From positions 1 to 64,000 of the forward strand of contig NZ_JAPQNT010000002.1 of the NCBI RefSeq assembly GCF_028867965.1: a DNA stretch of 64,000 bases. Direction: 5' to 3'. Within the stretch, counting starts at the first letter, position 1. Every line of letters begins with the position of its first letter. A program made the translations under genes and the position numbers. The notes beneath the pieces are model-generated. The model saw only the letters and a program-made list of their open reading frames with translations, was not told the origin of the DNA and did not search any database. Below are positions 1 to 64,000 of this stretch, in pieces. This stretch comes from Flavobacterium sp. SUN046 (GTDB lineage: Bacteria > Bacteroidota > Bacteroidia > Flavobacteriales > Flavobacteriaceae).

Positions 1-1821
1 AACAAGTATCGAATGAATGACTTTGTAGCTGTTTTTTTTCCATCAAATCGAACTACTGGAACAAGTATCGAATGAATGACTTTGGAGCTATTCCAGTTCC
101 ATCAAATCGAACTACTGGAACAAGTGTCGAATGAATGACTTTGGAGCTGTTACTGTTCCCACAAATCGAACTATTGGAACAAGTATTGAATGAATAACTT
201 TGGAGCTGTTCCAGTTCCATCAAATCGAACTACAGCAACAAATATCAAATGAATGACTTTGGAACTGTTCCAGTTCCATTAAATCGAAATACAGGAACAA
301 GTATCGAATGAATGACTTTGGAGCTATTCCAGTTCCATCAAATCGAACTACTGGAACAAATATCAAATGATTGACTTTGGAGCTGTTCCAGTTCCATCAA
401 ATCGAACTACTGGAACAAATATCAAATGATTGACTTTGTAGCTGTTTTTTTTCCATCAAATCGAACTACTGGAACAAATATCAAATGAATGACTTTGGAG
501 CTATTCCAGTTCCATCAAATCGAACTACTGGAACAAATATCAAATGATTGACTTTGGAGCTGTTCCAGTTCCATCAAATCGAACTACTGCAGGAACAAAT
601 ATCTAATGAATAACTTTGGAGCTGTTCCAGTTCCCACAAATCGAACTACAGCAGGAACAAGTATCGAATGAATGACTTTGTAGCTGTTTTTTTTCCATCA
701 AATCGAAATACAGGAACAAATATCAAATGAATGACTTTGGAGCTGTTCTTGTTCCATCAAATCGAACTACTGGAACAAGTATCGAATGAATGACTTTTGA
801 GCTGTTCCTGCACCATCAAATCGAACTACTGGAACAAGTATCGAATGAATAACTTTGGAGCTGTTCCTGTTCCATCAAATCGAACTACTGGAACAAATAT
901 CTAATGAATGACTTTGGAGCTGTTCCAGTTCCATTAAATCGAAATACAGGAACAAGTATCGAATGAATGACTTTGTAGCTGTTTTTTTTCCATCAAATCG
1001 AACTACTGGAACAAGTATCGAATGAATGACTTTGGAGCTATTCCAGTTCCATCAAATCGAACTACTGGAACAAATATCAAATGATTGACTTTGTAGCTGT
1101 TTTTTTTCCATCAAATCGAACTACTGGAACAAATATCAAATGAATGACTTTGGAGCTATTCCAGTTCCATCAAATCGAACTACTGGAACAAATATCAAAT
1201 GATTGACTTTGGAGCTGTTCCAGTTCCATCAAATCGAACTACTGCAGGAACAAATATCTAATGAATGACTTTGGAGCTGTTCCTGCACCATCAAATCGAA
1301 CTACTGGAACAAGTGTCGAATGAATGACTTTGGAGCTGTTACTGTTCCCACAAATCGAACTATTGGAACAAGTATTGAATGAATAACTTTGGAGCTGTTC
1401 CAGTTCCATCAAATCGAAATACAGGAACAAGTATCGAATGAATGACTTTGTAGCTGTTTTTTTTCCATCAAATCGAACTACTGGAACAAGTATCGAATGA
1501 ATGACTTTGGAGCTATTCCAGTTCCATCAAATCGAACTACTGGAACAAGTGTCGAATGAATGACTTTGGAGCTGTTACTGTTCCCACAAATCGAACTATT
1601 GGAACAAGTATTGAATGAATAACTTTGGAGCTGTTCCAGTTCCCACAAATCGAACTACAGCAGGAACAAGTATGGAATGAATAACTTTGGAGCTGTTCCA
1701 GTTCCATTAAATCGAAATACAGGAACAAATATCAAATGAATGACTTTGGAGCTGTTCTTGTTCCATCAAATCGAACTACTGGAACAAGTATCGAATGAAT
1801 AACTTTAGAGCTGTTGCTGTT
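1..1821. repeat. Tandem array of a 59-bp repeat, about 31 copies
   Basis: A unit beginning near AACAAGTATCGAATGAATG recurs at 1, 60, 119, 178 and 237 and onward with a 59-bp period; a few units carry a 3-bp insertion (CTGCAGG instead of CTGG) and are 62 bp. Units differ at a small set of positions: AAGTATCG or AAATATCA, GGAGCTGTTCCAG or GTAGCTGTTTTTT or GGAGCTATTCCAG, CATCAAATCG or CACAAATCG. 59 is not a multiple of three, so no frame stays open, and the short open frames here are by-products. The array probably continues left of the window. Its last unit decays at about 1821 beside a terminator-like hairpin. Function is unknown. Confidence 0.95.
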
Positions 1822-1855
1822 GGCTTTTTCACTTTAAATGATTATATAAAATAAA

Positions 1856-1884
1856 AAAACCATTTCAAAAAGAAATGGTTTTAA
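1856..1884. terminator. Hairpin, probable bidirectional terminator
   Basis: An 11-bp perfect stem (AAAACCATTTC / GAAATGGTTTT) with a five-base A loop, flanked by an A run on the left and TTTT on the right. It lies between the 59-bp repeat array and the last leftward gene of the Mu-like element, so it could end leftward transcription leaving the element. Confidence 0.7.
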
Positions 1885-1982
1885 AAACAGGGAACCACAA
1901 TCGCGGATATATTTTTATTTAAATTTAAACATTACTAAAGCGAATAAAATCTAAATTATAGATTACAAATATATAATTTTTT

Positions 1983-2213
1983 CTATAATAATTCTTCAAT
2001 TTCTCTTAATCTTGTTGTTACAGATGTTGAAAAAATTTTATACAGCGTTGTTCTTGAAATAAAATAAATAGGATATATATATAATTCATGAATTTTTATT
2101 GTCGGCATATATGGGTTTTCTTTTCTCTTTTCATTATATAAATTTTTTATAGATTGGTATCTTAATAACTTATTCCTTTCACTACCAAATTTTTTTTTAT
2201 CTTTTTTTTTCAT
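1983..2213 (-). CDS. Small basic protein with a possible helix-turn-helix, last gene of the Mu-like element
   Basis: This 76-residue protein starts with a run of lysines (MKKKDKKKF). Its C-terminal half contains ISRTTLYKI, which resembles the recognition helix of a helix-turn-helix. It lies 26 bp beyond the end of the tail-hub-like gene on the same strand and is the last gene before the terminator hairpin at 1856-1884. I do not recognise the family. Binding to phage or element DNA is an inference from composition and position only; it could also be a small structural protein. Confidence 0.55.
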   Translation of the reverse strand: MKKKDKKKFGSERNKLLRYQSIKNLYNEKRKENPYMPTIKIHELYIYPIYFISRTTLYKIFSTSVTTRLREIEELL

Positions 2214-2239
2214 TTTTAATATTTATAATTTTAGTTATT

Positions 2240-3244
2240 TTATCCGACTTTAAAACCCAGTTTTACAATGCGTTTACCACCATTTTCTGAGAAAATTGTA
2301 TTTACAGCTTCAACATAATATTTACTTCTATTTTGTGGAAAATCTTTATCTATTATTTTTGCTGTATGTCCTGGACTACAGAAAGGAATTAACCAACCCG
2401 TAAGGCTCCCCTCGTATCTATCTCTAAAATTATTATTATAAGTTGTTTCAAGTAGTTTTTCAGCCTGTTCTTTACTAATACTCGATAAATTTAATTTTAT
2501 TATGTCGCTATTATTTTCAGCATTACCTTTTTCAAACTTAAATTGTTTTCCATTTTTATCTGTTGTTTCAATAACTACCTTTAAACTTTTATCGTCTTTA
2601 GAAATATAAGTTAAATCATATTCTTCAACATTAAGTTCAAAATCATAAATTACTTCGCCTGTTTTTTCTACAAATGGAGGATGTATGTGTAATTCTTTTT
2701 TTTCTGTATTAAAATAAATGTTAAATTTTGTTTCTTCAGCTATTTTTTTTAAAACATCAAATCCAGTGGCTTGATTAATTATAAATTTATCATAATTCAT
2801 TTCAATATCACAAATAACTTTAAATTCAGAATTTACTTCTGTAGATACGTATTGACAAAGATTAAAAATACTAATACTTTTAAACTCTTTTGATGTTAGC
2901 GCTTTTTTATATAAATAAAGTGCATCAATACATTTAATAACAAAATCATTTTTATTATAAGAAACTTTATCTATGTATCCTTCAAATTCATTAACTAATA
3001 CTTTATCGTAGCCTAATTCAATTTTAATGCTATCACCAGTTTTAAAGAATCTTTCAAGGTTTAAACAATTATTCATTTGAAAACCTGACATCAAAATGGT
3101 TGCAAAATCTGTTAAATTTTGAAATGAAGTTTCTATATTAATACTAATTAAAGGTAAGTATCTTGTGTTTTCTGTAGTTTGGTCTGTATCTATTATTATA
3201 ACTCCATTACGTTTGGTAGTTATTCTATAATTCATATCATACAT
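2240..3244 (-). CDS. Phage tail-hub / late control gene D-like protein
   Basis: This 334-residue protein resembles the gpD (late control D) and VgrG N-terminal hub family of contractile phage tails. An N-terminal beta-rich part contains FKTGDSIKIELGYD, which resembles the spot where hub proteins describe displacement from the tail axis. It is followed by a segment like FDVLKKIAEETKFNIYF, typical of these proteins, and a C-terminal part with the pattern HTAKIIDKDFP. In complete phages the hub joins tube and baseplate. No sheath, tube, baseplate, capsid or terminase gene is visible nearby, so it is either a remnant or a single retained or repurposed gene. A terminator at 3265-3284 separates it from the upstream gene. 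A second in-frame ATG three codons in (3235) is an alternative start. Confidence 0.65.
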   Translation of the reverse strand: MYDMNYRITTKRNGVIIIDTDQTTENTRYLPLISINIETSFQNLTDFATILMSGFQMNNCLNLERFFKTGDSIKIELGYDKVLVNEFEGYIDKVSYNKNDFVIKCIDALYLYKKALTSKEFKSISIFNLCQYVSTEVNSEFKVICDIEMNYDKFIINQATGFDVLKKIAEETKFNIYFNTEKKELHIHPPFVEKTGEVIYDFELNVEEYDLTYISKDDKSLKVVIETTDKNGKQFKFEKGNAENNSDIIKLNLSSISKEQAEKLLETTYNNNFRDRYEGSLTGWLIPFCSPGHTAKIIDKDFPQNRSKYYVEAVNTIFSENGGKRIVKLGFKVG

Positions 3245-3264
3245 AGCTATAATTTTTATAAAAA

Positions 3265-3284
3265 AACCGCCTTTAAGACGGTTT
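3265..3284 (-). terminator. Rho-independent terminator on the minus strand
   Basis: On the minus strand AACCGTCTTAAAGGCGGTT folds into a short GC-containing hairpin followed by seven Ts. It sits 17 bases past the stop of the 3301-3906 gene and ahead of the tail-hub-like gene, so the latter may depend on read-through or on its own promoter. Confidence 0.75.
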
Positions 3285-3300
3285 AAAAGTTATTTAAATA

Positions 3301-3906
3301 CTATTTAATTTTACTTTTTATTTGGCTAAAAAAAATAATATCAACAATTAGTTTATTATTAGAATCAACTTTAAAAAAATTATCCTCTAAAGATATATTT
3401 AAACCATATTTTGAAAGCTCATTTAAGTTTTTAACAAAATCTTCAAAAATATTATAAACTTCTAATTGCTTTTTATTTTCAATATAAACTGAATTTTGAT
3501 TTTCAATTAAATTTAAATATTCTTTTGTAAGTTCAACTAAACCATTATTTACACAAAAAAGATTTACTTTAAAATGATAAAATTCATTTTTTATTTTATC
3601 GTTAGATATTTTATTAATATCATCAATTATGGATTTTATTTCATCTGATACATCCATCAAATCAAATAATTTATTATTGTTAATTGATAAAGTACCTACT
3701 TTTAAATTTTCGCCCCCAGTTAATGAAACAATAATAAATGTTTTTGGATCTTCGATCAATCTAATTAAATCATCTGTTGTAACTTTAATGTTGTTGTTTT
3801 TTAATCTATTGACTAAATTTTGAAAATAATCTTTTTGAGTATTTAATTGGCTTATTCGACCATTTATTGCTCCTTCATTAAGATAAATTAATTTTTTTGT
3901 AAACAT
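3301..3906 (-). CDS. Hypothetical protein of the Mu-like element
   Basis: A 201-residue, lysine/asparagine-rich soluble protein without signal peptide or membrane segments. The N-terminal part (roughly residues 10-45, with RISQLNTQKDYFQNLVNRLK) and the central region are likely helical, possibly coiled-coil. It belongs to the leftward run of small genes downstream of the early promoter at about 5460 and ends at a clear terminator. I do not recognise the family. In a Mu-like setting it could be a structural, scaffolding or host-interaction protein, but nothing in the sequence decides this. Confidence 0.6.
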   Translation of the reverse strand: MFTKKLIYLNEGAINGRISQLNTQKDYFQNLVNRLKNNNIKVTTDDLIRLIEDPKTFIIVSLTGGENLKVGTLSINNNKLFDLMDVSDEIKSIIDDINKISNDKIKNEFYHFKVNLFCVNNGLVELTKEYLNLIENQNSVYIENKKQLEVYNIFEDFVKNLNELSKYGLNISLEDNFFKVDSNNKLIVDIIFFSQIKSKIK

Positions 3907-3933
3907 AATTTTTTTAATTTTTTAATTTTTAAG

Positions 3934-4245
3934 TTAATCATTTGTTTCTCTATCTAAGTAATAAAAGAAATAATCAATTTTTTGGGCTTTTGTAAAAGTT
4001 ACTTTGGTTAGTTTGATTTCATCAATTATACGGCTTAAAAATAAATGCATATTTGACCAAACTCCCTGCCAAAATTCAGGTTTTTTTGCTTGTTGGTTTA
4101 ATGTTTTTGAAATTTTTCTTTTTGAAATAATTTTAAATATTTCTTGAACAGTTATTGCTTTAAGCTCCTGTTGGTTGCTTTCAAAAAAATCTAGTAATTC
4201 ATTACTAAAATCTGGAAGCATTGCTTCAATCTCTTCTATTGTCAT
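3934..4245 (-). CDS. Hypothetical protein of the Mu-like element
   Basis: A 103-residue, probably all-helical protein (start MTIEEIEAMLPDF). The C-terminal half has a basic amphipathic stretch (KVTFTKAQKIDYFFYYLDRE). It follows the 4261-4524 gene by 15 bp on the same strand and precedes the 3301-3906 gene by 27 bp, so the three are probably co-transcribed. Family unrecognised. Small helical proteins in this position in transposable phages can be tail-assembly chaperones, but that is only positional guesswork here. Confidence 0.55.
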   Translation of the reverse strand: MTIEEIEAMLPDFSNELLDFFESNQQELKAITVQEIFKIISKRKISKTLNQQAKKPEFWQGVWSNMHLFLSRIIDEIKLTKVTFTKAQKIDYFFYYLDRETND

Positions 4246-4260
4246 AATTTATTTTTGTTT

Positions 4261-4524
4261 TTAGTTCCAGTCTAATAAAATTTCTTCCATAGGTTTCCAA
4301 TTTAATTTTTTTATCTTTTCTAGATTAGAGTTTATTTTGTACTGTAATTTTTCACTATAATTGAAAGATTTTATAAGTAGTGGTGTTTCTGTATTAAAAG
4401 ACAGTAAATACGCTCGTTCTTGGTTTATAGATATCCTTTCACCCACTGTGAAAATACCATCCTTAAAACTACAGTATTGAAGCAATATATTTAATTGTAA
4501 AATTCTACTTTTTTGACTTAACAT
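4261..4524 (-). CDS. Hypothetical protein of the Mu-like element
   Basis: An 87-residue protein starting MLSQKSRILQLN, unrecognised, without membrane or signal sequence. Its start codon and upstream region are duplicated: a 26-bp segment containing the ATG and the bases ahead of it occurs twice in tandem (4515-4566). The extra upstream ATG is out of frame and would give only a ten-residue peptide, so the proximal ATG at 4524 is taken as the start. It lies about 120 bp past the terminator of the preceding gene. Confidence 0.55.
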   Translation of the reverse strand: MLSQKSRILQLNILLQYCSFKDGIFTVGERISINQERAYLLSFNTETPLLIKSFNYSEKLQYKINSNLEKIKKLNWKPMEEILLDWN

Positions 4525-4566
4525 ATATTTTTAATTTTTTGACTTAACATATATTTTTAATTTTTA
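4515..4566. repeat. 26-bp tandem duplication over a start codon
   Basis: GACTTAACATATATTTTTAA and the T run after it occur at 4515 and again at 4541, a 26-bp period. The duplicated segment holds the start codon (CAT on the plus strand) of the leftward 87-residue gene. 26 is not a multiple of three, so the distal ATG is out of frame. Confidence 0.9.
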
Positions 4567-4570
4567 CATA

Positions 4571-4597
4571 AAAGCCCAATTATAAAAATTGGGCTTT
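4571..4597 (-). terminator. Rho-independent terminator on the minus strand
   Basis: An 11-bp perfect stem, AAAGCCCAATT / AATTGGGCTTT, with a five-base loop, followed on the minus strand by a T-rich stretch. It lies about 45 bp past the stop of the 4643-4975 gene and splits the small-gene run into two transcription segments. Confidence 0.75.
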
Positions 4598-4642
4598 AGG
4601 GCATTGGCTTCTGTGGTTTATTAAATTAAGTTGAGAGTTTTT

Positions 4643-4975
4643 TTATGCTGTTCCAAAAGAGGTGAAAAATGCTTCGCAACTAATTGGATGTAATCTATTT
4701 TCATTGTTGTATTCTACTTTTGCACTCTCGTAAAAAACTTCTAAACCGTTATCACCTTTTACAAACAAGGTGCTTTGTGAGGCTAGTACATTTTTTTGAG
4801 TACTCAACGAGTTTTTTAAACTCATTTCTATTTCCATCGAGTTAATGCCTCTAGGTATTCCTGTAATCATTTTTGAAGTTAACCCGTTTTGATATGTGAT
4901 AGTTGTTACTAAAACTTTGTTTGGCATTTCAAAAATGGCACTTTCTAAACCGTTGTTTGTTGTCAAATTACTCAT
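4643..4975 (-). CDS. Hypothetical protein of the Mu-like element
   Basis: A 110-residue, probably beta-rich protein beginning MSNLTTNNGLESAIFEMPNK, with two beta-hairpin-like halves and no membrane or signal sequence. It is separated from the tiny gene upstream by 11 bp and ends before a strong terminator at 4571-4597. I cannot assign a family. Its size and beta content would fit a small virion protein, but other roles are equally possible. Confidence 0.55.
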   Translation of the reverse strand: MSNLTTNNGLESAIFEMPNKVLVTTITYQNGLTSKMITGIPRGINSMEIEMSLKNSLSTQKNVLASQSTLFVKGDNGLEVFYESAKVEYNNENRLHPISCEAFFTSFGTA

Positions 4976-4986
4976 AGTTTATTTTT

Positions 4987-5160
4987 TTAATGAATTACTA
5001 AAGTGGCTTCTTTCACCGATTGTTTTACATCAATTTTAAACCCTAGTAAATAGGTTGTCGTTTCTGTAAACAAATGCCCACCTAAAAATAAAACTCTGTT
5101 TTGTTTTCTGTAAATACAGCTTTTAATAACTCGTAATTTGATAATTAAAATTTTTTTCAT
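4987..5160 (-). CDS. Short basic protein (57 residues) between two element genes
   Basis: An open frame of 57 codons runs from ATG at 5160 to TAA at 4987, beginning MKKILIIKLRVIKSC and ending VKEATLVIH. It fills the gap between the 5229-5426 and 4643-4975 genes on the same strand and has an 11-bp spacer to the next gene, which is typical of co-transcribed phage genes. The family is unrecognised. The call rests on position, strand and codon continuity, and it could be a chance open frame. Confidence 0.4.
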   Translation of the reverse strand: MKKILIIKLRVIKSCIYRKQNRVLFLGGHLFTETTTYLLGFKIDVKQSVKEATLVIH

Positions 5161-5201
5161 AATTTTGTCGTTGAATTTGTTAATAATTTATTATTGACTT
5201 T

Positions 5202-5230
5202 GGGAGCTCTTGCAGGAGCTCCCTTTTTTT
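5202..5230 (+). terminator. Strong hairpin followed by a T run on the plus strand
   Basis: GGGAGCTC-TTGCAG-GAGCTCCC forms a perfect 8-bp GC-rich stem followed by seven Ts. In sequence it is a textbook terminator for plus-strand transcription, yet no plus-strand gene lies upstream within the element. It sits exactly at the end of the leftward gene 5229-5426, whose stop falls in the T run. It could block rightward read-through into the immunity region or act as a leftward processing site. Confidence 0.7.
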
Positions 5231-5426
5231 ATACTAAACTGTGTTGTAATTTTTTCTTTAGTTTAGTTTTCTCTTTTAAATATTTTTTCATTATTGAAAT
5301 TGTTTCTATATTATTTCTTCTGAATCGTGCTCTTAATGTTGCGGATTTTATATCAAGTATTTCAGCAACAACAATAAAATCCCCTATTCTTGGTTCTTTT
5401 TCAGTTAAATCTTTAGTTTCAGCCAT
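5229..5426 (-). CDS. Small DNA-binding-like early protein of the element
   Basis: A 65-residue, highly charged protein (MAETKDLTEKEPRIGDF...). The middle (EILDIKSATLRARFRRNNIE, about residues 23-42) looks like a helix-turn-helix and is followed by a lysine-rich helix. It is transcribed divergently from the repressor gene, and the 68-bp gap between them holds a perfect palindromic operator over its -7 box, the classical lambda/Mu-like switch arrangement. A Cro- or Ner-like role is an inference from position, size and charge. It is the first gene of the leftward small-gene run. Confidence 0.6.
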   Translation of the reverse strand: MAETKDLTEKEPRIGDFIVVAEILDIKSATLRARFRRNNIETISIMKKYLKEKTKLKKKLQHSLV

Positions 5427-5458
5427 TTATTTAGTTAAATTTGTTACGTTAACGATTA

Positions 5459-5466
5459 CAAATATA
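5459..5466 (-). promoter_or_regulatory. -7 promoter box for the leftward small-gene run
   Basis: On the minus strand the bases read TATATTTG, a full match to the Bacteroidota TAnnTTTG -7 element, about 33 bp upstream of the 5426 start codon. It overlaps the palindrome at 5465-5482 by two bases, so a bound repressor would occlude it. No clear -33 TTG is visible. Confidence 0.55.
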
Positions 5467-5483
5467 GTATAAATTTATACTAT
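5464..5483. promoter_or_regulatory. Palindromic operator in the repressor intergenic region
   Basis: ATAGTATAAATTTATACTAT is a perfect 20-bp palindrome, 11 bp upstream of the repressor start and on the promoter of the divergent small gene. Its 18-bp core matches the palindrome upstream of the transposase (8892-8909) at 16 of 18 positions, with identical TAGTAT/ATACTA arms. This strongly suggests a shared repressor-binding site. Confidence 0.7.
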
Positions 5484-5494
5484 TATAAAATAAA

Positions 5495-5980
5495 ATGGAA
5501 AAAAATTTAACCAATATAAAAGAGCGGGTTTTAATATTTTGTAAATACAAAGGTTTGAGTATTGAACCCTTTTTAGAATCAATTGGAATGACCTATGGAA
5601 GTTTTAAAGGCAAAGCTAAAAAAGGGAGTTTAAATTCGGATGCTATAGCAAATATTTATACTAATTTTTCTGATTTGAACTTGGAGTGGTTATTAACTGG
5701 AAACGGTGATATGATTAAACCTAGTTTTGAAAATAATTTAAAGATTAGTAAAAAGTCGATTAAAGAGAATTTAAACTCTCCAAATGATTTGTTAATAGAA
5801 AGTTTAAAGGAAACCATAGAAAGCCAAAAAACAACAATTAGTGCGTTACAAATGACTATAAATATGTTTAAAGAAAGCAATTATATTGACTCTCCTTTAA
5901 ACGAATCTAAAAATAGAACACTTATAGAAAACATTGAAAAAGATGGTATTGCACAAGCTAATAAGATGTTAAAAAAATAA
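5495..5980 (+). CDS. Phage-type repressor with N-terminal helix-turn-helix
   Basis: This 161-residue protein is the only plus-strand gene of the element. Residues about 5-75 have the pattern of Bacteroidota phage repressors: a helix-turn-helix region (LSIEPFLESIGMTYGSFKGK) ending in the characteristic LEWLLTGNGDMI. The C-terminal part (about 105-135, LKETIESQKTTISALQ) is a predicted coiled-coil that could dimerise the protein. No S24 peptidase domain is present, so SOS-type self-cleavage is unlikely. It is divergent from the small early gene, convergent with the MuB-like gene (10-bp gap), and preceded by a palindromic operator, so autoregulation is likely. It is probably the immunity repressor of the element. 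Confidence 0.8.
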   Translation: MEKNLTNIKERVLIFCKYKGLSIEPFLESIGMTYGSFKGKAKKGSLNSDAIANIYTNFSDLNLEWLLTGNGDMIKPSFENNLKISKKSIKENLNSPNDLLIESLKETIESQKTTISALQMTINMFKESNYIDSPLNESKNRTLIENIEKDGIAQANKMLKK

Positions 5981-5990
5981 TTAACTACTA

Positions 5991-6950
5991 TTACCAAATT
6001 AAATTCCCTTCGGGTAAATTCAATACTTTTCTAACTAGTTGCATATCTAAAGAAACATTAAGTCTTTCAGCTTCTATTGATACAGGGACAATAACATCAT
6101 GTAATTCACCATAATTTTTACAATTTATTAGTAAAAATTTTTTAAATTCAATATCTTCTATATCCCCAATAAATTGTTTAAAAGTTCTGTCAATACTGGG
6201 TAAAATTCGCAATCCAAATTTAACACGTCTTTGAAATTGTGGAATTCCCGATTTGTTTCTACGTTTTAATAGTTCAATGTTTTCGATTAGCTGGTCTGTT
6301 CCTATAAAGACTATTGAACAAAATTCGTGAATGTTGTCATAAATTTCTTTCATTGCACAAAGCGAGGTTTGCCTTAAATATTCGCTTTCATCAATTATTA
6401 ACATTGGTTTATGTCCGTATGTTTTTAATCCCTCAAAACGTCTGGCAATCCATCGTATTTTTGTCGATTTAGATCCGCCTGTAGAGTGTGTTTTTAATTC
6501 CTCTAATATCTTATCTAATAAATCGTTTAAGTTATCACTTGAGCCTGCTGTTACTAAAAAAGTATCTATTGAGTTTTTTGCGGTGAATAAATTTGCTGTA
6601 TGTGTTTTTCCGCATCCAGTTTCACCAATTATAGTAATGGTTTGATTGTATTTTTTAGCATCAGTAAGATTGGCTAAAATAGCATTTGTTTGGGGTGTTG
6701 GTTGTGTTTGCCAGTGTTTTTTTTCCGTTTCAAATCCGCATAAATTAGCAAGAATATAAAAATACTTTTGATGTATAAAGGCTTCCGTTCCTTTAGCATC
6801 ATACATAAATTTGCTGTTTTCTTTTAAAATAATAGAAACAAATTCTTTTCTAATTCCTGTTTTATTAACTATATCCGATTGAGTAAAATTATTCTCAACT
6901 AGATAATTTTTTAATACTTTGGCAATAGCTATTTTAATCGATGTATCCAT
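5991..6950 (-). CDS. MuB-like AAA+ ATPase, transposition target-selection protein
   Basis: A 319-residue protein with the architecture of MuB: an N-terminal helix-turn-helix (about 20-45, LVENNFTQSDIVNKTGIRKE) followed by an AAA+ domain with Walker A GETGCGKT (109-116), Walker B MLIIDE (183-188) and a sensor-1-like IVFIGTDQ (213-220). In Mu and its relatives this ATPase polymerises on DNA, chooses the target and activates the transposase. The N-terminal helix-turn-helix separates it from Tn7 TnsC. Its start codon overlaps the transposase stop (TAATG), so the two are translationally coupled. Confidence 0.88.
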   Translation of the reverse strand: MDTSIKIAIAKVLKNYLVENNFTQSDIVNKTGIRKEFVSIILKENSKFMYDAKGTEAFIHQKYFYILANLCGFETEKKHWQTQPTPQTNAILANLTDAKKYNQTITIIGETGCGKTHTANLFTAKNSIDTFLVTAGSSDNLNDLLDKILEELKTHSTGGSKSTKIRWIARRFEGLKTYGHKPMLIIDESEYLRQTSLCAMKEIYDNIHEFCSIVFIGTDQLIENIELLKRRNKSGIPQFQRRVKFGLRILPSIDRTFKQFIGDIEDIEFKKFLLINCKNYGELHDVIVPVSIEAERLNVSLDMQLVRKVLNLPEGNLIW

Positions 6951-8842
6951 TATAAATATTCAGTTATATCAATTTTTTCTTTGTTGTACTCGTCAATTTC
7001 TTTTTGTGAATCCTGTTTGTGTTCATTCGCTTTTTTGTCAACATCTTTCTTTAGCCTTTTAATTACAATTTTAGCATTATCTTGAATAATGTTAGATTCA
7101 TTTTTTCGGTCTTTATGTTGACCTCTCGAATCGACTAAAAGCAATTTTGCTAGCGTATCGTTTAACTCTGGTTGTCTTAATAAATTTTCTACTATAGTTG
7201 CATTTTCAGAGCGTTTATTTGTTATGTATTCAATTATTTGATTATTATATTCTGTTATATTTTGTAATTGTTTTGCATCGTTTTCAGAACGTTCGGCAAG
7301 TGCCATTGGCTGTATGTGTTTTTGTTGCAAAATAAATTGATATGTACCTATTTCATTAATAAGTTTACCGTTTTTAGAATTAGCATTGATTACCAATATT
7401 TGTGATAGGTCATTAGAATCATATTTTATACACCAGTCATTATGTGATAGCTTTCTAAAATTAATATCAAAACTATCATAAACGAGTTCTTGACCTTGCA
7501 ATTTGGTTATTAAACCAGCTCCGGTTAATCGATTGGTATATCCTGTACTTTCACCCAGTACTTTTAAATACATTTCAAATGTCATTTCCGATTTATATTC
7601 AACTGGAACATTTAACCATTGGTTAATATATTCATCTCTTTTTTTGGCACGTTCCAACTCTATAGCAGATATTAATTGCTGTTTACAACCCTCTTTATCG
7701 GGAAACTGATTACGAATTTTATTCAAGTATTCTGTATTTGGTTGGTTTTTAGAACCTGAATTTACATTGTGCCCTGACCAGTTCTGGAACATTTGACAAT
7801 ATTCTTTATTAAATCTATTAAAATAAGGCTCGATTATTTTGGCTTTTGCGTTCTTTACTTTTGCAGGTGTGTAGTGTGTTGTGCAAGCTTCATAAATAGG
7901 CTTTAAAACACTAATACTGTAATTGTCTGTTTGTAGTTGATATGGTCTAAAAAAGCTACCAAACAAAGCTTTAGTATGTTGAAAAGCGTTTCTTAATGCC
8001 TCTTTAATTAGTTGTGGTGTTTCGTGAGTTCCAATTGCATAACCTACTGGATATTTATTAAATGGATCTAAAATAAGCACCACATTCAATCTATTATGAT
8101 AAGTTGTTATTGAGTAACCTTTTTTATTTGTTGTGGTAGATTGGTAAAGTAGTTCTGCATCCCATCCGTCCATTGTCCAATATAGCATTGGTTTGGTTGG
8201 TGCAGTACGTTTATTTTGCATCAATAATGTATTTGATAGTGCATTTGTTCCTTTACGTCCTGCAATTATAACAAGTTTGTTAGCTTCTTTTCTGTTAGCA
8301 ATAGTTTGAGCTGTAATAGTTTTCCATCCCAATTTTTTACAAATTAGATTGTAAACATTGGCTATTTGTTTATTATCAAAATTTTGATGTTTTGCCAGTA
8401 GTTCATCAATAAGAGAGGTTTGTTCATTATCTTTTATTTTTGAGGCATTTTTATTATCTAATCTTTTATCAATTATTGCGGAATAACCCTGTTTTAAATA
8501 TTTTTCAATTTGGGTTCTTAAAGCTCTCGAGCTTTTGGGTAATTTGTGCGGAACATCATTAAAAGCATTTACATCATTAGATAAAGTTTCCCAAATATTA
8601 TTTATTTTACCATCTACATAATCTTCATAGCTTTTTTTGTTTTTTTTTATTTTGACTACAGTATTTAAAACCGAAGCATTATTAGTATAAATTTCAACCA
8701 TTTTAAAAGAAAGCCTTTTGTTTAAATCACTATAATAATGATTTGAGAAAAAATCAAATGCTTTATTGTCATACTCAAAAAATAATTTAAAAAAATTGAT
8801 TTTTGATGTGTTAACGATGCTTTTTGAATTATTTGCACTCAT
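6950..8842 (-). CDS. Mu-like DDE transposase (rve integrase core)
   Basis: A 630-residue transposase. The rve catalytic core has acidic residues consistent with a DDE triad: D225 (YWTMDGWD), D306 (LQTDNYS) and E338 (KIIEPYF). The N-terminal 200 residues are probably DNA-binding modules (KLPKSSRALRTQIEKYLKQG). A C-terminal extension of about 250 residues includes a beta-rich region and a lysine-rich tail likely to contact the ATPase. Size, order and coupling to a MuB-like ATPase identify a Mu-like replicative transposition pair rather than a simple IS. The promoter upstream carries a repressor operator. All motifs look intact, so the protein may be active. Confidence 0.88.
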   Translation of the reverse strand: MSANNSKSIVNTSKINFFKLFFEYDNKAFDFFSNHYYSDLNKRLSFKMVEIYTNNASVLNTVVKIKKNKKSYEDYVDGKINNIWETLSNDVNAFNDVPHKLPKSSRALRTQIEKYLKQGYSAIIDKRLDNKNASKIKDNEQTSLIDELLAKHQNFDNKQIANVYNLICKKLGWKTITAQTIANRKEANKLVIIAGRKGTNALSNTLLMQNKRTAPTKPMLYWTMDGWDAELLYQSTTTNKKGYSITTYHNRLNVVLILDPFNKYPVGYAIGTHETPQLIKEALRNAFQHTKALFGSFFRPYQLQTDNYSISVLKPIYEACTTHYTPAKVKNAKAKIIEPYFNRFNKEYCQMFQNWSGHNVNSGSKNQPNTEYLNKIRNQFPDKEGCKQQLISAIELERAKKRDEYINQWLNVPVEYKSEMTFEMYLKVLGESTGYTNRLTGAGLITKLQGQELVYDSFDINFRKLSHNDWCIKYDSNDLSQILVINANSKNGKLINEIGTYQFILQQKHIQPMALAERSENDAKQLQNITEYNNQIIEYITNKRSENATIVENLLRQPELNDTLAKLLLVDSRGQHKDRKNESNIIQDNAKIVIKRLKKDVDKKANEHKQDSQKEIDEYNKEKIDITEYL

Positions 8843-8885
8843 TAGTTCGTTTTTTTATTGTTGCTGTTGTTACAAAAATATAACA

Positions 8886-8893
8886 CAAAAGTA
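8886..8893 (-). promoter_or_regulatory. -7 promoter box of the transposase operon
   Basis: The minus strand reads TACTTTTG, a full TAnnTTTG match, about 43 bp ahead of the transposase start. It overlaps the operator palindrome at 8892-8909 by two bases, the same overlap as between the -7 box at 5459-5466 and its operator. Confidence 0.6.
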
Positions 8894-8909
8894 GTATTTA
8901 TTTATACTA
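8892..8909. promoter_or_regulatory. Palindromic operator upstream of the transposase
   Basis: TAGTATTTATTTATACTA has 6-bp inverted arms (TAGTAT/ATACTA) around a 6-bp centre and matches the operator beside the repressor gene at 16 of 18 positions. It lies on the upstream edge of the transposase -7 box, so binding of the 5495-5980 repressor here would shut off transposition genes. Confidence 0.7.
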
Positions 8910-9077
8910 AAAAATATGTTTATGGAAAAAAAATAGACTAATTCTTTAAATTGTATTCTGTTAGAATCCTGCGCACAACCCTAAAATTAAAAAAACATAT
9001 TTTTTCATCATTTTAATGATGCGAGGAAATAGCTTTTAAATAATTATTAAATGTCAATTAAACCTATATTAATAGTC

Positions 9078-9335
9078 ATTTAAAAACCTAAAATAAATGC
9101 CTTATTACTCATAAAAGCGGGTATTAGTGTCAATTCTAGCGGTTGAGAAAACATAAATACCTAAAAACCAATAGTGTAGAGTATTTTATTTGTTTTTTTA
9201 TATAATTATAGGGTATATTTTCAATGTTTTTTACGCTTTATTTGATTTTTTTTGGTTGTTATGGGTATTAAAATACATATTATCAAACATCCTTTTAGGT
9301 AACCCATTAGGTAACGCATTAGGTAACCCATTTAT
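9078..9335. repeat. Iteron module, copy 1
   Basis: About 255 bp that recur 337 bp downstream (9415-9672) without any insertion or deletion. The most conserved blocks are around 9090-9116, 9181-9227 and 9254-9274. The module ends in three 12-bp direct repeats of AGGTAACCCATT (9297-9332; the middle one reads AGGTAACGCATT). A TTG at 9190-9192 and TATATTTT at 9214-9221, 21 bp apart, resemble a rightward promoter. Confidence 0.85.
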
Positions 9336-9414
9336 AAAATAATAGCTTTTTTTCATTTTTTACCAGAATCAACAAAAGACAGTTTAAATACTATTTAAAA
9401 TGAAGTTAATCTGC

Positions 9415-9672
9415 ATTTTAAAACCTAAAATAAATGCCTTATTACTCATAAAAACAGGTATTAGTGTCAATTATATCAGTTTATAAAACGTAAACCACTA
9501 AAAACCAACACAATATAGTATTTTATTTGTTTTTTTATATAATTATAGGGTATATTTTCAATGTATTTTGTGATTTATTTTAGTTTTTTAGGTTGTTATG
9601 GGTATTAAAATAGATATTATGTAACCTACTTTTAGGCAACCCTACAGGCAACCCTAAAGGACATCCTATAAT
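9415..9672. repeat. Iteron module, copy 2
   Basis: The second copy of the module, in the same orientation and in exact register with copy 1 (offset 337). Its iterons read AGGCAACCCTAC, AGGCAACCCTAA and AGGACATCCTAT (9634-9669), so the 12-bp period is kept although bases have diverged. The promoter-like TTG...TATATTTT spacing is also preserved. Conservation of blocks and spacing despite drift elsewhere suggests a selected binding or RNA function. Confidence 0.85.
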
Positions 9673-9870
9673 ATAATTTATATTTTGTGATTTAAAACAA
9701 AACAGCCAAAAAATAAAGCTAATATTCATTTTTAGACTTTTAAAATAAGGCGTTTTTAGGCTGTAATGTCCTTATTTATATAGGATTTTATTGTTAAATG
9801 GAAGTAAGTGTATTAAATCAAGCGCTTTTCACTTTAAAACGGTAGTATAATGGTAGTAAAAAGTAGTAAA

Positions 9871-9977
9871 TGGAAGTTTTGTTTTTTAATCAATTTTAAG
9901 ACATTTTTATCTTAAGTATTGATTTTATTGGTTTTTTCGACCTTTTTTTATTAGTATTCTTTTGGAAGTTTTGTTTT
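9871..9977. repeat. Direct repeats TGGAAGTTTTGTTTT flanking a stem-loop
   Basis: The 15-mer TGGAAGTTTTGTTTT occurs at 9871-9885 and at 9963-9977. Between them AATCAA..TTAAGA pairs with TCTTAA..TTGATT (9888-9924). Related GGTAGTA and GGAAGT motifs precede (9797 onward). They could be transposase-binding sites near an element end, but this is inference. Confidence 0.5.
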
Positions 9978-10084
9978 AGCCCCTATAAATGTACAAAAAT
10001 TACTATGCAAACATACTAAAACTTATTTGTTAAATAAATGTTAAATTTAAGTACTTTGTAATACATAATACCTTTTTTTGGTTG

Positions 10085-10092
10085 TATCTTTG
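10085..10092 (+). promoter_or_regulatory. -7 promoter box upstream of the DUF4870 gene
   Basis: TATCTTTG matches the TAnnTTTG -7 consensus 73 bp ahead of the start at 10166. No well-spaced -33 TTG is seen (the nearest are 26 bp away or too close). Confidence 0.5.
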
Positions 10093-10165
10093 TATAAGAA
10101 ATTAATAAGCTATCTATAGTATTATAAGTTTTGAGTTTTAATCATCAATCAATAAATCAAAAAAA

Positions 10166-10636
10166 ATGATCACCTCTAACGAAAAAACAATCTCAGCAGT
10201 AACACACTTAAGTACATTAAGTCAGTATTGTATTCCATTTGGGAATTTTATTTTGCCAATTGTAATTTGGAGTTCCAAAAAAAAGGATTCTGAATTTATA
10301 GATTATAACGGAAAACAAACCTTAAATTTTCAATTAAGTATTTTTTTATACACTGTTGTTTTGGGAATAATTGCAATTCCGATAATAATTTATACTGTTA
10401 TGAAAAATGCAACTGTTGAACATGGTTTATTTGATAACAATTTTTCTGATCACGATTTTGTTTTCGAAAATATTCGTAGAGGCGATTTTACTGGAATAGC
10501 AATTCTAGCAATTTTAGCGATTGTTTTTTTCGGATTTCTAAAAATCATGGAATTCATCTTAGTAATTTATGCAGCAGTGAAAGCATCGAATGGCGAACAA
10601 TATAAATATCCGTTAAGCATTCCTTTCTTTAAATAA
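10166..10636 (+). CDS. DUF4870 domain membrane protein
   Basis: A 156-residue integral membrane protein with about three to four hydrophobic segments (around residues 20-35, 52-75 and 108-140). It contains the DUF4870 pattern in which an N-terminal THLSTLSQYCIPFGNFILP stretch is followed by FIDYNGKQTLNFQLS. The family is widespread in Bacteroidota and has no established biochemical role. It lies 89 bp ahead of a PadR regulator and the PspC-domain gene, with which DUF4870 genes are often grouped, pointing to envelope homeostasis. A conserved -7 box precedes it. Confidence 0.85.
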   Translation: MITSNEKTISAVTHLSTLSQYCIPFGNFILPIVIWSSKKKDSEFIDYNGKQTLNFQLSIFLYTVVLGIIAIPIIIYTVMKNATVEHGLFDNNFSDHDFVFENIRRGDFTGIAILAILAIVFFGFLKIMEFILVIYAAVKASNGEQYKYPLSIPFFK

Positions 10637-10725
10637 TAATCATCATCAATCAATCATCCGAATCTGAACTAATTTCAGATTAAATCAAAAAATGAACAGT
10701 TTAATTAAAAAATCAAAATCACATT

Positions 10726-11055
10726 ATGAACATTGAAAACACAAAAGCTCAAATGCGTAAAGGTGTTTTGGAGTTCTGCATCTTATCCGTTTTAAAAGAA
10801 AAAGAAGCGTACACATCTGAAATACTAGACACTTTAAAAAACGCGAAATTGCTTGTAGTAGAAGGTACCGTTTATCCGCTATTGACAAGATTAAAAAATG
10901 ACGGTTTGCTCAACTATCGTTGGGAAGAATCAACATCGGGTCCGCCAAGAAAGTACTACGAATTAACCGAATTAGGAAAAACATTTTTAAACGAATTAAA
11001 CGGCACATGGACAGAACTGTCTGACGCTGTAAACATTATAACCAATCAAAAATAA
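10726..11055 (+). CDS. PadR-family transcriptional regulator
   Basis: A 109-residue winged-helix protein covering a full PadR domain: the N-terminal helix RKGVLEFCILSVL, the recognition region VVEGTVYPLLTRLKNDGLL, and the wing with SGPPRKYYELTELGK. PadR proteins are small dimeric repressors that often control neighbouring membrane genes. Only 5 bp separate it from the PspC-domain gene, so it is probably the local autoregulator of this four-gene group. Confidence 0.92.
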   Translation: MNIENTKAQMRKGVLEFCILSVLKEKEAYTSEILDTLKNAKLLVVEGTVYPLLTRLKNDGLLNYRWEESTSGPPRKYYELTELGKTFLNELNGTWTELSDAVNIITNQK

Positions 11056-11060
11056 CAATC

Positions 11061-12821
11061 ATGAACAAAACAGTAAATATTAATATAGGTGGTTTATTTT
11101 TTCATATAGATGAAGATGCATTCCAAAAATTGTCAAGATATTTTGATGCTATAAAACGTTCACTTTCTAATTCTTCAGGTAAAGATGAAATTATGAAAGA
11201 TATTGAAATGCGTGTTGCCGAACTATTTACAGAAAGACAAAAAAGTGACAAACACGTTATCAATACTAAAGATGTTGACGAAGTAGTTACCGTTATGGGA
11301 CAACCTGAAGATTATCGAATTGACGATGATGCTTCTGAGTCTACAGCAACTAATTTTAATTCGAAAAACAAACTAAAAAAATTATATCGCGACAAAGAAC
11401 GTGGTTCAATAGCTGGAGTTTGTACTGGTTTAGGATATTATTTTGGTATTGATGCTACTTGGATAAAAATTGCATTTCTTGCTACAGCATTTGCAGGATT
11501 TGGTTTTGGAATTGTAGTATATGTAATTCTGTGGATAGCTACTCCTGAAGCAATTACAACTTCAGAAAAATTAGAAATGAGAGGCGAGGCGGTAACAATT
11601 TCTAATATCGAAAAAAAAGTCCGTGAAGAGTTTGAAAGTGTTTCTGAAAAATTTAGAAATGTAAATTATGACGAACTTGGAAACAAAGTAAAGTCTACAG
11701 CTGGTTCAGCAGGAAGTAAAATTGGCGATGTATTTATATCAATTTTCGGTGCATTTGCAAAAGTTTTAGGTGCATTAATTTTAGTAGTTTCATCCATTTC
11801 ACTTTTTGGAATTTGCGTTGCTTCAATTGTTTTAATGTTTTCTTCATCATTGCCACAAAATACGATTATCAATCACATTAGTACACCAATTGGTTTAGAA
11901 ACACCGCTTTGGCTTCAAGGAATTTTATTTCTTTTTGCCTTCGGAATTCCGTTTTTCTTCTTACTAATTTTAGGATTGAAATTATTGGTAACCAATTTAA
12001 AATCAATAGGCAATATTGCTAAATATTCGTTGTTAGGCGTTTGGATAATTGCAGTTGGAATTCTAGTTTCATTAGGAATCAGTGAGTTTACACAAATTTC
12101 ATCTGAAGCAAAAGATGTGAAAAAAGAAGTAATTTCAATTGCTCCAACCGACACTTTATTTGTAAAATTTAAAAATAATGATTTCTATTCTAAAAATAAT
12201 AATCACCACACCGATTTTAGATTGACACAAGATGAAAACAATAAAGAAATTATCTATTCTAACAATGTAACGATTGAAATTTTAAAAACAGATGAGACTT
12301 TGCCTTACATTCAAGTTGAACGTTGGGCTTACGGAAAATCTCCAGATGAAGCTAAGAAAAGAGCAGAAAAAATTAAATATGGCTACAAAGTTTTAGGTAA
12401 CCAATTACTATTAGATGATTATTTATTGACAGAATTTGGAAATAAATTTAGAAATCAACACGTTGAATTGTATCTTTACTTACCAAAAGGAACACTATTC
12501 AAATTGGATGAAAATGTTCAAAATTATGATAACTCAGACAACAGTTTCTTTAATTTACATTACACTTCTGGTGATTACATTTACAAAGTTGGTGATTCAC
12601 AAGTAAAATGCTTGAATTGTCCAAAAAGCGAAAATGAATACAATGATGTTGAAGGTGTTGACAATGATAGTATTGATACAGAAGATGTTAGTGTGATTAA
12701 TGAAAATGATTCTATCAAAACTGTTTCAGTAAAAATAAACGGAAAAGAAGTAATTCAAACTACAACAGGAAAACCTGGAAGTTTAACTATAAAAGATGGT
12801 GTAATCGTTAAAAACAAATAG
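11061..12821 (+). CDS. PspC-domain membrane protein
   Basis: A 586-residue protein. Residues 1-95 form a soluble N-terminal module (MNKTVNINIGGLFFHIDED). Residues about 110-165 form a PspC domain (YRDKERGSIAGVCTGLGYYF, then FGIVVYVILWIATPEA). Three further hydrophobic segments follow between about 225 and 350. The C-terminal 230 residues are a hydrophilic, beta-rich, probably periplasmic domain. PspC proteins sense or buffer membrane stress. It is tightly spaced with PadR (5 bp) and with the GIN-domain lipoprotein (2 bp), so the three form one operon. Confidence 0.9.
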   Translation: MNKTVNINIGGLFFHIDEDAFQKLSRYFDAIKRSLSNSSGKDEIMKDIEMRVAELFTERQKSDKHVINTKDVDEVVTVMGQPEDYRIDDDASESTATNFNSKNKLKKLYRDKERGSIAGVCTGLGYYFGIDATWIKIAFLATAFAGFGFGIVVYVILWIATPEAITTSEKLEMRGEAVTISNIEKKVREEFESVSEKFRNVNYDELGNKVKSTAGSAGSKIGDVFISIFGAFAKVLGALILVVSSISLFGICVASIVLMFSSSLPQNTIINHISTPIGLETPLWLQGILFLFAFGIPFFFLLILGLKLLVTNLKSIGNIAKYSLLGVWIIAVGILVSLGISEFTQISSEAKDVKKEVISIAPTDTLFVKFKNNDFYSKNNNHHTDFRLTQDENNKEIIYSNNVTIEILKTDETLPYIQVERWAYGKSPDEAKKRAEKIKYGYKVLGNQLLLDDYLLTEFGNKFRNQHVELYLYLPKGTLFKLDENVQNYDNSDNSFFNLHYTSGDYIYKVGDSQVKCLNCPKSENEYNDVEGVDNDSIDTEDVSVINENDSIKTVSVKINGKEVIQTTTGKPGSLTIKDGVIVKNK

Positions 12822-12823
12822 TC

Positions 12824-13558
12824 ATGGTAAAATTCGTAATTTTTTGTACAAAAGTAATTTTAATTGCAATAACTACATTGTTATTTGCATCCTGCGGAAA
12901 TAATGTTTTCGACGGAATTAAAGGAAACGGTAACGTTCAAACCGAAAAAAGAACTCTAACCGATAAATTTACAAAAGTTGAAGTGAGTCGTGGTTTAGAA
13001 GTAATTCTTGAACAAGGCGACCAAGTTTTGGTAGAAGTTGAAGCCGATCAAAATTTGTTAAAACACATTACAACAAAGGTTGAAAACGGTACTTTATTAG
13101 TTTCATCCGATGAAAATATTTATAGCGCAGAAAAAGAAATCGTCAGAATAAAAATGCCAATAATTGAAGGCTTATCAACAACTAGCGGTTCTAATATTAA
13201 ATCTAAAAATAGTTTAAAAGGCACAACAATCTCGGTTTCATCAACAAGCGGAAGCGAAATTCAAGCCGATTTAGAATATGATTCAATCAGTACTGAAACT
13301 TCAAGTGGAAGTAACATTACAATTGCCGGAAAAGCATTGAAATTAAAAACTAATGCGTCCAGTGGAAGTGAAATAAATGCGAATGATTTATTAGCTAACG
13401 AAATAATTTCGCAAGCTACAAGCGGAAGCTCAATAGAGGTTCATCCATTATTAAATTTAGTAGCCAAATCCTCAAGTGGCGCATCAATTAATTACAGCGG
13501 AACTCCAAAAGTCATCACCAAAGAGGAAACTTCAGGCGGTAGCGTTTCAAGTAATTAA
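12824..13558 (+). CDS. Head GIN domain (DUF2807) lipoprotein
   Basis: A 244-residue lipoprotein: a hydrophobic signal segment ends in a lipobox (LLFASC, cysteine about residue 25), followed by a DUF2807 beta-helix-like domain. The domain shows repeated Ser-Gly motifs at regular intervals (TSGSNIK, TSGSEIQ, SSGSNIT, SSGSEIN, TSGSSIE), each probably one rung. The family is described as putative auto-transporter adhesin or head GIN; its function is not established. It follows the PspC gene by 2 bp, so it is probably the envelope output of this operon. A terminator follows. Confidence 0.88.
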   Translation: MVKFVIFCTKVILIAITTLLFASCGNNVFDGIKGNGNVQTEKRTLTDKFTKVEVSRGLEVILEQGDQVLVEVEADQNLLKHITTKVENGTLLVSSDENIYSAEKEIVRIKMPIIEGLSTTSGSNIKSKNSLKGTTISVSSTSGSEIQADLEYDSISTETSSGSNITIAGKALKLKTNASSGSEINANDLLANEIISQATSGSSIEVHPLLNLVAKSSSGASINYSGTPKVITKEETSGGSVSSN

Positions 13559-13583
13559 TATTATTTATTGTTTTAGTTGTACT

Positions 13584-13607
13584 AAATCCCAGCGAAAGTT
13601 GGGATTT
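13584..13607 (+). terminator. Rho-independent terminator
   Basis: AAATCCCA and TGGGATTT pair around an eight-base loop, followed by a short T run. It ends the PadR-PspC-GIN operon 26 bp past its last stop codon. Confidence 0.75.
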
Positions 13608-13777
13608 TTGTCATTGTAAAGAACAAAGCAATCTCATTTTAAAAATTCGAAAAATCTTATTTCAAAATCATCTCGTGCAAATTCATGCAATTTTTGTTCT
13701 TCTTCAACAAAAGTTAAACCATTTACAATTAACTTTAAATTACAACACTTTAATTGTAAATTTGAATAAAAAAGAAA

Positions 13778-14683
13778 ATGAAATTGCTAATTACCGGCGC
13801 AACCGGATTAATAGGAAATGAATTGGTTGCACTACTTTTAAAAAATAATCATACCGTACATTATTTAACTACTTCGCAATCAAAAATAAATAATAAACCT
13901 AATTATTTTGGTTTTTATTGGAATCCACAAGAAAGTAAAATCGATGAAAATTGTATTGAAGGCGTTGATGTAATTGTGCATCTTGCAGGCGCATCAATAT
14001 CTAAACGTTGGACGAATTCCTACAAACAAGAATTAATTGAAAGCCGAGTTTTATCTGCTAATTTATTATTTAATTTATTAAAGAAAACACCAAATCAAGT
14101 TAAGCATTATATTTCAGCATCTGGAACTGCAATTTATCCGGATAGCTATGATGTAATTTATGATGAAACTTCCAAACAAGTCGATACCTCATTTCTAGGT
14201 CACGTTGTTGTAAAATGGGAGGAAAGCGCCGATCAATTTAAACTACTGAATTTAAAAGTAACCAAACTTAGAACCGGAGTAGTTTTTTCAGAAAAAGGTG
14301 GCGCACTTCTCGAAATGATTAAACCAATAAAAATGTATTTTGGTTCTGGTTTCGGCTCAGGAAACCAAATGCAATCTTGGATTCATTTAACCGATATTGC
14401 CAACCTGTATTATTTTGTTATTCAAAACCAAATCGAAGGAATTCTCAACGCCGTTGCTCCAGAATATATAACCAATCAAGGACTTACAAAAGCATTGGCA
14501 AAACATTTAAAACGCCCATTATTTTTACCAAATGTGCCGCAATTTGTAATGAAATTAATTCTTGGTGAAATGTCTATTTTGCTTTTTAATAACAAAAAGA
14601 TTCTTCCTAAAAAAGCACTATCTTCTGGATTTCAATTCCAATTTGATACTGTCGAAAAAGCATTACAAAATATCATAAAATAA
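13778..14683 (+). CDS. TIGR01777-family NAD(P)-dependent epimerase
   Basis: A 301-residue short-chain dehydrogenase/epimerase-like protein. The nucleotide-binding motif GATGLIG (7-13) opens the Rossmann fold; VDVIVHLAGASISKRWT is typical of the TIGR01777 (YfcH/SulA-like) family; the C-terminal DUF1731 region includes LPKKALSSGFQF near the end. The substrate is unknown. It appears to be a single-gene unit, ending at a strong terminator. Confidence 0.9.
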   Translation: MKLLITGATGLIGNELVALLLKNNHTVHYLTTSQSKINNKPNYFGFYWNPQESKIDENCIEGVDVIVHLAGASISKRWTNSYKQELIESRVLSANLLFNLLKKTPNQVKHYISASGTAIYPDSYDVIYDETSKQVDTSFLGHVVVKWEESADQFKLLNLKVTKLRTGVVFSEKGGALLEMIKPIKMYFGSGFGSGNQMQSWIHLTDIANLYYFVIQNQIEGILNAVAPEYITNQGLTKALAKHLKRPLFLPNVPQFVMKLILGEMSILLFNNKKILPKKALSSGFQFQFDTVEKALQNIIK

Positions 14684-14714
14684 AAAAAGTTCCAGTTATC
14701 GCTGGAACTTTTTT
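14684..14714 (+). terminator. Rho-independent terminator
   Basis: AAGTTCCAG-TTATCG-CTGGAACTT is a perfect 9-bp stem followed by six Ts, starting immediately after the epimerase stop codon. Confidence 0.88.
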
Positions 14715-15077
14715 CATCATTGAATTAATAATATCTTGCGTCTTTCGACTAATTGTAAACCTTTTATAAGTCAAATATACACACTTCGAAAACGTAATAG
14801 TCTTAAAATTATATTAAATTTTATTTTTATTTTTTTTCAGCTCCACATTAGGCATTTTTTGTACCATTTTCCTACTATACACGTTACACAGCAACTGTTC
14901 CAAACGAAGTTCACTAAACTCCTCTGAAAATAGTAGCCCGAGAAGTAATCGGTGCTAAATTCAATCTTTAGGTTGCTAAAATCAGATTTCAACATAGCTT
15001 TCTTTCTTAAATATAAAATAAAAACTTTAGTGTATTCGTAATTTCTTTTTGGCTTTGTTCTAAAATCAAGTGACAAT

Positions 15078-15109
15078 TTGACATTATTAAAGAAATGGCA
15101 GTACTTTTG
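15078..15109 (+). promoter_or_regulatory. Promoter of grpE-dnaJ
   Basis: TTG (15078-15080) and TACTTTTG (15102-15109) match the Bacteroidota -33/-7 elements with 21 bp between them. Transcription would start about 10 bp before the first grpE ATG. The rest of the 440 bp between the epimerase and grpE shows no gene I trust. Confidence 0.65.
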
Positions 15110-15126
15110 CAATCCAAAAAGTCGAA

Positions 15127-15708
15127 ATGAACATCAAAAATATATTTAAAAATAAAAGCACAATGAGTACTGAAAATACTGATAAAGAAATTCTTGAAAA
15201 CGAAACTGTAAATCAAGCTGAAAATGCACCGCTAGAAGTTGAAACGGCAGAAGAATTAAGTGTTGAACAAAAATTAGAAGAAGATTTAGCTAACGAGAAA
15301 GACAAGCATTTACGTCTTTTTGCCGAATTTGAAAATTACAAAAAACGTACTTCTAAAGAGCGCATTGAATTATTTAAAACTGCCAATCAAGATGTTTTAC
15401 AGTCAATTTTACCGGTTTTAGACGATTTTGACAGAGCAATGGTAGAAATTTCTAAATCAGATGATGAAGTGTTGTTAAAAGGTGTTGAGTTAATTTATGA
15501 AAAACTAAAATCAACATTAGTTTCTAAAGGATTAGAAGAGGTTGAGGTTCGATCAGGTGATGCTTTTAATGCAGATTTTGCAGAAGCAATAACTCAAATT
15601 CCTGCGCCAACTCCAGCTTTAAAAGGAAAAATTGTTGATGTAATAGAAAAAGGTTACAAATTAGGAGATAAAATAATCCGTTTTCCTAAAGTGGTAATCG
15701 GACAATAA
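15127..15708 (+). CDS. GrpE, nucleotide exchange factor of DnaK
   Basis: GrpE releases ADP from DnaK in the Hsp70 cycle. The 193-residue protein has an acidic, variable N-terminus, a long coiled-coil (about 50-95, EEDLANEKDKHLRLFAEFEN), the central ILPVLDDFDRAM helix and a C-terminal beta-wing domain ending VIEKGYKLGDKIIRFPKVVI. An ATG at 15163 is an alternative start and would remove 12 basic residues. It lies 66 bp ahead of dnaJ; dnaK is not in the window. Confidence 0.95.
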   Translation: MNIKNIFKNKSTMSTENTDKEILENETVNQAENAPLEVETAEELSVEQKLEEDLANEKDKHLRLFAEFENYKKRTSKERIELFKTANQDVLQSILPVLDDFDRAMVEISKSDDEVLLKGVELIYEKLKSTLVSKGLEEVEVRSGDAFNADFAEAITQIPAPTPALKGKIVDVIEKGYKLGDKIIRFPKVVIGQ

Positions 15709-15774
15709 TATATTTTTATGTATTGAGTTTTGGCTTAGTCTTAATTCTTGATACTTAAATCTTAATACTATAAT

Positions 15775-16890
15775 ATGAAAAAAGATTTTTACGAAATATT
15801 AGGCATATCTAAAAATGCTTCTCCAGAAGAAATTAAAAAAGCGTACCGCAAGAAAGCTATCGAATTTCATCCTGATAAGAATCCTGGTGATGCTCAAGCA
15901 GAAGAAAATTTTAAAGCAGCAGCCGAAGCTTATGAGGTATTAAGCGACCAAAATAAAAAAGCAAAATACGATCAATACGGTCATCAAGCCTTTGAAGGCG
16001 GTAACGGTGGCGGAGGTTTTCACGGCGGTATGAATATGGATGACATTTTCAGCCAATTTGGAGATATTTTTGGTGGTGGCGGTTTTGGTGGTTTCGGCGG
16101 AAATTCTGGTGGTGGTCAACGCCGCGTGAAAGGAAGTAACCTTCGTATCAAAGTAAAATTAACGTTAGAAGAAGTTGCCAACGGAGTTGAGAAAAAAGTA
16201 AAAGTCAAAAGAAAAATTCAAGCGCCAGGCGTACGATATAAAACATGTTCTACATGTAATGGTCAAGGTCAAGTTTTACGCGTGACTAATACTATTTTAG
16301 GTAGAATGCAATCAGCGTCTACTTGCCCAACTTGTGGCGGAGCAGGACAATCTATTGAAAGTAAACCAGCCAATGCTGATGCTCAAGGAATGATTCTTGA
16401 AGACGAAACAGTATCAATTAAAATTCCAGCTGGTGTTGTTGATGGTATGCAACTAAAAGTTTCTAGCAAAGGAAATGATGCACCAGGAAACGGAATTGCA
16501 GGCGATTTAATAGTTGCCATTGAAGAACAAGAACATGAATTTTTAAAACGTGAAGGTGAAAATCTTCACTATGATTTATACATCAGTTTTGCCGAAGCTG
16601 TTTTAGGAGCTTCCAAAGAAATTGAAGCAGTAAATGGAAAAGTTAGAATCAAATTAGAAGAAGGAATACAATCGGGTAAAATTTTACGTTTAAAAGGTAA
16701 GGGAATTCCTAGCTTAAATAGCTACGGAAGTGGAGATTTACTAGTACATGTAAACGTTTGGACACCAAAAACATTATCTAAAGAACAACGTCAATTCTTT
16801 GAAAAATCATTGACTGACGATAACTTTATTCCACATCCAGAAAAAGGTGATAAATCTTTTTTTGAAAAAGTTAAAGATATGTTTTCTTAA
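15775..16890 (+). CDS. DnaJ co-chaperone with a reduced zinc region
   Basis: DnaJ stimulates DnaK ATPase and delivers unfolded clients. The 371-residue protein has a J domain with HPD at 32-34, a Gly/Phe-rich region (about 74-115), a zinc region and two C-terminal substrate-binding domains. The zinc region shows only two CxxCxGxG motifs, CSTCNGQG (158-165) and CPTCGGAG (184-191), instead of the usual four; the reading frame is intact. From memory, shortened zinc regions occur in other flavobacterial DnaJ proteins, so this is probably lineage-specific rather than a defect. Confidence 0.95.
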   Translation: MKKDFYEILGISKNASPEEIKKAYRKKAIEFHPDKNPGDAQAEENFKAAAEAYEVLSDQNKKAKYDQYGHQAFEGGNGGGGFHGGMNMDDIFSQFGDIFGGGGFGGFGGNSGGGQRRVKGSNLRIKVKLTLEEVANGVEKKVKVKRKIQAPGVRYKTCSTCNGQGQVLRVTNTILGRMQSASTCPTCGGAGQSIESKPANADAQGMILEDETVSIKIPAGVVDGMQLKVSSKGNDAPGNGIAGDLIVAIEEQEHEFLKREGENLHYDLYISFAEAVLGASKEIEAVNGKVRIKLEEGIQSGKILRLKGKGIPSLNSYGSGDLLVHVNVWTPKTLSKEQRQFFEKSLTDDNFIPHPEKGDKSFFEKVKDMFS

Positions 16891-16957
16891 TTGTAATTTT
16901 ATTTCTACATTTGGATATTACTTGGAAACGAGTAATTTCTTTTTCATAGCAATTTTT

Positions 16958-16987
16958 CCCATCCTTGTGTCAAAATAAGGGTGGGTT
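16958..16987 (+). terminator. Terminator after dnaJ
   Basis: CCCATCCTT pairs imperfectly with AAGGGTGGG and is followed by eight Ts. It lies about 70 bp past the dnaJ stop. The remaining 200 bp up to the ABC ATPase gene are AT-rich with nothing recognisable. Confidence 0.7.
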
Positions 16988-17194
16988 TTTTTTGTAACAA
17001 AAACTTTCAAGTAGCTACTAATTCAGTACTTTTACCAATTCAATAACAACGGCAAAAAATCAACTTCAAAATTCAATAGCAAAAATCTACTTTAGATATT
17101 TAGAAGCAAATTGTTTTTTAAATATGGAAATATAAAAGGTAAAAAGGGTTTTTATTTTAAAATTGATTTTTGAAGTTGAAATTTAAAATAATTT

Positions 17195-18115
17195 ATGAGT
17201 AATATATTAGAAGTAAAAAACGTAGTGAAACAATACGGCGATTACACCGCACTTAACTCCGTTTCGCTAACTGTTCCCAAAGGAAGTATCTACGGACTTC
17301 TTGGTCCAAATGGTGCAGGAAAAACTTCCTTAATTAGAATTATAAATCAAATTACAATGCCCGATAGTGGCGAAATAATCCTAGATGGTCAAAAATTAAA
17401 ACCCGAAGATGTTGCTGTAATAGGATACATGCCCGAAGAACGCGGATTATACAAATCCATGAAAGTAGGCGAGCAATGTTTGTATTTGGCACAACTAAAA
17501 GGTTTGTCCAAACAGGATGCCAAAGCGCAATTGAATTATTGGTTTGAACGCCTCGAAATTCAAGGTTGGTGGAATAAAAAAATTCAAGAACTTTCTAAAG
17601 GAATGGCACAAAAAATTCAATTTGTTGTTACCGTTTTACACCAACCAAAATTGTTAATTCTTGACGAACCATTCTCAGGATTTGATCCAGTAAATGCCAA
17701 TTTGATTAAAGATGAAATTATCGAATTGAACAAACAAGGAACTTCGGTAATTTTTTCAACACACCGAATGGAAAGCGTTGAAGAAATGTGTGACCATATT
17801 GCGTTAATCCATAAATCGAATAAATTAATTGAAGGAAAGTTAACTGATGTCAAAAAACAATTCCGAACCAATAACTATGAAGTCGGAATTTTATCCAATA
17901 ATATCGAAGGATTAATGTTTGATTTATCTCAAAAATTCACGCTTTCGCAAACGGAATTTAAATCACTAAACGACGAATTAAAATTAGAAATAAATCTCGG
18001 AAACGCAACGCCAAATGAATTATTGAATATTTTATTACAACGTGGTCAAGTAACCCATTTTGTAGAAAAAATTCCAACTGTAAACGATATTTTCATTAAA
18101 ACAGTAACTGAATAA
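17195..18115 (+). CDS. ABC-2 type exporter, ATP-binding subunit
   Basis: A 306-residue ATPase with Walker A GPNGAGKTS (37-45), a signature-like ELSKGMAQK, Walker B LLILDEPFSGFD and the H-loop STHRMESVEEM. A C-terminal extension of about 90 residues is typical of NatA-like ATPases. It energises the permease encoded directly downstream: the stop and next start overlap (TAATG). The substrate cannot be told; sodium, drug or polysaccharide export are all found in this family. Confidence 0.92.
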   Translation: MSNILEVKNVVKQYGDYTALNSVSLTVPKGSIYGLLGPNGAGKTSLIRIINQITMPDSGEIILDGQKLKPEDVAVIGYMPEERGLYKSMKVGEQCLYLAQLKGLSKQDAKAQLNYWFERLEIQGWWNKKIQELSKGMAQKIQFVVTVLHQPKLLILDEPFSGFDPVNANLIKDEIIELNKQGTSVIFSTHRMESVEEMCDHIALIHKSNKLIEGKLTDVKKQFRTNNYEVGILSNNIEGLMFDLSQKFTLSQTEFKSLNDELKLEINLGNATPNELLNILLQRGQVTHFVEKIPTVNDIFIKTVTE

Positions 18116-19422
18116 TGAGTAAATTACTTCTAATAATAAAAAGAGAATTTATTGCCAAAGTCCGCAATAAATCATTCATTGTAATGACATTTTTGAGTCC
18201 GTTGTTATTCATAGGAATCGGAGTTTTTGTGGGTTACTTAAGCAACATGAAAGCCGATTTAAAAACAATAGCAATTCATGATGAAACAGGAAGATTTGTA
18301 AACGAATTTAAAACTGATGAAGAATACAAATACATTAATTTGTCAAGTGTTGATTTAAAAATTCTAAAAGACAGTATTGTTAAAGAAAGCTATGAAGGAC
18401 TACTTGTAATTCCTAAAATTGAAGATAATTCTAAATTGCAAAAATCAATTCAATACATTTCTAACGATAGTCCAGGCGTAATGTTTGTAAGTGATTTAGA
18501 AGGCATAATCGATAAAAAAATCACTTCCGAAAATTTTCAAAAGCAAGGTTTAGACACTTTAAAAATTAATAATGCCAAAGCTAATGTTTCTATAAATTTG
18601 ACAAAAGCATCCGGAGAAGAAGCTCTAAAAGGATTAAATGAAATAAAAATTGCAATTGGTGGCGCATACGGATATTTAATCATGATGTTCATCATTATCT
18701 ACGGAAATATGGTAATGCGAAGCGTAATTGAAGAAAAAACATCACGTATTATTGAAGTAATAATTTCATCGGTAAAACCATTTCAATTAATGATGGGTAA
18801 AATTATAGGAACTTCATTAGCAGGAATTTTACAATTTTTAATTTGGGCGTTACTAGGCATGACGGCAATGTTCATTTTGTCATTTGTTTTTGGAGTACAC
18901 ATGGGTGCTGCATCAGGAGAACAAACGCAACAAGCTGTTGAAATAGCTCAAAAGCAAATGGGTGGACAATTTCAAATGTATATTAAAGAATTATGGAATT
19001 TACCAATTGGCACAATCCTCACTTGTTTTATCATGTACTTCATTGGTGGTTATTTTCTTTACAGCTCATTTTATGCATCAATAGGAGCAGCAGTTGATAA
19101 CGAAACCGATTCACAGCAATTTCTTTTGCCAATCATAATGCCATTAATTTTAGGTGTTTATATTGGTTTCTTTACCGTAATTAATGATCCGCACGGAACA
19201 ATAGCAACTGTATTTTCAATGATTCCATTAACTTCGCCAATTGTGATGATGATGCGAATTCCGTTTGGTGTGCCTTGGTGGCAAATTGCTCTTTCGGTAT
19301 CGATACTTTTTGGTACATTTCTTGGAGTTGTTTGGTTTGCGTCCAAAATTTACCGTGTCGGAATTCTTATGTACGGAAAAAAACCAACATGGAAAGAATT
19401 GTACAAATGGCTTAAATATTAA
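18115..19422 (+). CDS. ABC-2 type exporter, permease subunit (NatB-like)
   Basis: A 435-residue membrane protein. One N-terminal hydrophobic segment (about 22-42) precedes a large extracytoplasmic domain of some 150 residues, then five further membrane segments in the C-terminal half. This is the architecture of NatB/YhaP-type ABC-2 permeases. The conserved stretch MVMRSVIEEKTSRIIEVIIS precedes the second membrane block. It is translationally coupled to the ATPase gene. Confidence 0.9.
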   Translation: MSKLLLIIKREFIAKVRNKSFIVMTFLSPLLFIGIGVFVGYLSNMKADLKTIAIHDETGRFVNEFKTDEEYKYINLSSVDLKILKDSIVKESYEGLLVIPKIEDNSKLQKSIQYISNDSPGVMFVSDLEGIIDKKITSENFQKQGLDTLKINNAKANVSINLTKASGEEALKGLNEIKIAIGGAYGYLIMMFIIIYGNMVMRSVIEEKTSRIIEVIISSVKPFQLMMGKIIGTSLAGILQFLIWALLGMTAMFILSFVFGVHMGAASGEQTQQAVEIAQKQMGGQFQMYIKELWNLPIGTILTCFIMYFIGGYFLYSSFYASIGAAVDNETDSQQFLLPIIMPLILGVYIGFFTVINDPHGTIATVFSMIPLTSPIVMMMRIPFGVPWWQIALSVSILFGTFLGVVWFASKIYRVGILMYGKKPTWKELYKWLKY

Positions 19423-19529
19423 AAATAAAGTTGCTAAGTAACTAAGTTGCTGAGTAACTAAGTAAATTATAATTTTAAATAAAGGTACTATCTTAAAGAC
19501 TTAGAACCTTAAAACTTAGTAACTATAAC

Positions 19530-20693
19530 ATGAGTAAAATATTAATCATAGAAGACGAACCATCTATTAGAAGAGTTTTAACTAAAATTCTATCTGAAGA
19601 AAATGATTCATATCAGGTTGAAGAAGCTGAAGATGGCGTTCAAGGTCTTGAAAAAATAAAAAATACCGATTACGATTTGGTTTTGTGTGACATAAAAATG
19701 CCCAAAATGGACGGCGAAGAATTATTAGAAGCCGTTAAAAAAATCAAACCAGAAATTCCAATTGTTATGATTTCAGGTCACGGCGATATGGAAACTGCTA
19801 TTAACACTATGCGTCTTGGTGCTTTTGATTATATCTCAAAACCACCCGATCTGAACAGACTTTTAAACACAGTTCGTAATGCCTTAGATAGAAAACAACT
19901 CGTAGTTGAAAACAAAATTCTTAAGAAAAAAGTCAGCAAGAACTATGAAATGATAGGCGATTCTGAACCAATCAATCACATCAAGCAAATGATTGAAAAA
20001 GTTGCTCCAACAGACGCAAGAGTTCTAATAACTGGACCAAACGGAACTGGTAAAGAACTAGTTGCACACCAGCTACATGAAAAAAGCGAACGATTTAATG
20101 CACCAATAATCGAAGTAAACTGCGCTGCAATTCCGTCTGAATTGATTGAAAGTGAATTATTTGGTCATGTTAAAGGTGCTTTTACATCAGCCGTTAAAGA
20201 TCGAGCTGGAAAATTTGAAGCTGCCGATGGCGGAACCATTTTTTTAGATGAAATTGGCGATATGAGTTTAGCAGCACAAGCTAAAGTGTTACGCGCTTTA
20301 CAAGAGAGTTTGATTCAAAGAGTTGGAGCTGACAAAGACATTAAAGTCAATGTTAGAGTAGTTGCAGCAACCAACAAAGATTTGAAAAAAGAAATCGAAG
20401 AAGGTCGTTTTCGTGAAGATTTATACCACCGATTGGCAGTAATTTTAATTAAAGTTCCAGCATTGAATGATCGCAGAGATGACATACCTTTGCTGGTAGA
20501 ACATTTTGCAACTAAAATTGCCGAAGAACAAGGAAACGCAACCAAGACATTTTCTAAAGAAGCTATTAAATTATTACAAGAGTATGATTGGACTGGAAAT
20601 ATTCGTGAATTAAGAAATGTAGTAGAACGACTTATTATCCTTGGCGGAAATGAAATTTCTGAAATGGATGTAAAGTTATTTGCGAGTAAATAA
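19530..20693 (+). CDS. NtrC-like response regulator without a DNA-binding domain
   Basis: A 387-residue protein with a receiver domain (1-120; phosphoacceptor D54 in LCDIKMPKMDG, K104 in ISKPP) and a sigma-54-interaction AAA+ domain (Walker A GPNGTGKE 169-176; Walker B GGTIFLDE about 234-241; conserved DLYHRL and GNIRELRN). The GAFTGA loop that contacts sigma-54 reads GAFTSA (216-221), and the protein ends shortly after the AAA+ domain with no Fis helix-turn-helix. It may act from solution or regulate something other than sigma-54 promoters. No partner kinase is adjacent. Confidence 0.9.
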   Translation: MSKILIIEDEPSIRRVLTKILSEENDSYQVEEAEDGVQGLEKIKNTDYDLVLCDIKMPKMDGEELLEAVKKIKPEIPIVMISGHGDMETAINTMRLGAFDYISKPPDLNRLLNTVRNALDRKQLVVENKILKKKVSKNYEMIGDSEPINHIKQMIEKVAPTDARVLITGPNGTGKELVAHQLHEKSERFNAPIIEVNCAAIPSELIESELFGHVKGAFTSAVKDRAGKFEAADGGTIFLDEIGDMSLAAQAKVLRALQESLIQRVGADKDIKVNVRVVAATNKDLKKEIEEGRFREDLYHRLAVILIKVPALNDRRDDIPLLVEHFATKIAEEQGNATKTFSKEAIKLLQEYDWTGNIRELRNVVERLIILGGNEISEMDVKLFASK

Positions 20694-20769
20694 ATTGTTG
20701 TCAGATATTTGTTATCAGTTACTAAAATAAAACCGACAACAGAAAACCGACAACCGACAACTAATAAAA

Positions 20770-21390
20770 ATGCAATTAAAAAAAATAAACCCAAACTTAC
20801 AACAAGCATTAATTGAGAACGATTTAATCGAAGCCAATGAAATGCAACAAGATACATTTTCAACCATAAAGAGTGGTGCCGATGCAGTAATTCAATCGCC
20901 TCACGGAAGTGGAAAAACGACAACAATAGTTCTTAATGTTATCCAACGATTAGAAAAAACTCTTGACGAAAGTACGAGAGCTTTAATTATTGTTGAAAAC
21001 AAAGAAAAAGTACTTGAAATGGAAGAACTTTTCTTGAAATACGGAACTTATACCGATTTGAGTATTTTTGGAGTTCACGAAAAAGGTGATACCGATTATG
21101 ACAAAAATATAATTTCATTAGGATTAGATATTCTTATTGGTACTCCAAATAAAATTAATGCACTGTTTTCATCAGCTGGTTTTAATATGAATACCATTAA
21201 AATGTTTATTGTTGACGATGCCGATATTTTATTCAGAAATCGTTTTGATGCAACAATTATGCGTCTTTCTGCAAGTGTCGAAAAAACACAACGAATTTTC
21301 TTTTGTACAGAAATTACTGAAAGAATAGAAGTATTGGCAGACAAAATTATGATTGAACCAGTATTCTTCGAAATGGAAGATGAAGATTAG
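20770..21390 (+). CDS. Single-domain DEAD/DEAH helicase-like protein
   Basis: A 206-residue protein corresponding only to the first RecA-like domain of a DEAD-box helicase: a Q-motif-like start (EANEMQQDTFSTIKSG), Walker A QSPHGSGKTTT (about 43-53), a Ib-like IGTPNKI, and motif II as DDAD (FIVDDADILF). The second RecA domain is absent, so it cannot be a complete helicase. The frame is intact and ends with an acidic tail (FEMEDED). It could be an ATPase, a regulator or an RNA-binding protein; function not established. Confidence 0.8.
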   Translation: MQLKKINPNLQQALIENDLIEANEMQQDTFSTIKSGADAVIQSPHGSGKTTTIVLNVIQRLEKTLDESTRALIIVENKEKVLEMEELFLKYGTYTDLSIFGVHEKGDTDYDKNIISLGLDILIGTPNKINALFSSAGFNMNTIKMFIVDDADILFRNRFDATIMRLSASVEKTQRIFFCTEITERIEVLADKIMIEPVFFEMEDED

Positions 21391-21504
21391 ATTTTAGGTG
21401 TCAATTTGTGACACAAAGTTTATTATTTCAAAGAAATATCATACAATTAACGACAACAACAACAACAATACATTAAACAATAACACCTTATACAATTTTA
21501 AAAA

Positions 21505-21720
21505 ATGGGATTAATAAAAATATTTTCAGGAGAAGAAATTTTAGCATTTGGATTGAAAGAACGATTGGAAGAAGCAACTATCAATGTTGTACTTCGTGAA
21601 AACAATCAGGCCAATGTGATTCCGAGTATTCAAACATCAAAAGCAGTTGAATTATTCATTCAAGAAACCGATTTTGGAAAAGCTAATCCAATTATTGAAG
21701 AATTCCGTTTGAATTTATAA
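21505..21720 (+). CDS. DUF2007-family small protein
   Basis: A 71-residue protein (MGLIKIFSGEEILAFGLKER...) that matches the small DUF2007/putative signal-transducing family: an N-terminal beta strand and helix, a central strand, then a helix ending in EFRLNL. These proteins adopt a ferredoxin-like fold and have no proven role. It lies 3 bp upstream of the cupin gene, indicating an operon. Confidence 0.75.
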   Translation: MGLIKIFSGEEILAFGLKERLEEATINVVLRENNQANVIPSIQTSKAVELFIQETDFGKANPIIEEFRLNL

Positions 21721-21723
21721 ACC

Positions 21724-22077
21724 ATGCGCGCCATAAGAATTCTGAATGATGAGCTAGGAAATTCCTATTTTCAAGAAGGAACTTTGCCTGAATATACCAA
21801 TATTAAATGTGAACGGTTTATTATTCAAACCAAAATTGAAGAGTACCAAAAACACCAACATCCAGCACCAAGAGAACAATATGTTGTAACTATAAAAGGA
21901 AAATTGCGATTTACAACTTCCGATGGAAAGCAATTTATTTTAGAACCAGGAATACTACTACTTGCCAAAGATATTCATGGCGAAGGGCATTCTTGGGAAA
22001 TTATTGAAGGTGACGAATGGCATCGAATTTACATTGTACCCAATCATAATGATGAGGATGCTTTTGTAATTATCTAA
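21724..22077 (+). CDS. Cupin-fold protein
   Basis: A 117-residue single-domain cupin. A metal-site-like motif includes HQHPAPREQYVVTIKGKL (about 41-58) and a second motif DIHGEGHSWEII (about 80-91), with several histidines and a glutamate placed as cupin ligands. The substrate is unknown. Its last 8 bp overlap the 3' end of the convergent MFS gene. Confidence 0.75.
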   Translation: MRAIRILNDELGNSYFQEGTLPEYTNIKCERFIIQTKIEEYQKHQHPAPREQYVVTIKGKLRFTTSDGKQFILEPGILLLAKDIHGEGHSWEIIEGDEWHRIYIVPNHNDEDAFVII

Positions 22078-23290
22078 AAAGTTTCAATCGGCTTACTAAA
22101 AGAGTAATAAAAACTCCAAAACATCCAATTAATCCAAACGAATATTTCAAACTTGTCATTTCGGCAACATAGCCAATTAGTGGCGGACCCATTAAAAACC
22201 CAAGAAAACTAACACTTGACACAATAGTTAATGCCGAACTTGTTGAAACACTTGTGTTTTTTCCAGCCAAACTATAAACTGTTGGGACAACACTTGAAAC
22301 TCCAATTCCGACAAGCATAAACGATAAAGTACACGGAATCAAATAGGGAAATAAAACAGCCAAAAACAATCCGATGGAAATTACACTTCCGCTAATTTGA
22401 AGTATGGTTTTGGCACCATATTTATGTATTAATTTATCGCCAACAAATCGTCCGGTAGCCATCATAACCATAAATGAAGTATATCCCAATATTACCAGTG
22501 CACCTGGCGCTTTTACAATTTCTTTAAAATAAACACCACTCCAATCGAACATTACGCCTTCACTAGCCATGCAACAAAATCCGATTACACCAAGCCAAAT
22601 CAATCCAGAATCGGGTTTGATAAATCCTTTCTTTTCTTCAGTAACTTCATTTTTTGATTTTACTTTTATTAAATAATTATAATTTAAAAATAAAATTATC
22701 ATGATAAGAACAGCCATTATACAAAAATGAATAACCGTTGTAATATTAAAATAAAGCATAATCAAACCAACTAAAGCTCCAACAAAACCTGCTAAACTCC
22801 ATGATCCGTGAAACGAACCCATAAGTGTTTTTTTGAATAATTCTTCGGTGTACACGCCTTGGGTATTTACGGCAATATTGCAAAAATTCCCAAATAATCC
22901 ATAGACAAAAAGTCCTAATGCCAAATGCCAACCTTCTGATGCTAATCCTAAGCTAATCATTCCAATTACATAGAAAAAAAGAGAAATTGCTAGAACTTTG
23001 TGACTGCCAAATCGGTTGACTAATTTGCCTGAAAAAGGCATTGCTAATAATTGACCAACTGGTAGCGCAAAAAGAATACTTCCTAATTGACCTTCACTAA
23101 GATGCAACGCCGATTTTATCACAGGAATTCGGCTTGCCCATGTTGCAAAACACAATCCCATGCCAAAATAAAGTAAAGAAACTGCCCAACGAATTCGGTT
23201 TAAATACGATTGTTTAGCAGTTGTATAACTTTTTTTATACTTTACTTTTGGTAAAATTTTGCTTAAAAAACTATAGTCTATTAATGGCAT
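22070..23290 (-). CDS. MFS transporter, fucose-permease/YbjJ-like
   Basis: A 406-residue transporter with about 12 hydrophobic helices and a short hydrophilic linker in the middle (SKNEVTEEKKGF). The motif ASRIPVIKSALHLSEGQLG near the first helices is characteristic of the YbjJ-like MFS group. The substrate cannot be inferred from sequence alone. The gene stands alone, convergent with the cupin gene. Confidence 0.85.
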   Translation of the reverse strand: MPLIDYSFLSKILPKVKYKKSYTTAKQSYLNRIRWAVSLLYFGMGLCFATWASRIPVIKSALHLSEGQLGSILFALPVGQLLAMPFSGKLVNRFGSHKVLAISLFFYVIGMISLGLASEGWHLALGLFVYGLFGNFCNIAVNTQGVYTEELFKKTLMGSFHGSWSLAGFVGALVGLIMLYFNITTVIHFCIMAVLIMIILFLNYNYLIKVKSKNEVTEEKKGFIKPDSGLIWLGVIGFCCMASEGVMFDWSGVYFKEIVKAPGALVILGYTSFMVMMATGRFVGDKLIHKYGAKTILQISGSVISIGLFLAVLFPYLIPCTLSFMLVGIGVSSVVPTVYSLAGKNTSVSTSSALTIVSSVSFLGFLMGPPLIGYVAEMTSLKYSFGLIGCFGVFITLLVSRLKLFR

Positions 23291-23584
23291 AATGATTTAT
23301 TAAGTGATGCAAAATTAATTGAATTTTATTTTTTAACTTGCTAATTTCAACACAAAATCAGTAGATTTATTTAAACCTTAAAAAATTAGGACAAGAATTA
23401 GTAAATCATTGATAAACAATTACTTTTTTTCTCAATATTGAAATTGTAAGGTATAAATTTCTTTTTCAAACTTTGTGCTGCAGAAACTTAGAAACTTAGC
23501 CACTAAATTCTATCTTTGCACCTTCAAAATTTAAAAGGTTTCTGAACTAAACTCATGAACTTTCTAAACTTATAAACTAAAAAA

Positions 23585-25219
23585 ATGATTACATTAAACG
23601 ATATTTCCGTAAATTTTGGCGGAACCACATTATTCAGCGATGTTTCTTTTGCAATAAATGAAAATGATAAAATTGCCTTAATGGGTAAAAATGGCGCAGG
23701 AAAATCAACACTTTTAAAGATAATTGCTGGCGAAAGCAAACCATCTACTGGAAATGTTTCGGCTCCAAAAGATGCTGTTGTTGCTTATTTACCGCAGCAT
23801 TTATTAACTAAAGATGGTTCAACTGTTATGGAAGAAGCATCAAAAGCATTTGGAGAAATCTTCAAAATGAAAGCCGAAATCGACGAAATCAATGAACAAT
23901 TGACCATTCGTACCGATTATGAAAGTGACGAATACATGAAATTAATCGAACGAGTTTCTGACTTGAGCGAGAAATTTTATGCCATTGAAGAAATCAATTA
24001 TGAAGCTGAAGTTGAAAAAATATTAGTCGGATTAGGATTTGAAAGAACCGATTTTACACGACAAACATCAGAGTTTTCCGGAGGTTGGAGAATGCGAATT
24101 GAACTGGCAAAAATACTTTTACAAAAACCCGATTTAATTCTTTTAGATGAGCCAACCAACCATATGGATATTGAAAGTATTCAATGGTTAGAAGATTTTT
24201 TAATCAATTCTGCTAAAGCGGTTGTGGTGATTTCACACGATAGAGCGTTTGTTGATAATATCACAAATCGTACGATTGAAGTTACAATGGGAAGAATTTA
24301 CGACTACAAAGCCAAATATTCTCATTATTTAGAATTGAGAAAAGACCGAAGATTGCACCAACAAAAAGCGTATGACGAACAACAACGCATGATTGCAGAT
24401 AATCAAACGTTTATTGATCGTTTTAAAGGAACTTTTTCTAAAACCGATGCAGTTCAATCACGAGTTAAAATGCTTGAAAAATTAGTAATTGTACAAGTTG
24501 ATGAAGTGGATACTTCGGCATTAAAATTGAAATTCCCACCAGCAGCACGTTCAGGAAATTATCCGGTAATTGTAAAAGATTTAGAAAAATCTTATGGTGA
24601 CCATTTGATTTTTAAAGATGCCAATATCGTAATTGAACGCGGTGATAAAGTAGCGTTTGTAGGCAAAAATGGTGAAGGTAAATCAACGATGATTAAAGCC
24701 ATTATGAAAGAAATTGAAATCAATGGCGGAAGTGTGGAAATTGGACATAATTCTCAAATTGGTTATTTTGCTCAAAATCAAGCCTCATTATTAGACGAAA
24801 ATGGAACCATATTTTCAACAATTGATGATATTGCAGTTGGTGATGTTCGTACTAAAATTAAAGATATTTTGGGCGCTTTTATGTTTCACGGTGACGATGT
24901 TACCAAAAAAGTAAAAGTACTTTCAGGCGGTGAAAAAACACGTTTGGCAATGATAAAATTATTGTTAGAACCTGTAAATTTATTGATTCTAGATGAGCCA
25001 TCGAATCACTTAGATATGAAAACCAAAGATATTATAAAAGATGCGTTACGTGATTTTGACGGAACTCTAATTTTAGTTTCGCACGATAGAGATTTCCTTG
25101 ACGGATTGGCAACTAAAGTTTTTGAATTCGGAAACAAACGTGTAAAAGAACATTTTGAAGATATTAAAGGATTTTTGGCGCATAAGAAAATGGAAAGTTT
25201 GAGAGAAATTGAAAAGTAG
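23585..25219 (+). CDS. ABC-F family ATPase (translation factor type)
   Basis: A 544-residue cytoplasmic protein with two ABC domains and no membrane segments. Domain 1: Walker A GKNGAGKST (about 34-42), signature FSGGWRMR, Walker B LILLDEPTNHMD. Domain 2: GKNGEGKST, LSGGEKTR, LLILDEPSNHLD. A linker with the P-site tRNA-interaction-like charged helix (RLHQQKAYDEQQRM) separates them. ABC-F proteins act on ribosomes; this one is of the EttA/YbiT size class. The upstream region (23463-23580) holds AAACTTAG-type low-complexity sequence. Confidence 0.92.
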   Translation: MITLNDISVNFGGTTLFSDVSFAINENDKIALMGKNGAGKSTLLKIIAGESKPSTGNVSAPKDAVVAYLPQHLLTKDGSTVMEEASKAFGEIFKMKAEIDEINEQLTIRTDYESDEYMKLIERVSDLSEKFYAIEEINYEAEVEKILVGLGFERTDFTRQTSEFSGGWRMRIELAKILLQKPDLILLDEPTNHMDIESIQWLEDFLINSAKAVVVISHDRAFVDNITNRTIEVTMGRIYDYKAKYSHYLELRKDRRLHQQKAYDEQQRMIADNQTFIDRFKGTFSKTDAVQSRVKMLEKLVIVQVDEVDTSALKLKFPPAARSGNYPVIVKDLEKSYGDHLIFKDANIVIERGDKVAFVGKNGEGKSTMIKAIMKEIEINGGSVEIGHNSQIGYFAQNQASLLDENGTIFSTIDDIAVGDVRTKIKDILGAFMFHGDDVTKKVKVLSGGEKTRLAMIKLLLEPVNLLILDEPSNHLDMKTKDIIKDALRDFDGTLILVSHDRDFLDGLATKVFEFGNKRVKEHFEDIKGFLAHKKMESLREIEK

Positions 25220-25239
25220 TTTTATCTGATATAAAAGCA

Positions 25240-25275
25240 AACCCGACAAATTCAATGAACTTGTCGGGTTTTTTA
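25240..25275. terminator. Bidirectional terminator between convergent genes
   Basis: AACCCGACAA and TTGTCGGGTT form a perfect 10-bp stem around an 11-base loop, followed by a T run on the plus strand. It separates the ABC-F gene from the convergent anti-sigma-like gene. Confidence 0.88.
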
Positions 25276-25288
25276 TTGAGTGAGTTAG

Positions 25289-26197
25289 TTATTCTTTCTT
25301 CTGCAGAATTGGTTTTCCGTCTTTAGTGGTAACGATTACAATTCCTTTTTTTCCTTTTTCTCCATAAATTGTAACCGCTTTTTCAGGCTCAAGAACAGAA
25401 ATAGTTTCGATTTTTTGTTTTTTTAATGGCGCATACGGACTAGTTGGTTCTGGTCCGAATAGTTCTTTTTCAGTGTAATAAATTCCATTTATGATGTAAA
25501 GTGGTTCTTTTAAATCTATAATGGTTTCTATTTCTTCATCGTCAAGACTTGAAATGTCTTTGTTTACAATTTGTCCGTCTACTAAAATTATTGGCGCTAT
25601 TTTTTGTTCTTGATTTTTATCTTCTTTTACAGTGACTTTGTAATCAATTTTATCTGATTCAGAATTAGTTACGCCTCTTGAGTCAAATTTTCTTCCAGAA
25701 GTCCAACCATAAGTAGCATTAGAACTTGCAGTATTGAAAGAACCATTCCGAACTAAAGTGACCGAATCACTTCTAACGGCATCTTCACTTTTTGATAAAG
25801 TATAATTTGAACTAACTTGCGGTGCAGAATTTAATTGTTTAGATAAAATTTCAGATTTATTTTCTTTTATCAACGGATTTGTAATGACAACTGCATTGGT
25901 GTCGAAATGTAATTGTGGAGTAATTATTTTGGATTTAATTTCTTCTTTTACAACTTCATTACTCGGATTTATAAGTTGCTCATCTACTTTTAATAATTGA
26001 TAACCAATTGTTATTAATGTAATTACAGATGCAGCAATCATTAATTTTGTCCAATTGTTATTTTGTTTTTTTTCAACTTTGGTATCGAGTTTTGCATCAA
26101 TGCGCGACCAAACTTTTTCCATTCCAGGAAATTCTTTAGTTTCAGCATTTTCGGCAGCCGATTTTATTTTGTTAAATAAATTATCTTGATTGTCCAT
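25289..26197 (-). CDS. Anti-sigma-factor-like membrane protein with a TonB-plug-like C-terminus
   Basis: A 302-residue protein with a cytoplasmic N-terminus (about 1-48, with MEKVWSRIDAKLD), one membrane segment (about 49-65, TKLMIAASVITLITIGYQLL) and a long periplasmic part. The last 70 residues (PLYIINGIYY ... AVTIYGEKGKKGIVIVTTKDG) resemble the plug motif of SusC-type TonB-dependent receptors. It follows the ECF sigma gene by 2 bp, the usual place of an anti-sigma factor. Role as anti-sigma is inferred from topology and position; the plug-like tail might sense or mimic a receptor. Confidence 0.75.
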   Translation of the reverse strand: MDNQDNLFNKIKSAAENAETKEFPGMEKVWSRIDAKLDTKVEKKQNNNWTKLMIAASVITLITIGYQLLKVDEQLINPSNEVVKEEIKSKIITPQLHFDTNAVVITNPLIKENKSEILSKQLNSAPQVSSNYTLSKSEDAVRSDSVTLVRNGSFNTASSNATYGWTSGRKFDSRGVTNSESDKIDYKVTVKEDKNQEQKIAPIILVDGQIVNKDISSLDDEEIETIIDLKEPLYIINGIYYTEKELFGPEPTSPYAPLKKQKIETISVLEPEKAVTIYGEKGKKGIVIVTTKDGKPILQKKE

Positions 26198-26199
26198 GA

Positions 26200-26736
26200 T
26201 TAATTCGATTTTTGATAATAATGATTGTTGACTAATTCTTTTAATTTGGTTTTAGCCACATTCAATTGTGATTTTGATGTTCCTTCGGATATTTTTAGCA
26301 GCGCAGCAATTTCCTTGTGTCCGTAACCTTCAATTACAAATAAATTGAAAATTGTTTTGCAACCATCGGGAATAAAATTGAGCAAATTGAGTAAATCTTC
26401 TTCTTCTAAATTGGTTTCTGGTAAGGTTTCTGGTTGCAATCGTAAAGTAGCATCTTCTAGATAAATATTGAAATTTACATTGCGTTTCAATTGATGCAAA
26501 CATTGGTTTACCGTAATTTTTCGAGCCCAAGCTTCAAATGCTCCAAGTTCTTTAAGTTGTTCCATTTTAGTAAAAATAGTATAGAATGCATCGGCTAACA
26601 CTTCTTCTATTTCTTCTTCTTTTTTTAAATACCGTTTGCAGGTGCGATAGAGCTTTGGCGACATGTATTCATACACATATCGTTGCGCATCGCGTTGCAT
26701 TTTTCGGCAGTTAATTAATATCGTTTCGTTTATCAC
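26200..26736 (-). CDS. ECF-family RNA polymerase sigma factor
   Basis: A 178-residue sigma-70 family ECF factor. Region 2 spans about 10-80 (AQRYVYEYMSPKLYRTCKRYLK, then FEAWARKITVNQCLHQLKR). Region 4 spans about 115-170, with LLNFIPDGCKTIFNLFVIEGYGHKEIAALL and the recognition-helix-like SEGTSKSQLNVAKTKLK. It is upstream of, and probably co-transcribed with, the anti-sigma-like gene, so the pair should form one signalling unit. Target genes unknown. Confidence 0.92.
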   Translation of the reverse strand: MINETILINCRKMQRDAQRYVYEYMSPKLYRTCKRYLKKEEEIEEVLADAFYTIFTKMEQLKELGAFEAWARKITVNQCLHQLKRNVNFNIYLEDATLRLQPETLPETNLEEEDLLNLLNFIPDGCKTIFNLFVIEGYGHKEIAALLKISEGTSKSQLNVAKTKLKELVNNHYYQKSN

Positions 26737-26964
26737 AATAAGGTCTTTATGTTAAAGAGTACTTTTTTTATAAAAAGGTTGGGATGAGGTTGAAAAAAAG
26801 TTTTTTAGTTATGAGTTTTTAGTTATGATTTTCCGACGCTTCTCATCAGTTGCTAAGTTCAGATTGAATTATTTTCAGTTACAGATAAAAATTCTTGCGA
26901 AAGAAAAACGTGAATTTACCACATTTTTTGACATTTCTGCAAACCGCTGTTGGCAGTAGTTTTT

Positions 26965-27564
26965 TTATTTACTTTTAAGTTTTTCGTCGTACCAAACATC
27001 TTCGTATTTATTTCTATTAATTAAAAATCTGAAACCAATTTCCAAACCTAAATATTTAATAATTTCGGGACGTTGTGCTAATAAGTGTTCTGCGCAAATT
27101 GGTTGAAAAAAATCTTCCGCCTCTGAATATTCTCCTGACCAAATAAACCAACCTGTTGTTGTTTTTTCGTTTTGATGTCGTAATCCATTTATTGGGTCTT
27201 TATCGAGATTAGTTGAAACTCCAATTTTAAATTTTTTGTTTATTGGCATCCATTCAGAATTATATTTTTTGCATATTTCTTTTTGAGTTTCAATATGTGA
27301 ATTCCAAGAATTATAGATATGTAGTTCATCTTGTTCTGTTAGTAATCGTTTTTTCCACAGAGAAATATTTAGTATATTTATTTCGAAGTTTATTTCTTCG
27401 TTATTCCATTGAAAAAGTATGTCAGAAACAATTTCATCTTCGTCCCATTCAAATTCATCGTTTGTAATTTTATTCCACGCAAAATCTTGAACTGCTATTT
27501 TATCTATTTTATTATCTAGGAAATTGTCACAAATTTCAATTAAATTTTCTCTAGTAATTTTCAT
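26965..27564 (-). CDS. DUF2185-like (Imm33-type) protein
   Basis: A 199-residue soluble protein. The C-terminal 90 residues contain TGWFIWSGEYSEAEDFFQPI and then HLLAQRPEIIKYLGLEIGFR, resembling the DUF2185/Imm33 immunity-protein family. The acidic N-terminal half (DEFEWDEDEIVSDILFQWNN) resembles small defence or immunity proteins. No adjacent toxin is visible. The start overlaps the stop of the upstream gene (ATGA at 27561-27564), so the two are coupled. Confidence 0.6.
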   Translation of the reverse strand: MKITRENLIEICDNFLDNKIDKIAVQDFAWNKITNDEFEWDEDEIVSDILFQWNNEEINFEINILNISLWKKRLLTEQDELHIYNSWNSHIETQKEICKKYNSEWMPINKKFKIGVSTNLDKDPINGLRHQNEKTTTGWFIWSGEYSEAEDFFQPICAEHLLAQRPEIIKYLGLEIGFRFLINRNKYEDVWYDEKLKSK

Positions 27565-28397
27565 TTTTTCGAATTTTCTGGCAATATTACTGCTAACTTA
27601 TATATATCCGATACCAATTCTTCAGTATCATTATCTTCACACAATAAGAATTCAAATCGGTTCTCTAACTTTTGAAACAAAGTCAATCCTTCAAATTTAT
27701 TGGTTTCTGAAATCATTTGAATAAAAAGAAGTTCAAAATCCTTCAAATTAAAACTTCCAATAAAGCTTCCCAAAATTTCTCCATCATTATAAGTAGAAGT
27801 TGTGTTTTCGGCTGCTGCAAGAAAATAAACTATTCCGTCAATTAAAATTGCATCTGTGAAAGTAGCTTCAATATCTTTGATTTTGGGAAGTTTTATAGCA
27901 ATAAATTGTAAGTCTTTAGTGATTTTATTTCGAATAAAAAGTCCGTTTTTAGAATTCGCTCCATTACCACGTTGAAAAAAATAATAGTTTTCATCATCAA
28001 TAATTGTTCCTTCAATATTCAATTCATCTTCTGAAAGCGATGCACAATCTCTTAATTTTTCATACAATTTAGAGATATCTTTTTCTTTAATTTCTTTATT
28101 ATCAAAATTATAAGTAAAACGTTTCTCTCTTTTTTTTGTCGAACCTGATCCAAAAAGATACAATTGGTTGTTGTATAAAGTTACTGATTCAAAATCGAGT
28201 TTTTCTTTTTTAATTAAATTCTCTTGACTATTTTTAAATAATGGAATCTTATTAAGTTGCGCTTCATTTATTTGATATTCATATAAATAACTGCTATTGT
28301 CTGAAATTATATAAAGTAAATTATCTTTATAAACCAATCCCGATGTAGCGCCAATTCCGTTAATTGTGTAAAGTTTTGAAAGTTCAAAATTAATCAT
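27561..28397 (-). CDS. Conserved hypothetical protein, possible beta-propeller
   Basis: A 278-residue, beta-rich protein with repeated short strands and motifs such as YKDNLLYIISDNSSYLYEY, LYNNQLYLFGSGSTK and DGIVYFLAAAENTT at intervals of about 50-60 residues, suggesting propeller blades. No signal peptide is seen, so it is probably cytoplasmic. It resembles the DUF6929 family as I recall it, whose function is unknown. It is transcribed with the DUF2185-like gene (4-bp overlap) and divergently from the PPK2 gene. Confidence 0.6.
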   Translation of the reverse strand: MINFELSKLYTINGIGATSGLVYKDNLLYIISDNSSYLYEYQINEAQLNKIPLFKNSQENLIKKEKLDFESVTLYNNQLYLFGSGSTKKREKRFTYNFDNKEIKEKDISKLYEKLRDCASLSEDELNIEGTIIDDENYYFFQRGNGANSKNGLFIRNKITKDLQFIAIKLPKIKDIEATFTDAILIDGIVYFLAAAENTTSTYNDGEILGSFIGSFNLKDFELLFIQMISETNKFEGLTLFQKLENRFEFLLCEDNDTEELVSDIYKLAVILPENSKK

Positions 28398-28457
28398 AGT
28401 TGCATCTTGTATAAGAATTCAAAAATACTATTTTTACATTAATAAAAACGCACTATT

Positions 28458-29333
28458 ATGGACTCATTAAACCCTGAGGATTTTAAAGTTACAGATAAAA
28501 TAAAATTATCTAAAATTCCAACAAAGTTAAATATTGATACTGATAAAGATCAAGAAGAATTAGCTTTAGATAAAATTCAAATTAAGTTGAGTAAGAAACA
28601 AGATGCCATGTATGCTCATAATAAATATGCGTTTCTAATATGCTTGCAAGGCATGGATACAAGCGGAAAAGACAGTTTAATTCGAGAAGTTTTTAAAGAA
28701 TTTAATCCACGCGGAGTAGTGGTGCACAGTTTCAAAACACCAAATTCTACCGAGTTGGAACACGATTATTTATGGCGTCATTATTTGGCTTTGCCCGAAA
28801 AAGGAAAGTTTGCAGTTTTTAATAGAACCCATTATGAAAATGTATTGGTAACTCGAGTCCATCCTGAATATATTTTATTTGAAAATTTACCCGAAATTAA
28901 ATCTGTTGAAGATATTACGACTCAATTTTGGAAGAATCGATTTGAACAGATTAATAATTTTGAAAAACACATAGCTCAAAACGGAACTAAGATTTTGAAA
29001 TTTTATTTTCACATGAGCAAAGAAGAACAACGTAAGCGATTATTAAAACGACTGGAAACTCCTGAAGATAATTGGAAATTTTCTACAGGCGATTTAAAAG
29101 AACGCGAACATTGGGACGAATATATGGATTACTACGAAGAAGCAATTAACAAAACTGCTAGTGAACACGCGCCTTGGTATGTTGTTCCAGCAGATGATAA
29201 AGGTGTTGCTCGTTACATAGTTGCCAAAACTATTTGGGAAGAATTAAAAAAATTAACGGATATTACTGAACCTGAATTAGACCCAAAAGTTAAAGCTAAT
29301 ATTGAAGTTTATAGAGCGCAGTTGAAGCAATAA
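28458..29333 (+). CDS. Polyphosphate kinase 2 (PPK2) family protein
   Basis: PPK2 enzymes transfer phosphate between polyphosphate and nucleotides. The 291-residue protein has the family Walker A GMDTSGKDSL (about 67-76), the lid-associated NPRGVVVHSF, the Walker B-region FAVFNRTHYENVLVTRVHPE, and the conserved KIFKFYFHMSKEEQRKRLLKR-like helix. The length fits single-domain class I/III PPK2 enzymes. Nucleotide specificity cannot be read off. It is preceded by a short AT-rich gap and followed by a MATE gene. Confidence 0.93.
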   Translation: MDSLNPEDFKVTDKIKLSKIPTKLNIDTDKDQEELALDKIQIKLSKKQDAMYAHNKYAFLICLQGMDTSGKDSLIREVFKEFNPRGVVVHSFKTPNSTELEHDYLWRHYLALPEKGKFAVFNRTHYENVLVTRVHPEYILFENLPEIKSVEDITTQFWKNRFEQINNFEKHIAQNGTKILKFYFHMSKEEQRKRLLKRLETPEDNWKFSTGDLKEREHWDEYMDYYEEAINKTASEHAPWYVVPADDKGVARYIVAKTIWEELKKLTDITEPELDPKVKANIEVYRAQLKQ

Positions 29334-29421
29334 TTATATAATGTTTTTTTAAGTGTTACACTGCATTTGAATTTTGTATTTGTCATTGCCATTGATTAGC
29401 TTTGTCAACTCAATTTTTGAT

Positions 29422-30807
29422 ATGAATTTTTCACAATATACCAAAGAATTTCGCTACAATATGCAATTGGCTTATCCAGTAATTTTGGGTATGGTTGGTC
29501 ATACTTTAATTGGAATTGTAGATAATATTATGGTTGGAAAATTAGGTTCAACTGAGTTGGCTGCGGTTTCATTAGGTAACAGTTTGATTTTTATTGCAAT
29601 GTCATTGGGAATTGGATTTTCTACAGCAATTACTCCAATTGTAGGTGAAGCTGATGCTGAAAAGAACACTAACAAAATCCGATTAGCATTTCATAACGGA
29701 TTGTTTTTATGTACGATTCTTGGGTTTGCATTATTTGGTTTAGTAGTTCTTGCAAAACCAATAATGGAATTATTACACCAACCCGAAGAAGTTATTTCTT
29801 TGGCAAAACCTTATTTAGATTGGGTTGCATTTTCATTAGTTCCGCTTATTATTTATCAAGGTTACAAGCAATTTGCCGATGGACTTTCAATGACAAAATA
29901 TTCTATGTATGCTATTGTTATGGCAAACATTATTCATGTAATTATCAATTATTGTTTGATTTATGGTGTGTGGATTTTCCCGAAAATGGGAATTCTTGGC
30001 GCCGGACTTGGTACCGTAATTTCAAGAATTGCAATGGTTGTTTTTATGCATTTTATATTAGCCAAACAAGAACGATTGAAACACTATTTTAGCGGATTTA
30101 GTTTTGATGAAATAAAGAAAGAAACCATTAAACGAATAGTAAATCTTGGCGTTCCATCGGCTTTACAAATGCTGTTTGAAGTTGTACTTTTTACAGCGGC
30201 AATTTGGCTTTGTGGTAACATCGGAAAAACAAGCCAAGCAGCCAATCAAATTGCTTTAAGTTTGGCATCAATGACGTTCATGTTTGCTATGGGTTTGAGT
30301 GTTGTGTCCATGATTCGAATTAGCAACCAAAAAGGATTACAAGATTATAAAAATTTGATTACCATTGCTCGTTCGATTTTTTTATTAGCAATTAGTATCG
30401 AAATTGTCTTTGCCGTTTTATTCATTGCTTTGCATCAAATTTTGCCACCATTATTTTTAGATATGGATGATTCGGTGCAACTTTTAGACAATCAAGAAGT
30501 GGTTTTAATTGCCGGAAAATTACTTTTGGTAGCCGCAGTTTTTCAAATTTCAGATGGAATTCAAGTGGTTGTTCTAGGCGCTTTACGCGGATTGCAAGAT
30601 GTAAAAATTCCAATGTATATCACTTTTATAGCCTATTGGATAATCGGATTTCCAATTTCATATTATCTTGGTGAATATACAGAACTCAAAGCAATAGGCG
30701 TGTGGATAGGACTTTTAGCAGGATTAACAGCAGCAGCATTATTTTTGTATCTTCGCTTTCACTTTTTAACAAAAAAACTAATTCTCAATTCGACTTCAGA
30801 AGTTTAA
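29422..30807 (+). CDS. MATE-family efflux transporter
   Basis: An integral membrane protein of 461 residues from the ATG at 29422; an in-frame TTG at 29374 would add 16 residues but has weaker support. It contains about 12 hydrophobic helices with two homologous halves and the MATE hallmark near the N-terminus (YPVILGMVGHTLIGIVDNIM, MVGKLGSTELAAVSLGNS). Members export cationic compounds or multidrugs using Na+ or H+ gradients; the substrate here is unknown. Confidence 0.9.
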   Translation: MNFSQYTKEFRYNMQLAYPVILGMVGHTLIGIVDNIMVGKLGSTELAAVSLGNSLIFIAMSLGIGFSTAITPIVGEADAEKNTNKIRLAFHNGLFLCTILGFALFGLVVLAKPIMELLHQPEEVISLAKPYLDWVAFSLVPLIIYQGYKQFADGLSMTKYSMYAIVMANIIHVIINYCLIYGVWIFPKMGILGAGLGTVISRIAMVVFMHFILAKQERLKHYFSGFSFDEIKKETIKRIVNLGVPSALQMLFEVVLFTAAIWLCGNIGKTSQAANQIALSLASMTFMFAMGLSVVSMIRISNQKGLQDYKNLITIARSIFLLAISIEIVFAVLFIALHQILPPLFLDMDDSVQLLDNQEVVLIAGKLLLVAAVFQISDGIQVVVLGALRGLQDVKIPMYITFIAYWIIGFPISYYLGEYTELKAIGVWIGLLAGLTAAALFLYLRFHFLTKKLILNSTSEV

Positions 30808-30832
30808 TATCTGAAATTAAAAATTTAATATT

Positions 30833-31060
30833 ATGCAATTACCAAAATTTGTACTAGCAGACAACTCCGAATTTCCGGATGATATATTTGTAATTCACTT
30901 GGATTTTCCTCGTTTTATAATTAATTTAAAAGACGACGAAGTAGAGTTTTTAGAAGACTTAGAAGGTGAAGACGAAACCGAATTAGAAAGCGAAATGGAA
31001 CATTTAATTACGCTTGCCGGAGAATTCTATGATAAAGAAGTTGCTGGTTACGAAGAATAA
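30833..31060 (+). CDS. Small acidic conserved hypothetical protein
   Basis: A 75-residue, very acidic protein (MQLPKFVLADNSEFPDDIF...) with a C-terminal run rich in Glu/Asp (EDLEGEDETELESEMEHL). It follows the MATE gene by 25 bp on the same strand and abuts the convergent meaB gene without overlap. The protein looks like a small protein frequently met in Flavobacteriaceae, without known function. Confidence 0.7.
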   Translation: MQLPKFVLADNSEFPDDIFVIHLDFPRFIINLKDDEVEFLEDLEGEDETELESEMEHLITLAGEFYDKEVAGYEE

Positions 31061-32134
31061 TTATTTAAAATATTTTTCCAACAAACTCATAGCCGCTGCA
31101 AATGGTGATAATTCATTATTTTGCACGGCTTTTTTATTTGCTTCAAGCAAAATACTAATTTCAGGATGATTGTAAAAGTTATTTTTCAATTGTTCGTTAA
31201 TCGTTTCCAGCATCCAATATTGACTTTGTTCTTGGCGTTTTTCTTCAAAATAATGATTGCCTTTAGTCAATTCTAAATAACTTGAAATGGTTTTCCAAAC
31301 GTCATTAATTCCTTCTTTTGTATAAGAACTACAAGTAGAAACCGTCGGAATCCAACCTGAGTTTTTTGCCGGAAATAAATGCAAAGCCCGATTGAATTCG
31401 GTTTTGGCTAATTTGGCTTTATTGATATTATCACCATCAGCTTTATTAATTACAATTGCATCCGCCATTTCCATAATGCCACGTTTAATGCCTTGTAACT
31501 CATCGCCAGCACCAGAAATTTTTAGTAACAAAAAGAAATCAACCATGCTATGAACCGCAGTTTCACTTTGACCAACGCCAACGGTTTCTATAATTATGGT
31601 ATCAAATCCACAGGCTTCACACAAAATAATTGATTCTCGTGTTTTTCGAGCAACGCCACCCAAACTTTCGCCAGACGCACTCGGACGAATGAATGCTTTT
31701 TCATCTTTAACCAATTCTTCCATTCGCGTTTTATCACCCAAAATGCTTCCGTGACTAATTGTAGAACTTGGATCGACTGCCAAAACCGCAACTTTTTTTC
31801 CTGTAGAAGTTAAATATTTTCCAAAAGCTTCAATAAAAGTACTTTTTCCAACGCCAGGAACGCCTGTAATTCCAATTCGAACAGATTTATTAGCATAAGG
31901 CAAACAACCATTAATTACTTTATTGGCTTTGGCTAAATGCTCAGGATTAGTACTTTCAACTAAAGTTATAGCTCTGCTTAACGCAACATTGTCATGATTT
32001 AAAATTCTTGAAATCAATTCTTCCGACGATGGCTGGATTTTTCGTTTGAGTACAATTTGTTCTACAGCCAACTTACCCAAATTTTCAGGTGGCTCAATGC
32101 CGTCTTTTTCTTGCAAAGCTGATTTAGATTTCAC
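31061..32134 (-). CDS. MeaB/ArgK G3E-family GTPase
   Basis: MeaB protects and reactivates adenosylcobalamin-dependent methylmalonyl-CoA mutase by gating cofactor loading. The 357-residue protein has Walker A GVPGVGKST (about 91-99), Walker B/switch DTIIIETVGVGQSE, and the guanine-specificity motif NKADGDN. The N-terminal helical arm and C-terminal dimerisation arm are complete. The mutase genes are not in the window, but a cobalamin adenosyltransferase is encoded at 41,114-41,683, consistent with a B12 pathway. Confidence 0.93.
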   Translation of the reverse strand: MKSKSALQEKDGIEPPENLGKLAVEQIVLKRKIQPSSEELISRILNHDNVALSRAITLVESTNPEHLAKANKVINGCLPYANKSVRIGITGVPGVGKSTFIEAFGKYLTSTGKKVAVLAVDPSSTISHGSILGDKTRMEELVKDEKAFIRPSASGESLGGVARKTRESIILCEACGFDTIIIETVGVGQSETAVHSMVDFFLLLKISGAGDELQGIKRGIMEMADAIVINKADGDNINKAKLAKTEFNRALHLFPAKNSGWIPTVSTCSSYTKEGINDVWKTISSYLELTKGNHYFEEKRQEQSQYWMLETINEQLKNNFYNHPEISILLEANKKAVQNNELSPFAAAMSLLEKYFK

Positions 32135-32168
32135 AAATTGAGTTTAAAAAAGTAAAATTAAATAAAAA

Positions 32169-32215
32169 TGTTCAGTATTCCACAACTATTTTGTTATTGA
32201 ATACTGAACATTTTT
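32169..32215 (-). terminator. Terminator between the NAD-binding and meaB genes
   Basis: TGTTCAGTATTC and GAATACTGAACA form a perfect 12-bp stem with an 18-base loop, with five T (plus) or A (minus T) bases on each side. It lies just past the stop of the leftward 32230-32877 gene. Confidence 0.8.
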
Positions 32216-32229
32216 CAAATTGTATTTAA

Positions 32230-32877
32230 TTAGTAAGCAGCTGTAAATCTAACTTGATGGTGTTTCGGATTTTCAACTTCATCGGCAATAACCACTGCCA
32301 AATCTTCGCCTGATAAAATACTTCGTTGGTTTTCATCAAATACCGGATTTTCTAAACCCAATCGGTATTTTCCAGTTCTACCAGTCGTAATTCCTTGATG
32401 CATCTCGAAGGCCGGACTAAAAAATGCCCAATCCAATTCTTTTTCTTCTTTAATGGTGTTTAAAAAATCTCTTGCTGCCGATGCTCCAGGATATATTTCT
32501 TTAGGAAAATCTGGCGTGTCAACCGCTTGTAAATTTGGAGCAACAAATAAACTTCCTCCACCGCCAATTGTGATGTATCTTTTTACACCAGATTTTTTTA
32601 CAGCATTTAAAATAGCATTTGAGCCAGAAATGAAATCTTCATAAATATTCGGATTTGTCCAACCCGGATTGTAAGCACTAACTACAACATCATGATTTTT
32701 AAGTTTTTCTGTTAAATCTTGAATGTTAAAAATATCAGCAGCAACATGTTTCACATTTTCTAGATCTGATTTTTTTGCGTTTCGCGATAGTGCTGTAATT
32801 TCATGTTTACGATGTGCTAATTCGTTTAAAATGTTCGTGCCAACAAAACCTGTGGCTCCAATAATTGCAATTTTCAT
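32230..32877 (-). CDS. NAD(P)-binding, NmrA/YwnB-like oxidoreductase
   Basis: A 215-residue Rossmann-fold protein with GATGFVG (7-13) near the N-terminus and an atypical short-chain dehydrogenase body (VVSAYNPGWTNPNIYEDFI, ITIGGGGSLFV). This family (YwnB-like) often functions in quinone or redox-stress contexts. It sits 55 bp downstream of an Rrf2 regulator on the same strand, a common pair, suggesting that the regulator controls it. Confidence 0.85.
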   Translation of the reverse strand: MKIAIIGATGFVGTNILNELAHRKHEITALSRNAKKSDLENVKHVAADIFNIQDLTEKLKNHDVVVSAYNPGWTNPNIYEDFISGSNAILNAVKKSGVKRYITIGGGGSLFVAPNLQAVDTPDFPKEIYPGASAARDFLNTIKEEKELDWAFFSPAFEMHQGITTGRTGKYRLGLENPVFDENQRSILSGEDLAVVIADEVENPKHHQVRFTAAY

Positions 32878-32932
32878 AGTTAAATATATTTAATAGTAAT
32901 AAAATAAGTTACAGTTTAATTTAAAAAAATAG

Positions 32933-33340
32933 TTAGAATTTATTAGAAAAATCTTCCAATGTAATAGCGCTTAGTTCATTACTGATTGAAGTATTTACTT
33001 TTTTATACAATTCTTCAAGATTTGAATTAATTTCTTTTCCAACAGGACATTTTGGATTGGGTTCATTTTTTCCAAAACCTAAAGTCATTTCGTCAAAAGT
33101 CAATTTAAAAATATCATTTAAAGAAATTTTTGAAGTTGATTTTGATAATTTTGTTCCGCCATTTTTTCCTTCTTTACTTTCTACAATATTGTTTTTTTTC
33201 AAGTTGGCTATTTCTTTTCTAACCAATACCGGATTCAGATTAACACTGCCAGCAATAAATTCAGATGATAAATAGTCATCTGGATATTTTGAAAGTAAAG
33301 TCAAAATGTGAAGTGTTATTGCAAATTTGCCTGAAATCAT
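32933..33340 (-). CDS. Rrf2-family transcriptional regulator
   Basis: A 135-residue winged-helix protein. The domain begins MISGKFAITLHILTLLSKYP and includes SSEFIAGSVNLNPVLVRKEI and the wing with GKNGGTKLSK. I chose the ATG at 33340: an upstream in-frame ATG at 33385 would add 15 non-conserved residues, and a TACATTTG -7 box lies between the two. No Fe-S cysteine triad is seen (only CPVGKE contains a Cys), so it is probably a YwnA-type regulator rather than an iron-sulphur sensor. Confidence 0.88.
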   Translation of the reverse strand: MISGKFAITLHILTLLSKYPDDYLSSEFIAGSVNLNPVLVRKEIANLKKNNIVESKEGKNGGTKLSKSTSKISLNDIFKLTFDEMTLGFGKNEPNPKCPVGKEINSNLEELYKKVNTSISNELSAITLEDFSNKF

Positions 33341-33359
33341 ACTGTAATAAAATATGTTA

Positions 33360-33367
33360 CAAATGTA
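33360..33367 (-). promoter_or_regulatory. -7 promoter box of the Rrf2 gene
   Basis: The minus strand reads TACATTTG, matching TAnnTTTG. It lies 20 bp ahead of the 33340 start and inside the longer alternative open frame, which is why the internal ATG is preferred. Confidence 0.55.
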
Positions 33368-33501
33368 ATTATAATTTTGTTTCACTTTCTAATTTTATGA
33401 AAATTTTAATAAAATAAAATAGTATTCTAGAATGGCTATACAACCAAATAAATAGTATTTTTGAAGCATAGATTATTTATTAATTCTATTTTTTAAAAAC
33501 T

Positions 33502-34914
33502 ATGTCACAATATCATATACCTCAAGAAGTGCTTATTATACTTGAAAAAATAGTTGGGCACTCTTTTATTTTTACCGATCAAGAAACGCGTAATCACTAC
33601 GGTCATGATGAAACCGAAGATTATGTTTTTCCGCCAAATGTGGTTGTAAAACCTGCAAATACACATGAAGTTTCTGAAATTTTGAAAGTAGCCAACGAAT
33701 TTAAAATTCCGACAACTCCAATAGGAGCAAGAACTGGTTTAAGTGGAGGCGCATTGAGCATTTATGAAGGAATCGGACTTTCAATGGAACGTTTAAATAA
33801 AATTCTGGAAATAGACGAACAAAACCTTCAAGTTATTGCTGAACCTGCGGTTATTACACAAGTATTGCGTGAAGCAGTTGCCGAAAAAGGTTTGTTTTAT
33901 CCGGTTGACCCAAGCAGTCAAGGTAGCTGCTGGATTGGTGGAAATGTTGCTGAAAACTCTGGTGGTGCGCGTGCCGTAAAATATGGCGTTACCAAAGATT
34001 ATGTATTGAATTTAGAAGTAGTTTTACCTGATGGAGAAATTATTTGGACTGGTGCCAACACCTTAAAAAATTCTACAGGTTACAATTTAACACAACTAAT
34101 GGTTGGAAGTGAAGGAACGCTTGGCGTTATCACTAAAGTCGTATTGAAATTGCTTCCTAAAAATGCTCATAATGTGTTGATGTTGGTGCCGTTTTATAAA
34201 TCGAGTCAGGCTTGTGAAGCAGTTTCGGCTATTTTTAGAGCTGGAATTGTGCCGAGTGCTTTGGAGTTTATGGAACGCGATGCAATTGATTGGACATTGA
34301 AATTTGTAAACGGATTGAATGTTCAAGTAAAAGACGATGTTCAAGCGCATTTATTAATAGAAGTTGATGGAAATTATCCAGAAATTTTGATGCTTGAAGC
34401 CGAAAAAATACTTTCGGTTGTTGAGCAATTTGAAATTGATGAAGTTCTGTTTGCCGATACCGAAGATCAAAAAAATGCGCTTTGGAAAATGCGACGCTCT
34501 GTTGCAGAAGCTGTAAAATCGAATTCGGTTTATAAAGAAGAAGATACGGTTGTACCAAGATATGTTTTGCCAGAATTATTAAACGGAATAAAAAAAATCG
34601 GAACTAAATACGGATTCAAATCGGTATGTTACGGACATGCAGGCGATGGGAATTTACATGTAAACATCATTAAAGGCGACATGACTGATGATAATTGGCA
34701 GACCGAAGTACCGAAAGGAATTCGAGAAATATTTGAATTAACGGTTGCTTTAAAAGGAACTTTATCTGGAGAACACGGAATTGGGTTTGTGCAAAAAAAC
34801 TTTATGGATATTGCTTTTTCCAAAGTACATTTAGAGTTGATGGAACGTATCAAGTATGTTTTTGATCCTAATAACATTTTAAATCCCGGAAAAATTTTTC
34901 CAGATGTAGTTTAA
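33502..34914 (+). CDS. FAD-linked oxidase (glycolate/D-lactate dehydrogenase type)
   Basis: A 470-residue flavoprotein of the GlcD/D-lactate dehydrogenase group. The PF01565-type FAD-binding domain has ARTGLSGGALSI (about 75-86) and SCWIGGNVAENSGGARAVKY; the C-terminal oxidase domain has VCYGHAGDGNLHVNI and GEHGIGFVQKNFM. It oxidises 2-hydroxy acids, passing electrons to a partner; which acid is unresolved. It stands alone with a terminator behind it. Confidence 0.92.
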   Translation: MSQYHIPQEVLIILEKIVGHSFIFTDQETRNHYGHDETEDYVFPPNVVVKPANTHEVSEILKVANEFKIPTTPIGARTGLSGGALSIYEGIGLSMERLNKILEIDEQNLQVIAEPAVITQVLREAVAEKGLFYPVDPSSQGSCWIGGNVAENSGGARAVKYGVTKDYVLNLEVVLPDGEIIWTGANTLKNSTGYNLTQLMVGSEGTLGVITKVVLKLLPKNAHNVLMLVPFYKSSQACEAVSAIFRAGIVPSALEFMERDAIDWTLKFVNGLNVQVKDDVQAHLLIEVDGNYPEILMLEAEKILSVVEQFEIDEVLFADTEDQKNALWKMRRSVAEAVKSNSVYKEEDTVVPRYVLPELLNGIKKIGTKYGFKSVCYGHAGDGNLHVNIIKGDMTDDNWQTEVPKGIREIFELTVALKGTLSGEHGIGFVQKNFMDIAFSKVHLELMERIKYVFDPNNILNPGKIFPDVV

Positions 34915-34928
34915 AGGCTAAAAAAAAG

Positions 34929-34957
34929 CTCATAAAATTTAATTTATGAGTTTTTTT
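34929..34957. terminator. Bidirectional terminator
   Basis: CTCATAAA and TTTATGAG pair around an AT loop with seven Ts following on the plus strand and eight Ts on the minus strand. It serves the oxidase gene and the convergent 36-residue gene. Confidence 0.8.
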
Positions 34958-34965
34958 ATTCCAAA

Positions 34966-35076
34966 TTAATCTCTTTTTGGAGTGTTTTTTTTGTTTCTTT
35001 TTTCTTCTTTTTTCTCTTTTGCCGTTTTAAGAGGTTCTTTTTTTACGGTTTTTTTTGCGTCTTGACTCTTTGCCAT
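34966..35076 (-). CDS. Lysine-rich 36-residue conserved small protein
   Basis: An ATG-started frame of 36 codons reads MAKSQDAKKTVKKEPLKT and ends KKNTPKRD. About half the residues are lysine, arginine or glutamate. Short proteins of this composition (MAKSQD...KK) recur in flavobacterial genomes as I recall, with no known function. It lies between two other leftward genes and a shared terminator, giving it a plausible transcription unit of its own. Confidence 0.55.
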   Translation of the reverse strand: MAKSQDAKKTVKKEPLKTAKEKKEEKRNKKNTPKRD

Positions 35077-35141
35077 GATTTTGGTTTTAGTATTGCTAGT
35101 ATGTAAATGTAATAAAATATATTTTATATAAAAAAGATATT

Positions 35142-35783
35142 TTAAGGCTCATTAATTTCTACCAATCCGTTAAGAAAATTTTCTAATTCTTTTTCAAGTA
35201 GAATAAATGATTGTTGACTTGTGTAAGTAATGAGTTGAACGGTACCTTTATTGTTTGAATAATAATATCCAAAATAAACAAATTTTATTCCTTTTATTGT
35301 GCCTTGAAATTTTAGACAAAGTATTTTTTTATGATTTACAATTCTATATTCAGCGGAAGTTTCTACAACATCTACAGATGCTTTTTGAGCATTTAGTAAT
35401 GCAATTTGGCGCAAATTTTCGAGATCAATTTGAGTGCCTTCGGTGATAATCATTGCAAAACCATTACCTGATTTTAAACTATATCTGTATTCAGGACTTG
35501 TTTCATTATCTCTATGCGGTGCAAATGTCCATTTTGTTGGATTTATATAAACACCAACATTAAAATTTTTACTTTTGGTTAAAAAAGTTGCTCCAGTTGT
35601 CTTAGTAAATTCTTTTTTGTTAATTTTCAACGAATCAGTTTTAGTACTAATACTATCATTTTGATATTTCCATGTACCATTATCAAATAGAAGAACTTCT
35701 TGACCTTTTTCTGTTAGTGCTTTGGTTTGAGCTGTAGAAAAAGATGTAATTGCAAGTGCGAAAAGTAATAATAATTTATTCAT
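35142..35783 (-). CDS. Secreted or periplasmic hypothetical protein
   Basis: A 213-residue protein from the internal ATG at 35783, beginning with a signal peptide (MNKLLLLFALAITSFSTAQ). The longer frame from 35810 puts nine residues ahead of the signal and is less likely. After cleavage the mature N-terminus (TKALTEKGQEVLLFDNGTWK) resembles a motif in many flavobacterial exported proteins. The remainder is mixed alpha/beta without a recognised family. Confidence 0.7.
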   Translation of the reverse strand: MNKLLLLFALAITSFSTAQTKALTEKGQEVLLFDNGTWKYQNDSISTKTDSLKINKKEFTKTTGATFLTKSKNFNVGVYINPTKWTFAPHRDNETSPEYRYSLKSGNGFAMIITEGTQIDLENLRQIALLNAQKASVDVVETSAEYRIVNHKKILCLKFQGTIKGIKFVYFGYYYSNNKGTVQLITYTSQQSFILLEKELENFLNGLVEINEP

Positions 35784-36077
35784 ATGTTTTTTTGAGAATG
35801 ATGTTAACATAACTTTGCTGCGATGTTAAAGTTTAATTGATTCTAAAACAGATACTGATTTTAAAAAACTACATTATATGATTTTATTTGAGATACTTTA
35901 AGATAGTATATAATAGTTTTTTTTCATTTTAAATTTATGTTTTTTAGTTTTATAATTTTTCAATAGTTATTTTTCCTTTCCTAAATACTTAATTTTAGTT
36001 CTCAATTGCTTTTTCAAATTTTTCAGAAGGTTGAATTATAAATTGGAATTATTTTTAATTTCCTAGAGAAGTTTGGT

Positions 36078-37169
36078 CTATTTTTTTGAAAAGTTATAGC
36101 CTATTCCAACTAATAATAAATGTGAAAATATTTCATATTTACCTTCGACTTTTAAAACTAAACCTTTATATAGGTCTGCTTCAATTCCTCCGCCATAGAT
36201 TATTCCAATTCCAAAATTATTTTGAAGATCATTTTTAAATATGCTAATATCATTTTGATTTAATGTTTTGATATAACTTACATTTAGTCCAGCATTAATA
36301 TATGGTCTGATTTTTTTGTTTAAAAAGTTTTGTTGAACTTGAAAAGGAATAGAAATAAGATTTGATGTATAATTACTTTTTTGAGGATTTAAAATGTTAT
36401 CATCTGTAACTGAAAATTTGTAATTGTAGTATGTTAAACCAACATTTAGAGATGTACTCCTGCTAATTTTTGGAAAATAAATTCTATAAATTCCCTGAAA
36501 AAAAACTTCTTTACCATCATTTTTAGGAATACCAGTACCAATAGTAGCAATCAAGAAATTGATTGATTTTTTAGATGCGCTTATAATTTTACTTTCAGAA
36601 TTTAAAAAAATATTGTATTCGGTTATGATTTTAATAAAATCTTTCTCGCTATAGCTAATCGTTTCATGAGTTTTCGCAAAGCCTTCTGTTGCTACATCAA
36701 TATAAGCTTTGTAATGGTACTTTCCGATTTCAGTATCACCTGAATCAAATTTGTCATTTTGTAAAGCGAAGTTATTATTAGCGTTATTGATGATAAAAAA
36801 TGGTTCGTTTAAATAAAAACTTTTGTAGAGTGATACCTTACCTTTTACTAAAAGATTTGCGAATAATGTTACTTCGTCTTTATTATGATTCAACTTTACT
36901 GTCAATAATTCATATGCCTCGCCACTAGAAAAGAGGAAAGAATTTATTTGAGTAGTACTATAAATTTCATAATTTTTATCTTCCAATGAATTTTTAAAGT
37001 AAATTTTTTCTACTAATTTTCCTAATTCATCTTGTTTTATATAACCTTCAATTTTATTTCCATTTTTAAGCATGATTTTTCCTTTTTCATAAACTTCTTT
37101 TAATTGACTAAATGATAAATTATATGTTAAAATAAATAACATTAATAGTAAGAAATTATTTTTTTTCAT
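36078..37169 (-). CDS. Outer-membrane beta-barrel-like hypothetical protein
   Basis: A 363-residue exported protein with signal peptide (MKKNNFLLLMLFILTYNLSF). The first half is hydrophilic (VYEKGKIMLKNGNKIEGYIK). The second half has alternating beta strands, glycine- and tyrosine-rich (VGLTYYNYKFSVTDDN, GIIYGGGIEADLYKGL), and ends in an aromatic strand (LLLVGIGYNFSKK) like small outer-membrane barrels. No family name can be given. A terminator separates it from secA. Confidence 0.7.
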   Translation of the reverse strand: MKKNNFLLLMLFILTYNLSFSQLKEVYEKGKIMLKNGNKIEGYIKQDELGKLVEKIYFKNSLEDKNYEIYSTTQINSFLFSSGEAYELLTVKLNHNKDEVTLFANLLVKGKVSLYKSFYLNEPFFIINNANNNFALQNDKFDSGDTEIGKYHYKAYIDVATEGFAKTHETISYSEKDFIKIITEYNIFLNSESKIISASKKSINFLIATIGTGIPKNDGKEVFFQGIYRIYFPKISRSTSLNVGLTYYNYKFSVTDDNILNPQKSNYTSNLISIPFQVQQNFLNKKIRPYINAGLNVSYIKTLNQNDISIFKNDLQNNFGIGIIYGGGIEADLYKGLVLKVEGKYEIFSHLLLVGIGYNFSKK

Positions 37170-37198
37170 TTTATAAATTATTTTTCTAAAAATATGAA

Positions 37199-37236
37199 AA
37201 AATCCCCAACTGAATTTACAATTGAGGATTTTTTTA
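37199..37236 (-). terminator. Terminator downstream of secA
   Basis: AATCCcCAA and TTGaGGATT form an imperfect stem with A/T tracts on both sides, about 17 bp past the secA stop. It reads as a terminator in the minus direction for secA, and weakly in the plus direction. Confidence 0.65.
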
Positions 37237-37252
37237 TTACTATATTTCTTAT

Positions 37253-40200
37253 TTATTCATGAACTAAAACCCATTCGCCTGAGGTAATTAAGTTTTCGGC
37301 TTTTTTGAATTTCATTTCTTCGGTTTTGCCACTCATTACGTGTTTGATAGTAACAGTGTCGTTGCGATTAATTTTTGGTTGATCACGAACAATTGTTTCA
37401 GTAACTTGACGTTGTTGGGTTTGTCCTGCTTCACGGTTTTGTTCTGCAGCCGACTCACTATTTTGAATTTCATCTCGTGATTCAGTATAGTTTTCTTTCT
37501 TGCGAACTTCTTGTTTAGCTTCTTGAATAGCATTATTTTGTTGCGGTAAATCGCCTTTAAATAAGAATGATATTACTTCTTTATTTACTCCATCAAGCAT
37601 GCTTCTAAATAAATTAAATGCTTCTAGTTTATAGATTAGTAGTGGATCTTTTTGTTCATGAACCGCCAACTGAACCGATGTTTTTAATTCATCCATTTTG
37701 CGTAAGTGCTTTTTCCAAGCTTCATCAACTATAGCTAGTGTAATGTTTTTCTCAAAATCAGCTACTAATTGAGCGCCTTTTGATTCATAAGCTTTTTTCA
37801 AATCGGTAACAACATTTAATGATTTGATTCCGTCAGTAAATGGTACAATGATACGCTCATATTTATTGCTTGGATTTTCATAAACATCTGCAATTATAGG
37901 CAATGCTTCACGAGCACTTCTCTCGGTTTTCTCAGTATAATATTGCATTGCTGCTTTATATACTTTACCAGTTAATTCCATTTCAGTTAATTTATCAAAT
38001 TCACTTGATGAAACTGGAGATGTCATAGAAAAATAACGAATTAATTCGAATTCAAAGTTTTTGAAATCATTTCTCGATTTATTATCACCAACAATAACTT
38101 CGCAGGTGTCATACATCATGTTGGCGATGTCTAATTTCAAACGTTCGCCATGTAGTGCATGACGTCTACGCTTGTAAACTACTTCTCTTTGCGCATTCAT
38201 AACGTCATCATATTCTAACAAACGTTTACGTGTGCCAAAGTTATTTTCTTCGACTTTTTTCTGAGCTCTTTCGATAGATTTTGTCATCATCGAATGTTGA
38301 ATTACTTCACCTTCTTTCAATCCCATTCTATCCATAACTTTTGCCACTCTTTCTGAACCAAAAAGACGCATTAAGTTATCTTCAAGTGAAACATAAAATT
38401 GTGAACTTCCTGGATCACCTTGTCGACCAGCACGACCACGTAATTGGCGGTCAACACGACGTGAATCGTGACGTTCAGTTCCAATAATTGCTAATCCACC
38501 AGCAGCTTTTACTTCTGGAGTTAACTTAATATCGGTTCCACGACCAGCCATATTTGTTGCAATTGTTACTACACCAGGTTTTCCTGCTTCTTCAACAATC
38601 TGTGCTTCTTGTTTGTGCATTTTTGCGTTCAATACGTTGTGGGCAACACCTCGCATTTTAAGCATTCGACTTAATAATTCTGAAATTTCTACCGATGTTG
38701 TTCCGATAAGAACAGGTCTGCCAGATGCTGAAAGTTGTGTTACATCTTCAATAACAGCATTAAATTTTTCACGAACAGAACGGTAGATTAAATCTTCTTT
38801 GTCTATACGTGACATTCCTCTGTTGGTTGGAATTTCAACTACATCTAATTTATATATTTCCCATAATTCTCCGGCTTCTGTGGTTGCAGTTCCAGTCATA
38901 CCAGCCAATTTGCTGTACATACGGAAATAATTTTGTAAAGTAATTGTTGCGAATGTTTGTGTAGCGGCTTCAATTGTAACTTGCTCTTTGGCTTCAATCG
39001 CTTGGTGTAATCCATCCGAATAGCGACGACCATCCATGATACGACCTGTTTGCTCGTCAACAATTAAGATTTTGTTATCCATAATTACATATTCTACGTC
39101 TTTTTCAAAAAGTGTGTACGCTTTAAGTAATTGAGTAAGAGTATGAATTCGCTCTGATTTGATTCCGAAATCTTGAAACAATCGTTCTTTTGCTTCCGCT
39201 TCTTTGTCTTTTTCAAGGTTTTGTTTTTCGATGTTAGCGATTTCGGTTCCAATATCTGGAAGTACAAAAAAGGTTTCATCAGTATCTTGTGAAAGGTATT
39301 TTATTCCGTTATCAGTTAATTCAACTTGATTGTTTTTTTCTTCGATTACAAAATATAAAGCTTCATCAACAATATGCATTTCACGATTGTTGTCTTGCAT
39401 GTATTGATTTTCTGTTTTTTGAAGCAATTGTTTGATTCCTTCTTCACTCAAAAATTTAATTAATGCTTTATTTTTTGGTAACGAACGGTATGCTCTTAAT
39501 AATTGAAATCCACCATCTTTAGTATTTCCTTCTTTTATTAACTTTCTAGCTTCTGCCAAAAATCCGTTTGCTAATTGACGTTGTAGATTGTAAAGGTGTT
39601 CAACTTTAGGTTTCAATTCAGTAAATTCATGACGATCACCATCAGGAACTGGACCCGAAATAATTAACGGTGTTCTAGCATCATCAACCAATACCGAGTC
39701 AACTTCATCGACAATTGCATAATTGTGTTTTCTTTGAACTAAATCTTCTGGCGAATGTGCCATATTATCTCTCAAATAATCAAAACCAAATTCGTTATTT
39801 GTTCCATACGTAATATCAGAATCATACGCTTTTCTTCGAGCTTCAGTATTTGGAGAATGATTATCAATACAATCTACAGTCATACCATGAAATTCGAACA
39901 AAGGTGCTTTCCAGGTGCTATCACGTTTAGCCAGATAATCATTTACGGTTACTAAATGCACACCGTTTCCTGTCAATGCATTCAAATAAAGCGGTAATGT
40001 TGCTACAAGAGTTTTACCTTCACCAGTTTGCATTTCGGCAATTTTTCCTTCATGAAGAACGATTCCACCAATTAATTGCACATCATAGTGAATCATATCC
40101 CAAGTGATTTCTTTACCAGCAGCATTCCATTGGTTTGCCCAATTAGTTTGATCTCCAACTAAAGTTATGTAAGGTTTTGTTGCAGAAAGTTCTCTATCTT

Positions 40201-40606
40201 TTTCAGTTGTTGTTACTGTAATTGTAGTGTTTTCTTTAAAACGTCGTGCTGTTTCTTTAACTACTCCAAAAGCTTCTGGAAGAATTTCTAGCAATACTTT
40301 TTCAGATATTTCATAGGCTTCTTTTTCTAAAGCGTCAATAGCGTTGTAGATGTCTTCTCTTAAATCAATATCAGAAGTGTTTTCGGCTTCTATTTTTTTA
40401 GCCGCAATTTCAGCATCTTGTTTGGCACGAGCTTGTTTGATTTTTTCTTTGAATTCGGCAGTTTTGGCTCTTAATTCATCATTAGACAATGCCATTAAAG
40501 CAGGTTCTAACGCTTTGATTTTTGCGATATAGGGTTGTGTAGCTTTTACATCTTTTTCAGATTTATCACCTACGAACATCTTAAGTATGCTATTTATGAA
40601 ACTCAT
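37253..40606 (-). CDS. SecA preprotein translocase ATPase
   Basis: SecA drives post-translational export through SecYEG. The 1117-residue length is larger than the usual 900 or so, as in other Bacteroidota, with extra segments within the first nucleotide-binding domain. Visible motifs include Walker [11 protein letters not shown], the helicase Q/II region [28 protein letters not shown] and [12 protein letters not shown]. The C-terminal tail is hydrophilic ([16 protein letters not shown]) and ends [25 protein letters not shown] without the zinc-binding CxCx(8)CH motif. An intact housekeeping gene with its own promoter region. Confidence 0.97.
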
Positions 40607-40655
40607 AATGGGTTTGTATTTATTTTTTTAAATCCCTAAATTTAGGGTGTGTAAA

Positions 40656-40692
40656 ATTAAACAAAAAAAAAGCCCCAAAGGAGACTTTTTTC
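40656..40692 (-). terminator. Terminator of the DUF2795 gene
   Basis: On the minus strand AGTCTCC pairs imperfectly with GGGGCT around TTT and is followed by nine Ts. It is placed 20-50 bp past the stop codon of the 40713-40934 gene. Confidence 0.6.
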
Positions 40693-40712
40693 TGTTGTGT
40701 TAGTTTATTTTT

Positions 40713-40934
40713 TTAATATTCATCTTCATTCCAAAGGTAATCTTCGTCAGTCGGATAATCAGGCCAAATTTCTTCCATCGATTCATATATCTCACCTTCG
40801 TCTTCAATTGACTGAAGATTTTCTACTACTTCTAGTGGTGCTCCAGCTCTAATAGCGTAGTCAATAAGTTCATCTTTGGTAGCAGGCCACGGTGCATCAC
40901 TTAAATAAGATGCTAATTCTAATGTCCAATACAT
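40713..40934 (-). CDS. DUF2795 domain protein
   Basis: A 73-residue protein comprising a DUF2795 helical domain (MYWTLELASYLSDAPWPATK, then ELIDYAIRAGAPLEVVENLQ) and an acidic tail (PTDEDYLWNEDEY). The domain is common in Bacteroidota and has no assigned role. It is monocistronic with a terminator ahead of secA. Confidence 0.85.
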   Translation of the reverse strand: MYWTLELASYLSDAPWPATKDELIDYAIRAGAPLEVVENLQSIEDEGEIYESMEEIWPDYPTDEDYLWNEDEY

Positions 40935-41113
40935 CTGCTTTCGATTTTATAATTTATGCAAAAATAAATTTTTAACTGAAATAGTCAAGTAAAAAATCAT
41001 TTATTTTTAATTAAAGTTAAGAACGTGTCTTTTTAAGTGTTCCGTATTCTGTTTTAAGTGTTCAGATTGCCTGAAAATACTCAAACTGTTTACTTAAAGC
41101 TGACCACTGAATT

Positions 41114-41683
41114 CTATTTTCTAGGAATCCATTGCACTTCATCAGCCTTTAAGTCAAAGGACAACTTCCGTGCCAATACAAAAAGGTAGTCAGAAAGTCG
41201 GTTTAGGTATTTAATTACCAGTTCATCTGTCGGTTCAATGTCATTTAAGTGCACTGCTAAACGCTCGGCACGACGGCAAACGCAACGTGCTATATGACAA
41301 TATGACACAGTTGTGTGTCCGCCAGGAAGTACAAAATGCGTCATTTGAGGTAATGATTCCTCCATTTGATCAATTTGTGTTTCAAGAAATTCTATATCAG
41401 ATTCTAAAATTCCAAGATTTTGAAGGCGTTTTTCTCCGTTTTTTAAAGTTTCTTTTTCTGGTGGAGTTGCTAGAATTGCTCCAACGGTAAAAAGTCGGTC
41501 TTGCACTTCAATTAGTACAGTTTTGTACATTGAATTCATTTCTTGATCACGAATTAGTCCGATATGCGAATTTAACTCGTCGACCGTTCCATAGCTTTCA
41601 ATTCGGATGTGGTGTTTAGATACTCGTGTTCCACCAAAAAGTGCAGTGGTTCCGGTATCACCAGTTTTTGTATATACTTTCAT
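41114..41683 (-). CDS. Cob(I)alamin adenosyltransferase, PduO type
   Basis: It makes adenosylcobalamin from cob(I)alamin and ATP. The 189-residue protein begins with the PduO ATP-binding motif MKVYTKTGDTGTTALFGG and carries the conserved helix ARCVCRRAERLAVHL and RLSDYLFVLAR. The start at 41683 is chosen because homologs begin at this MKxYTKTGD; an upstream in-frame ATG at 41737 adds 18 non-conserved residues. It complements the MeaB gene at 31,061-32,134 in a B12-dependent route. Confidence 0.92.
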   Translation of the reverse strand: MKVYTKTGDTGTTALFGGTRVSKHHIRIESYGTVDELNSHIGLIRDQEMNSMYKTVLIEVQDRLFTVGAILATPPEKETLKNGEKRLQNLGILESDIEFLETQIDQMEESLPQMTHFVLPGGHTTVSYCHIARCVCRRAERLAVHLNDIEPTDELVIKYLNRLSDYLFVLARKLSFDLKADEVQWIPRK

Positions 41684-41857
41684 TATTAATATAAATATTA
41701 TGAGTTTTGAAAGTTCCTTATTGAAAGGAAATTTCATTCTGTAAATGTAACAAAAATTAAAATGGATTGCTACTTAGCCCTGATGGGAATGGCATCGTGT
41801 AAAGTGGACAGCAGGAAAATGGATTACTGATAAATCCTAATCGATTCGTTTCTTAGG

Positions 41858-42556
41858 TTATAGATGATCAGCATTTAAATTATCGCTTTCAATTAATCCG
41901 TCACGCAAACGAATAATTCTATGAGCATATTTTGCAATATCTTCTTCGTGAGTAACTAAAATAACGGTATTTCCATTTTTATGAATATCACCAAAAAGAT
42001 TCATTATTTCGACCGAAGTTTTACTATCAAGATTTCCGGTTGGTTCATCGGCAAGAATTATAGAAGGACTGTTTACTAAAGCTCTTGCTACTGCAACACG
42101 TTGGCGTTGTCCGCCGGATAGTTGGTTGGGTTGGTGGTCCATTCTATCAGCTAGATTTACTTGAGTGAGTACTTCGGTAGCTCTTTTATTTCGTTCAGAT
42201 TTTGGAGTTCCAGCATAAATCATAGGTAATGCAACATTATCTAGAGCAGTTGTTCGTGGCAAAAGATTAAAAGTTTGAAAAACAAAACCAATTTCTTTAT
42301 TTCGAATTTCAGCTAAATCATCGTCGTGCATTTTAGAAACGTCTTGTCCGTTTAGAATATAAGTTCCGGATGTTGGTGTATCCAAACAACCCAAAATATT
42401 CATTAAGGTAGATTTTCCTGAACCAGATGGTCCCATTAAAGCTACATATTCACCTTTGTTGATTTGTAAATTGATACCTTTTAATACGTAAATCATTTCA
42501 CTACCTAAAATGAAATCGCGTTTGATATTGGTGATATTGATTAATGGATTTGCCAT
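41858..42556 (-). CDS. ABC transporter ATP-binding protein (LolD/MacB-like)
   Basis: A 232-residue ATPase with Walker [10 protein letters not shown] (about 42-50), Q-loop FVFQTFNLL, signature [15 protein letters not shown] and Walker [13 protein letters not shown], plus the H-loop [11 protein letters not shown]. The sequence fits the LolD/MacB/FtsE group that energises lipoprotein release or export. No permease is adjacent, so the partner is encoded elsewhere. Confidence 0.88.
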
Positions 42557-42720
42557 AACTACTAATGTCTTTTAGCTATTAGTTATCTAAAAGTGATTAA
42601 AGTTACAAAAAAAATCAAAAAAATTAAATCTTATAATCTTGTAACTTTAATCAAATCTTGTGTAACAGATTGATTGTATGAAGAAGCTAATTTTACATTA
42701 AATAAATAAACTATTTAATT

Positions 42721-43401
42721 ATGAAAAAAAATGTATTAAAAGCAGGAGTAATTTTTATGACACTTTTAGGTGTTGTATCTTGCAAAGACGAGAAAGAAGC
42801 TACGGCTCAAAAAACAATTGATAGTTATGTTGTGTATGTAGATTCATTGCAAAATGTTGCTATTGCAGATGCTAAAGCAGATTGGACTGTAATTGATTCA
42901 AGTTATCAAGTTAGAACATCTGAAGCTGAAATGGCTTTAAATGATTTGAAAGAAAGTGAAAAAGAACAAGCTCGAATTGATGCTAGTAAGAGTAAGTATG
43001 AAACTTTTAAATCTAAAGTTCAAGCTGAAGTAGATGCAACACAAGCTAAAAGTGAAGAAAAGGTTTCTACAAATCAATTGTTAAGAGACCGACTTTTTGG
43101 AGCAGGAAAAATTGGTGAAGACATGAGTTTTGCTTGGGTTAATAAAGATAATATTTTAAAAACCTACGAAACTTTTTTTCAAGCTTACAAAGACAATAAA
43201 TCTGGTTTTACGAGAGAAGATTATGATGAAATTAAATTAATGTATGAAGCTCTTGATAGCAGAAAAAATACAGTTGAAAAAGAAGGATTAACATCTGATG
43301 ATAATGCTAAAATTGCTTCAATTAAGTTCAAGTTTGCACCGATGTTCAAAGTGAATAGAATTGGTGCTAAAAGCAGAGAAACAGAAGCAGCTAAAGAATA
43401 A
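42721..43401 (+). CDS. Lipoprotein of unknown function, coiled-coil rich
   Basis: A 226-residue lipoprotein: the signal MKKNVLKAGVIFMTLLGVVS is followed by the lipobox cysteine (VVSC, about residue 21). The mature part is helical and charged, with heptad-like stretches (EAEMALNDLKESEKEQARID; KFKSKVQAEVDATQAKSEE). No known domain. It stands alone between a divergent ABC ATPase and a convergent methyltransferase gene. Confidence 0.75.
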   Translation: MKKNVLKAGVIFMTLLGVVSCKDEKEATAQKTIDSYVVYVDSLQNVAIADAKADWTVIDSSYQVRTSEAEMALNDLKESEKEQARIDASKSKYETFKSKVQAEVDATQAKSEEKVSTNQLLRDRLFGAGKIGEDMSFAWVNKDNILKTYETFFQAYKDNKSGFTREDYDEIKLMYEALDSRKNTVEKEGLTSDDNAKIASIKFKFAPMFKVNRIGAKSRETEAAKE

Positions 43402-43462
43402 AAATAATAATAAGTTGGTTTTTAGTTAAGAAAATGGCAATCAGGGATGGTTGTCATTTTTT

Positions 43463-44269
43463 TTATGCTCTAACAATAAAATGTTCTTTCTCTTGCTCAA
43501 TTCTAAAAAACACAATTCCCCATTGAAATGTATCAATTGTAACGGTAACTTTTGGATGATTTTTTATAATTTTCCAAGCTTTTTCCATATCGGAACTCCA
43601 ATGAATATCATCGAAAATCCAAATGGAATCATTAGTAATTGTTGGAATTAACAGTTCAAAATACTCCAAAGTTGCTTTTTTAGAATGGTTGCCGTCGAAG
43701 TAAATTAGTTGGCAGTGCTCAGTTTTCAGTTTGCAGTTACTTAGATAGTCTTCAAATTTTGTGTTTATAAAATTAATGTTATTTAGATTATATAATTGAC
43801 ATTGATTTTTTGCAATTTCCATTGTATTAAAACAACCTTCTAAAGAAACAATTTTAGCGTCTTTATTTAGCTTCGCTCTGTCCATCTTCGACTCGAGTCC
43901 TAATGACAATGCAGACGTTGCTAACCCAAGTGAAGTTCCAATTTCTAAAATAGTATTTGGTTGAAAATAGCGAACAATTCTAAATAATAATTCGGCTCGT
44001 TTACGCGAAATCCCAGCATTTTTTGCGATTTGATTTATCGCTCGTGTATTGCTTTTGAAAACTCTTGAACCAGCACCAAAATCGGTAACTTCAATGGTGT
44101 TTTTATTTTGTAAAAGTGAATTTCTGTATTCTTTTAAAATTGAATATTTAGGGTAATTAGTTGTATCATAAAAACAGTTTGCCACCAAATTATAGACGAA
44201 TGGCGAATGTACTCCGTGTTGGTTTTTGGAGTTCCATAGGAAGTTTAGGTATGATTTTAATATAGTCAC
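43463..44269 (-). CDS. SAM-dependent methyltransferase with repeat insertions
   Basis: A 268-residue class I methyltransferase: motif I ILEIGTSLGLATSALSLG, then a motif II/III region KIVSLEGC and LIYFDGNH, and the late WIFDDIHWSSDMEKAW, as in O-methyltransferases acting on small substrates. The start is GTG at 44269 within a CAGTCACAGTTTTCAGT repeat tract. Two in-frame segments look foreign: residues LESKMDRAKLNKD (DNA 43871-43908) and NCKLKTEHC (DNA 43711-43745), both matching dispersed repeat sequence. The catalytic frame is otherwise intact. Confidence 0.85.
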   Translation of the reverse strand: MTILKSYLNFLWNSKNQHGVHSPFVYNLVANCFYDTTNYPKYSILKEYRNSLLQNKNTIEVTDFGAGSRVFKSNTRAINQIAKNAGISRKRAELLFRIVRYFQPNTILEIGTSLGLATSALSLGLESKMDRAKLNKDAKIVSLEGCFNTMEIAKNQCQLYNLNNINFINTKFEDYLSNCKLKTEHCQLIYFDGNHSKKATLEYFELLIPTITNDSIWIFDDIHWSSDMEKAWKIIKNHPKVTVTIDTFQWGIVFFRIEQEKEHFIVRA

Positions 44270-44337
44270 AGTTTTCAGTCACAGTTTTCAGTCACAGTTT
44301 TCAATCTGCCAACTGAGACTGAAAACTGAAAACTAAT
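44262..44337. repeat. CAGTTTTCAGTCA tandem tract overlapping a start codon
   Basis: CAGTTTTCAGTCA is repeated in tandem (44267-44300) and reversed as GAAAACTG (44321-44334), making the 76-bp gap between two leftward genes low in complexity. The GTG start of the methyltransferase gene falls within it, so the repeat probably replaced the native start region. Confidence 0.8.
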
Positions 44338-46197
44338 TTATTCCATTTTACTAGAAAGTTCAAACCAACGTTCTTCTTTTTCTTCTTTTAAATTAATTAC
44401 TTTTTGTAATTCTAAAGCTTTGGCTTCAATTTCGGTATCCGCTACTTTTCCGTCAGAGAATAATTGTTCAATTTGTTTCTTTTGGTATTCTAAATCTTTG
44501 ATTTCTTTTTCGATTTTATTGAACTCTTTTTGCTCATTAAAATCCAATCCTGATGAAATTGTTTTTACCTGTTTCCAATTGCTTTTTTCTTTGTTGTCGT
44601 CTTTGTTTGCAGGTTCAGCCGAATCTTCATACGCTCTAAAATCAGAATAATTTCCTGGGAAATTTTCTATAATTCCGTTGCCACGAAACACAAATAAATC
44701 ATCTACAATTTTATCCATAAAATAACGGTCGTGAGAAACTACTAGTAAACAACCCGGAAAATCCAATAAGAAACTTTCCAATACATTCAAAGTTACAATA
44801 TCCAAATCATTGGTTGGCTCATCGAGAATCAAGAAATTCGGATTCTGAATCAAAACCGTACATAAATAAAGTCGTTTCAATTCGCCACCAGAAAGTTTTT
44901 CAACAAAATCATATTGTTTTTTGCTGTCAAATAAAAAGCGTTCCAACAATTGAGAAGCCGAAATCAATTTCCCTTTCATCAACGGAATATATTCACCGTA
45001 TTCTTTAATAATATCAATTACGCGTTGTCCCGGTTTTGGGTTAATTCCGCTTTGTGTATAATAACCAATTTTAATCGTTTCACCAGTAATAACTTTCCCA
45101 GAATCGGTCGGAATAGTTTGTGTCAACAAGTTCAAAAATGTCGATTTTCCAGTTCCGTTTTTACCAATAATTCCAATTCGAGCACCACGTTGAAAGTCGA
45201 AACTAAAGTTTTCTAAGATCTTTTTATCACCAAACTTTTTCGAAATTTTATGCAACTCAATAATCTTGCTTCCAAGACGTTCCATATTAATTTCGAGTTC
45301 AATTTTGTTTTCTTTTCTACGACTTTCGGCAACCGCTTTTATTTCATAAAAATCATCTTGGCGCGATTTCGATTTGGTAGTTCTCGCTTTTGGTTGTCTT
45401 CGCATCCAAGCCAATTCTTTCACAAAAAGGTTTTGCGCTTTGTCAATACTCGCGTTTTCAGAAGCCAAACGTTCTTCTTTTTTCTCTAAATAATAGGAGT
45501 AATTCCCTTTGTAAGAATATAATTTTCCGTTGTCTAATTCGATAATTTCATTGCAAACACGTTCCAAAAAGAAACGGTCGTGCGTTACCATAAACAGCGT
45601 TATATTTTCTTTTGCAAAATAACTTTCAAGCCATTCAATCATCTCTAAATCCAAGTGATTGGTTGGTTCATCCAAAATCATTAAATCAGGTTTGTTAATC
45701 AAAATAATTGCCAATGAAAGGCGTTTTTTTTGTCCGCCAGACATATTTTTAACCTTCAATTTGAAATCTTCCAACTTCAGTTTGAACAAAATTTGCTTGA
45801 ATTGTGTTTCAAAATCCCAAGCATTAAAACGATCCATATCATCAAAAGCCAATTGATATGCTTCTTCATCATGCGGATTTTCAAGTGCTTTTTCGTAACG
45901 TTCAATTACGTGTAAAATTTCATTATCACTAGCAAAAATACTTTCTTCAACAGTCAATTCATCCTGCAATTGTGGTACTTGCGATAGAAACGACATTTTG
46001 ATATCTTTTCTAATCACAACATTTCCAGAATCGGGTTCGTCTTCGCCATTAATAATTTTCATAATGCACGTTTTGCCCGAACCATTTTTGGCAATAAAAG
46101 CAATTTTTTGGTCTTTATTAATTCCGAATGAAATGTCTTTAAACAACGTTCGTTCGCCAAATGATTTAGAAATATTTTCTACAGAAAGGTAATTCAC
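44338..46197 (-). CDS. ABC-F family ATPase (Uup-like)
   Basis: A 619-residue soluble protein with two ABC domains. Domain 1: AKNGSGKTC Walker A, NMSGGQKKRLSLA, LMILDEPTNHLD. Domain 2: GKNGTGKST, LSGGELKRLYLC, FLILDEPTNDLD. A C-terminal coiled-coil (about 550-619, FNKIEKEIKDLEYQKKQIEQ) is characteristic of Uup proteins, which bind ribosomes or DNA. I took a GTG start at 46197 (VNYLSVENISKSFG); an ATG at 46215 would lie upstream of the predicted transcription start, because TACTTTTG at 46213-46220 on the minus strand is a likely -7 box. Confidence 0.9.
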   Translation of the reverse strand: MNYLSVENISKSFGERTLFKDISFGINKDQKIAFIAKNGSGKTCIMKIINGEDEPDSGNVVIRKDIKMSFLSQVPQLQDELTVEESIFASDNEILHVIERYEKALENPHDEEAYQLAFDDMDRFNAWDFETQFKQILFKLKLEDFKLKVKNMSGGQKKRLSLAIILINKPDLMILDEPTNHLDLEMIEWLESYFAKENITLFMVTHDRFFLERVCNEIIELDNGKLYSYKGNYSYYLEKKEERLASENASIDKAQNLFVKELAWMRRQPKARTTKSKSRQDDFYEIKAVAESRRKENKIELEINMERLGSKIIELHKISKKFGDKKILENFSFDFQRGARIGIIGKNGTGKSTFLNLLTQTIPTDSGKVITGETIKIGYYTQSGINPKPGQRVIDIIKEYGEYIPLMKGKLISASQLLERFLFDSKKQYDFVEKLSGGELKRLYLCTVLIQNPNFLILDEPTNDLDIVTLNVLESFLLDFPGCLLVVSHDRYFMDKIVDDLFVFRGNGIIENFPGNYSDFRAYEDSAEPANKDDNKEKSNWKQVKTISSGLDFNEQKEFNKIEKEIKDLEYQKKQIEQLFSDGKVADTEIEAKALELQKVINLKEEKEERWFELSSKME

Positions 46198-46212
46198 AAT
46201 GATAATTTTTTG

Positions 46213-46231
46213 CAAAAGTACATTATATTTG
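46213..46231. promoter_or_regulatory. Divergent -7 boxes
   Basis: The minus strand has TACTTTTG at 46213-46220 for the ABC-F gene, and the plus strand has TATATTTG at 46224-46231 for the gene starting at 46247. Both match TAnnTTTG and they are only 3 bp apart, so the two promoters are probably mutually exclusive or coordinated. Confidence 0.5.
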
Positions 46232-46246
46232 TTGAAATCAATTATT

Positions 46247-46738
46247 ATGAAACCAGTTGGATACTTAAAAAAAGCTTCTTTAGTAATTATTTTTATAATT
46301 GTTATTTTGTTTATTGATTTTTATTCTGGATTTGAAGAGAAGAATACTATAACATTTGATAATTTTAATTGTAAAACTGAATATACTAGGCGCGGTTCAA
46401 CATCTTCTTGCTTTTTAATTACAACTAAAGGCAATAAATATTTTTTACCAAATAATGTTAATTTCGGGAATAATTTAAAGAAAGGAGATGATTTAATAGT
46501 TGTCAAAACTTTTCTTTTAAGAAGAAATAAAAGGTTTGAAATTGGATATAATAATTTTAAAGAAATTGAAAATATTTCATTTTTTCGATCTAAGCTAAAT
46601 ATATGTATTTTTATATTTTCAATAATTATAGCATTACTTTTTTATCGTTTTTCGAATAATCTTGTTTTAGGTAATTTGTTTGTTTTTTGCTTGATAATTG
46701 ATGTTTTTTTAATGTTTATGTATTTTCTGATTTACTAA
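46247..46738 (+). CDS. Orphan membrane protein
   Basis: A 163-residue protein taken from the ATG at 46247, downstream of a TATATTTG box; an in-frame ATG at 46199 would add 16 residues overlapping the divergent gene. It has one N-terminal membrane helix (about 12-28, LVIIFIIVILFIDFY) and two adjacent helices near the C-terminus (about 110-160), with a soluble domain between containing GSTSSCFLITTKGNKYFL. No family is recognised. Confidence 0.65.
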   Translation: MKPVGYLKKASLVIIFIIVILFIDFYSGFEEKNTITFDNFNCKTEYTRRGSTSSCFLITTKGNKYFLPNNVNFGNNLKKGDDLIVVKTFLLRRNKRFEIGYNNFKEIENISFFRSKLNICIFIFSIIIALLFYRFSNNLVLGNLFVFCLIIDVFLMFMYFLIY

Positions 46739-46790
46739 AAATTTCAATTTATTTAGATTAGCATTTAATAATCTAGATTATATTTGTCCA

Positions 46791-47933
46791 ATGCAACTAT
46801 CCGTAATTATCCTCAATTATAATGTGCGCTTTTTTTTAGAGCAATGCGTTTTAAGTGTCCAAAAAGCACTTGAAAACATTGATGGCGAAATTATTGTAAT
46901 CGATAACAATTCGTCCGATGATAGTTGCGAAATGATAAAAACGCTTTTTCCAACTATAAAACTCATCGAAAATAAAGAAAATGTAGGTTTCCCAAAAGGA
47001 AATAATATTGGCGTTGCACAAGCCAAAGGCGAATATATTTGTATTTTAAATCCTGACACAGTTGTTGCCGAAAATACTTTTTCTAAAATACTAGATTTTG
47101 TCACACTGAGCGCAGTCGAAGTGCGCAACTCGCAACTTGGCATTCTCGGTTGTAAACTAATCGATGGAACAGGAAATTTTCTTCCAGAAAGCAAACGTGG
47201 AGTTCCAACGCCTTGGGTTGCCTTCACGAAAATCTTCGGATTGTATAAAGTTTCGAATCTATTCGGAAAATATTATGCGCAACATTTAACCGAAAATCAA
47301 TCTGGAAAGGTCGATATTCTTGTTGGTGCTTTTATGGTTATGAAACGCGAATTATACAACGAAATTGGTGGTTTTGACGAAAACTGCTTCATGTATTCAG
47401 ATGATATCGATTTGAGTTATATGGCGTTGCAAAAAGGAAAATCCAATTATTATTTTCACGAAACAAATGTAATTCACTACAAAGGTGAAAGTACAATTCG
47501 TGATGAAAAATACATGAAACGGTTTCAAGAAGCCATGCAGTTTTTCTACAAAAAGCATTTTAAGAAATCAGTTTTATTCGACTTTTTTATGAAAATAGGT
47601 GCTTTTGTATTTTCATTAGTAAAGAAAAATCAATTCAAAATAGTTACGAAAGAAATTGATGAATACATCATTTTTTCAAAAGAGGAACTGCAATTAAATT
47701 TGAAAAATAAAACCACAATTTTAAACGAATTTTCTAAATTTGAAAATAATTTGAATTCCAATATCGAAATCATTTTCGACACAAAATCATTTAGTTTTAA
47801 AGAAATCATTGCTTTTATGAATTCCAATAAAAGCAAAAATTTAACATTTAAGAATTACATTCCGAACTCAAATTATTTAATTGGAAGTAATAATTCAATA
47901 GATCGAGGAGAAATAATCCAACTAAAAAATTAG
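46791..47933 (+). CDS. Family 2 glycosyltransferase with an in-frame repeat insertion
   Basis: A 380-residue GT-A fold enzyme: nucleotide-sugar-binding start SVIILNYNVRFFLEQCVLSV, DXD-type DNNSSDDS and the later GGFDENCFMYSDDIDLSYM, then a C-terminal helical part. Such enzymes build surface polysaccharide; acceptor and sugar are unknown. Residues about 104-112 (VTLSAVEVR) are translated from a dispersed repeat (47099-47123, TGTCACACTGAGCGCAGTCG), inserted without breaking the frame between the DXD region and IDGTGNFLPESKRG. Confidence 0.88.
   Translation: MQLSVIILNYNVRFFLEQCVLSVQKALENIDGEIIVIDNNSSDDSCEMIKTLFPTIKLIENKENVGFPKGNNIGVAQAKGEYICILNPDTVVAENTFSKILDFVTLSAVEVRNSQLGILGCKLIDGTGNFLPESKRGVPTPWVAFTKIFGLYKVSNLFGKYYAQHLTENQSGKVDILVGAFMVMKRELYNEIGGFDENCFMYSDDIDLSYMALQKGKSNYYFHETNVIHYKGESTIRDEKYMKRFQEAMQFFYKKHFKKSVLFDFFMKIGAFVFSLVKKNQFKIVTKEIDEYIIFSKEELQLNLKNKTTILNEFSKFENNLNSNIEIIFDTKSFSFKEIIAFMNSNKSKNLTFKNYIPNSNYLIGSNNSIDRGEIIQLKN
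47099..47123 (+). repeat. Dispersed repeat inside the glycosyltransferase gene
   Basis: TGTCACACTGAGCGCAGTCG plus AAGTG. It is related to the inverted copy at 56697-56718: reversed, that copy reads TGTCAGTCTGAGCTTGTCG plus AAG, with TGTCA, CTGAGC and TCGAAG in common. From memory this element is common in Flavobacterium intergenic DNA. Here it is translated as VTLSAVEVR. Confidence 0.8.
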
Positions 47934-48009
47934 TATATTCTTTATAAAATGAAGATAAAATTACTAATTTTGCAATCATTATAAAAAAACACAACTTTAG
48001 TTTAAAGAT

Positions 48010-49308
48010 ATGGCAAAGTTTGAATTGAAATTACCTAAAATGGGTGAAAGCGTTGCAGAAGCAACAATTACCAATTGGCTAAAAGAAGTCGGCGACAAAA
48101 TAGAAATGGATGAAGCCGTTCTAGAAATAGCAACCGATAAAGTAGATAGCGAAGTTCCGAGTGAAGTTGCTGGAATTCTTATTGAAAAACTATTTGGTAA
48201 AGACGATTTAGTTCAAGTTGGACAAACTATTGCAATTATCGAAACTGAAGGCGGAAGTGTTGATGCGCCAAAAACAGAAGAAGTTGCTGCTCCAATTGTT
48301 GCTGAAGTAGCTAAAAAAGTTGAAGTTGCTAAAGAAACCGTCGCACCAGCTGATTTTTCAGGTTCAGATAAATTCTTTTCTCCATTAGTAAAAAACATTG
48401 CTAAAGAAGAAGGAGTTTCAATCGCAGAATTAGAAAGTATTTCAGGTTCAGGAAAAGACGGACGTGTTACTAAAGAAGATATTTTAAAATTTGTAGAAAG
48501 TCGAAAGTCGAAAGTCGAAAGTCCAAAACCTTCTGTTATTCAAGCTACAACACAAAACTTGCAACCCGAAACTAAAGCAATTCCAGTTTCTGTAAACGGT
48601 GGTGATGAAATTATAGAAATGGACCGAATGCGTAAGCTAATTTCTGGTTACATGGTGGCTTCGGTGCAAACATCAGCTCACGTACAATCGTTCATTGAAG
48701 TTGACGTTACCAATATTGTGAAATGGAGAAATAAAGTAAAAGATGCTTTCGAAAAACGTGAAGGTGAAAAATTGACTTTTACACCAATTATGATGGAAGC
48801 GGTTGCTAAAGCACTAAAAGATTTTCCAGGAATGAATATTTCTGTTGATGGCGATTACATCATCAAAAAGAAAAATATCAATTTAGGAATGGCTGCAGCG
48901 CTACCAAATGGAAATTTAATCGTTCCAGTAATTAAAAATGCAGATCAATTGAATCTTGTTGGAATGGCAAAAGCGGTTAACGATTTAGGAAACAGAGCCA
49001 AAGCAGGAAAATTAAAACCAGACGATACACAAGGCGGAACTTATACGGTTACTAATGTTGGAACTTTCGGTTCGGTATTCGGAACACCAATTATCAATCA
49101 ACCACAAGTTGGAATTTTAGCTCTTGGTGCAATTCGTAAAGTGCCAGCTGTAATCGAAACTCCAGAAGGCGATTTTATCGGAATTCGTCAGAAAATGTTC
49201 TTATCACACAGTTATGACCACAGAGTTGTAGATGGCGCACTTGGCGGAAGTTTTGTAAAACGAGTAGCTGATTATCTTGAAGCATTTGATGTAAATAGAG
49301 AATATTAG
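48010..49308 (+). CDS. Dihydrolipoamide acyltransferase (E2) of a 2-oxoacid dehydrogenase complex
   Basis: A 432-residue E2. The lipoyl domain (1-75) carries the lipoylated lysine K44 in EIATDKVDSEV. A peripheral-subunit-binding domain spans about 119-158 (SPLVKNIAKEEGVSIAELES). The catalytic domain is C-terminal, with the active-site HSYDHRVVDGALGG. Whether pyruvate, 2-oxoglutarate or branched-chain substrate is used cannot be stated. In the linker after about residue 158 lies a 7-bp repeat (GAAAGTC four times, 48496-48523) giving SRKSKVESPKP, which looks like an intruding intergenic repeat. Confidence 0.93.
   Translation: MAKFELKLPKMGESVAEATITNWLKEVGDKIEMDEAVLEIATDKVDSEVPSEVAGILIEKLFGKDDLVQVGQTIAIIETEGGSVDAPKTEEVAAPIVAEVAKKVEVAKETVAPADFSGSDKFFSPLVKNIAKEEGVSIAELESISGSGKDGRVTKEDILKFVESRKSKVESPKPSVIQATTQNLQPETKAIPVSVNGGDEIIEMDRMRKLISGYMVASVQTSAHVQSFIEVDVTNIVKWRNKVKDAFEKREGEKLTFTPIMMEAVAKALKDFPGMNISVDGDYIIKKKNINLGMAAALPNGNLIVPVIKNADQLNLVGMAKAVNDLGNRAKAGKLKPDDTQGGTYTVTNVGTFGSVFGTPIINQPQVGILALGAIRKVPAVIETPEGDFIGIRQKMFLSHSYDHRVVDGALGGSFVKRVADYLEAFDVNREY
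48496..48523 (+). repeat. Heptamer repeat (GAAAGTC)4 in the E2 linker
   Basis: Four perfect copies of GAAAGTC in tandem. A gain or loss of a single copy would shift the reading frame, because 7 is not a multiple of three. Confidence 0.9.
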
Positions 49309-49325
49309 AAAATATATTAAAACGT

Positions 49326-49361
49326 AACCCTTTCAATAATAATAAATTGAAAGGGTTTCTT
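49326..49361 (+). terminator. Terminator after the E2 gene
   Basis: AACCCTTTCAA and TTGAAAGGGTT form a perfect 11-bp stem around an AT loop, followed by a short T run, 18 bp past the E2 stop. Confidence 0.8.
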
Positions 49362-49413
49362 AATTTTAGATTAAAACTTTTTAAAAAATCGATTAACGGT
49401 AACAACATTATTT

Positions 49414-49421
49414 TATATTTG
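49414..49421 (+). promoter_or_regulatory. -7 promoter box of the exonuclease gene
   Basis: TATATTTG, full TAnnTTTG match, 19 bp ahead of the start at 49441. No convincing -33 TTG at the proper distance. Confidence 0.5.
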
Positions 49422-49440
49422 TCGGCTAACTTTTTTTATA

Positions 49441-50211
49441 ATGGAATTAAAATTAAATAGACCAATTTGCTTTTTCGATCTTGAAACAACAGGTGTTGAC
49501 GTCGCTAAAGATAGAATTGTTGAAATATCAATTTTCAAAGTGTATCCTAACGGAAATAAAGAAAGTAAAACGTGGTTGGTCAATCCTACAATTCCAATTC
49601 CACCACAAACTACTGCTGTTCACGGAATAACCAATGAGAAAGTTGCTAACGAACCAACCTTCAAAGAATTGGCGTCTCAAGTTCATAATATGATTAAGGA
49701 TTCTGATTTGGGTGGATTTAATTCAGATAGATTTGATATTCCACTTTTGGCTGAAGAATTACTTCGTGCTGAAGTTGATTTTGATATGAAAAATAGAGTT
49801 TCTGTCGATATTCAAACCATTTTTCACAAAAAAGAAGAACGCACATTAAGTGCAGCATTAAAATTCTATTGTGGTAAAAATCTAGAAAATGCGCATTCTG
49901 CCGAGGCAGATACAATGGCTACTTACGAAATTTTAACAGCTCAATTAGATAGATATCCCGATTTAGAAAACGATATGAAATGGCTATCTGAATTCACAAC
50001 TCGAAAAAAATCAGTTGATTTTGCAGGTTTCATAGCTTTAAATAACGAAGGAAAAGAAATTTTTACTTTCGGAAAAAACAAAGGACAATTAGTAGAAGAA
50101 GTTCTCGAAAAAGAACCAGGTTATTATGGTTGGATTCAAGGCGCTGATTTTCCGCTATATACAAAAAAAGTGTTAACCGGAATCAAACTAAGAAAATTAA
50201 ACACAAAATAA
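49441..50211 (+). CDS. 3'-5' exonuclease, DnaQ-like (DEDD)
   Basis: A 256-residue exonuclease. ExoI: FFDLETTGVD (about 12-21) with the D and E metal ligands; ExoII: GGFNSDRFDIPLL; ExoIII: NAHSAEADTMAT, a DEDDh-type arrangement with histidine. After about residue 170 an extension includes FTFGKNKGQLVEEVLEKEPGYYGWI, found in many stand-alone proteins of this kind in Bacteroidota. Likely DNA repair or RNA processing; substrate unresolved. Confidence 0.9.
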   Translation: MELKLNRPICFFDLETTGVDVAKDRIVEISIFKVYPNGNKESKTWLVNPTIPIPPQTTAVHGITNEKVANEPTFKELASQVHNMIKDSDLGGFNSDRFDIPLLAEELLRAEVDFDMKNRVSVDIQTIFHKKEERTLSAALKFYCGKNLENAHSAEADTMATYEILTAQLDRYPDLENDMKWLSEFTTRKKSVDFAGFIALNNEGKEIFTFGKNKGQLVEEVLEKEPGYYGWIQGADFPLYTKKVLTGIKLRKLNTK

Positions 50212-50294
50212 GGTTCTAAGAAGCTAAGTTGTCAAGGTTCTTTCTTAATTCCTAAGTAACTTAGTTTCTCAGTAACTCAGTATCTCTTAAAAAA

Positions 50295-50906
50295 ATGAAA
50301 ATAATCTGCATCGGTAGAAATTACGTCAAGCACATCGAGGAACTTCAAAACGAACGTCCCGATGAGCCTGTGATTTTTTTAAAACCAGATTCAGCAATTT
50401 TATTAAAACAACATCCGTTTGTAATTCCTGAATTTAGTAACGATGTGCATCATGAAGTTGAAATTTTAGTCAAAATAAATAAAGTTGGAAAATACATAGA
50501 AACTAAATTTGCACACACTTATTACGATGAAATCGGATTAGGAATCGATTTTACAGCTCGTGATTTGCAAAGTAAATTAAAAGAAAAAGGTCTTCCTTGG
50601 GAAAAATCCAAAGCTTTTGACGGTTCAGCGGTAATTGGAGAATTTTATCCAAAAAGTGAGTTTGTTTCTACAGAAAACATTAACTTTGAATTACATAACA
50701 ATAATGAAGTAGTTCAAAAAGGAAATACAAATCACATGTTATGGAAAATTGATGAGTTAATTTCTTATGTTTCTCAATTTTTCACGTTAAAAAAAGGCGA
50801 TATTATTTTTACAGGAACACCCGAAGGCGTTGCAGCTGTAAAACCAAACGATATATTAGAAGGATATTTAGAAAATAAAAAATCATTTAGAATACAAGTT
50901 AAATAA
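50295..50906 (+). CDS. Fumarylacetoacetate hydrolase (FAH) family protein
   Basis: A 203-residue single-domain member. It begins MKIICIGRNYVKHIEELQNE, and contains the metal-site region HHEVEILVKINKVGK, the LGIDFTARDLQSKLKEKGLP stretch and the late DIIFTGTPEGVAAV motif. Family members cleave C-C bonds or isomerise beta-diketones or decarboxylate oxaloacetate. Which applies here is unknown. It overlaps the Hpt gene by one base (TAATG), so both are coupled. Confidence 0.9.
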   Translation: MKIICIGRNYVKHIEELQNERPDEPVIFLKPDSAILLKQHPFVIPEFSNDVHHEVEILVKINKVGKYIETKFAHTYYDEIGLGIDFTARDLQSKLKEKGLPWEKSKAFDGSAVIGEFYPKSEFVSTENINFELHNNNEVVQKGNTNHMLWKIDELISYVSQFFTLKKGDIIFTGTPEGVAAVKPNDILEGYLENKKSFRIQVK

Positions 50907-51250
50907 TGGCAATAAATTATAACCTCTCCAAAGTTTATGCACTTTCTGACAACGATTCAGAATTTGTAATGCAAATTATCTCACTTTTTGTGACAGAAGT
51001 GCCTCAAGATTTGAAGCAAATAGAAATCGGTATTAAAGAAAAAGACCACAAGCAAGCTTATGCTTATGCCCATAAAATAAAGCCAACTTTAGACTTATTA
51101 GGCATGACAATGGCTTACGAAGAAATTCTTCAAGTTGAAGCTTGGACAAGAGCCGAAGGTAAAAGAAAAGAAATTGATGCTACTTTCGAAAGTATTCAAG
51201 ATCAAGTAGATAAAGCAATCAAAGAAATTAAAAAAGATTTCGAAATTTAA
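50906..51250 (+). CDS. Hpt domain phosphotransfer protein
   Basis: A 114-residue four-helix Hpt protein. The phosphorylated histidine is predicted as H56 in AYAYAHKIKPTLDLLGM, with the typical pattern HKIKP. It would relay phosphate between a hybrid kinase and a response regulator. No kinase is nearby; coupling to a FAH protein has no obvious functional meaning and may be only co-transcription. Confidence 0.88.
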   Translation: MAINYNLSKVYALSDNDSEFVMQIISLFVTEVPQDLKQIEIGIKEKDHKQAYAYAHKIKPTLDLLGMTMAYEEILQVEAWTRAEGKRKEIDATFESIQDQVDKAIKEIKKDFEI

Positions 51251-51267
51251 TAATTTTAGAAGCGAAT

Positions 51268-51341
51268 GGCTTGGGTTTTATCGGCAAGCCATTTTCCAGC
51301 TTTCCTTCCAAAGTCCCGAAAAAAAATCGGGCGCTTTTCCT
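51268..51341. repeat. Two hairpins between the Hpt and cinA genes
   Basis: GGCTTG..CAAGCC (51268-51290) and CCCGA..TCGGG (51318-51336) form two stem-loops with the spacer sequence TTTTCCAGCTTTCCTTCC. The arrangement resembles dispersed intergenic elements of Flavobacterium and may double as a terminator of the FAH-Hpt operon. Confidence 0.45.
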
Positions 51342-51385
51342 TCCAATCTGGGCTAGATTTGCTTTCTTTTTTTACTTTTTGTTAT

Positions 51386-51393
51386 ATCTTTGT
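51386..51393 (+). promoter_or_regulatory. -7 promoter box of cinA
   Basis: TATCTTTG matches TAnnTTTG, 30 bp ahead of the TTG start at 51424. A TTG is seen 24 bp upstream of it (51359-51361), slightly long spacing. Confidence 0.5.
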
Positions 51394-51423
51394 ATACTAA
51401 TAAATCAATAAAAACAACATTTC

Positions 51424-52674
51424 TTGAAAGCAACTATAGTTACCATTGGCGACGAAATCTTAATCGGGCAAATAATTGATACCAACTCAGGATACATAGC
51501 CAAAGCATTAGATAAAGTCGGAGTTCAAACGCATGAATTTTTATCTATTAGCGACGATAAACAACACATTTTAGACACGTTTGCATCACTTCAAAACAAA
51601 GTTGATTTTGTTATCATTACAGGTGGTTTAGGGCCAACTAAAGACGACATTACCAAAAAAACATTTTGCGATTATTTTAACGATTCATTAATTGTCAATA
51701 AAGAAGTTGAAAAACACGTAATTGAGTTGATTGAAAGCGTCATGAAACGACCAGCTTCACAAATTAATAAAGACCAAGCGCTAGTGCCATCCAAATGCCA
51801 TGTTTTATTCAATAAAGTTGGAACAGCACCTGGAATGTGGATGAAAAAAGAAAATACCGTTTACATTTCATTGCCCGGAGTTCCGTATGAAATGAAATAT
51901 ATTGTAGAGCATGAAATTATTCCCAAAATAGTTAAAGAATACGAGCGACCATACATTCTACATAAAACAATTATGACGTATGGTCAAGGCGAAAGTCTTG
52001 TAGCAGAGCGTATTGAAGATTGGGAAAACAACTTGCCTGAATTTATAAAATTAGCATATTTGCCTGCGCCGGGACGCGTGCGTTTGCGATTAACTGCTCG
52101 AGGAACAAACAAAGAAATTCTTGAACAAGCAATCAATGAAAACGTAAAATCATTGGCTAAAATTATTAGTGATATTATTGTCGGATTTGATGAAGACGAG
52201 ACTATTGAAGTAGTTTTAGGTAGATTATTACACCAACAAAGCAAAACCGTTTCAACTGCCGAAAGTTGTACTGGCGGAAAAATTGCAGAACGATTTACTT
52301 CAGTTTCAGGAGCTTCTAATTACTTTAGAGGTAGCGTTGTGAGTTATGCAACAGATACTAAAGTCTCGGTTTTGGGAGTTTTACAAGATACTATAAATCA
52401 ATATTCTGTGGTGAGTTCTCAAGTAGCTAAAGAAATGGCGTTAGGTATTCAAAAATTAATGAAAACTGATTATGCAATTGCTACAACTGGCAACGCCGGA
52501 CCGTCAAAAGGTGATGCCGATGCCACACTCGGAACAGTTTTTATTGCTTTGGCCACACCAAATGGTATTTTAGTTGAAGAATTCAATTTTGGTCAACCTC
52601 GTGAAAAAGTGATAGATAGAGCAGTAAATAAAGCATTTGAAATGTTACAAAAAGAAATTTTAAAAAATCTGTAA
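51424..52674 (+). CDS. CinA, competence/damage-inducible protein (NMN deamidase domain)
   Basis: A 416-residue protein with an N-terminal MoCF-biosynthesis-like domain (about 1-170; [28 protein letters not shown]) and a C-terminal PncC-type nicotinamide mononucleotide deamidase domain (about 255-416; [20 protein letters not shown] and [11 protein letters not shown]). The start is TTG at 51424, as no in-frame ATG lies upstream of the conserved sequence, and a -7 box fits it. Confidence 0.93.
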
Positions 52675-52681
52675 CATTTTT

Positions 52682-52712
52682 TTGGGAATAAGGTTTCTTT
52701 TTTGTTACTTTG
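52682..52712 (+). promoter_or_regulatory. Promoter of the rpmB-rpmG cluster
   Basis: TTG (52682-52684) and TACTTTG (52706-52712) at 21 bp spacing approximate the -33/-7 signals; the -7 box is one T short of TAnnTTTG. It is 38 bp ahead of rpmB. Confidence 0.5.
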
Positions 52713-52749
52713 CACCCTCGAAATTGAATAACGATAAAAGATAAGCATA

Positions 52750-52986
52750 ATGTCAAGAGTTTGTGACCTTACAGGTAAAAGAGCGATGGTAGGAAATAAC
52801 GTTTCTCACGCTATGAATAAAACTAAGAGAAAGTTTTCTGTAAACTTAGTAAAAAAGCGTTTCTATCTTGCTGAAGAAGACAGATGGATTACTCTTAGAG
52901 TAGCTGCATCTACAATTAAAACAATCAATAAAAATGGATTGGCTGCTGTTTTGAAAAAAGCAAAAGTTGAAGGTTTTATTAAATAA
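52750..52986 (+). CDS. Ribosomal protein L28
   Basis: bL28, a 78-residue protein of the large subunit, begins [20 protein letters not shown], including the signature CDLTGKR. The protein is full length and basic. It is followed at 28 bp by rpmG and then DUF4295, a cluster common in Bacteroidota. Confidence 0.96.
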
Positions 52987-53014
52987 TCCTTAATCCGATA
53001 AAAAATAAAGTAAG

Positions 53015-53197
53015 ATGGCAAAGAAAGGTAATAGAATCCAAGTAATTTTAGAATGTACAGAGCACAAAGGAACTGGTCTTCCAGGAACTTCTCGTTACAT
53101 TACAAACAAAAATAAAAAAAATACTCCAGACAGATTAGAGATTAAAAAATTTAATCCAATCTTAAAGAGAATGACAGTTCACAAAGAAATTAAATAA
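53015..53197 (+). CDS. Ribosomal protein L33
   Basis: bL33, 60 residues, [20 protein letters not shown] through RMTVHKEIK, full length. A single cysteine (ECTEHK) is present, so this is the zinc-free (C-minus) type. Part of the rpmB-rpmG-DUF4295-ftsY group. Confidence 0.96.
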
Positions 53198-53243
53198 TTA
53201 GAGATTTTTACATCTGTAAAAACTTCCAAATACTCATTGAATC

Positions 53244-53396
53244 ATGGCAAAGAAAACCGTTGCATCGTTACAAACAGCTTCTAAGAGATTAACTAAAGCT
53301 ATTAAAATGATTAAATCTCCTAAATCAGGTGCCTATACTTTCGTTGAAAGTATCATGAATCCAGAAGAAGTTGATGAATTTCTTAAAAAGAAATAA
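53244..53396 (+). CDS. DUF4295 family small protein
   Basis: A 50-residue basic protein (MAKKTVASLQTASKRLTKAI through EEVDEFLKKK). It is encoded 46 bp after rpmG and 132 bp before ftsY, and small proteins of this size and sequence (DUF4295) always occur at this position in Bacteroidota as I recall. It may be ribosome-associated; function not established. A T-run hairpin follows at about 53415-53445. Confidence 0.88.
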   Translation: MAKKTVASLQTASKRLTKAIKMIKSPKSGAYTFVESIMNPEEVDEFLKKK

Positions 53397-53415
53397 TTCA
53401 TAAATCATATATATC

Positions 53416-53447
53416 AAAGCTACTTTCTAACGGAAGTAGCTTTTTTA
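53416..53447 (+). terminator. Terminator after DUF4295
   Basis: AAGCTACTTTC and GGAAGTAGCTT pair around a short loop (53417-53442), followed by TTTTTATTTTT. It ends the rpmB-rpmG-DUF4295 transcript before ftsY. Confidence 0.8.
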
Positions 53448-53528
53448 TTTTTATATTTGTCTCTAATTTTATTATTTGGTTTTTATTTTAGTTAAAAATC
53501 ACAATTTTTAAAACAAAAAAATAAAGAA

Positions 53529-54482
53529 ATGAGTTTTTTTAAAAGAATATTTTCTTCCGAAAAAAAGGAAACATTAGACAAAGGTTTAGAACAAACTAAA
53601 ACATCGTTTTTCTCTAAACTGACTAAAGCGGTTGCAGGAAAATCTAAAGTTGATGATGAAGTTCTTGATAATTTAGAAGAAATTTTAGTTTCTTCAGATG
53701 TTGGTGTAAACACAACTTTAAAAATTATTGAAAGAATTGAAAAAAGAGTTGCTAATGATAAGTACTTAGGAACTGATGAATTGAATCAAATTCTACGTGA
53801 AGAAATTGCCTCTTTATTGTCTGAAACTAAATCAGGTGAAGAATCAGAATTTAAAATTCCAACTAATGTAAAACCGTATGTAATGATGGTTGTTGGGGTA
53901 AATGGCGTAGGAAAAACCACCACTATCGGAAAATTAGCTTTTCAATTTAAAAAAGCAGGTTATAAAGTAGTTCTTGGTGCTGGAGATACTTTTCGTGCTG
54001 CAGCTATTGATCAATTACAAATTTGGGCTGATAGAGTAGGCGTGCCAATTGTAAAACAACAAATGGGTAGCGATCCTGCATCTGTAGCATTTGATACATT
54101 ACAAAGCGCTGTTGCTCAAAATGCCGATGTTGTAATTATAGATACGGCTGGTCGTTTGCATAATAAAGTGGGTTTAATGAACGAACTTTCTAAAGTGAAA
54201 AAAGTAATGCAAAAAGTGGTTGAAAATACGCCTAATGATGTTCTTTTAGTTTTAGATGGTTCAACGGGTCAAAATGCATTTGAACAAGCCAAACAATTTA
54301 CAGCCGCAACCGAAGTTTCGTGTTTAGCTGTTACAAAATTAGACGGAACTGCTAAAGGCGGCGTGGTTATTGGAATCTCAGATCAATTTCAAATTCCTGT
54401 AAAATACATTGGAGTAGGCGAAGGATTGGAAGATTTGCAAGTATTTAATAAATATGAGTTTGTAGATAGTTTCTTTAAATAG
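53529..54482 (+). CDS. FtsY, signal recognition particle receptor
   Basis: FtsY receives the SRP-ribosome complex at the membrane. The 317-residue protein has a short acidic/basic A-region, an N domain (about 20-95) and an SRP GTPase domain: G1 GVNGVGKTT (about 123-131), G3 DTAGR, G4 TKLDGTAKGG. Full length for the short flavobacterial form. It follows the L28/L33/DUF4295 cluster, a typical place in this group. Confidence 0.96.
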   Translation: MSFFKRIFSSEKKETLDKGLEQTKTSFFSKLTKAVAGKSKVDDEVLDNLEEILVSSDVGVNTTLKIIERIEKRVANDKYLGTDELNQILREEIASLLSETKSGEESEFKIPTNVKPYVMMVVGVNGVGKTTTIGKLAFQFKKAGYKVVLGAGDTFRAAAIDQLQIWADRVGVPIVKQQMGSDPASVAFDTLQSAVAQNADVVIIDTAGRLHNKVGLMNELSKVKKVMQKVVENTPNDVLLVLDGSTGQNAFEQAKQFTAATEVSCLAVTKLDGTAKGGVVIGISDQFQIPVKYIGVGEGLEDLQVFNKYEFVDSFFK

Positions 54483-54495
54483 TAGTTTTGGATTT

Positions 54496-54684
54496 ATGAC
54501 TAAATTTCTATCTTTTTTTAGGGCAACTTCACCCATAATTTTGATTCTGATAAGTTTCGGTTTGGGACTTTTAGCTAAATTAATTGAAAAGAAATTTTCA
54601 GATATTGCAATGGGTTTGCAACTACTAACTTTTATGTTGTTTGTGTATGCCTTGATTAAGTTTTTTAATTCAAAATTTAAATAA
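54496..54684 (+). CDS. Small membrane protein behind ftsY
   Basis: A 62-residue protein with two hydrophobic segments (about 10-27, ATSPIILILISFGLGLLAKL, and 40-58, LLTFMLFVYALIKFF), consistent with a small two-helix membrane protein. It follows ftsY by 13 bp on the same strand and ends just before a strong terminator, so it is co-transcribed with ftsY. No family recognised. Confidence 0.65.
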   Translation: MTKFLSFFRATSPIILILISFGLGLLAKLIEKKFSDIAMGLQLLTFMLFVYALIKFFNSKFK

Positions 54685-54688
54685 AAAA

Positions 54689-54720
54689 TAAACGCGTTAT
54701 TGATATAACGCGTTTATTTT
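54689..54720. terminator. Bidirectional terminator
   Basis: AAACGCGTTA and TAACGCGTTT form a perfect 10-bp stem around a six-base loop, flanked by A/T runs. It serves ftsY and its downstream gene and, on the minus strand, the serine hydrolase gene, whose stop lies within it. Confidence 0.85.
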
Positions 54721-55773
54721 TTGCCAAAGTACATCATCAAAATCTGAAAGGGCTAAGTTTACATTGTCTGCAGCGTCACCCATTCTTATTACGACCATCT
54801 TTTTACTTGGTATAACATATATTTTTTGGTCGTTTTTCCCTAATGCCATAAACATATCGCTTGGTCCACTAGGTATTATACTTCCAGATAATTGCAATTG
54901 ACTTTGTGGTAAATGGTAACTTGATTTTCCGTTTAACCACCATAAATATCCATAAGATTGATTTATAGGTTGCGAAGTATTTATTGCTGTATTGAAGTAT
55001 ACTTCATTTACTACTTGATTTCCATTCCATTTTCCTTTATTAAGTGCCATTAATCCAAAACGAGCCATGTTTCTAGTAGTACTCCAATAAACACTTAATC
55101 CGTCACCAGAATTTATCCAACTTCCTCCAGTCATACCAAGTTTATCTCTTAATTTTATATTGAAATAATTAGTCCAAGTTTGTCCGCTTGCTTGTGCTAT
55201 TACATCTTGTAATTTCACATAAACATTATGATAGGCCCAACGTGTACCTGCATCCGCAACATATTGAAGATTAGCCGGTGATACATCATCTCCTAATGCA
55301 TCATTCAAACCTGAATTCATCGATAAAAGATTTTTACATGTTATTAGGTTTTCCTTTGCTATTGGAGCACTTGTCCATCCTGTACCTAAATAATCAGATA
55401 CTTTATTATTGATATTTATGATACCTTCTTGTTCTGCAATTCCGGTTACTGTTGAGGTCAAGGTTTTTCCTGCACTTGCCCAATACCATGGTTGCGTAGC
55501 AGAATGTCCGTTGAAATAATTTTCCATTACAATTTTTCCGTTGACCAAAATAATGAATGATTTAGAATGCTTTAAATTTAAATAATCTAATAATGGTTGA
55601 ACAGCAGTTTGATTCCAGCCTAAATCTGCAATAGTTTTAGTTTCCCAAGTTACATTTCCGTCATTTGGAGGAAAATACATTGCTTCTTCTGGAGGTGTAG
55701 TACATCCACAATCATTTTCGGAACAAGCAATTAGTAAAAAGGCAAAAATAAAAAGAGTAAAATATTTTTTCAT
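54697..55773 (-). CDS. Beta-lactamase-family serine hydrolase, lipoprotein
   Basis: A 358-residue exported protein starting at the internal ATG 55773 (MKKYFTLFIFAFLLIAC); the longer frame from 55824 has 17 extra residues and is not supported by the lipobox. The lipobox LLIAC is followed by a Ser-rich start, then the penicillin-binding-type S-x-x-K motif WASAGKTLTS, which marks the nucleophile serine, and later YGYLWWLNG and a C-terminal GDAADNV. It belongs to the serine beta-lactamase / class C esterase-like family; substrate unknown. Not necessarily an antibiotic-resistance enzyme. Confidence 0.85.
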   Translation of the reverse strand: MKKYFTLFIFAFLLIACSENDCGCTTPPEEAMYFPPNDGNVTWETKTIADLGWNQTAVQPLLDYLNLKHSKSFIILVNGKIVMENYFNGHSATQPWYWASAGKTLTSTVTGIAEQEGIININNKVSDYLGTGWTSAPIAKENLITCKNLLSMNSGLNDALGDDVSPANLQYVADAGTRWAYHNVYVKLQDVIAQASGQTWTNYFNIKLRDKLGMTGGSWINSGDGLSVYWSTTRNMARFGLMALNKGKWNGNQVVNEVYFNTAINTSQPINQSYGYLWWLNGKSSYHLPQSQLQLSGSIIPSGPSDMFMALGKNDQKIYVIPSKKMVVIRMGDAADNVNLALSDFDDVLWQKINALYQ

Positions 55774-55877
55774 AATTTGTAAGTTTTCAATTAAGACATT
55801 TAATTTTTGAAAAGGTTTAATCAAAAATACTTTTTTATTATTTAAAATTAATTGTAATTTTAGATTTTATTTAAGTT

Positions 55878-56297
55878 ATGAAAAATACAATTATAATTTT
55901 CCTTTGCGGATTACTATTAGTTTCTTGTAAACAGTCTATTACGGATAAAGATATTAGTAAAATAAATGGCTATTGGGAGATAAAAAAAGTAGAACTTCCA
56001 GACGGAACTAAGAAGGATTATAAGGTAAACGAGACAATTGACTTCTTCAAAGTAGAGGAAAATAAAGGTTTTCGTCAAAAGGTAATGCCACAATTTGATG
56101 GTACTTATAAAACTAATAATATTAGCGAAACCATTGCTATTTCTAACGAAAACGGTACTTATTTTATTAACTATTCAACCACGTATGGCAAATGGAAAGA
56201 GGAAATAATTGAGATAAAAGATTCTGTTTTAATAGTAAAAAACAAAGATAAATTGGAGTATAATTATAAACGATTTCAACCATTTTCTTTAAAATAA
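55878..56297 (+). CDS. Lipoprotein of unknown function, lipocalin-like
   Basis: A 139-residue lipoprotein with signal MKNTIIIFLCGLLLVSC; the lipobox cysteine is residue 17. The mature part starts KQSITDKDISKINGYWEIKK and continues as beta strands, reminiscent of lipocalin-like proteins in Flavobacteriaceae. It is divergent from the serine hydrolase and 50 bp ahead of the DUF721 gene. Confidence 0.7.
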   Translation: MKNTIIIFLCGLLLVSCKQSITDKDISKINGYWEIKKVELPDGTKKDYKVNETIDFFKVEENKGFRQKVMPQFDGTYKTNNISETIAISNENGTYFINYSTTYGKWKEEIIEIKDSVLIVKNKDKLEYNYKRFQPFSLK

Positions 56298-56347
56298 TTT
56301 AAAATTATATATTCATATCGAAAGATATTGTAGTAAATTCAGTAGTA

Positions 56348-56644
56348 ATGGCAAAACGATTAAGTAACGAAAGTTCAATTTCGGATGTGTTAAAGCAATT
56401 TATTGTAGTTAATAAATTGGAAGCTGGAATGGATAAAATTGACGTAGAGCAAGCTTGGAAGTCACTTATGGGAAATGGTGTAAACAGCTACACGCAAGAA
56501 GTAATTTTAAAAGGAAATACACTTTATGTAAAGTTAACTTCGGCGGTTTTGCGTGAAGAATTAAGCTACGGAAAAGATAAAATAATCAAAATGCTTAATG
56601 AAGAACTGCGAAAAGATGTTGTTACTAATTTAGTTTTGAGATAG
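56348..56644 (+). CDS. DUF721 (DciA-like) protein
   Basis: A 98-residue single DUF721 domain: MAKRLSNESSISDVLKQFIV, EQAWKSLMGNGVNSYTQEVI, TLYVKLTSAVLREELSYGKD. The domain is related to DciA, the replicative helicase loader of many bacteria, which is plausible here but not shown. No further feature is seen. Confidence 0.82.
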   Translation: MAKRLSNESSISDVLKQFIVVNKLEAGMDKIDVEQAWKSLMGNGVNSYTQEVILKGNTLYVKLTSAVLREELSYGKDKIIKMLNEELRKDVVTNLVLR

Positions 56645-56696
56645 ATTTATTTTTATTATAATACATTGTGAGCAGTTGAAGTGCTTTAAAAAAGGT

Positions 56697-56718
56697 CTTC
56701 GACAAGCTCAGACTGACA
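56697..56718 (-). repeat. Dispersed repeat in the DUF721-ndk intergenic region
   Basis: On the plus strand CTTCGACAAGCTCAGACTGA plus CA; reversed it resembles the copy at 47099-47123 in the glycosyltransferase gene (shared TGTCA, CTGAGC and TCGAAG). It is one copy of what appears to be a small family of elements. Confidence 0.75.
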
Positions 56719-56809
56719 ATAAAGTTCTAATTGATATCTGTTATTATTCAAAAATATGTTTTTATTAGTTTGACACATTTTTAGAAGTTTAAGTGACAGT
56801 TTTAACAAA

Positions 56810-56841
56810 AAAATCTCGTTCCGGTTAAGAAACGAGATTTT
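56810..56841 (-). terminator. Terminator of ndk
   Basis: AAAATCTCGTT and AACGAGATTTT form a perfect 11-bp stem with a ten-base loop. On the minus strand, seven Ts follow. It lies about 45 bp past the ndk stop. Confidence 0.85.
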
Positions 56842-56884
56842 ATATTTTTAGAAATATCTAATATCAGAAACCTAATATTTAACA

Positions 56885-57304
56885 TTAAAACTGCTCTCTT
56901 CCAGCAAAGTGAAAAGCACTTTCGATAGAAGCATTTTCATCAGAATCTGAACCATGAACTGCATTTTCTCCTATTGAAGTTGCATATTTTTTACGGATTG
57001 TTCCTTCGGCAGCATCAGCAGGATTTGTAGCACCAATTAGCGTTCTAAAATCTTCAATTGCATTTTCTTTTTCTAAGATAGCAGCAACGATTGGACCTCT
57101 TGACATAAATTCAACTAACTCACCATAAAATGGTCTTGCAGCATGAACAGCATAAAAAGCTTGTGCATCAGCAACAGTTAATTGCGTTAATTTTAGAGAA
57201 ACGATTTTGAAACCGCCTTCTGTAATCATGTTTAATATTCCACCAATGTGTCCGTTTTCAACAGCATCTGGTTTAATCATTGTAAATGTTCTATTTGTAG
57301 CCAT
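56885..57304 (-). CDS. Nucleoside diphosphate kinase
   Basis: Ndk balances nucleoside triphosphates by phosphate transfer through a histidine. The 139-residue protein begins [20 protein letters not shown] and contains the active-site pattern [15 protein letters not shown], with the phosphohistidine in AVHGSD. Full length and complete. Confidence 0.96.
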
Positions 57305-57369
57305 TTTGATTTATTTGTTTTTAATTCGGGTGCAAAAGTAGTCTTTTTTAAACGATTTGCAAGAAATAA

Positions 57370-58959
57370 TTACAATGTAATAACTTTAAATTCGGTTGAA
57401 AGTGGATTTAATGAAACTAATAATTTTCCAATAAATTCATTTCCATATTCTAAATAAAATTCCGAAAAATTTGCTTTACGTTCTTGTAAACTCTGATTAG
57501 GAAATAATTCATTTTGTAATAAAAAGATACGGTCTAATTTGTCTGTATGAACTCTTTTTTCAGCTTTTAATAATCTTTTTTCTAGATTTTCTAAACCGTT
57601 TATTTGTTTAGCTTCTTGCGCTTTTACGGCTCCAATAAATGATTTATCCGTTTGATTAGCAATAGTAGCTAAAGTTTCAAATTGTTTTTTGAGAAACTCT
57701 TTTTGTTCAGAAAAATCGATTTTGAATTCTGAGAATTCTTTAGTTTTAGAATCAAATAAAATTTGTTGATTTAAAAATAAATCCTTCCATGTAAGATTTA
57801 ATTTAGTAGCTTTTTCAACTTGTTTTTCAGAAACTAATACGACTGAATTTCTTAAAAGCAATATAGGAAATGTAATATTATTTGATTCGAAATTCGACTT
57901 TAACTCCAACCAGTAAGCAATTTCACCACCGCCACCTATATAACATAAATTAGGTAAAATTACTTCTTGATACAACGGACGTAAAATTACATTCGGACTG
58001 AATTTTTCGGGATTGTTTTGTAATTCATTTAAAATTTCAGATTCAGAAAATTCAATTTTGGTGTTGTTAATATTGTATTTATTATTTTCGAATACTATGC
58101 GTTCGCGTAAATGATCCTCGATATAAAACAAATTAATTTCTCTCGGATTTACTTGAATTCCATACTCTTTCAAAATAACATTTGTTTCACTGACTTTAGT
58201 GAATGATGTTCGATTTACTAGTTCATTTTTCGCATAGGGAATAAATATTTTTTTAAGTTCTTTAGAATCGCCGTCAAGTATAACTAAGCCTTCGTTTTGA
58301 AATAATTCATTAGCTAAAAATCGAGTTGCATCTGCTAAATTGGAATGTTTTAAATAGGAGTTTTCGAATAAGTTTTTTAAATATACGCCGTTAATACTAG
58401 TGCCAAATTCTTTTTCAACGGCATTATAAACTTCTTTTAAATTTTCTGTTGAAAGTCGTCCAACTGGACCAAAACTTTCTTCTTTCCATTGAATTTTTTT
58501 ATTTTTAAAATTGAAATAATTTATCTCATCAAAATCATGATCTTCTGTCGCCATCCAATAAATTGGAACAAAATTATATTGCGGAAATTCAGATTTTAAT
58601 TGCTTGCAAAGATTAATTGTGGAAATAATTTTATAGATAAAATACAACGGACCAGTAAATAAATTCAACTGATGACCAGTAGTAATTGTATATGTTGTAG
58701 AGTTACTTAAAAGTTCAATATGGTTTAAAGTTGTTTCTGAAACTTCAAAATTTTGATATTGTTTTTTTAATTCAGAAACTAAAATTTGTCTATTCTCCAG
58801 AGGAAAGTTTTGACTTTTTTCTTCAATTTGAGCTTTAAAATTCTCAATTTCAGGAAATCGATTGTAAAGTTGCTTCAGTTGTGGCTTTTTATCTAAATAA
58901 TCTACAATTAGTTTAGAGAAATATCCCGATTTTTGATAGCTAATACAGTCAGTTGGCAT
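57370..58959 (-). CDS. BshC, bacillithiol biosynthesis cysteine-adding enzyme
   Basis: BshC joins cysteine to glucosaminyl malate in the last step of bacillithiol synthesis. The 529-residue protein begins MPTDCISYQKSGYFSKLIVD, contains TITTGHQLNLFTGPLYFIYK and IYWMATEDHDFDEINYFNF, both typical of the family, and has a long coiled-coil in its second half. Full length. The other bsh genes are not in the window. It is transcribed in the same direction as ndk, 65 bp upstream. Confidence 0.93.
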   Translation of the reverse strand: MPTDCISYQKSGYFSKLIVDYLDKKPQLKQLYNRFPEIENFKAQIEEKSQNFPLENRQILVSELKKQYQNFEVSETTLNHIELLSNSTTYTITTGHQLNLFTGPLYFIYKIISTINLCKQLKSEFPQYNFVPIYWMATEDHDFDEINYFNFKNKKIQWKEESFGPVGRLSTENLKEVYNAVEKEFGTSINGVYLKNLFENSYLKHSNLADATRFLANELFQNEGLVILDGDSKELKKIFIPYAKNELVNRTSFTKVSETNVILKEYGIQVNPREINLFYIEDHLRERIVFENNKYNINNTKIEFSESEILNELQNNPEKFSPNVILRPLYQEVILPNLCYIGGGGEIAYWLELKSNFESNNITFPILLLRNSVVLVSEKQVEKATKLNLTWKDLFLNQQILFDSKTKEFSEFKIDFSEQKEFLKKQFETLATIANQTDKSFIGAVKAQEAKQINGLENLEKRLLKAEKRVHTDKLDRIFLLQNELFPNQSLQERKANFSEFYLEYGNEFIGKLLVSLNPLSTEFKVITL

Positions 58960-59028
58960 TATTATAATTTTTTGTAAAAATACTTAAAATTATGATAACA
59001 GAATTTGTTTTAACTTTCGATTAAGATT

Positions 59029-62000
59029 CTATCGTTTTAAAGTAAAATGACCTTTATGAGTTAAACCATTAACCCGATGAACTACAAACCAATAATCATC
59101 TGCAGTCATTAGATTTCCGTTGTAAGTTCCGTCCCAACTATTTGTATTGTCTAAAAGTTTTAAAAGTTTGCCTTGACGGTCATAAATTTCAACTTTTATT
59201 CCAGGTTCATATTGTGAGAATTTAACTTTCCAAGTATCATTTACTAAATCATTATTTGGTGTAAAGAATTTGGGATAGTTTAATAAAAAAACATCTTGAC
59301 CAACAATTCCACATCCGTTTTTATCTCTTACAAATATATTGTAAATACCAACTGTTAAATTTGAAAAGGTATTGCTGTCTTGAAAATGAACACCATCAAT
59401 TGAATATTCATAATCGCCAGTTACATTTGCTGTTCCAGTTACATTTGCGGTTATAACATTTTCGCTTTCAGTCCAATCAATTGTTTCTATGCTTGTTATG
59501 GTAGCAAAATTAGATAGAAAAATAGTGAAATTTTTGGTTGTTGAACAAATCAAACCATTGTTATGATTTTCATAAACAGTAACCCAATAATTTCCAGGTT
59601 GCGTTATTGTAATATGGTCAGTTGTTTGACCAGTTGACCACAAATAACTGCTATATCCGAGTCCAGCTTCAATAATTACAGATTTATCAACACATAATGG
59701 AAAAGTATCATTCATGTAAATTATTGGAGAATTGATAAAATCAATTTTTAACTTAGCTACCTTATGACAACTAGTTGACATTACCCTAACATATACAATA
59801 TCATTGGTATTAGACATTGGATAGGAAGTGAAATTGGTGATTTCATCTGACGATAATTGATTATCAGCACCAGTGTAAGTTGTGTAATACAAATAGGTAT
59901 AATTACTTGAATTAGAAATTAAGTTGGTATTATAATTTGTTAAATCTATTGATTCAACTCCATCATTAAAATTATCACATTCAATAGTAGAATAATCAGT
60001 TGCATTTGGTATGGCTTGAAACATGCTGTATAGATATACATAATTAGAATAGGATATACAATTTGGATTATTCATAACCCTTATAGAATAATTTGTACCA
60101 CCATTTAGATTTGTTAAAATATTATCAGTTGTCCAAGTTGTACCTCCATCAAAACTATATAAGTCAGCTAAAGTTGTAATAGTAATTGTACCATATTTTC
60201 CACAACCAGCTTCCTCAAGAGTATATTCTGGATAAGAATATTCTAAGTCTTTTAAATAAACATAAACAGTTGGAGAAGCACAACCGTCTACATTTTTGAT
60301 TTTAATTATATAACTTCCGCTTGTTAATCCACTTAAAGTATTAGAAGTTTGCCATGTAGTTCCACCGTCAAAACTGTATTGATCGGCCGGAGTATCTATT
60401 GTAATACTTCCTAAATTTCCACAATAAGGATTGTGTTTGGTATATAGTGGAGCAGCTAAAAATTCATCAAATAGATAAACAGTATTGTAATTTGAAACAC
60501 ATCCAGCAGCATCTTTGGTTCTAATATTATAGGTACCAGGTGCTAAATTAGTTGCTATATTATCTGTTGTCCAAGTAACGCCATCATCAAAACTGTAAAA
60601 CGCGGCTACAGTTGTAATAGTTATACTTCCTTTATCACCACAAAAAGAAGGGTCAACATAACTAAAACTCGGGTAAGAAGATTCGAAAGGTACTATTGCT
60701 ACATTCGCAGTATAAGAAACACAGCCAATAGCGGTTATTATTTTAATATAATAAGTACCAATGGCTAAATTAGATATTGAAGAATTAGTTCCCCAAGTTG
60801 CTCCATCATCATAGCTATATTGCGATGCAGGAGAGGTTATTGCTATTGAACCTGTAGTTGATAAACAAGTTGGCTGAGTCACTTGAATAGTTGGTTGAGG
60901 TGCGGCTTGATTGGCAAGAATTGTAACTGATCCAACAGAACTACAACCAGATGAATCTGTAACTGTAACTGAAAAAGTTCCAGGATTACTTACCGTTATA
61001 CTTGGTGTTGTGGCACCACTATTCCAAAGATAATTAGTACCAGGTGAAGCTGTAAGAACCGTACTACCAGAACAAACGTTTAAGATTCCAGAAATGGTTG
61101 CATGCGGATTTTTAACGATTAATTGAATAGGAATAATTTTATAACAAGTAGCACTTTGAGAAATTCTTACAAAAATTGTTGTGCTATAACTTTCATAGTT
61201 TGTAAAAGCTGCAATTGGATTAGTGTCATTAGTTGCATCATTCAAATTAGTAAAATAAGTAAACGTTAATCCTGTTGTTGGAGTAACAATTAAAGAATCT
61301 GCATTGGGTAAGTTGAAAAATTCTTTTCCATCTTTGTTAGTATCACACGATGATAAACTAGCAGTTTGTACCGTAACAGGACAATTAACACAATTTAAAA
61401 ACCAAATATCCCAACCCGGATTGGCATCATTATCTGTAACTGCAACAAAGTTGGTTCCTGAACAATTGGTTTGTACAATACCATAATTTATGGTTACACC
61501 AACATTATAAGTTCCATTTGTTATATTTGGTAAATTGGAAGCTCCTAAATCAAAACAAAATCTTTTTGTAGTCATGTTTAACGTTGCAGGAGTTTGCGAA
61601 GTGTAAACTACGGTATTGTTTTCATCTCTAACATTCAAAACTATTGAGGTGACTGTAGCTGAAATTCCACCAGATGAAGGAACAGTAAAACTACCGCAAA
61701 CCGAAATTGGTAATGTTGGGCAAATTTTATTTAGTGGATCTAATTCAATACTTCCTTGAAGACTTTCGTTAGAATGTAATAAACAAATATCATCAATATA
61801 AGCATAACCAAAATGAGCTCCTAGTCCGCATCGAGATGCAGTGAATTCTACAGTAAAATCTTCATTATTTGGAATTGATGAAATATCTAATATACCCGAT
61901 TGCCAGTTAGGAGTATACATAATAATAGCACCAGATTCTAAATTAGGAGCCTGTGTAAAAATACAATTTTGCGTATCAGCGATTAAACAAAATTCACTTA

Positions 62001-62676
62001 CAACAAGGCCGTTTTTATTCACAACTCTAGCTTTAAAATAAGGTTGCTCGTCATCATGGTCACTTCTATTGACGCTTTGTAAAACTGCTTTATAATTGAA
62101 TTTTAAAGAACTTTCATTATTGGTTTTAAATCTTTTAGCTTGAACAACAGCAACTGTAGTGCTGCTATTTTTATAATTTATCTTTAAAGCGTATTGATCG
62201 AAAGCATTGATATTACCAATATATTGATCCAAATAATTAGACGGAACAGTGGTAGACATTATTGATAGATTTGCTGGGTCATATTGTTGGATAGCTGTAG
62301 TAGCATTTTCATTAAGATTTTTACATTGTATTGGGTTTAAAACCTCACCTTCAGTATATAAGAAATCATTTAAAAAATTGCTTCCTCCAATAGTTTCAAA
62401 TTCTTCAAATGTTCCATTAGAACAGAGGTAAACTGAAGTTAATGCTTTTGTGTTTTTTAAACTTTTACTTTTTTGTTTTTTACTATTTTCAAGTTTTTGC
62501 TTGTTTTCGTAGTATTTGATTTTTTCTTTTAAATCAGTTATAGAACTACCATTGGCATCTTCAATTTTTTTATTGACATCAAAAGATAAAGTTTTAGTAA
62601 CGTTGGAAGTGGCCGGTTTTTGTGAAAAAACAATAAAAAAAGAAAAGATAAAAAGAATAGATAATTTTTTTTTCAT
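59029..62676 (-). CDS. Large cell-surface protein with T9SS type B sorting domain
   Basis: A 1215-residue protein starting at ATG 62676 (MKKKLSILFIFSFFIVFSQ signal peptide); an ATG at 62688 adds four residues. After an N-terminal unknown region come several repeats of about 75 residues (from about residue 590 to 930) with a shared beginning like YSFDGGTTWQTSNTLSGL and TYYIKI(V/I). The C-terminus has FFTPNNDLVNDTWKVKF, the gliding-motility-associated (CHU_C/type B) T9SS sorting domain, so it is exported across the outer membrane. Repeats and domain suggest an adhesive surface protein. Confidence 0.9.
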   Translation of the reverse strand: MKKKLSILFIFSFFIVFSQKPATSNVTKTLSFDVNKKIEDANGSSITDLKEKIKYYENKQKLENSKKQKSKSLKNTKALTSVYLCSNGTFEEFETIGGSNFLNDFLYTEGEVLNPIQCKNLNENATTAIQQYDPANLSIMSTTVPSNYLDQYIGNINAFDQYALKINYKNSSTTVAVVQAKRFKTNNESSLKFNYKAVLQSVNRSDHDDEQPYFKARVVNKNGLVVSEFCLIADTQNCIFTQAPNLESGAIIMYTPNWQSGILDISSIPNNEDFTVEFTASRCGLGAHFGYAYIDDICLLHSNESLQGSIELDPLNKICPTLPISVCGSFTVPSSGGISATVTSIVLNVRDENNTVVYTSQTPATLNMTTKRFCFDLGASNLPNITNGTYNVGVTINYGIVQTNCSGTNFVAVTDNDANPGWDIWFLNCVNCPVTVQTASLSSCDTNKDGKEFFNLPNADSLIVTPTTGLTFTYFTNLNDATNDTNPIAAFTNYESYSTTIFVRISQSATCYKIIPIQLIVKNPHATISGILNVCSGSTVLTASPGTNYLWNSGATTPSITVSNPGTFSVTVTDSSGCSSVGSVTILANQAAPQPTIQVTQPTCLSTTGSIAITSPASQYSYDDGATWGTNSSISNLAIGTYYIKIITAIGCVSYTANVAIVPFESSYPSFSYVDPSFCGDKGSITITTVAAFYSFDDGVTWTTDNIATNLAPGTYNIRTKDAAGCVSNYNTVYLFDEFLAAPLYTKHNPYCGNLGSITIDTPADQYSFDGGTTWQTSNTLSGLTSGSYIIKIKNVDGCASPTVYVYLKDLEYSYPEYTLEEAGCGKYGTITITTLADLYSFDGGTTWTTDNILTNLNGGTNYSIRVMNNPNCISYSNYVYLYSMFQAIPNATDYSTIECDNFNDGVESIDLTNYNTNLISNSSNYTYLYYTTYTGADNQLSSDEITNFTSYPMSNTNDIVYVRVMSTSCHKVAKLKIDFINSPIIYMNDTFPLCVDKSVIIEAGLGYSSYLWSTGQTTDHITITQPGNYWVTVYENHNNGLICSTTKNFTIFLSNFATITSIETIDWTESENVITANVTGTANVTGDYEYSIDGVHFQDSNTFSNLTVGIYNIFVRDKNGCGIVGQDVFLLNYPKFFTPNNDLVNDTWKVKFSQYEPGIKVEIYDRQGKLLKLLDNTNSWDGTYNGNLMTADDYWFVVHRVNGLTHKGHFTLKR

Positions 62677-62797
62677 GGCTAATAACATATCAATTAAAAT
62701 GCAATATAGAAAAAGTTATTTTTTAATTAAAATAAAATCTATAAAAAGCTGGTTTAATTGATAAAATGAAGATATTTTTGCTAAAAAACGATTTTCA

Positions 62798-64000
62798 TTG
62801 AAAGACATTCTATTAATAACACCGCCATTTACGCAACTCAATACACCGTATCCTGCAACTGCTTACATAAAAGGGTTTCTTGATACGAAAGAAATTAGTG
62901 CTTTTCAAATGGATTTGGGAATTGAGGTGATTTTAGAATTATTTTCAAAAAAAGGTTTAGAACAAATTTTCTCGTATGCAGATTCTAACGTATTGAACGC
63001 TGTCGAAGAATTGTCTTCCAATTCACAACGTATTTTATCTTTAAAAGAAGAGTATACCAAAACCATTGATTCAGTAATTGCTTTTCTTCAAGGAAAAAAT
63101 CCTTCAATGGCTCGCCAAATTTGTAGTGGAAATTTCCTTCCGGAAGCCTCACGATTTCAGCAATTAGACGATTTAGAATATGCTTTCGGAAGTATGGGAA
63201 TGCAAGACAAAGCCAAACATTTAGCCACTTTGTATCTCGAAGATTTATCTGATTTTATCGTAGAATGCATCGATGAAAATTTTGGATTTAGTCGTTATGC
63301 TGAGCGTCTAGGACGAAGCGCTAATTCATTTGATGAAATGTATGATAAATTAGGTCAAGAGTTAACCTATATTGATAAAATTTCACTTCGAATTTTAAAA
63401 GAGAAAATAGAATTAGTACATCCGAAACTATTTTTAATATCAGTTCCTTTTCCAGGAAATTTGTATAGTGCTTTTAGATGCGCACAATATGTTAAAACGA
63501 ATTATCCAGAAATAAAGATTTCAATGGGTGGCGGTTTTCCAAATACTGAATTACGAGATTTGAAAGACAAACGTGTATTTGAATTTTTCGATTATATAAC
63601 TTTAGATGATGGCGAATTACCAGTTGAATTATTAGTTAATGCAGTTTGTCACCACAAGTCCAATCGAATTGCTATTGATCAAAATCAAGTTGAATTCAAA
63701 AGAACATTTCTCCTTGAAAACAACCAAGTAGTTTATAAAAATAATACTACCAAACCCGATTACAAACAAAGTCAAGTTGGAACTCCAAATTATTCTGATT
63801 TATATCTAGACAAGTACATTTCGGTTATAGAAATCGCCAATCCAATGCACAGTTTGTGGAGTGATGGTCGTTGGAATAAACTCACAATGGCACACGGTTG
63901 TTATTGGGGAAAATGCACTTTTTGTGATATTTCTTTAGATTATATCAAACTTTACGAACCTGTAACTGCAAAATTATTGGTCGATCGAATGGAAGAATTA
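62798..64000 (+). CDS. B12-binding-domain radical SAM protein, partial at the window edge
   Basis: The frame is open from 62765 and continues beyond the window. No ATG is present near the conserved start, so TTG at 62798 (protein KDILLITPPFTQLNTPYPAT) is the best start. A cobalamin-binding-like N-terminus (about 1-250) includes LFLISVPFPGNLYSAFRCAQ and ISMGGGFPNTELRDLKD. Near the edge comes the radical SAM cysteine motif HGCYWGKCTFCD. The product acts on an unknown substrate; proteins like this are found throughout Bacteroidota. Only 401 codons are visible. Confidence 0.88.
   Translation, partial: MKDILLITPPFTQLNTPYPATAYIKGFLDTKEISAFQMDLGIEVILELFSKKGLEQIFSYADSNVLNAVEELSSNSQRILSLKEEYTKTIDSVIAFLQGKNPSMARQICSGNFLPEASRFQQLDDLEYAFGSMGMQDKAKHLATLYLEDLSDFIVECIDENFGFSRYAERLGRSANSFDEMYDKLGQELTYIDKISLRILKEKIELVHPKLFLISVPFPGNLYSAFRCAQYVKTNYPEIKISMGGGFPNTELRDLKDKRVFEFFDYITLDDGELPVELLVNAVCHHKSNRIAIDQNQVEFKRTFLLENNQVVYKNNTTKPDYKQSQVGTPNYSDLYLDKYISVIEIANPMHSLWSDGRWNKLTMAHGCYWGKCTFCDISLDYIKLYEPVTAKLLVDRMEEL

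What the first reader, a model, noticed from the sequence alone, without database searches (positions are those of the whole stretch)
9078..9672. Duplicated 255-bp non-coding module, each with three 12-bp iterons
Copies at 9078-9335 and 9415-9672 keep exact register (offset 337, no indel) with several almost identical blocks, a promoter-like TTG-N21-TATATTTT pair, and three 12-bp AGGYAACCC repeats. Conserved spacing with drifting bases suggests a binding array or paired small RNAs. It sits upstream of the transposase gene, where Mu has its end sites and enhancer, so it may be the transposase-binding end or an origin-like controller.
Basis: partly seen in the sequence, partly recalled or inferred. 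Interest (0 to 1): 0.8.

Follow-up and report, generated by a model that had tools for sequence, protein, structure and literature searches.

The report
Duplicated three-iteron array, likely phage enhancer
The doubled non-coding block is a left-end control segment of a Mu-like jumping phage, and its three 12-letter repeats look like docking sites for such a phage's own transposase, because repeat letters and transposase residues change together across related phages.

Summary
The repeat is real: 9047-9340 and 9384-9677 are 81% identical at offset 337 without gaps. It lies inside the transposase-side end of a Mu-like prophage whose terminus is at about 9987. Each copy holds the last codons of a lost repressor gene, an AT-rich block and three 12-bp iterons. 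The array is not peculiar to this genome: 68 of 121 related elements have a period-12 array upstream of the transposase, against at most 6 of 121 for any other lag from 7 to 30; usually with three copies (58 of 68). Iteron sequence differs between elements and follows the transposase's N-terminal domain, not the repressor. For iteron positions 7-11 the best of 653 transposase columns always falls in one helix. That domain's predicted fold is nearest to the MuA enhancer-binding and Mu repressor DNA-binding domains (middling scores). I conclude that the iterons bind the transposase's N-terminal domain, probably as a Mu-type transposition enhancer. Here the transposase lacks that domain, so the two arrays are probably orphans. 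No binding or transposition data exist here.

The parts
9047..9340 (+). Module copy 1 (inner duplicate)
   Evidence: 294 nt, 81% identical to copy 2, offset 337; 57 mismatches in 294
9384..9677 (+). Module copy 2 (at the commonest distance from the element end)
   Evidence: its iterons lie 318-353 bp from the terminus at 9987; 22 of 41 measurable arrays of relatives start 309-372 bp from theirs
9297..9332 (-). Three 12-bp iterons, copy 1; read inward AATGGGTTACCT, AATGCGTTACCT, AATGGGTTACCT
   Evidence: register with relatives' arrays
9634..9669 (-). Three 12-bp iterons, copy 2; two well kept, the outermost degraded
   Evidence: sequence; register
9090..9146 (+). Remnant of the C-terminus of an S24-type repressor gene, copy 1 (KINALLLIKAGISVNSSG, stop)
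   Evidence: matches residues 219-234 of the 236-residue ORF translation of the F. jejuense repressor (L048), 62.5% identity, E 0.02; repressor tails of L062, L063, L067, L075, L076, L078 hit the same place
9427..9486 (+). The same repressor tail, copy 2 (KINALLLIKTGISVNYISL, stop)
   Evidence: 50% identity over residues 219-236 of L048, E 0.08; also hit by L062, L063, L067
9202..9214 (-). X2-type constant motif (ACCCTATAATTAT), inside the 48-bp run 9180-9227 identical in both copies
   Evidence: score >=8 of 12 in 55 of 68 relatives, 16 of 68 in shuffles
9539..9551 (-). X2-type constant motif, copy 2
9871..9977 (+). End-type repeats TGGAAGTTTTGTTTT at 9871-9885 and 9963-9977, candidate transposase end-binding sites
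   Evidence: D8; comparable repeats at the ends of annotated phages by eye
9980..9987 (-). Element terminus, read inward TATAGGGGCTAAAAC
   Evidence: the 22-base pattern occurs once in the genome with up to 3 mismatches; Peternella_1 begins TACAGGGGATAAAAC; terminus-like matches in relatives
6950..8842 (-). MuA/TnsB-like DDE transposase, 630 aa, without the N-terminal domain of about 75-90 aa carried by its relatives
   Evidence: phrog_310; 17 of 17 aligned relatives have it
5991..6950 (-). MuB/TniB-like ATPase
   Evidence: PF13401, PF05621; phrog_296
5495..5980 (+). Candidate relocated repressor gene, 161 aa
   Evidence: no Pfam match at E<=1, one weak PHROG of unknown function; palindromic site beside it; role is inference
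8892..8909 (.). 18-bp palindrome-like site TAGTATTTATTTATACTA upstream of the transposase; sister site TAGTATAAATTTATACTA at 5465-5482 upstream of 5495-5980
   Evidence: 5 matches with <=3 mismatches in the window (two are the two strands of the 5465 site; the others at 5646 and 27002), 0.32 expected

Best explanation
The finding is a tandem duplication of the left-end control segment of a Bacteroidota Mu-like phage: the last ~18 codons of its former repressor gene, a block of constant motifs and a three-iteron array. In this phage group the 12-bp iterons are binding sites for the N-terminal winged-helix domain of the transposase, one recognition helix reading the variable core. By analogy with Mu, the transposase bound there helps to assemble the two ends into an active complex, so the array is a transposition enhancer. 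Shown by computation: conservation of the array, its position, the residue-base covariation, the predicted fold, and absence of the domain from this window. Inferred: physical binding, the enhancer role, and that the two arrays in this window are orphans kept or decaying after the element lost its repressor and the enhancer-reading domain.
For: Period-12 arrays upstream of the transposase in 68 of 121 elements, other lags at most 6 of 121; lag 12 downstream of the transposase 0 of 128, using the downstream DNA held. Three copies in 58 of 68. Four annotated phages carry the array near the left end and not in the last 1.5 kb of the right end. Iteron distance follows N-terminal-domain distance (rho 0.345; partial on catalytic core 0.224, permutation p 0.002, n=68); 7 core segments have partial <=0.094; the adjacent repressor shows none (rho 0.03 whole, -0.03 DNA-binding part; p 0.25-0.75; n=54). 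Mutual information: positions 7,8,9,10,11 have their best of 653 columns at 45,46,49,46,50, z 6.4,5.0,4.1,9.5,5.2; with residues grouped, 12 of the top 20 pairs lie in the domain, 2.2 expected; 0 of 100 within-clade permutations reach the largest value, the helix sum, or 7 of 12 tops in the domain. Code: column 46 N goes with T at position 10 in 15 of 16, K with A in 12 of 12, A with C in 9 of 13; column 45 D goes with C at position 7 in 8 of 10. Leave-one-out: position 10 from column 46, 51 of 68 (majority 29, nearest relative 30), rank 1 of 653; columns for positions 7 and 8 also rank 1; with relatives closer than core distance 0.5 left out, position 10 is 41 of 68 (majority 29, nearest 22). 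The covarying residues lie in, or one past, one predicted helix; best solved folds are 1TNS and 1QPM. Extra same-sense iteron words occur in own flanks more than under shuffling (9-mers 13 of 68, 2.1 expected).
Confidence: 0.77

Rival explanations
1. The iterons are operators for the phage repressor whose gene ends beside them.
For: The longest opposite-strand ORF, taken as the repressor, ends 144-300 bp from the array in 64 of 80 elements; in Mu the enhancer and operators overlap (recalled; PMC5977238, passages, places the enhancer in the segment next to the C-repressor gene).
Against: Repressor distance does not follow iteron distance (rho 0.03 whole protein, -0.03 DNA-binding part, p 0.25-0.75, n=54), while the transposase N-terminal domain does on the same 54 (rho 0.408, partial 0.279, p 0.002). 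The array lies on the 3' side of the repressor gene.
Confidence: 0.06
2. The transposase N-terminal domain binds the iterons, but to shut down transcription of the early region or to mark the element against self-insertion, not as an assembly enhancer.
For: The same covariation evidence; the array lies close to the repressor gene's 3' end.
Against: The domain's predicted fold is nearest to the enhancer-binding domain of MuA, the array was seen on the transposase side only in the four complete phages checked, and in some hankyphage-type elements an end-type site lies between iteron groups (by eye).
Confidence: 0.15
3. A pair of small RNAs or an RNA structure is made from the modules.
For: Promoter-like TTG-N21-TATATTTT in both copies; a 48-bp identical run covers it.
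Against: No Rfam match in the window; iteron reverse complements in own flanks equal shuffled (51 of 68 vs 51.1, 22 vs 22.3, 5 vs 6.9 for 6-, 7-, 8-mers); the conserved block contains a motif, X2, kept in relatives. The modules were not folded here.
Confidence: 0.05
4. In this window the arrays are no longer bound by anything: relic DNA duplicated by chance. (Compatible with the main account of the family; differs only about the window.)
For: Window transposase lacks the reading domain, no such domain was found elsewhere in the genome (without an in-genome positive control), outer iteron of copy 2 degraded.
Against: Clustered identity between the copies: a 48-bp run, 0.1% of shuffles, suggests some constraint, gene conversion or a young duplication.
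Confidence: 0.5

Closest known systems
Phage Mu transposition enhancer (IAS) with MuA subdomain I-alpha
   Same: Lies between the left end and the transposase gene; probably read by the transposase's N-terminal winged helix; predicted fold of that domain is closest to 1TNS and 1QPM among the solved structures compared.
   Different: Regular array of three 12-bp iterons, 309-372 bp from the terminus in 22 of 41 measurable cases, on the 3' side of the repressor gene and not following the repressor. Mu itself has no lag-12 array in its first 1330 bp (best 14 of 24). No Pfam Mu_1 sequence match.
Hankyphage p00 and relatives (Bacteroides)
   Same: Transposable phage with MuA- and MuB-like proteins; carries a 12-bp triple array starting at about 732. 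Replicative transposition is shown in PMC12135933 (section 9 and passages read).
   Different: Array further from the terminus; transposase about 24% identical to relative L038. The 12 of 19 passages of that paper that I was shown mention no such array, and 'enhancer' does not occur in it.
Winogradskyella phage Peternella_1 (Winoviridae)
   Same: Same end type and three iterons at 310-345.
   Different: Has an S24 repressor and the N-terminal domain; one array only.
Leptospira transposable prophages (WETA1)
   Same: TA at the ends of some of them, as here (PMC8705779, passages).
   Different: The paper reports that the enhancer-binding domain is missing there and 'so far appears specific to Mu'; the Bacteroidota elements appear to carry one.

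Membership tests
Mu-like transposable phage / prophage | DDE transposase plus MuB-like ATPase side by side | tested here: met
   (D225, D306, E338 are among the invariant columns; calling them the catalytic triad is from recall)
Mu-like transposable phage / prophage | Phage structural genes | tested here: met
   baseplate hub phrog_4930 at 2240-3244; four other ORFs of that side gave no PHROG match; the rest of the prophage is off the contig
Mu-like transposable phage / prophage | Two ends with a short target duplication | tested here: inconclusive
   one terminus found; the contig begins at window position 1, so the other end was not seen
Mu-type transposition enhancer | Bound by the transposase's N-terminal winged-helix domain | tested here: inconclusive
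   covariation and predicted fold support it in the family; binding not measured; domain absent in the window
Mu-type transposition enhancer | Lies between the left end and the transposase gene | tested here: met
Mu-type transposition enhancer | Overlaps the operators read by the repressor | tested here: not met
   no covariation with the repressor; array 3' of the repressor gene. So I say it works like the enhancer, not that it is the Mu enhancer
Mu-type transposition enhancer | Needed for transpososome assembly | not testable with these tools
   needs transposition assays
MuA I-alpha domain (PF02316) | Sequence profile match | tested here: not met
   no such hit for the N-terminal pieces of L048, L038, L057, L125 at E<=0.5; the profile does hit MuA
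MuA I-alpha domain (PF02316) | Winged helix fold | tested here: met
Plasmid-type iteron origin | Iterons beside a replication initiator gene | tested here: not met
   the genes next to the array are the transposase and, beyond the terminus, a DUF4870 gene

The most novel reading that the evidence does not exclude
Bacteroidota transposable phages carry a readable address system: each element's transposase recognises its own three-iteron enhancer by a short helix code that changes fast and independently of the catalytic core, which would keep co-resident jumping phages from activating one another. The window element is a natural escapee that dropped the address reader and its repressor, took a new repressor with palindromic operators, and now transposes without an enhancer while its duplicated address lies unread.
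Probability: 0.35. Interest if true: 0.85.

Novelty: new variant of a known kind. Interest (0 to 1): 0.72.

Why it matters
A transposition enhancer read by the transposase's own N-terminal domain is known in detail for Mu; one survey says the domain 'so far appears specific to Mu' (PMC8705779, passages). Here an enhancer-like array and a matching domain appear in many Bacteroidota phages, including isolated ones and hankyphage, with enough natural variation to read which residue goes with which base.

Tried and rejected
A DNA search for the module in 397 family genomes gave, besides the window itself, only short matches of about 23-68 bases in 55 genomes, which I take for AT-rich chance matches, and no phage record matched; the kinship shows only through position and period. 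At first I took 9892 as the element end, because the inner end-type site resembles it; comparison with annotated phages moved it to 9987. I considered that the iterons code for a peptide (Gly-Asn-Pro repeats are open in one frame); by eye the frames are not kept between relatives, and no test was run. Sigma-70 and terminator scans of 8800-10200 were no better than shuffles. The N-terminal alignment found no relative among PDB sequences (best E 1.1). The profile match of the window transposase runs 24 bases past the ATG with one stop inside, too short to call a remnant of the domain; tblastn of N-terminal pieces against 8800-10000 gave only chance-level hits. The X motifs are described, not explained; in the window the scan placed X2 but not X1. 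The held-out test used 7 loci and is weak: one array is cut by the locus edge and two have an uncertain register; I left the scores as computed. Rows dropped before the n=68 analysis: 207 loci, 110 arrays, 84 after removing identical flanks, 80 after the motif filter; then 12 were set aside for a truncated or unclear N-terminus or register and 1 by the length filter, 3 of the 12 were restored with an earlier start, giving 70, and 68 after removing near-duplicates. The repressor set of 54 was chosen by ORF length and distance, so some may be mis-called. An earlier run on 42 elements agreed (partial 0.248, p 0.001). The 68 of 121 count is one per identical transposase DNA; one search's 76 of 128 still held duplicates. 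Of the four positive controls, L085 comes from the same contig as L034, whose N-terminus reads the same as profile row L051, so three are independent. Paper searches for such arrays; judged by titles and beginnings of abstracts, none describes them. Papers seen: PMC12135933 (section 9 and passages), PMC10367356, PMC3362531, PMC8776804, PMC5977238, PMC8705779, PMC12629997 (passages only). The Bacteroidota promoter consensus and Mu enhancer details not tied to a paper are from recall.

Full report
What the window holds. The window is the start of contig 12 of an unnamed 3.37-Mb, 36-contig genome; the nearest named relatives of its transposase are in Flavobacterium. Positions 1 to about 9987 are the transposase-side part of a Mu-like prophage: transposase 6950-8842 (-) and MuB-like ATPase 5991-6950 (-), with a baseplate hub gene further in. 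From 10166 on the ORFs up to 20 kb read like ordinary host genes; only the first, DUF4870, was searched. The other prophage end is not on this contig.

The repeat. Two 294-bp copies, 9047-9340 and 9384-9677, 81% identical without gaps. The differences are clustered; four runs of 16-48 identical bases remain, the longest reached in 0.1% of shuffles.

What the modules are made of. In F. jejuense (L048) and F. suaedae (L049) the stretch upstream of a 62% and 55% identical transposase has, from the element end inward: terminus, end-type sites, three 12-bp iterons, AT-rich block, 3' end of an S24-type repressor gene on the opposite strand, a small gene, full-length transposase. The window's modules fit the middle of this: the first part of each translates to KINALLLIKAGISVN... 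or KINALLLIKTGISVN... and a stop, matching the last 16-18 residues of the L048 repressor (62.5% and 50% identity; E 0.02 and 0.08 in a 1.2-kb target), and the tails of six further repressors hit the same place. The E-values are weak on their own; the coincidence of place, frame, stop and neighbours carries the argument. The rest of the repressor and the first 75-90 residues of the transposase are missing upstream of the window's transposase.

How general the array is. Across 121 elements with at least 1200 bp upstream, one per identical transposase DNA, 68 have a period-12 array at 20 or more of 24 matches, 11 more at 19, 42 lower; no other lag from 7 to 30 exceeds 6. Downstream of the transposase lag 12 scores 0 of 128. 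The copy number is three in 58 of 68, two in 6, four or five in 4. Elizabethkingia phage TCUEAP3, P. gingivalis phage008a, hankyphage p00 and Peternella_1 have it near the left end and not in the last 1.5 kb of the right end. A fifth record, MT835523, has none, and no terminus-like motif was found in it. Where a terminus-like motif could be found (41 of 80 arrays), 23 arrays lie 291-372 bp from it, 17 further in (414-879 bp) and one nearer (172 bp); some of these motif matches may be false. Window copy 2 is at 318-353 bp; copy 1 is the extra one. Phage Mu has no such array (best 14 of 24 at lag 12).

What reads it. Within an element the three iterons are near-identical; between elements the flanks (about WWTRG and CA) mostly stay and the middle changes. 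In 68 elements iteron distance follows the transposase N-terminal domain beyond what the catalytic core explains (partial 0.224, p 0.002), no core segment does (partial at most 0.094), and the neighbouring repressor does not (n=54). Mutual information places iteron positions 7, 8, 9, 10, 11 on columns 45, 46, 49, 46, 50: residues 27, 28, 31, 28, 32 of L057, or 36, 37, 40, 37, 41 of L048. Positions 2 and 4 also have their best column in the domain (67, 64), giving 7 of 12; 0 of 100 within-clade permutations match this. 57 of the 68 elements fall in one cluster, so the clade control is coarse. Leave-one-out prediction by a single residue beats both the majority and the nearest relative for positions 7, 8 and 10; for 9 it is only slightly better and its column ranks 48 of 653; for 11 it is below the majority guess. 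Independent nearest pairs point the same way for positions 10 and 7, not for 9 (counts under evidence against).

Mechanism. Best reading: transposase molecules dock through their N-terminal domains on the three iterons and are handed to the end sites, as MuA does on the Mu enhancer. Shown: architecture, conservation, covariation, predicted fold. Inferred: binding, enhancer function. Unlike Mu, the array is regular and separate from the repressor's specificity.

The window itself. Its transposase starts where relatives' N-terminal domain ends. No stop-to-stop frame of at least 30 codons in the window matches the domain (best E 0.37 of 874; four relatives give 8e-36 or better as controls, three of them independent of the profile), and a search of the whole genome with the domain found nothing, though without a positive control in that genome. 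The 12 other matches in 10 genomes of 398 searched in the genus all lie in open frames of 695-725 codons (at least two repeat elements already in my set), so the short form was seen only here. A palindrome-like site stands before a small candidate repressor gene (5465-5482, gene 5495-5980) and before the transposase (8892-8909), which suggests a new control circuit. Hence my view that the arrays are orphans; selection on the X block or a young duplication could explain the clustered identity.

Limits. Elements are mostly metagenomic contigs with cut ends; alignment, register and repressor calls were automatic; covariation is not binding.

Noticed in passing
5465-5482 and 8892-8909: Near-identical 18-bp palindrome-like sites before a small candidate repressor gene (5495-5980 +) and before the transposase; looks like an autoregulated repressor with a second operator at the transposase promoter.
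   Followed up: partly
Relatives, about 25-35 and 80-90 bp inward of the iterons; window 9202-9214 and 9539-9551: Constant motif close to ACCCCNTAATGCA, often twice at 52-54 bp spacing (18 of the 26 elements of 68 with both sites scoring >=8), little changed while iterons vary. Function unknown.
   Followed up: partly
L150 and several of L229-L256 (Pg and hankyphage type): By eye, three iterons, then an end-type site (AAAACGAAATGT or similar), then two more iterons.
   Followed up: no
Relatives, between terminus and iterons: The word GGCTTTT reading inward in 29 of 68 elements (reversed control 1), part of terminator-like hairpins by eye, which could shield the array from host transcription.
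   Followed up: no
Element termini: Left ends start with TA (TATAGGGG, TACAGGGG, TATGGGG, TAAGGGG) and right ends with TATAATCG or TAAATCCG, not the TG/CA of Mu; TA ends are reported in Leptospira prophages (PMC8705779, passages).
   Followed up: partly
1239-1728: Two similar 63-codon reading frames near the contig start, possibly the repeat at which the assembly broke.
   Followed up: no
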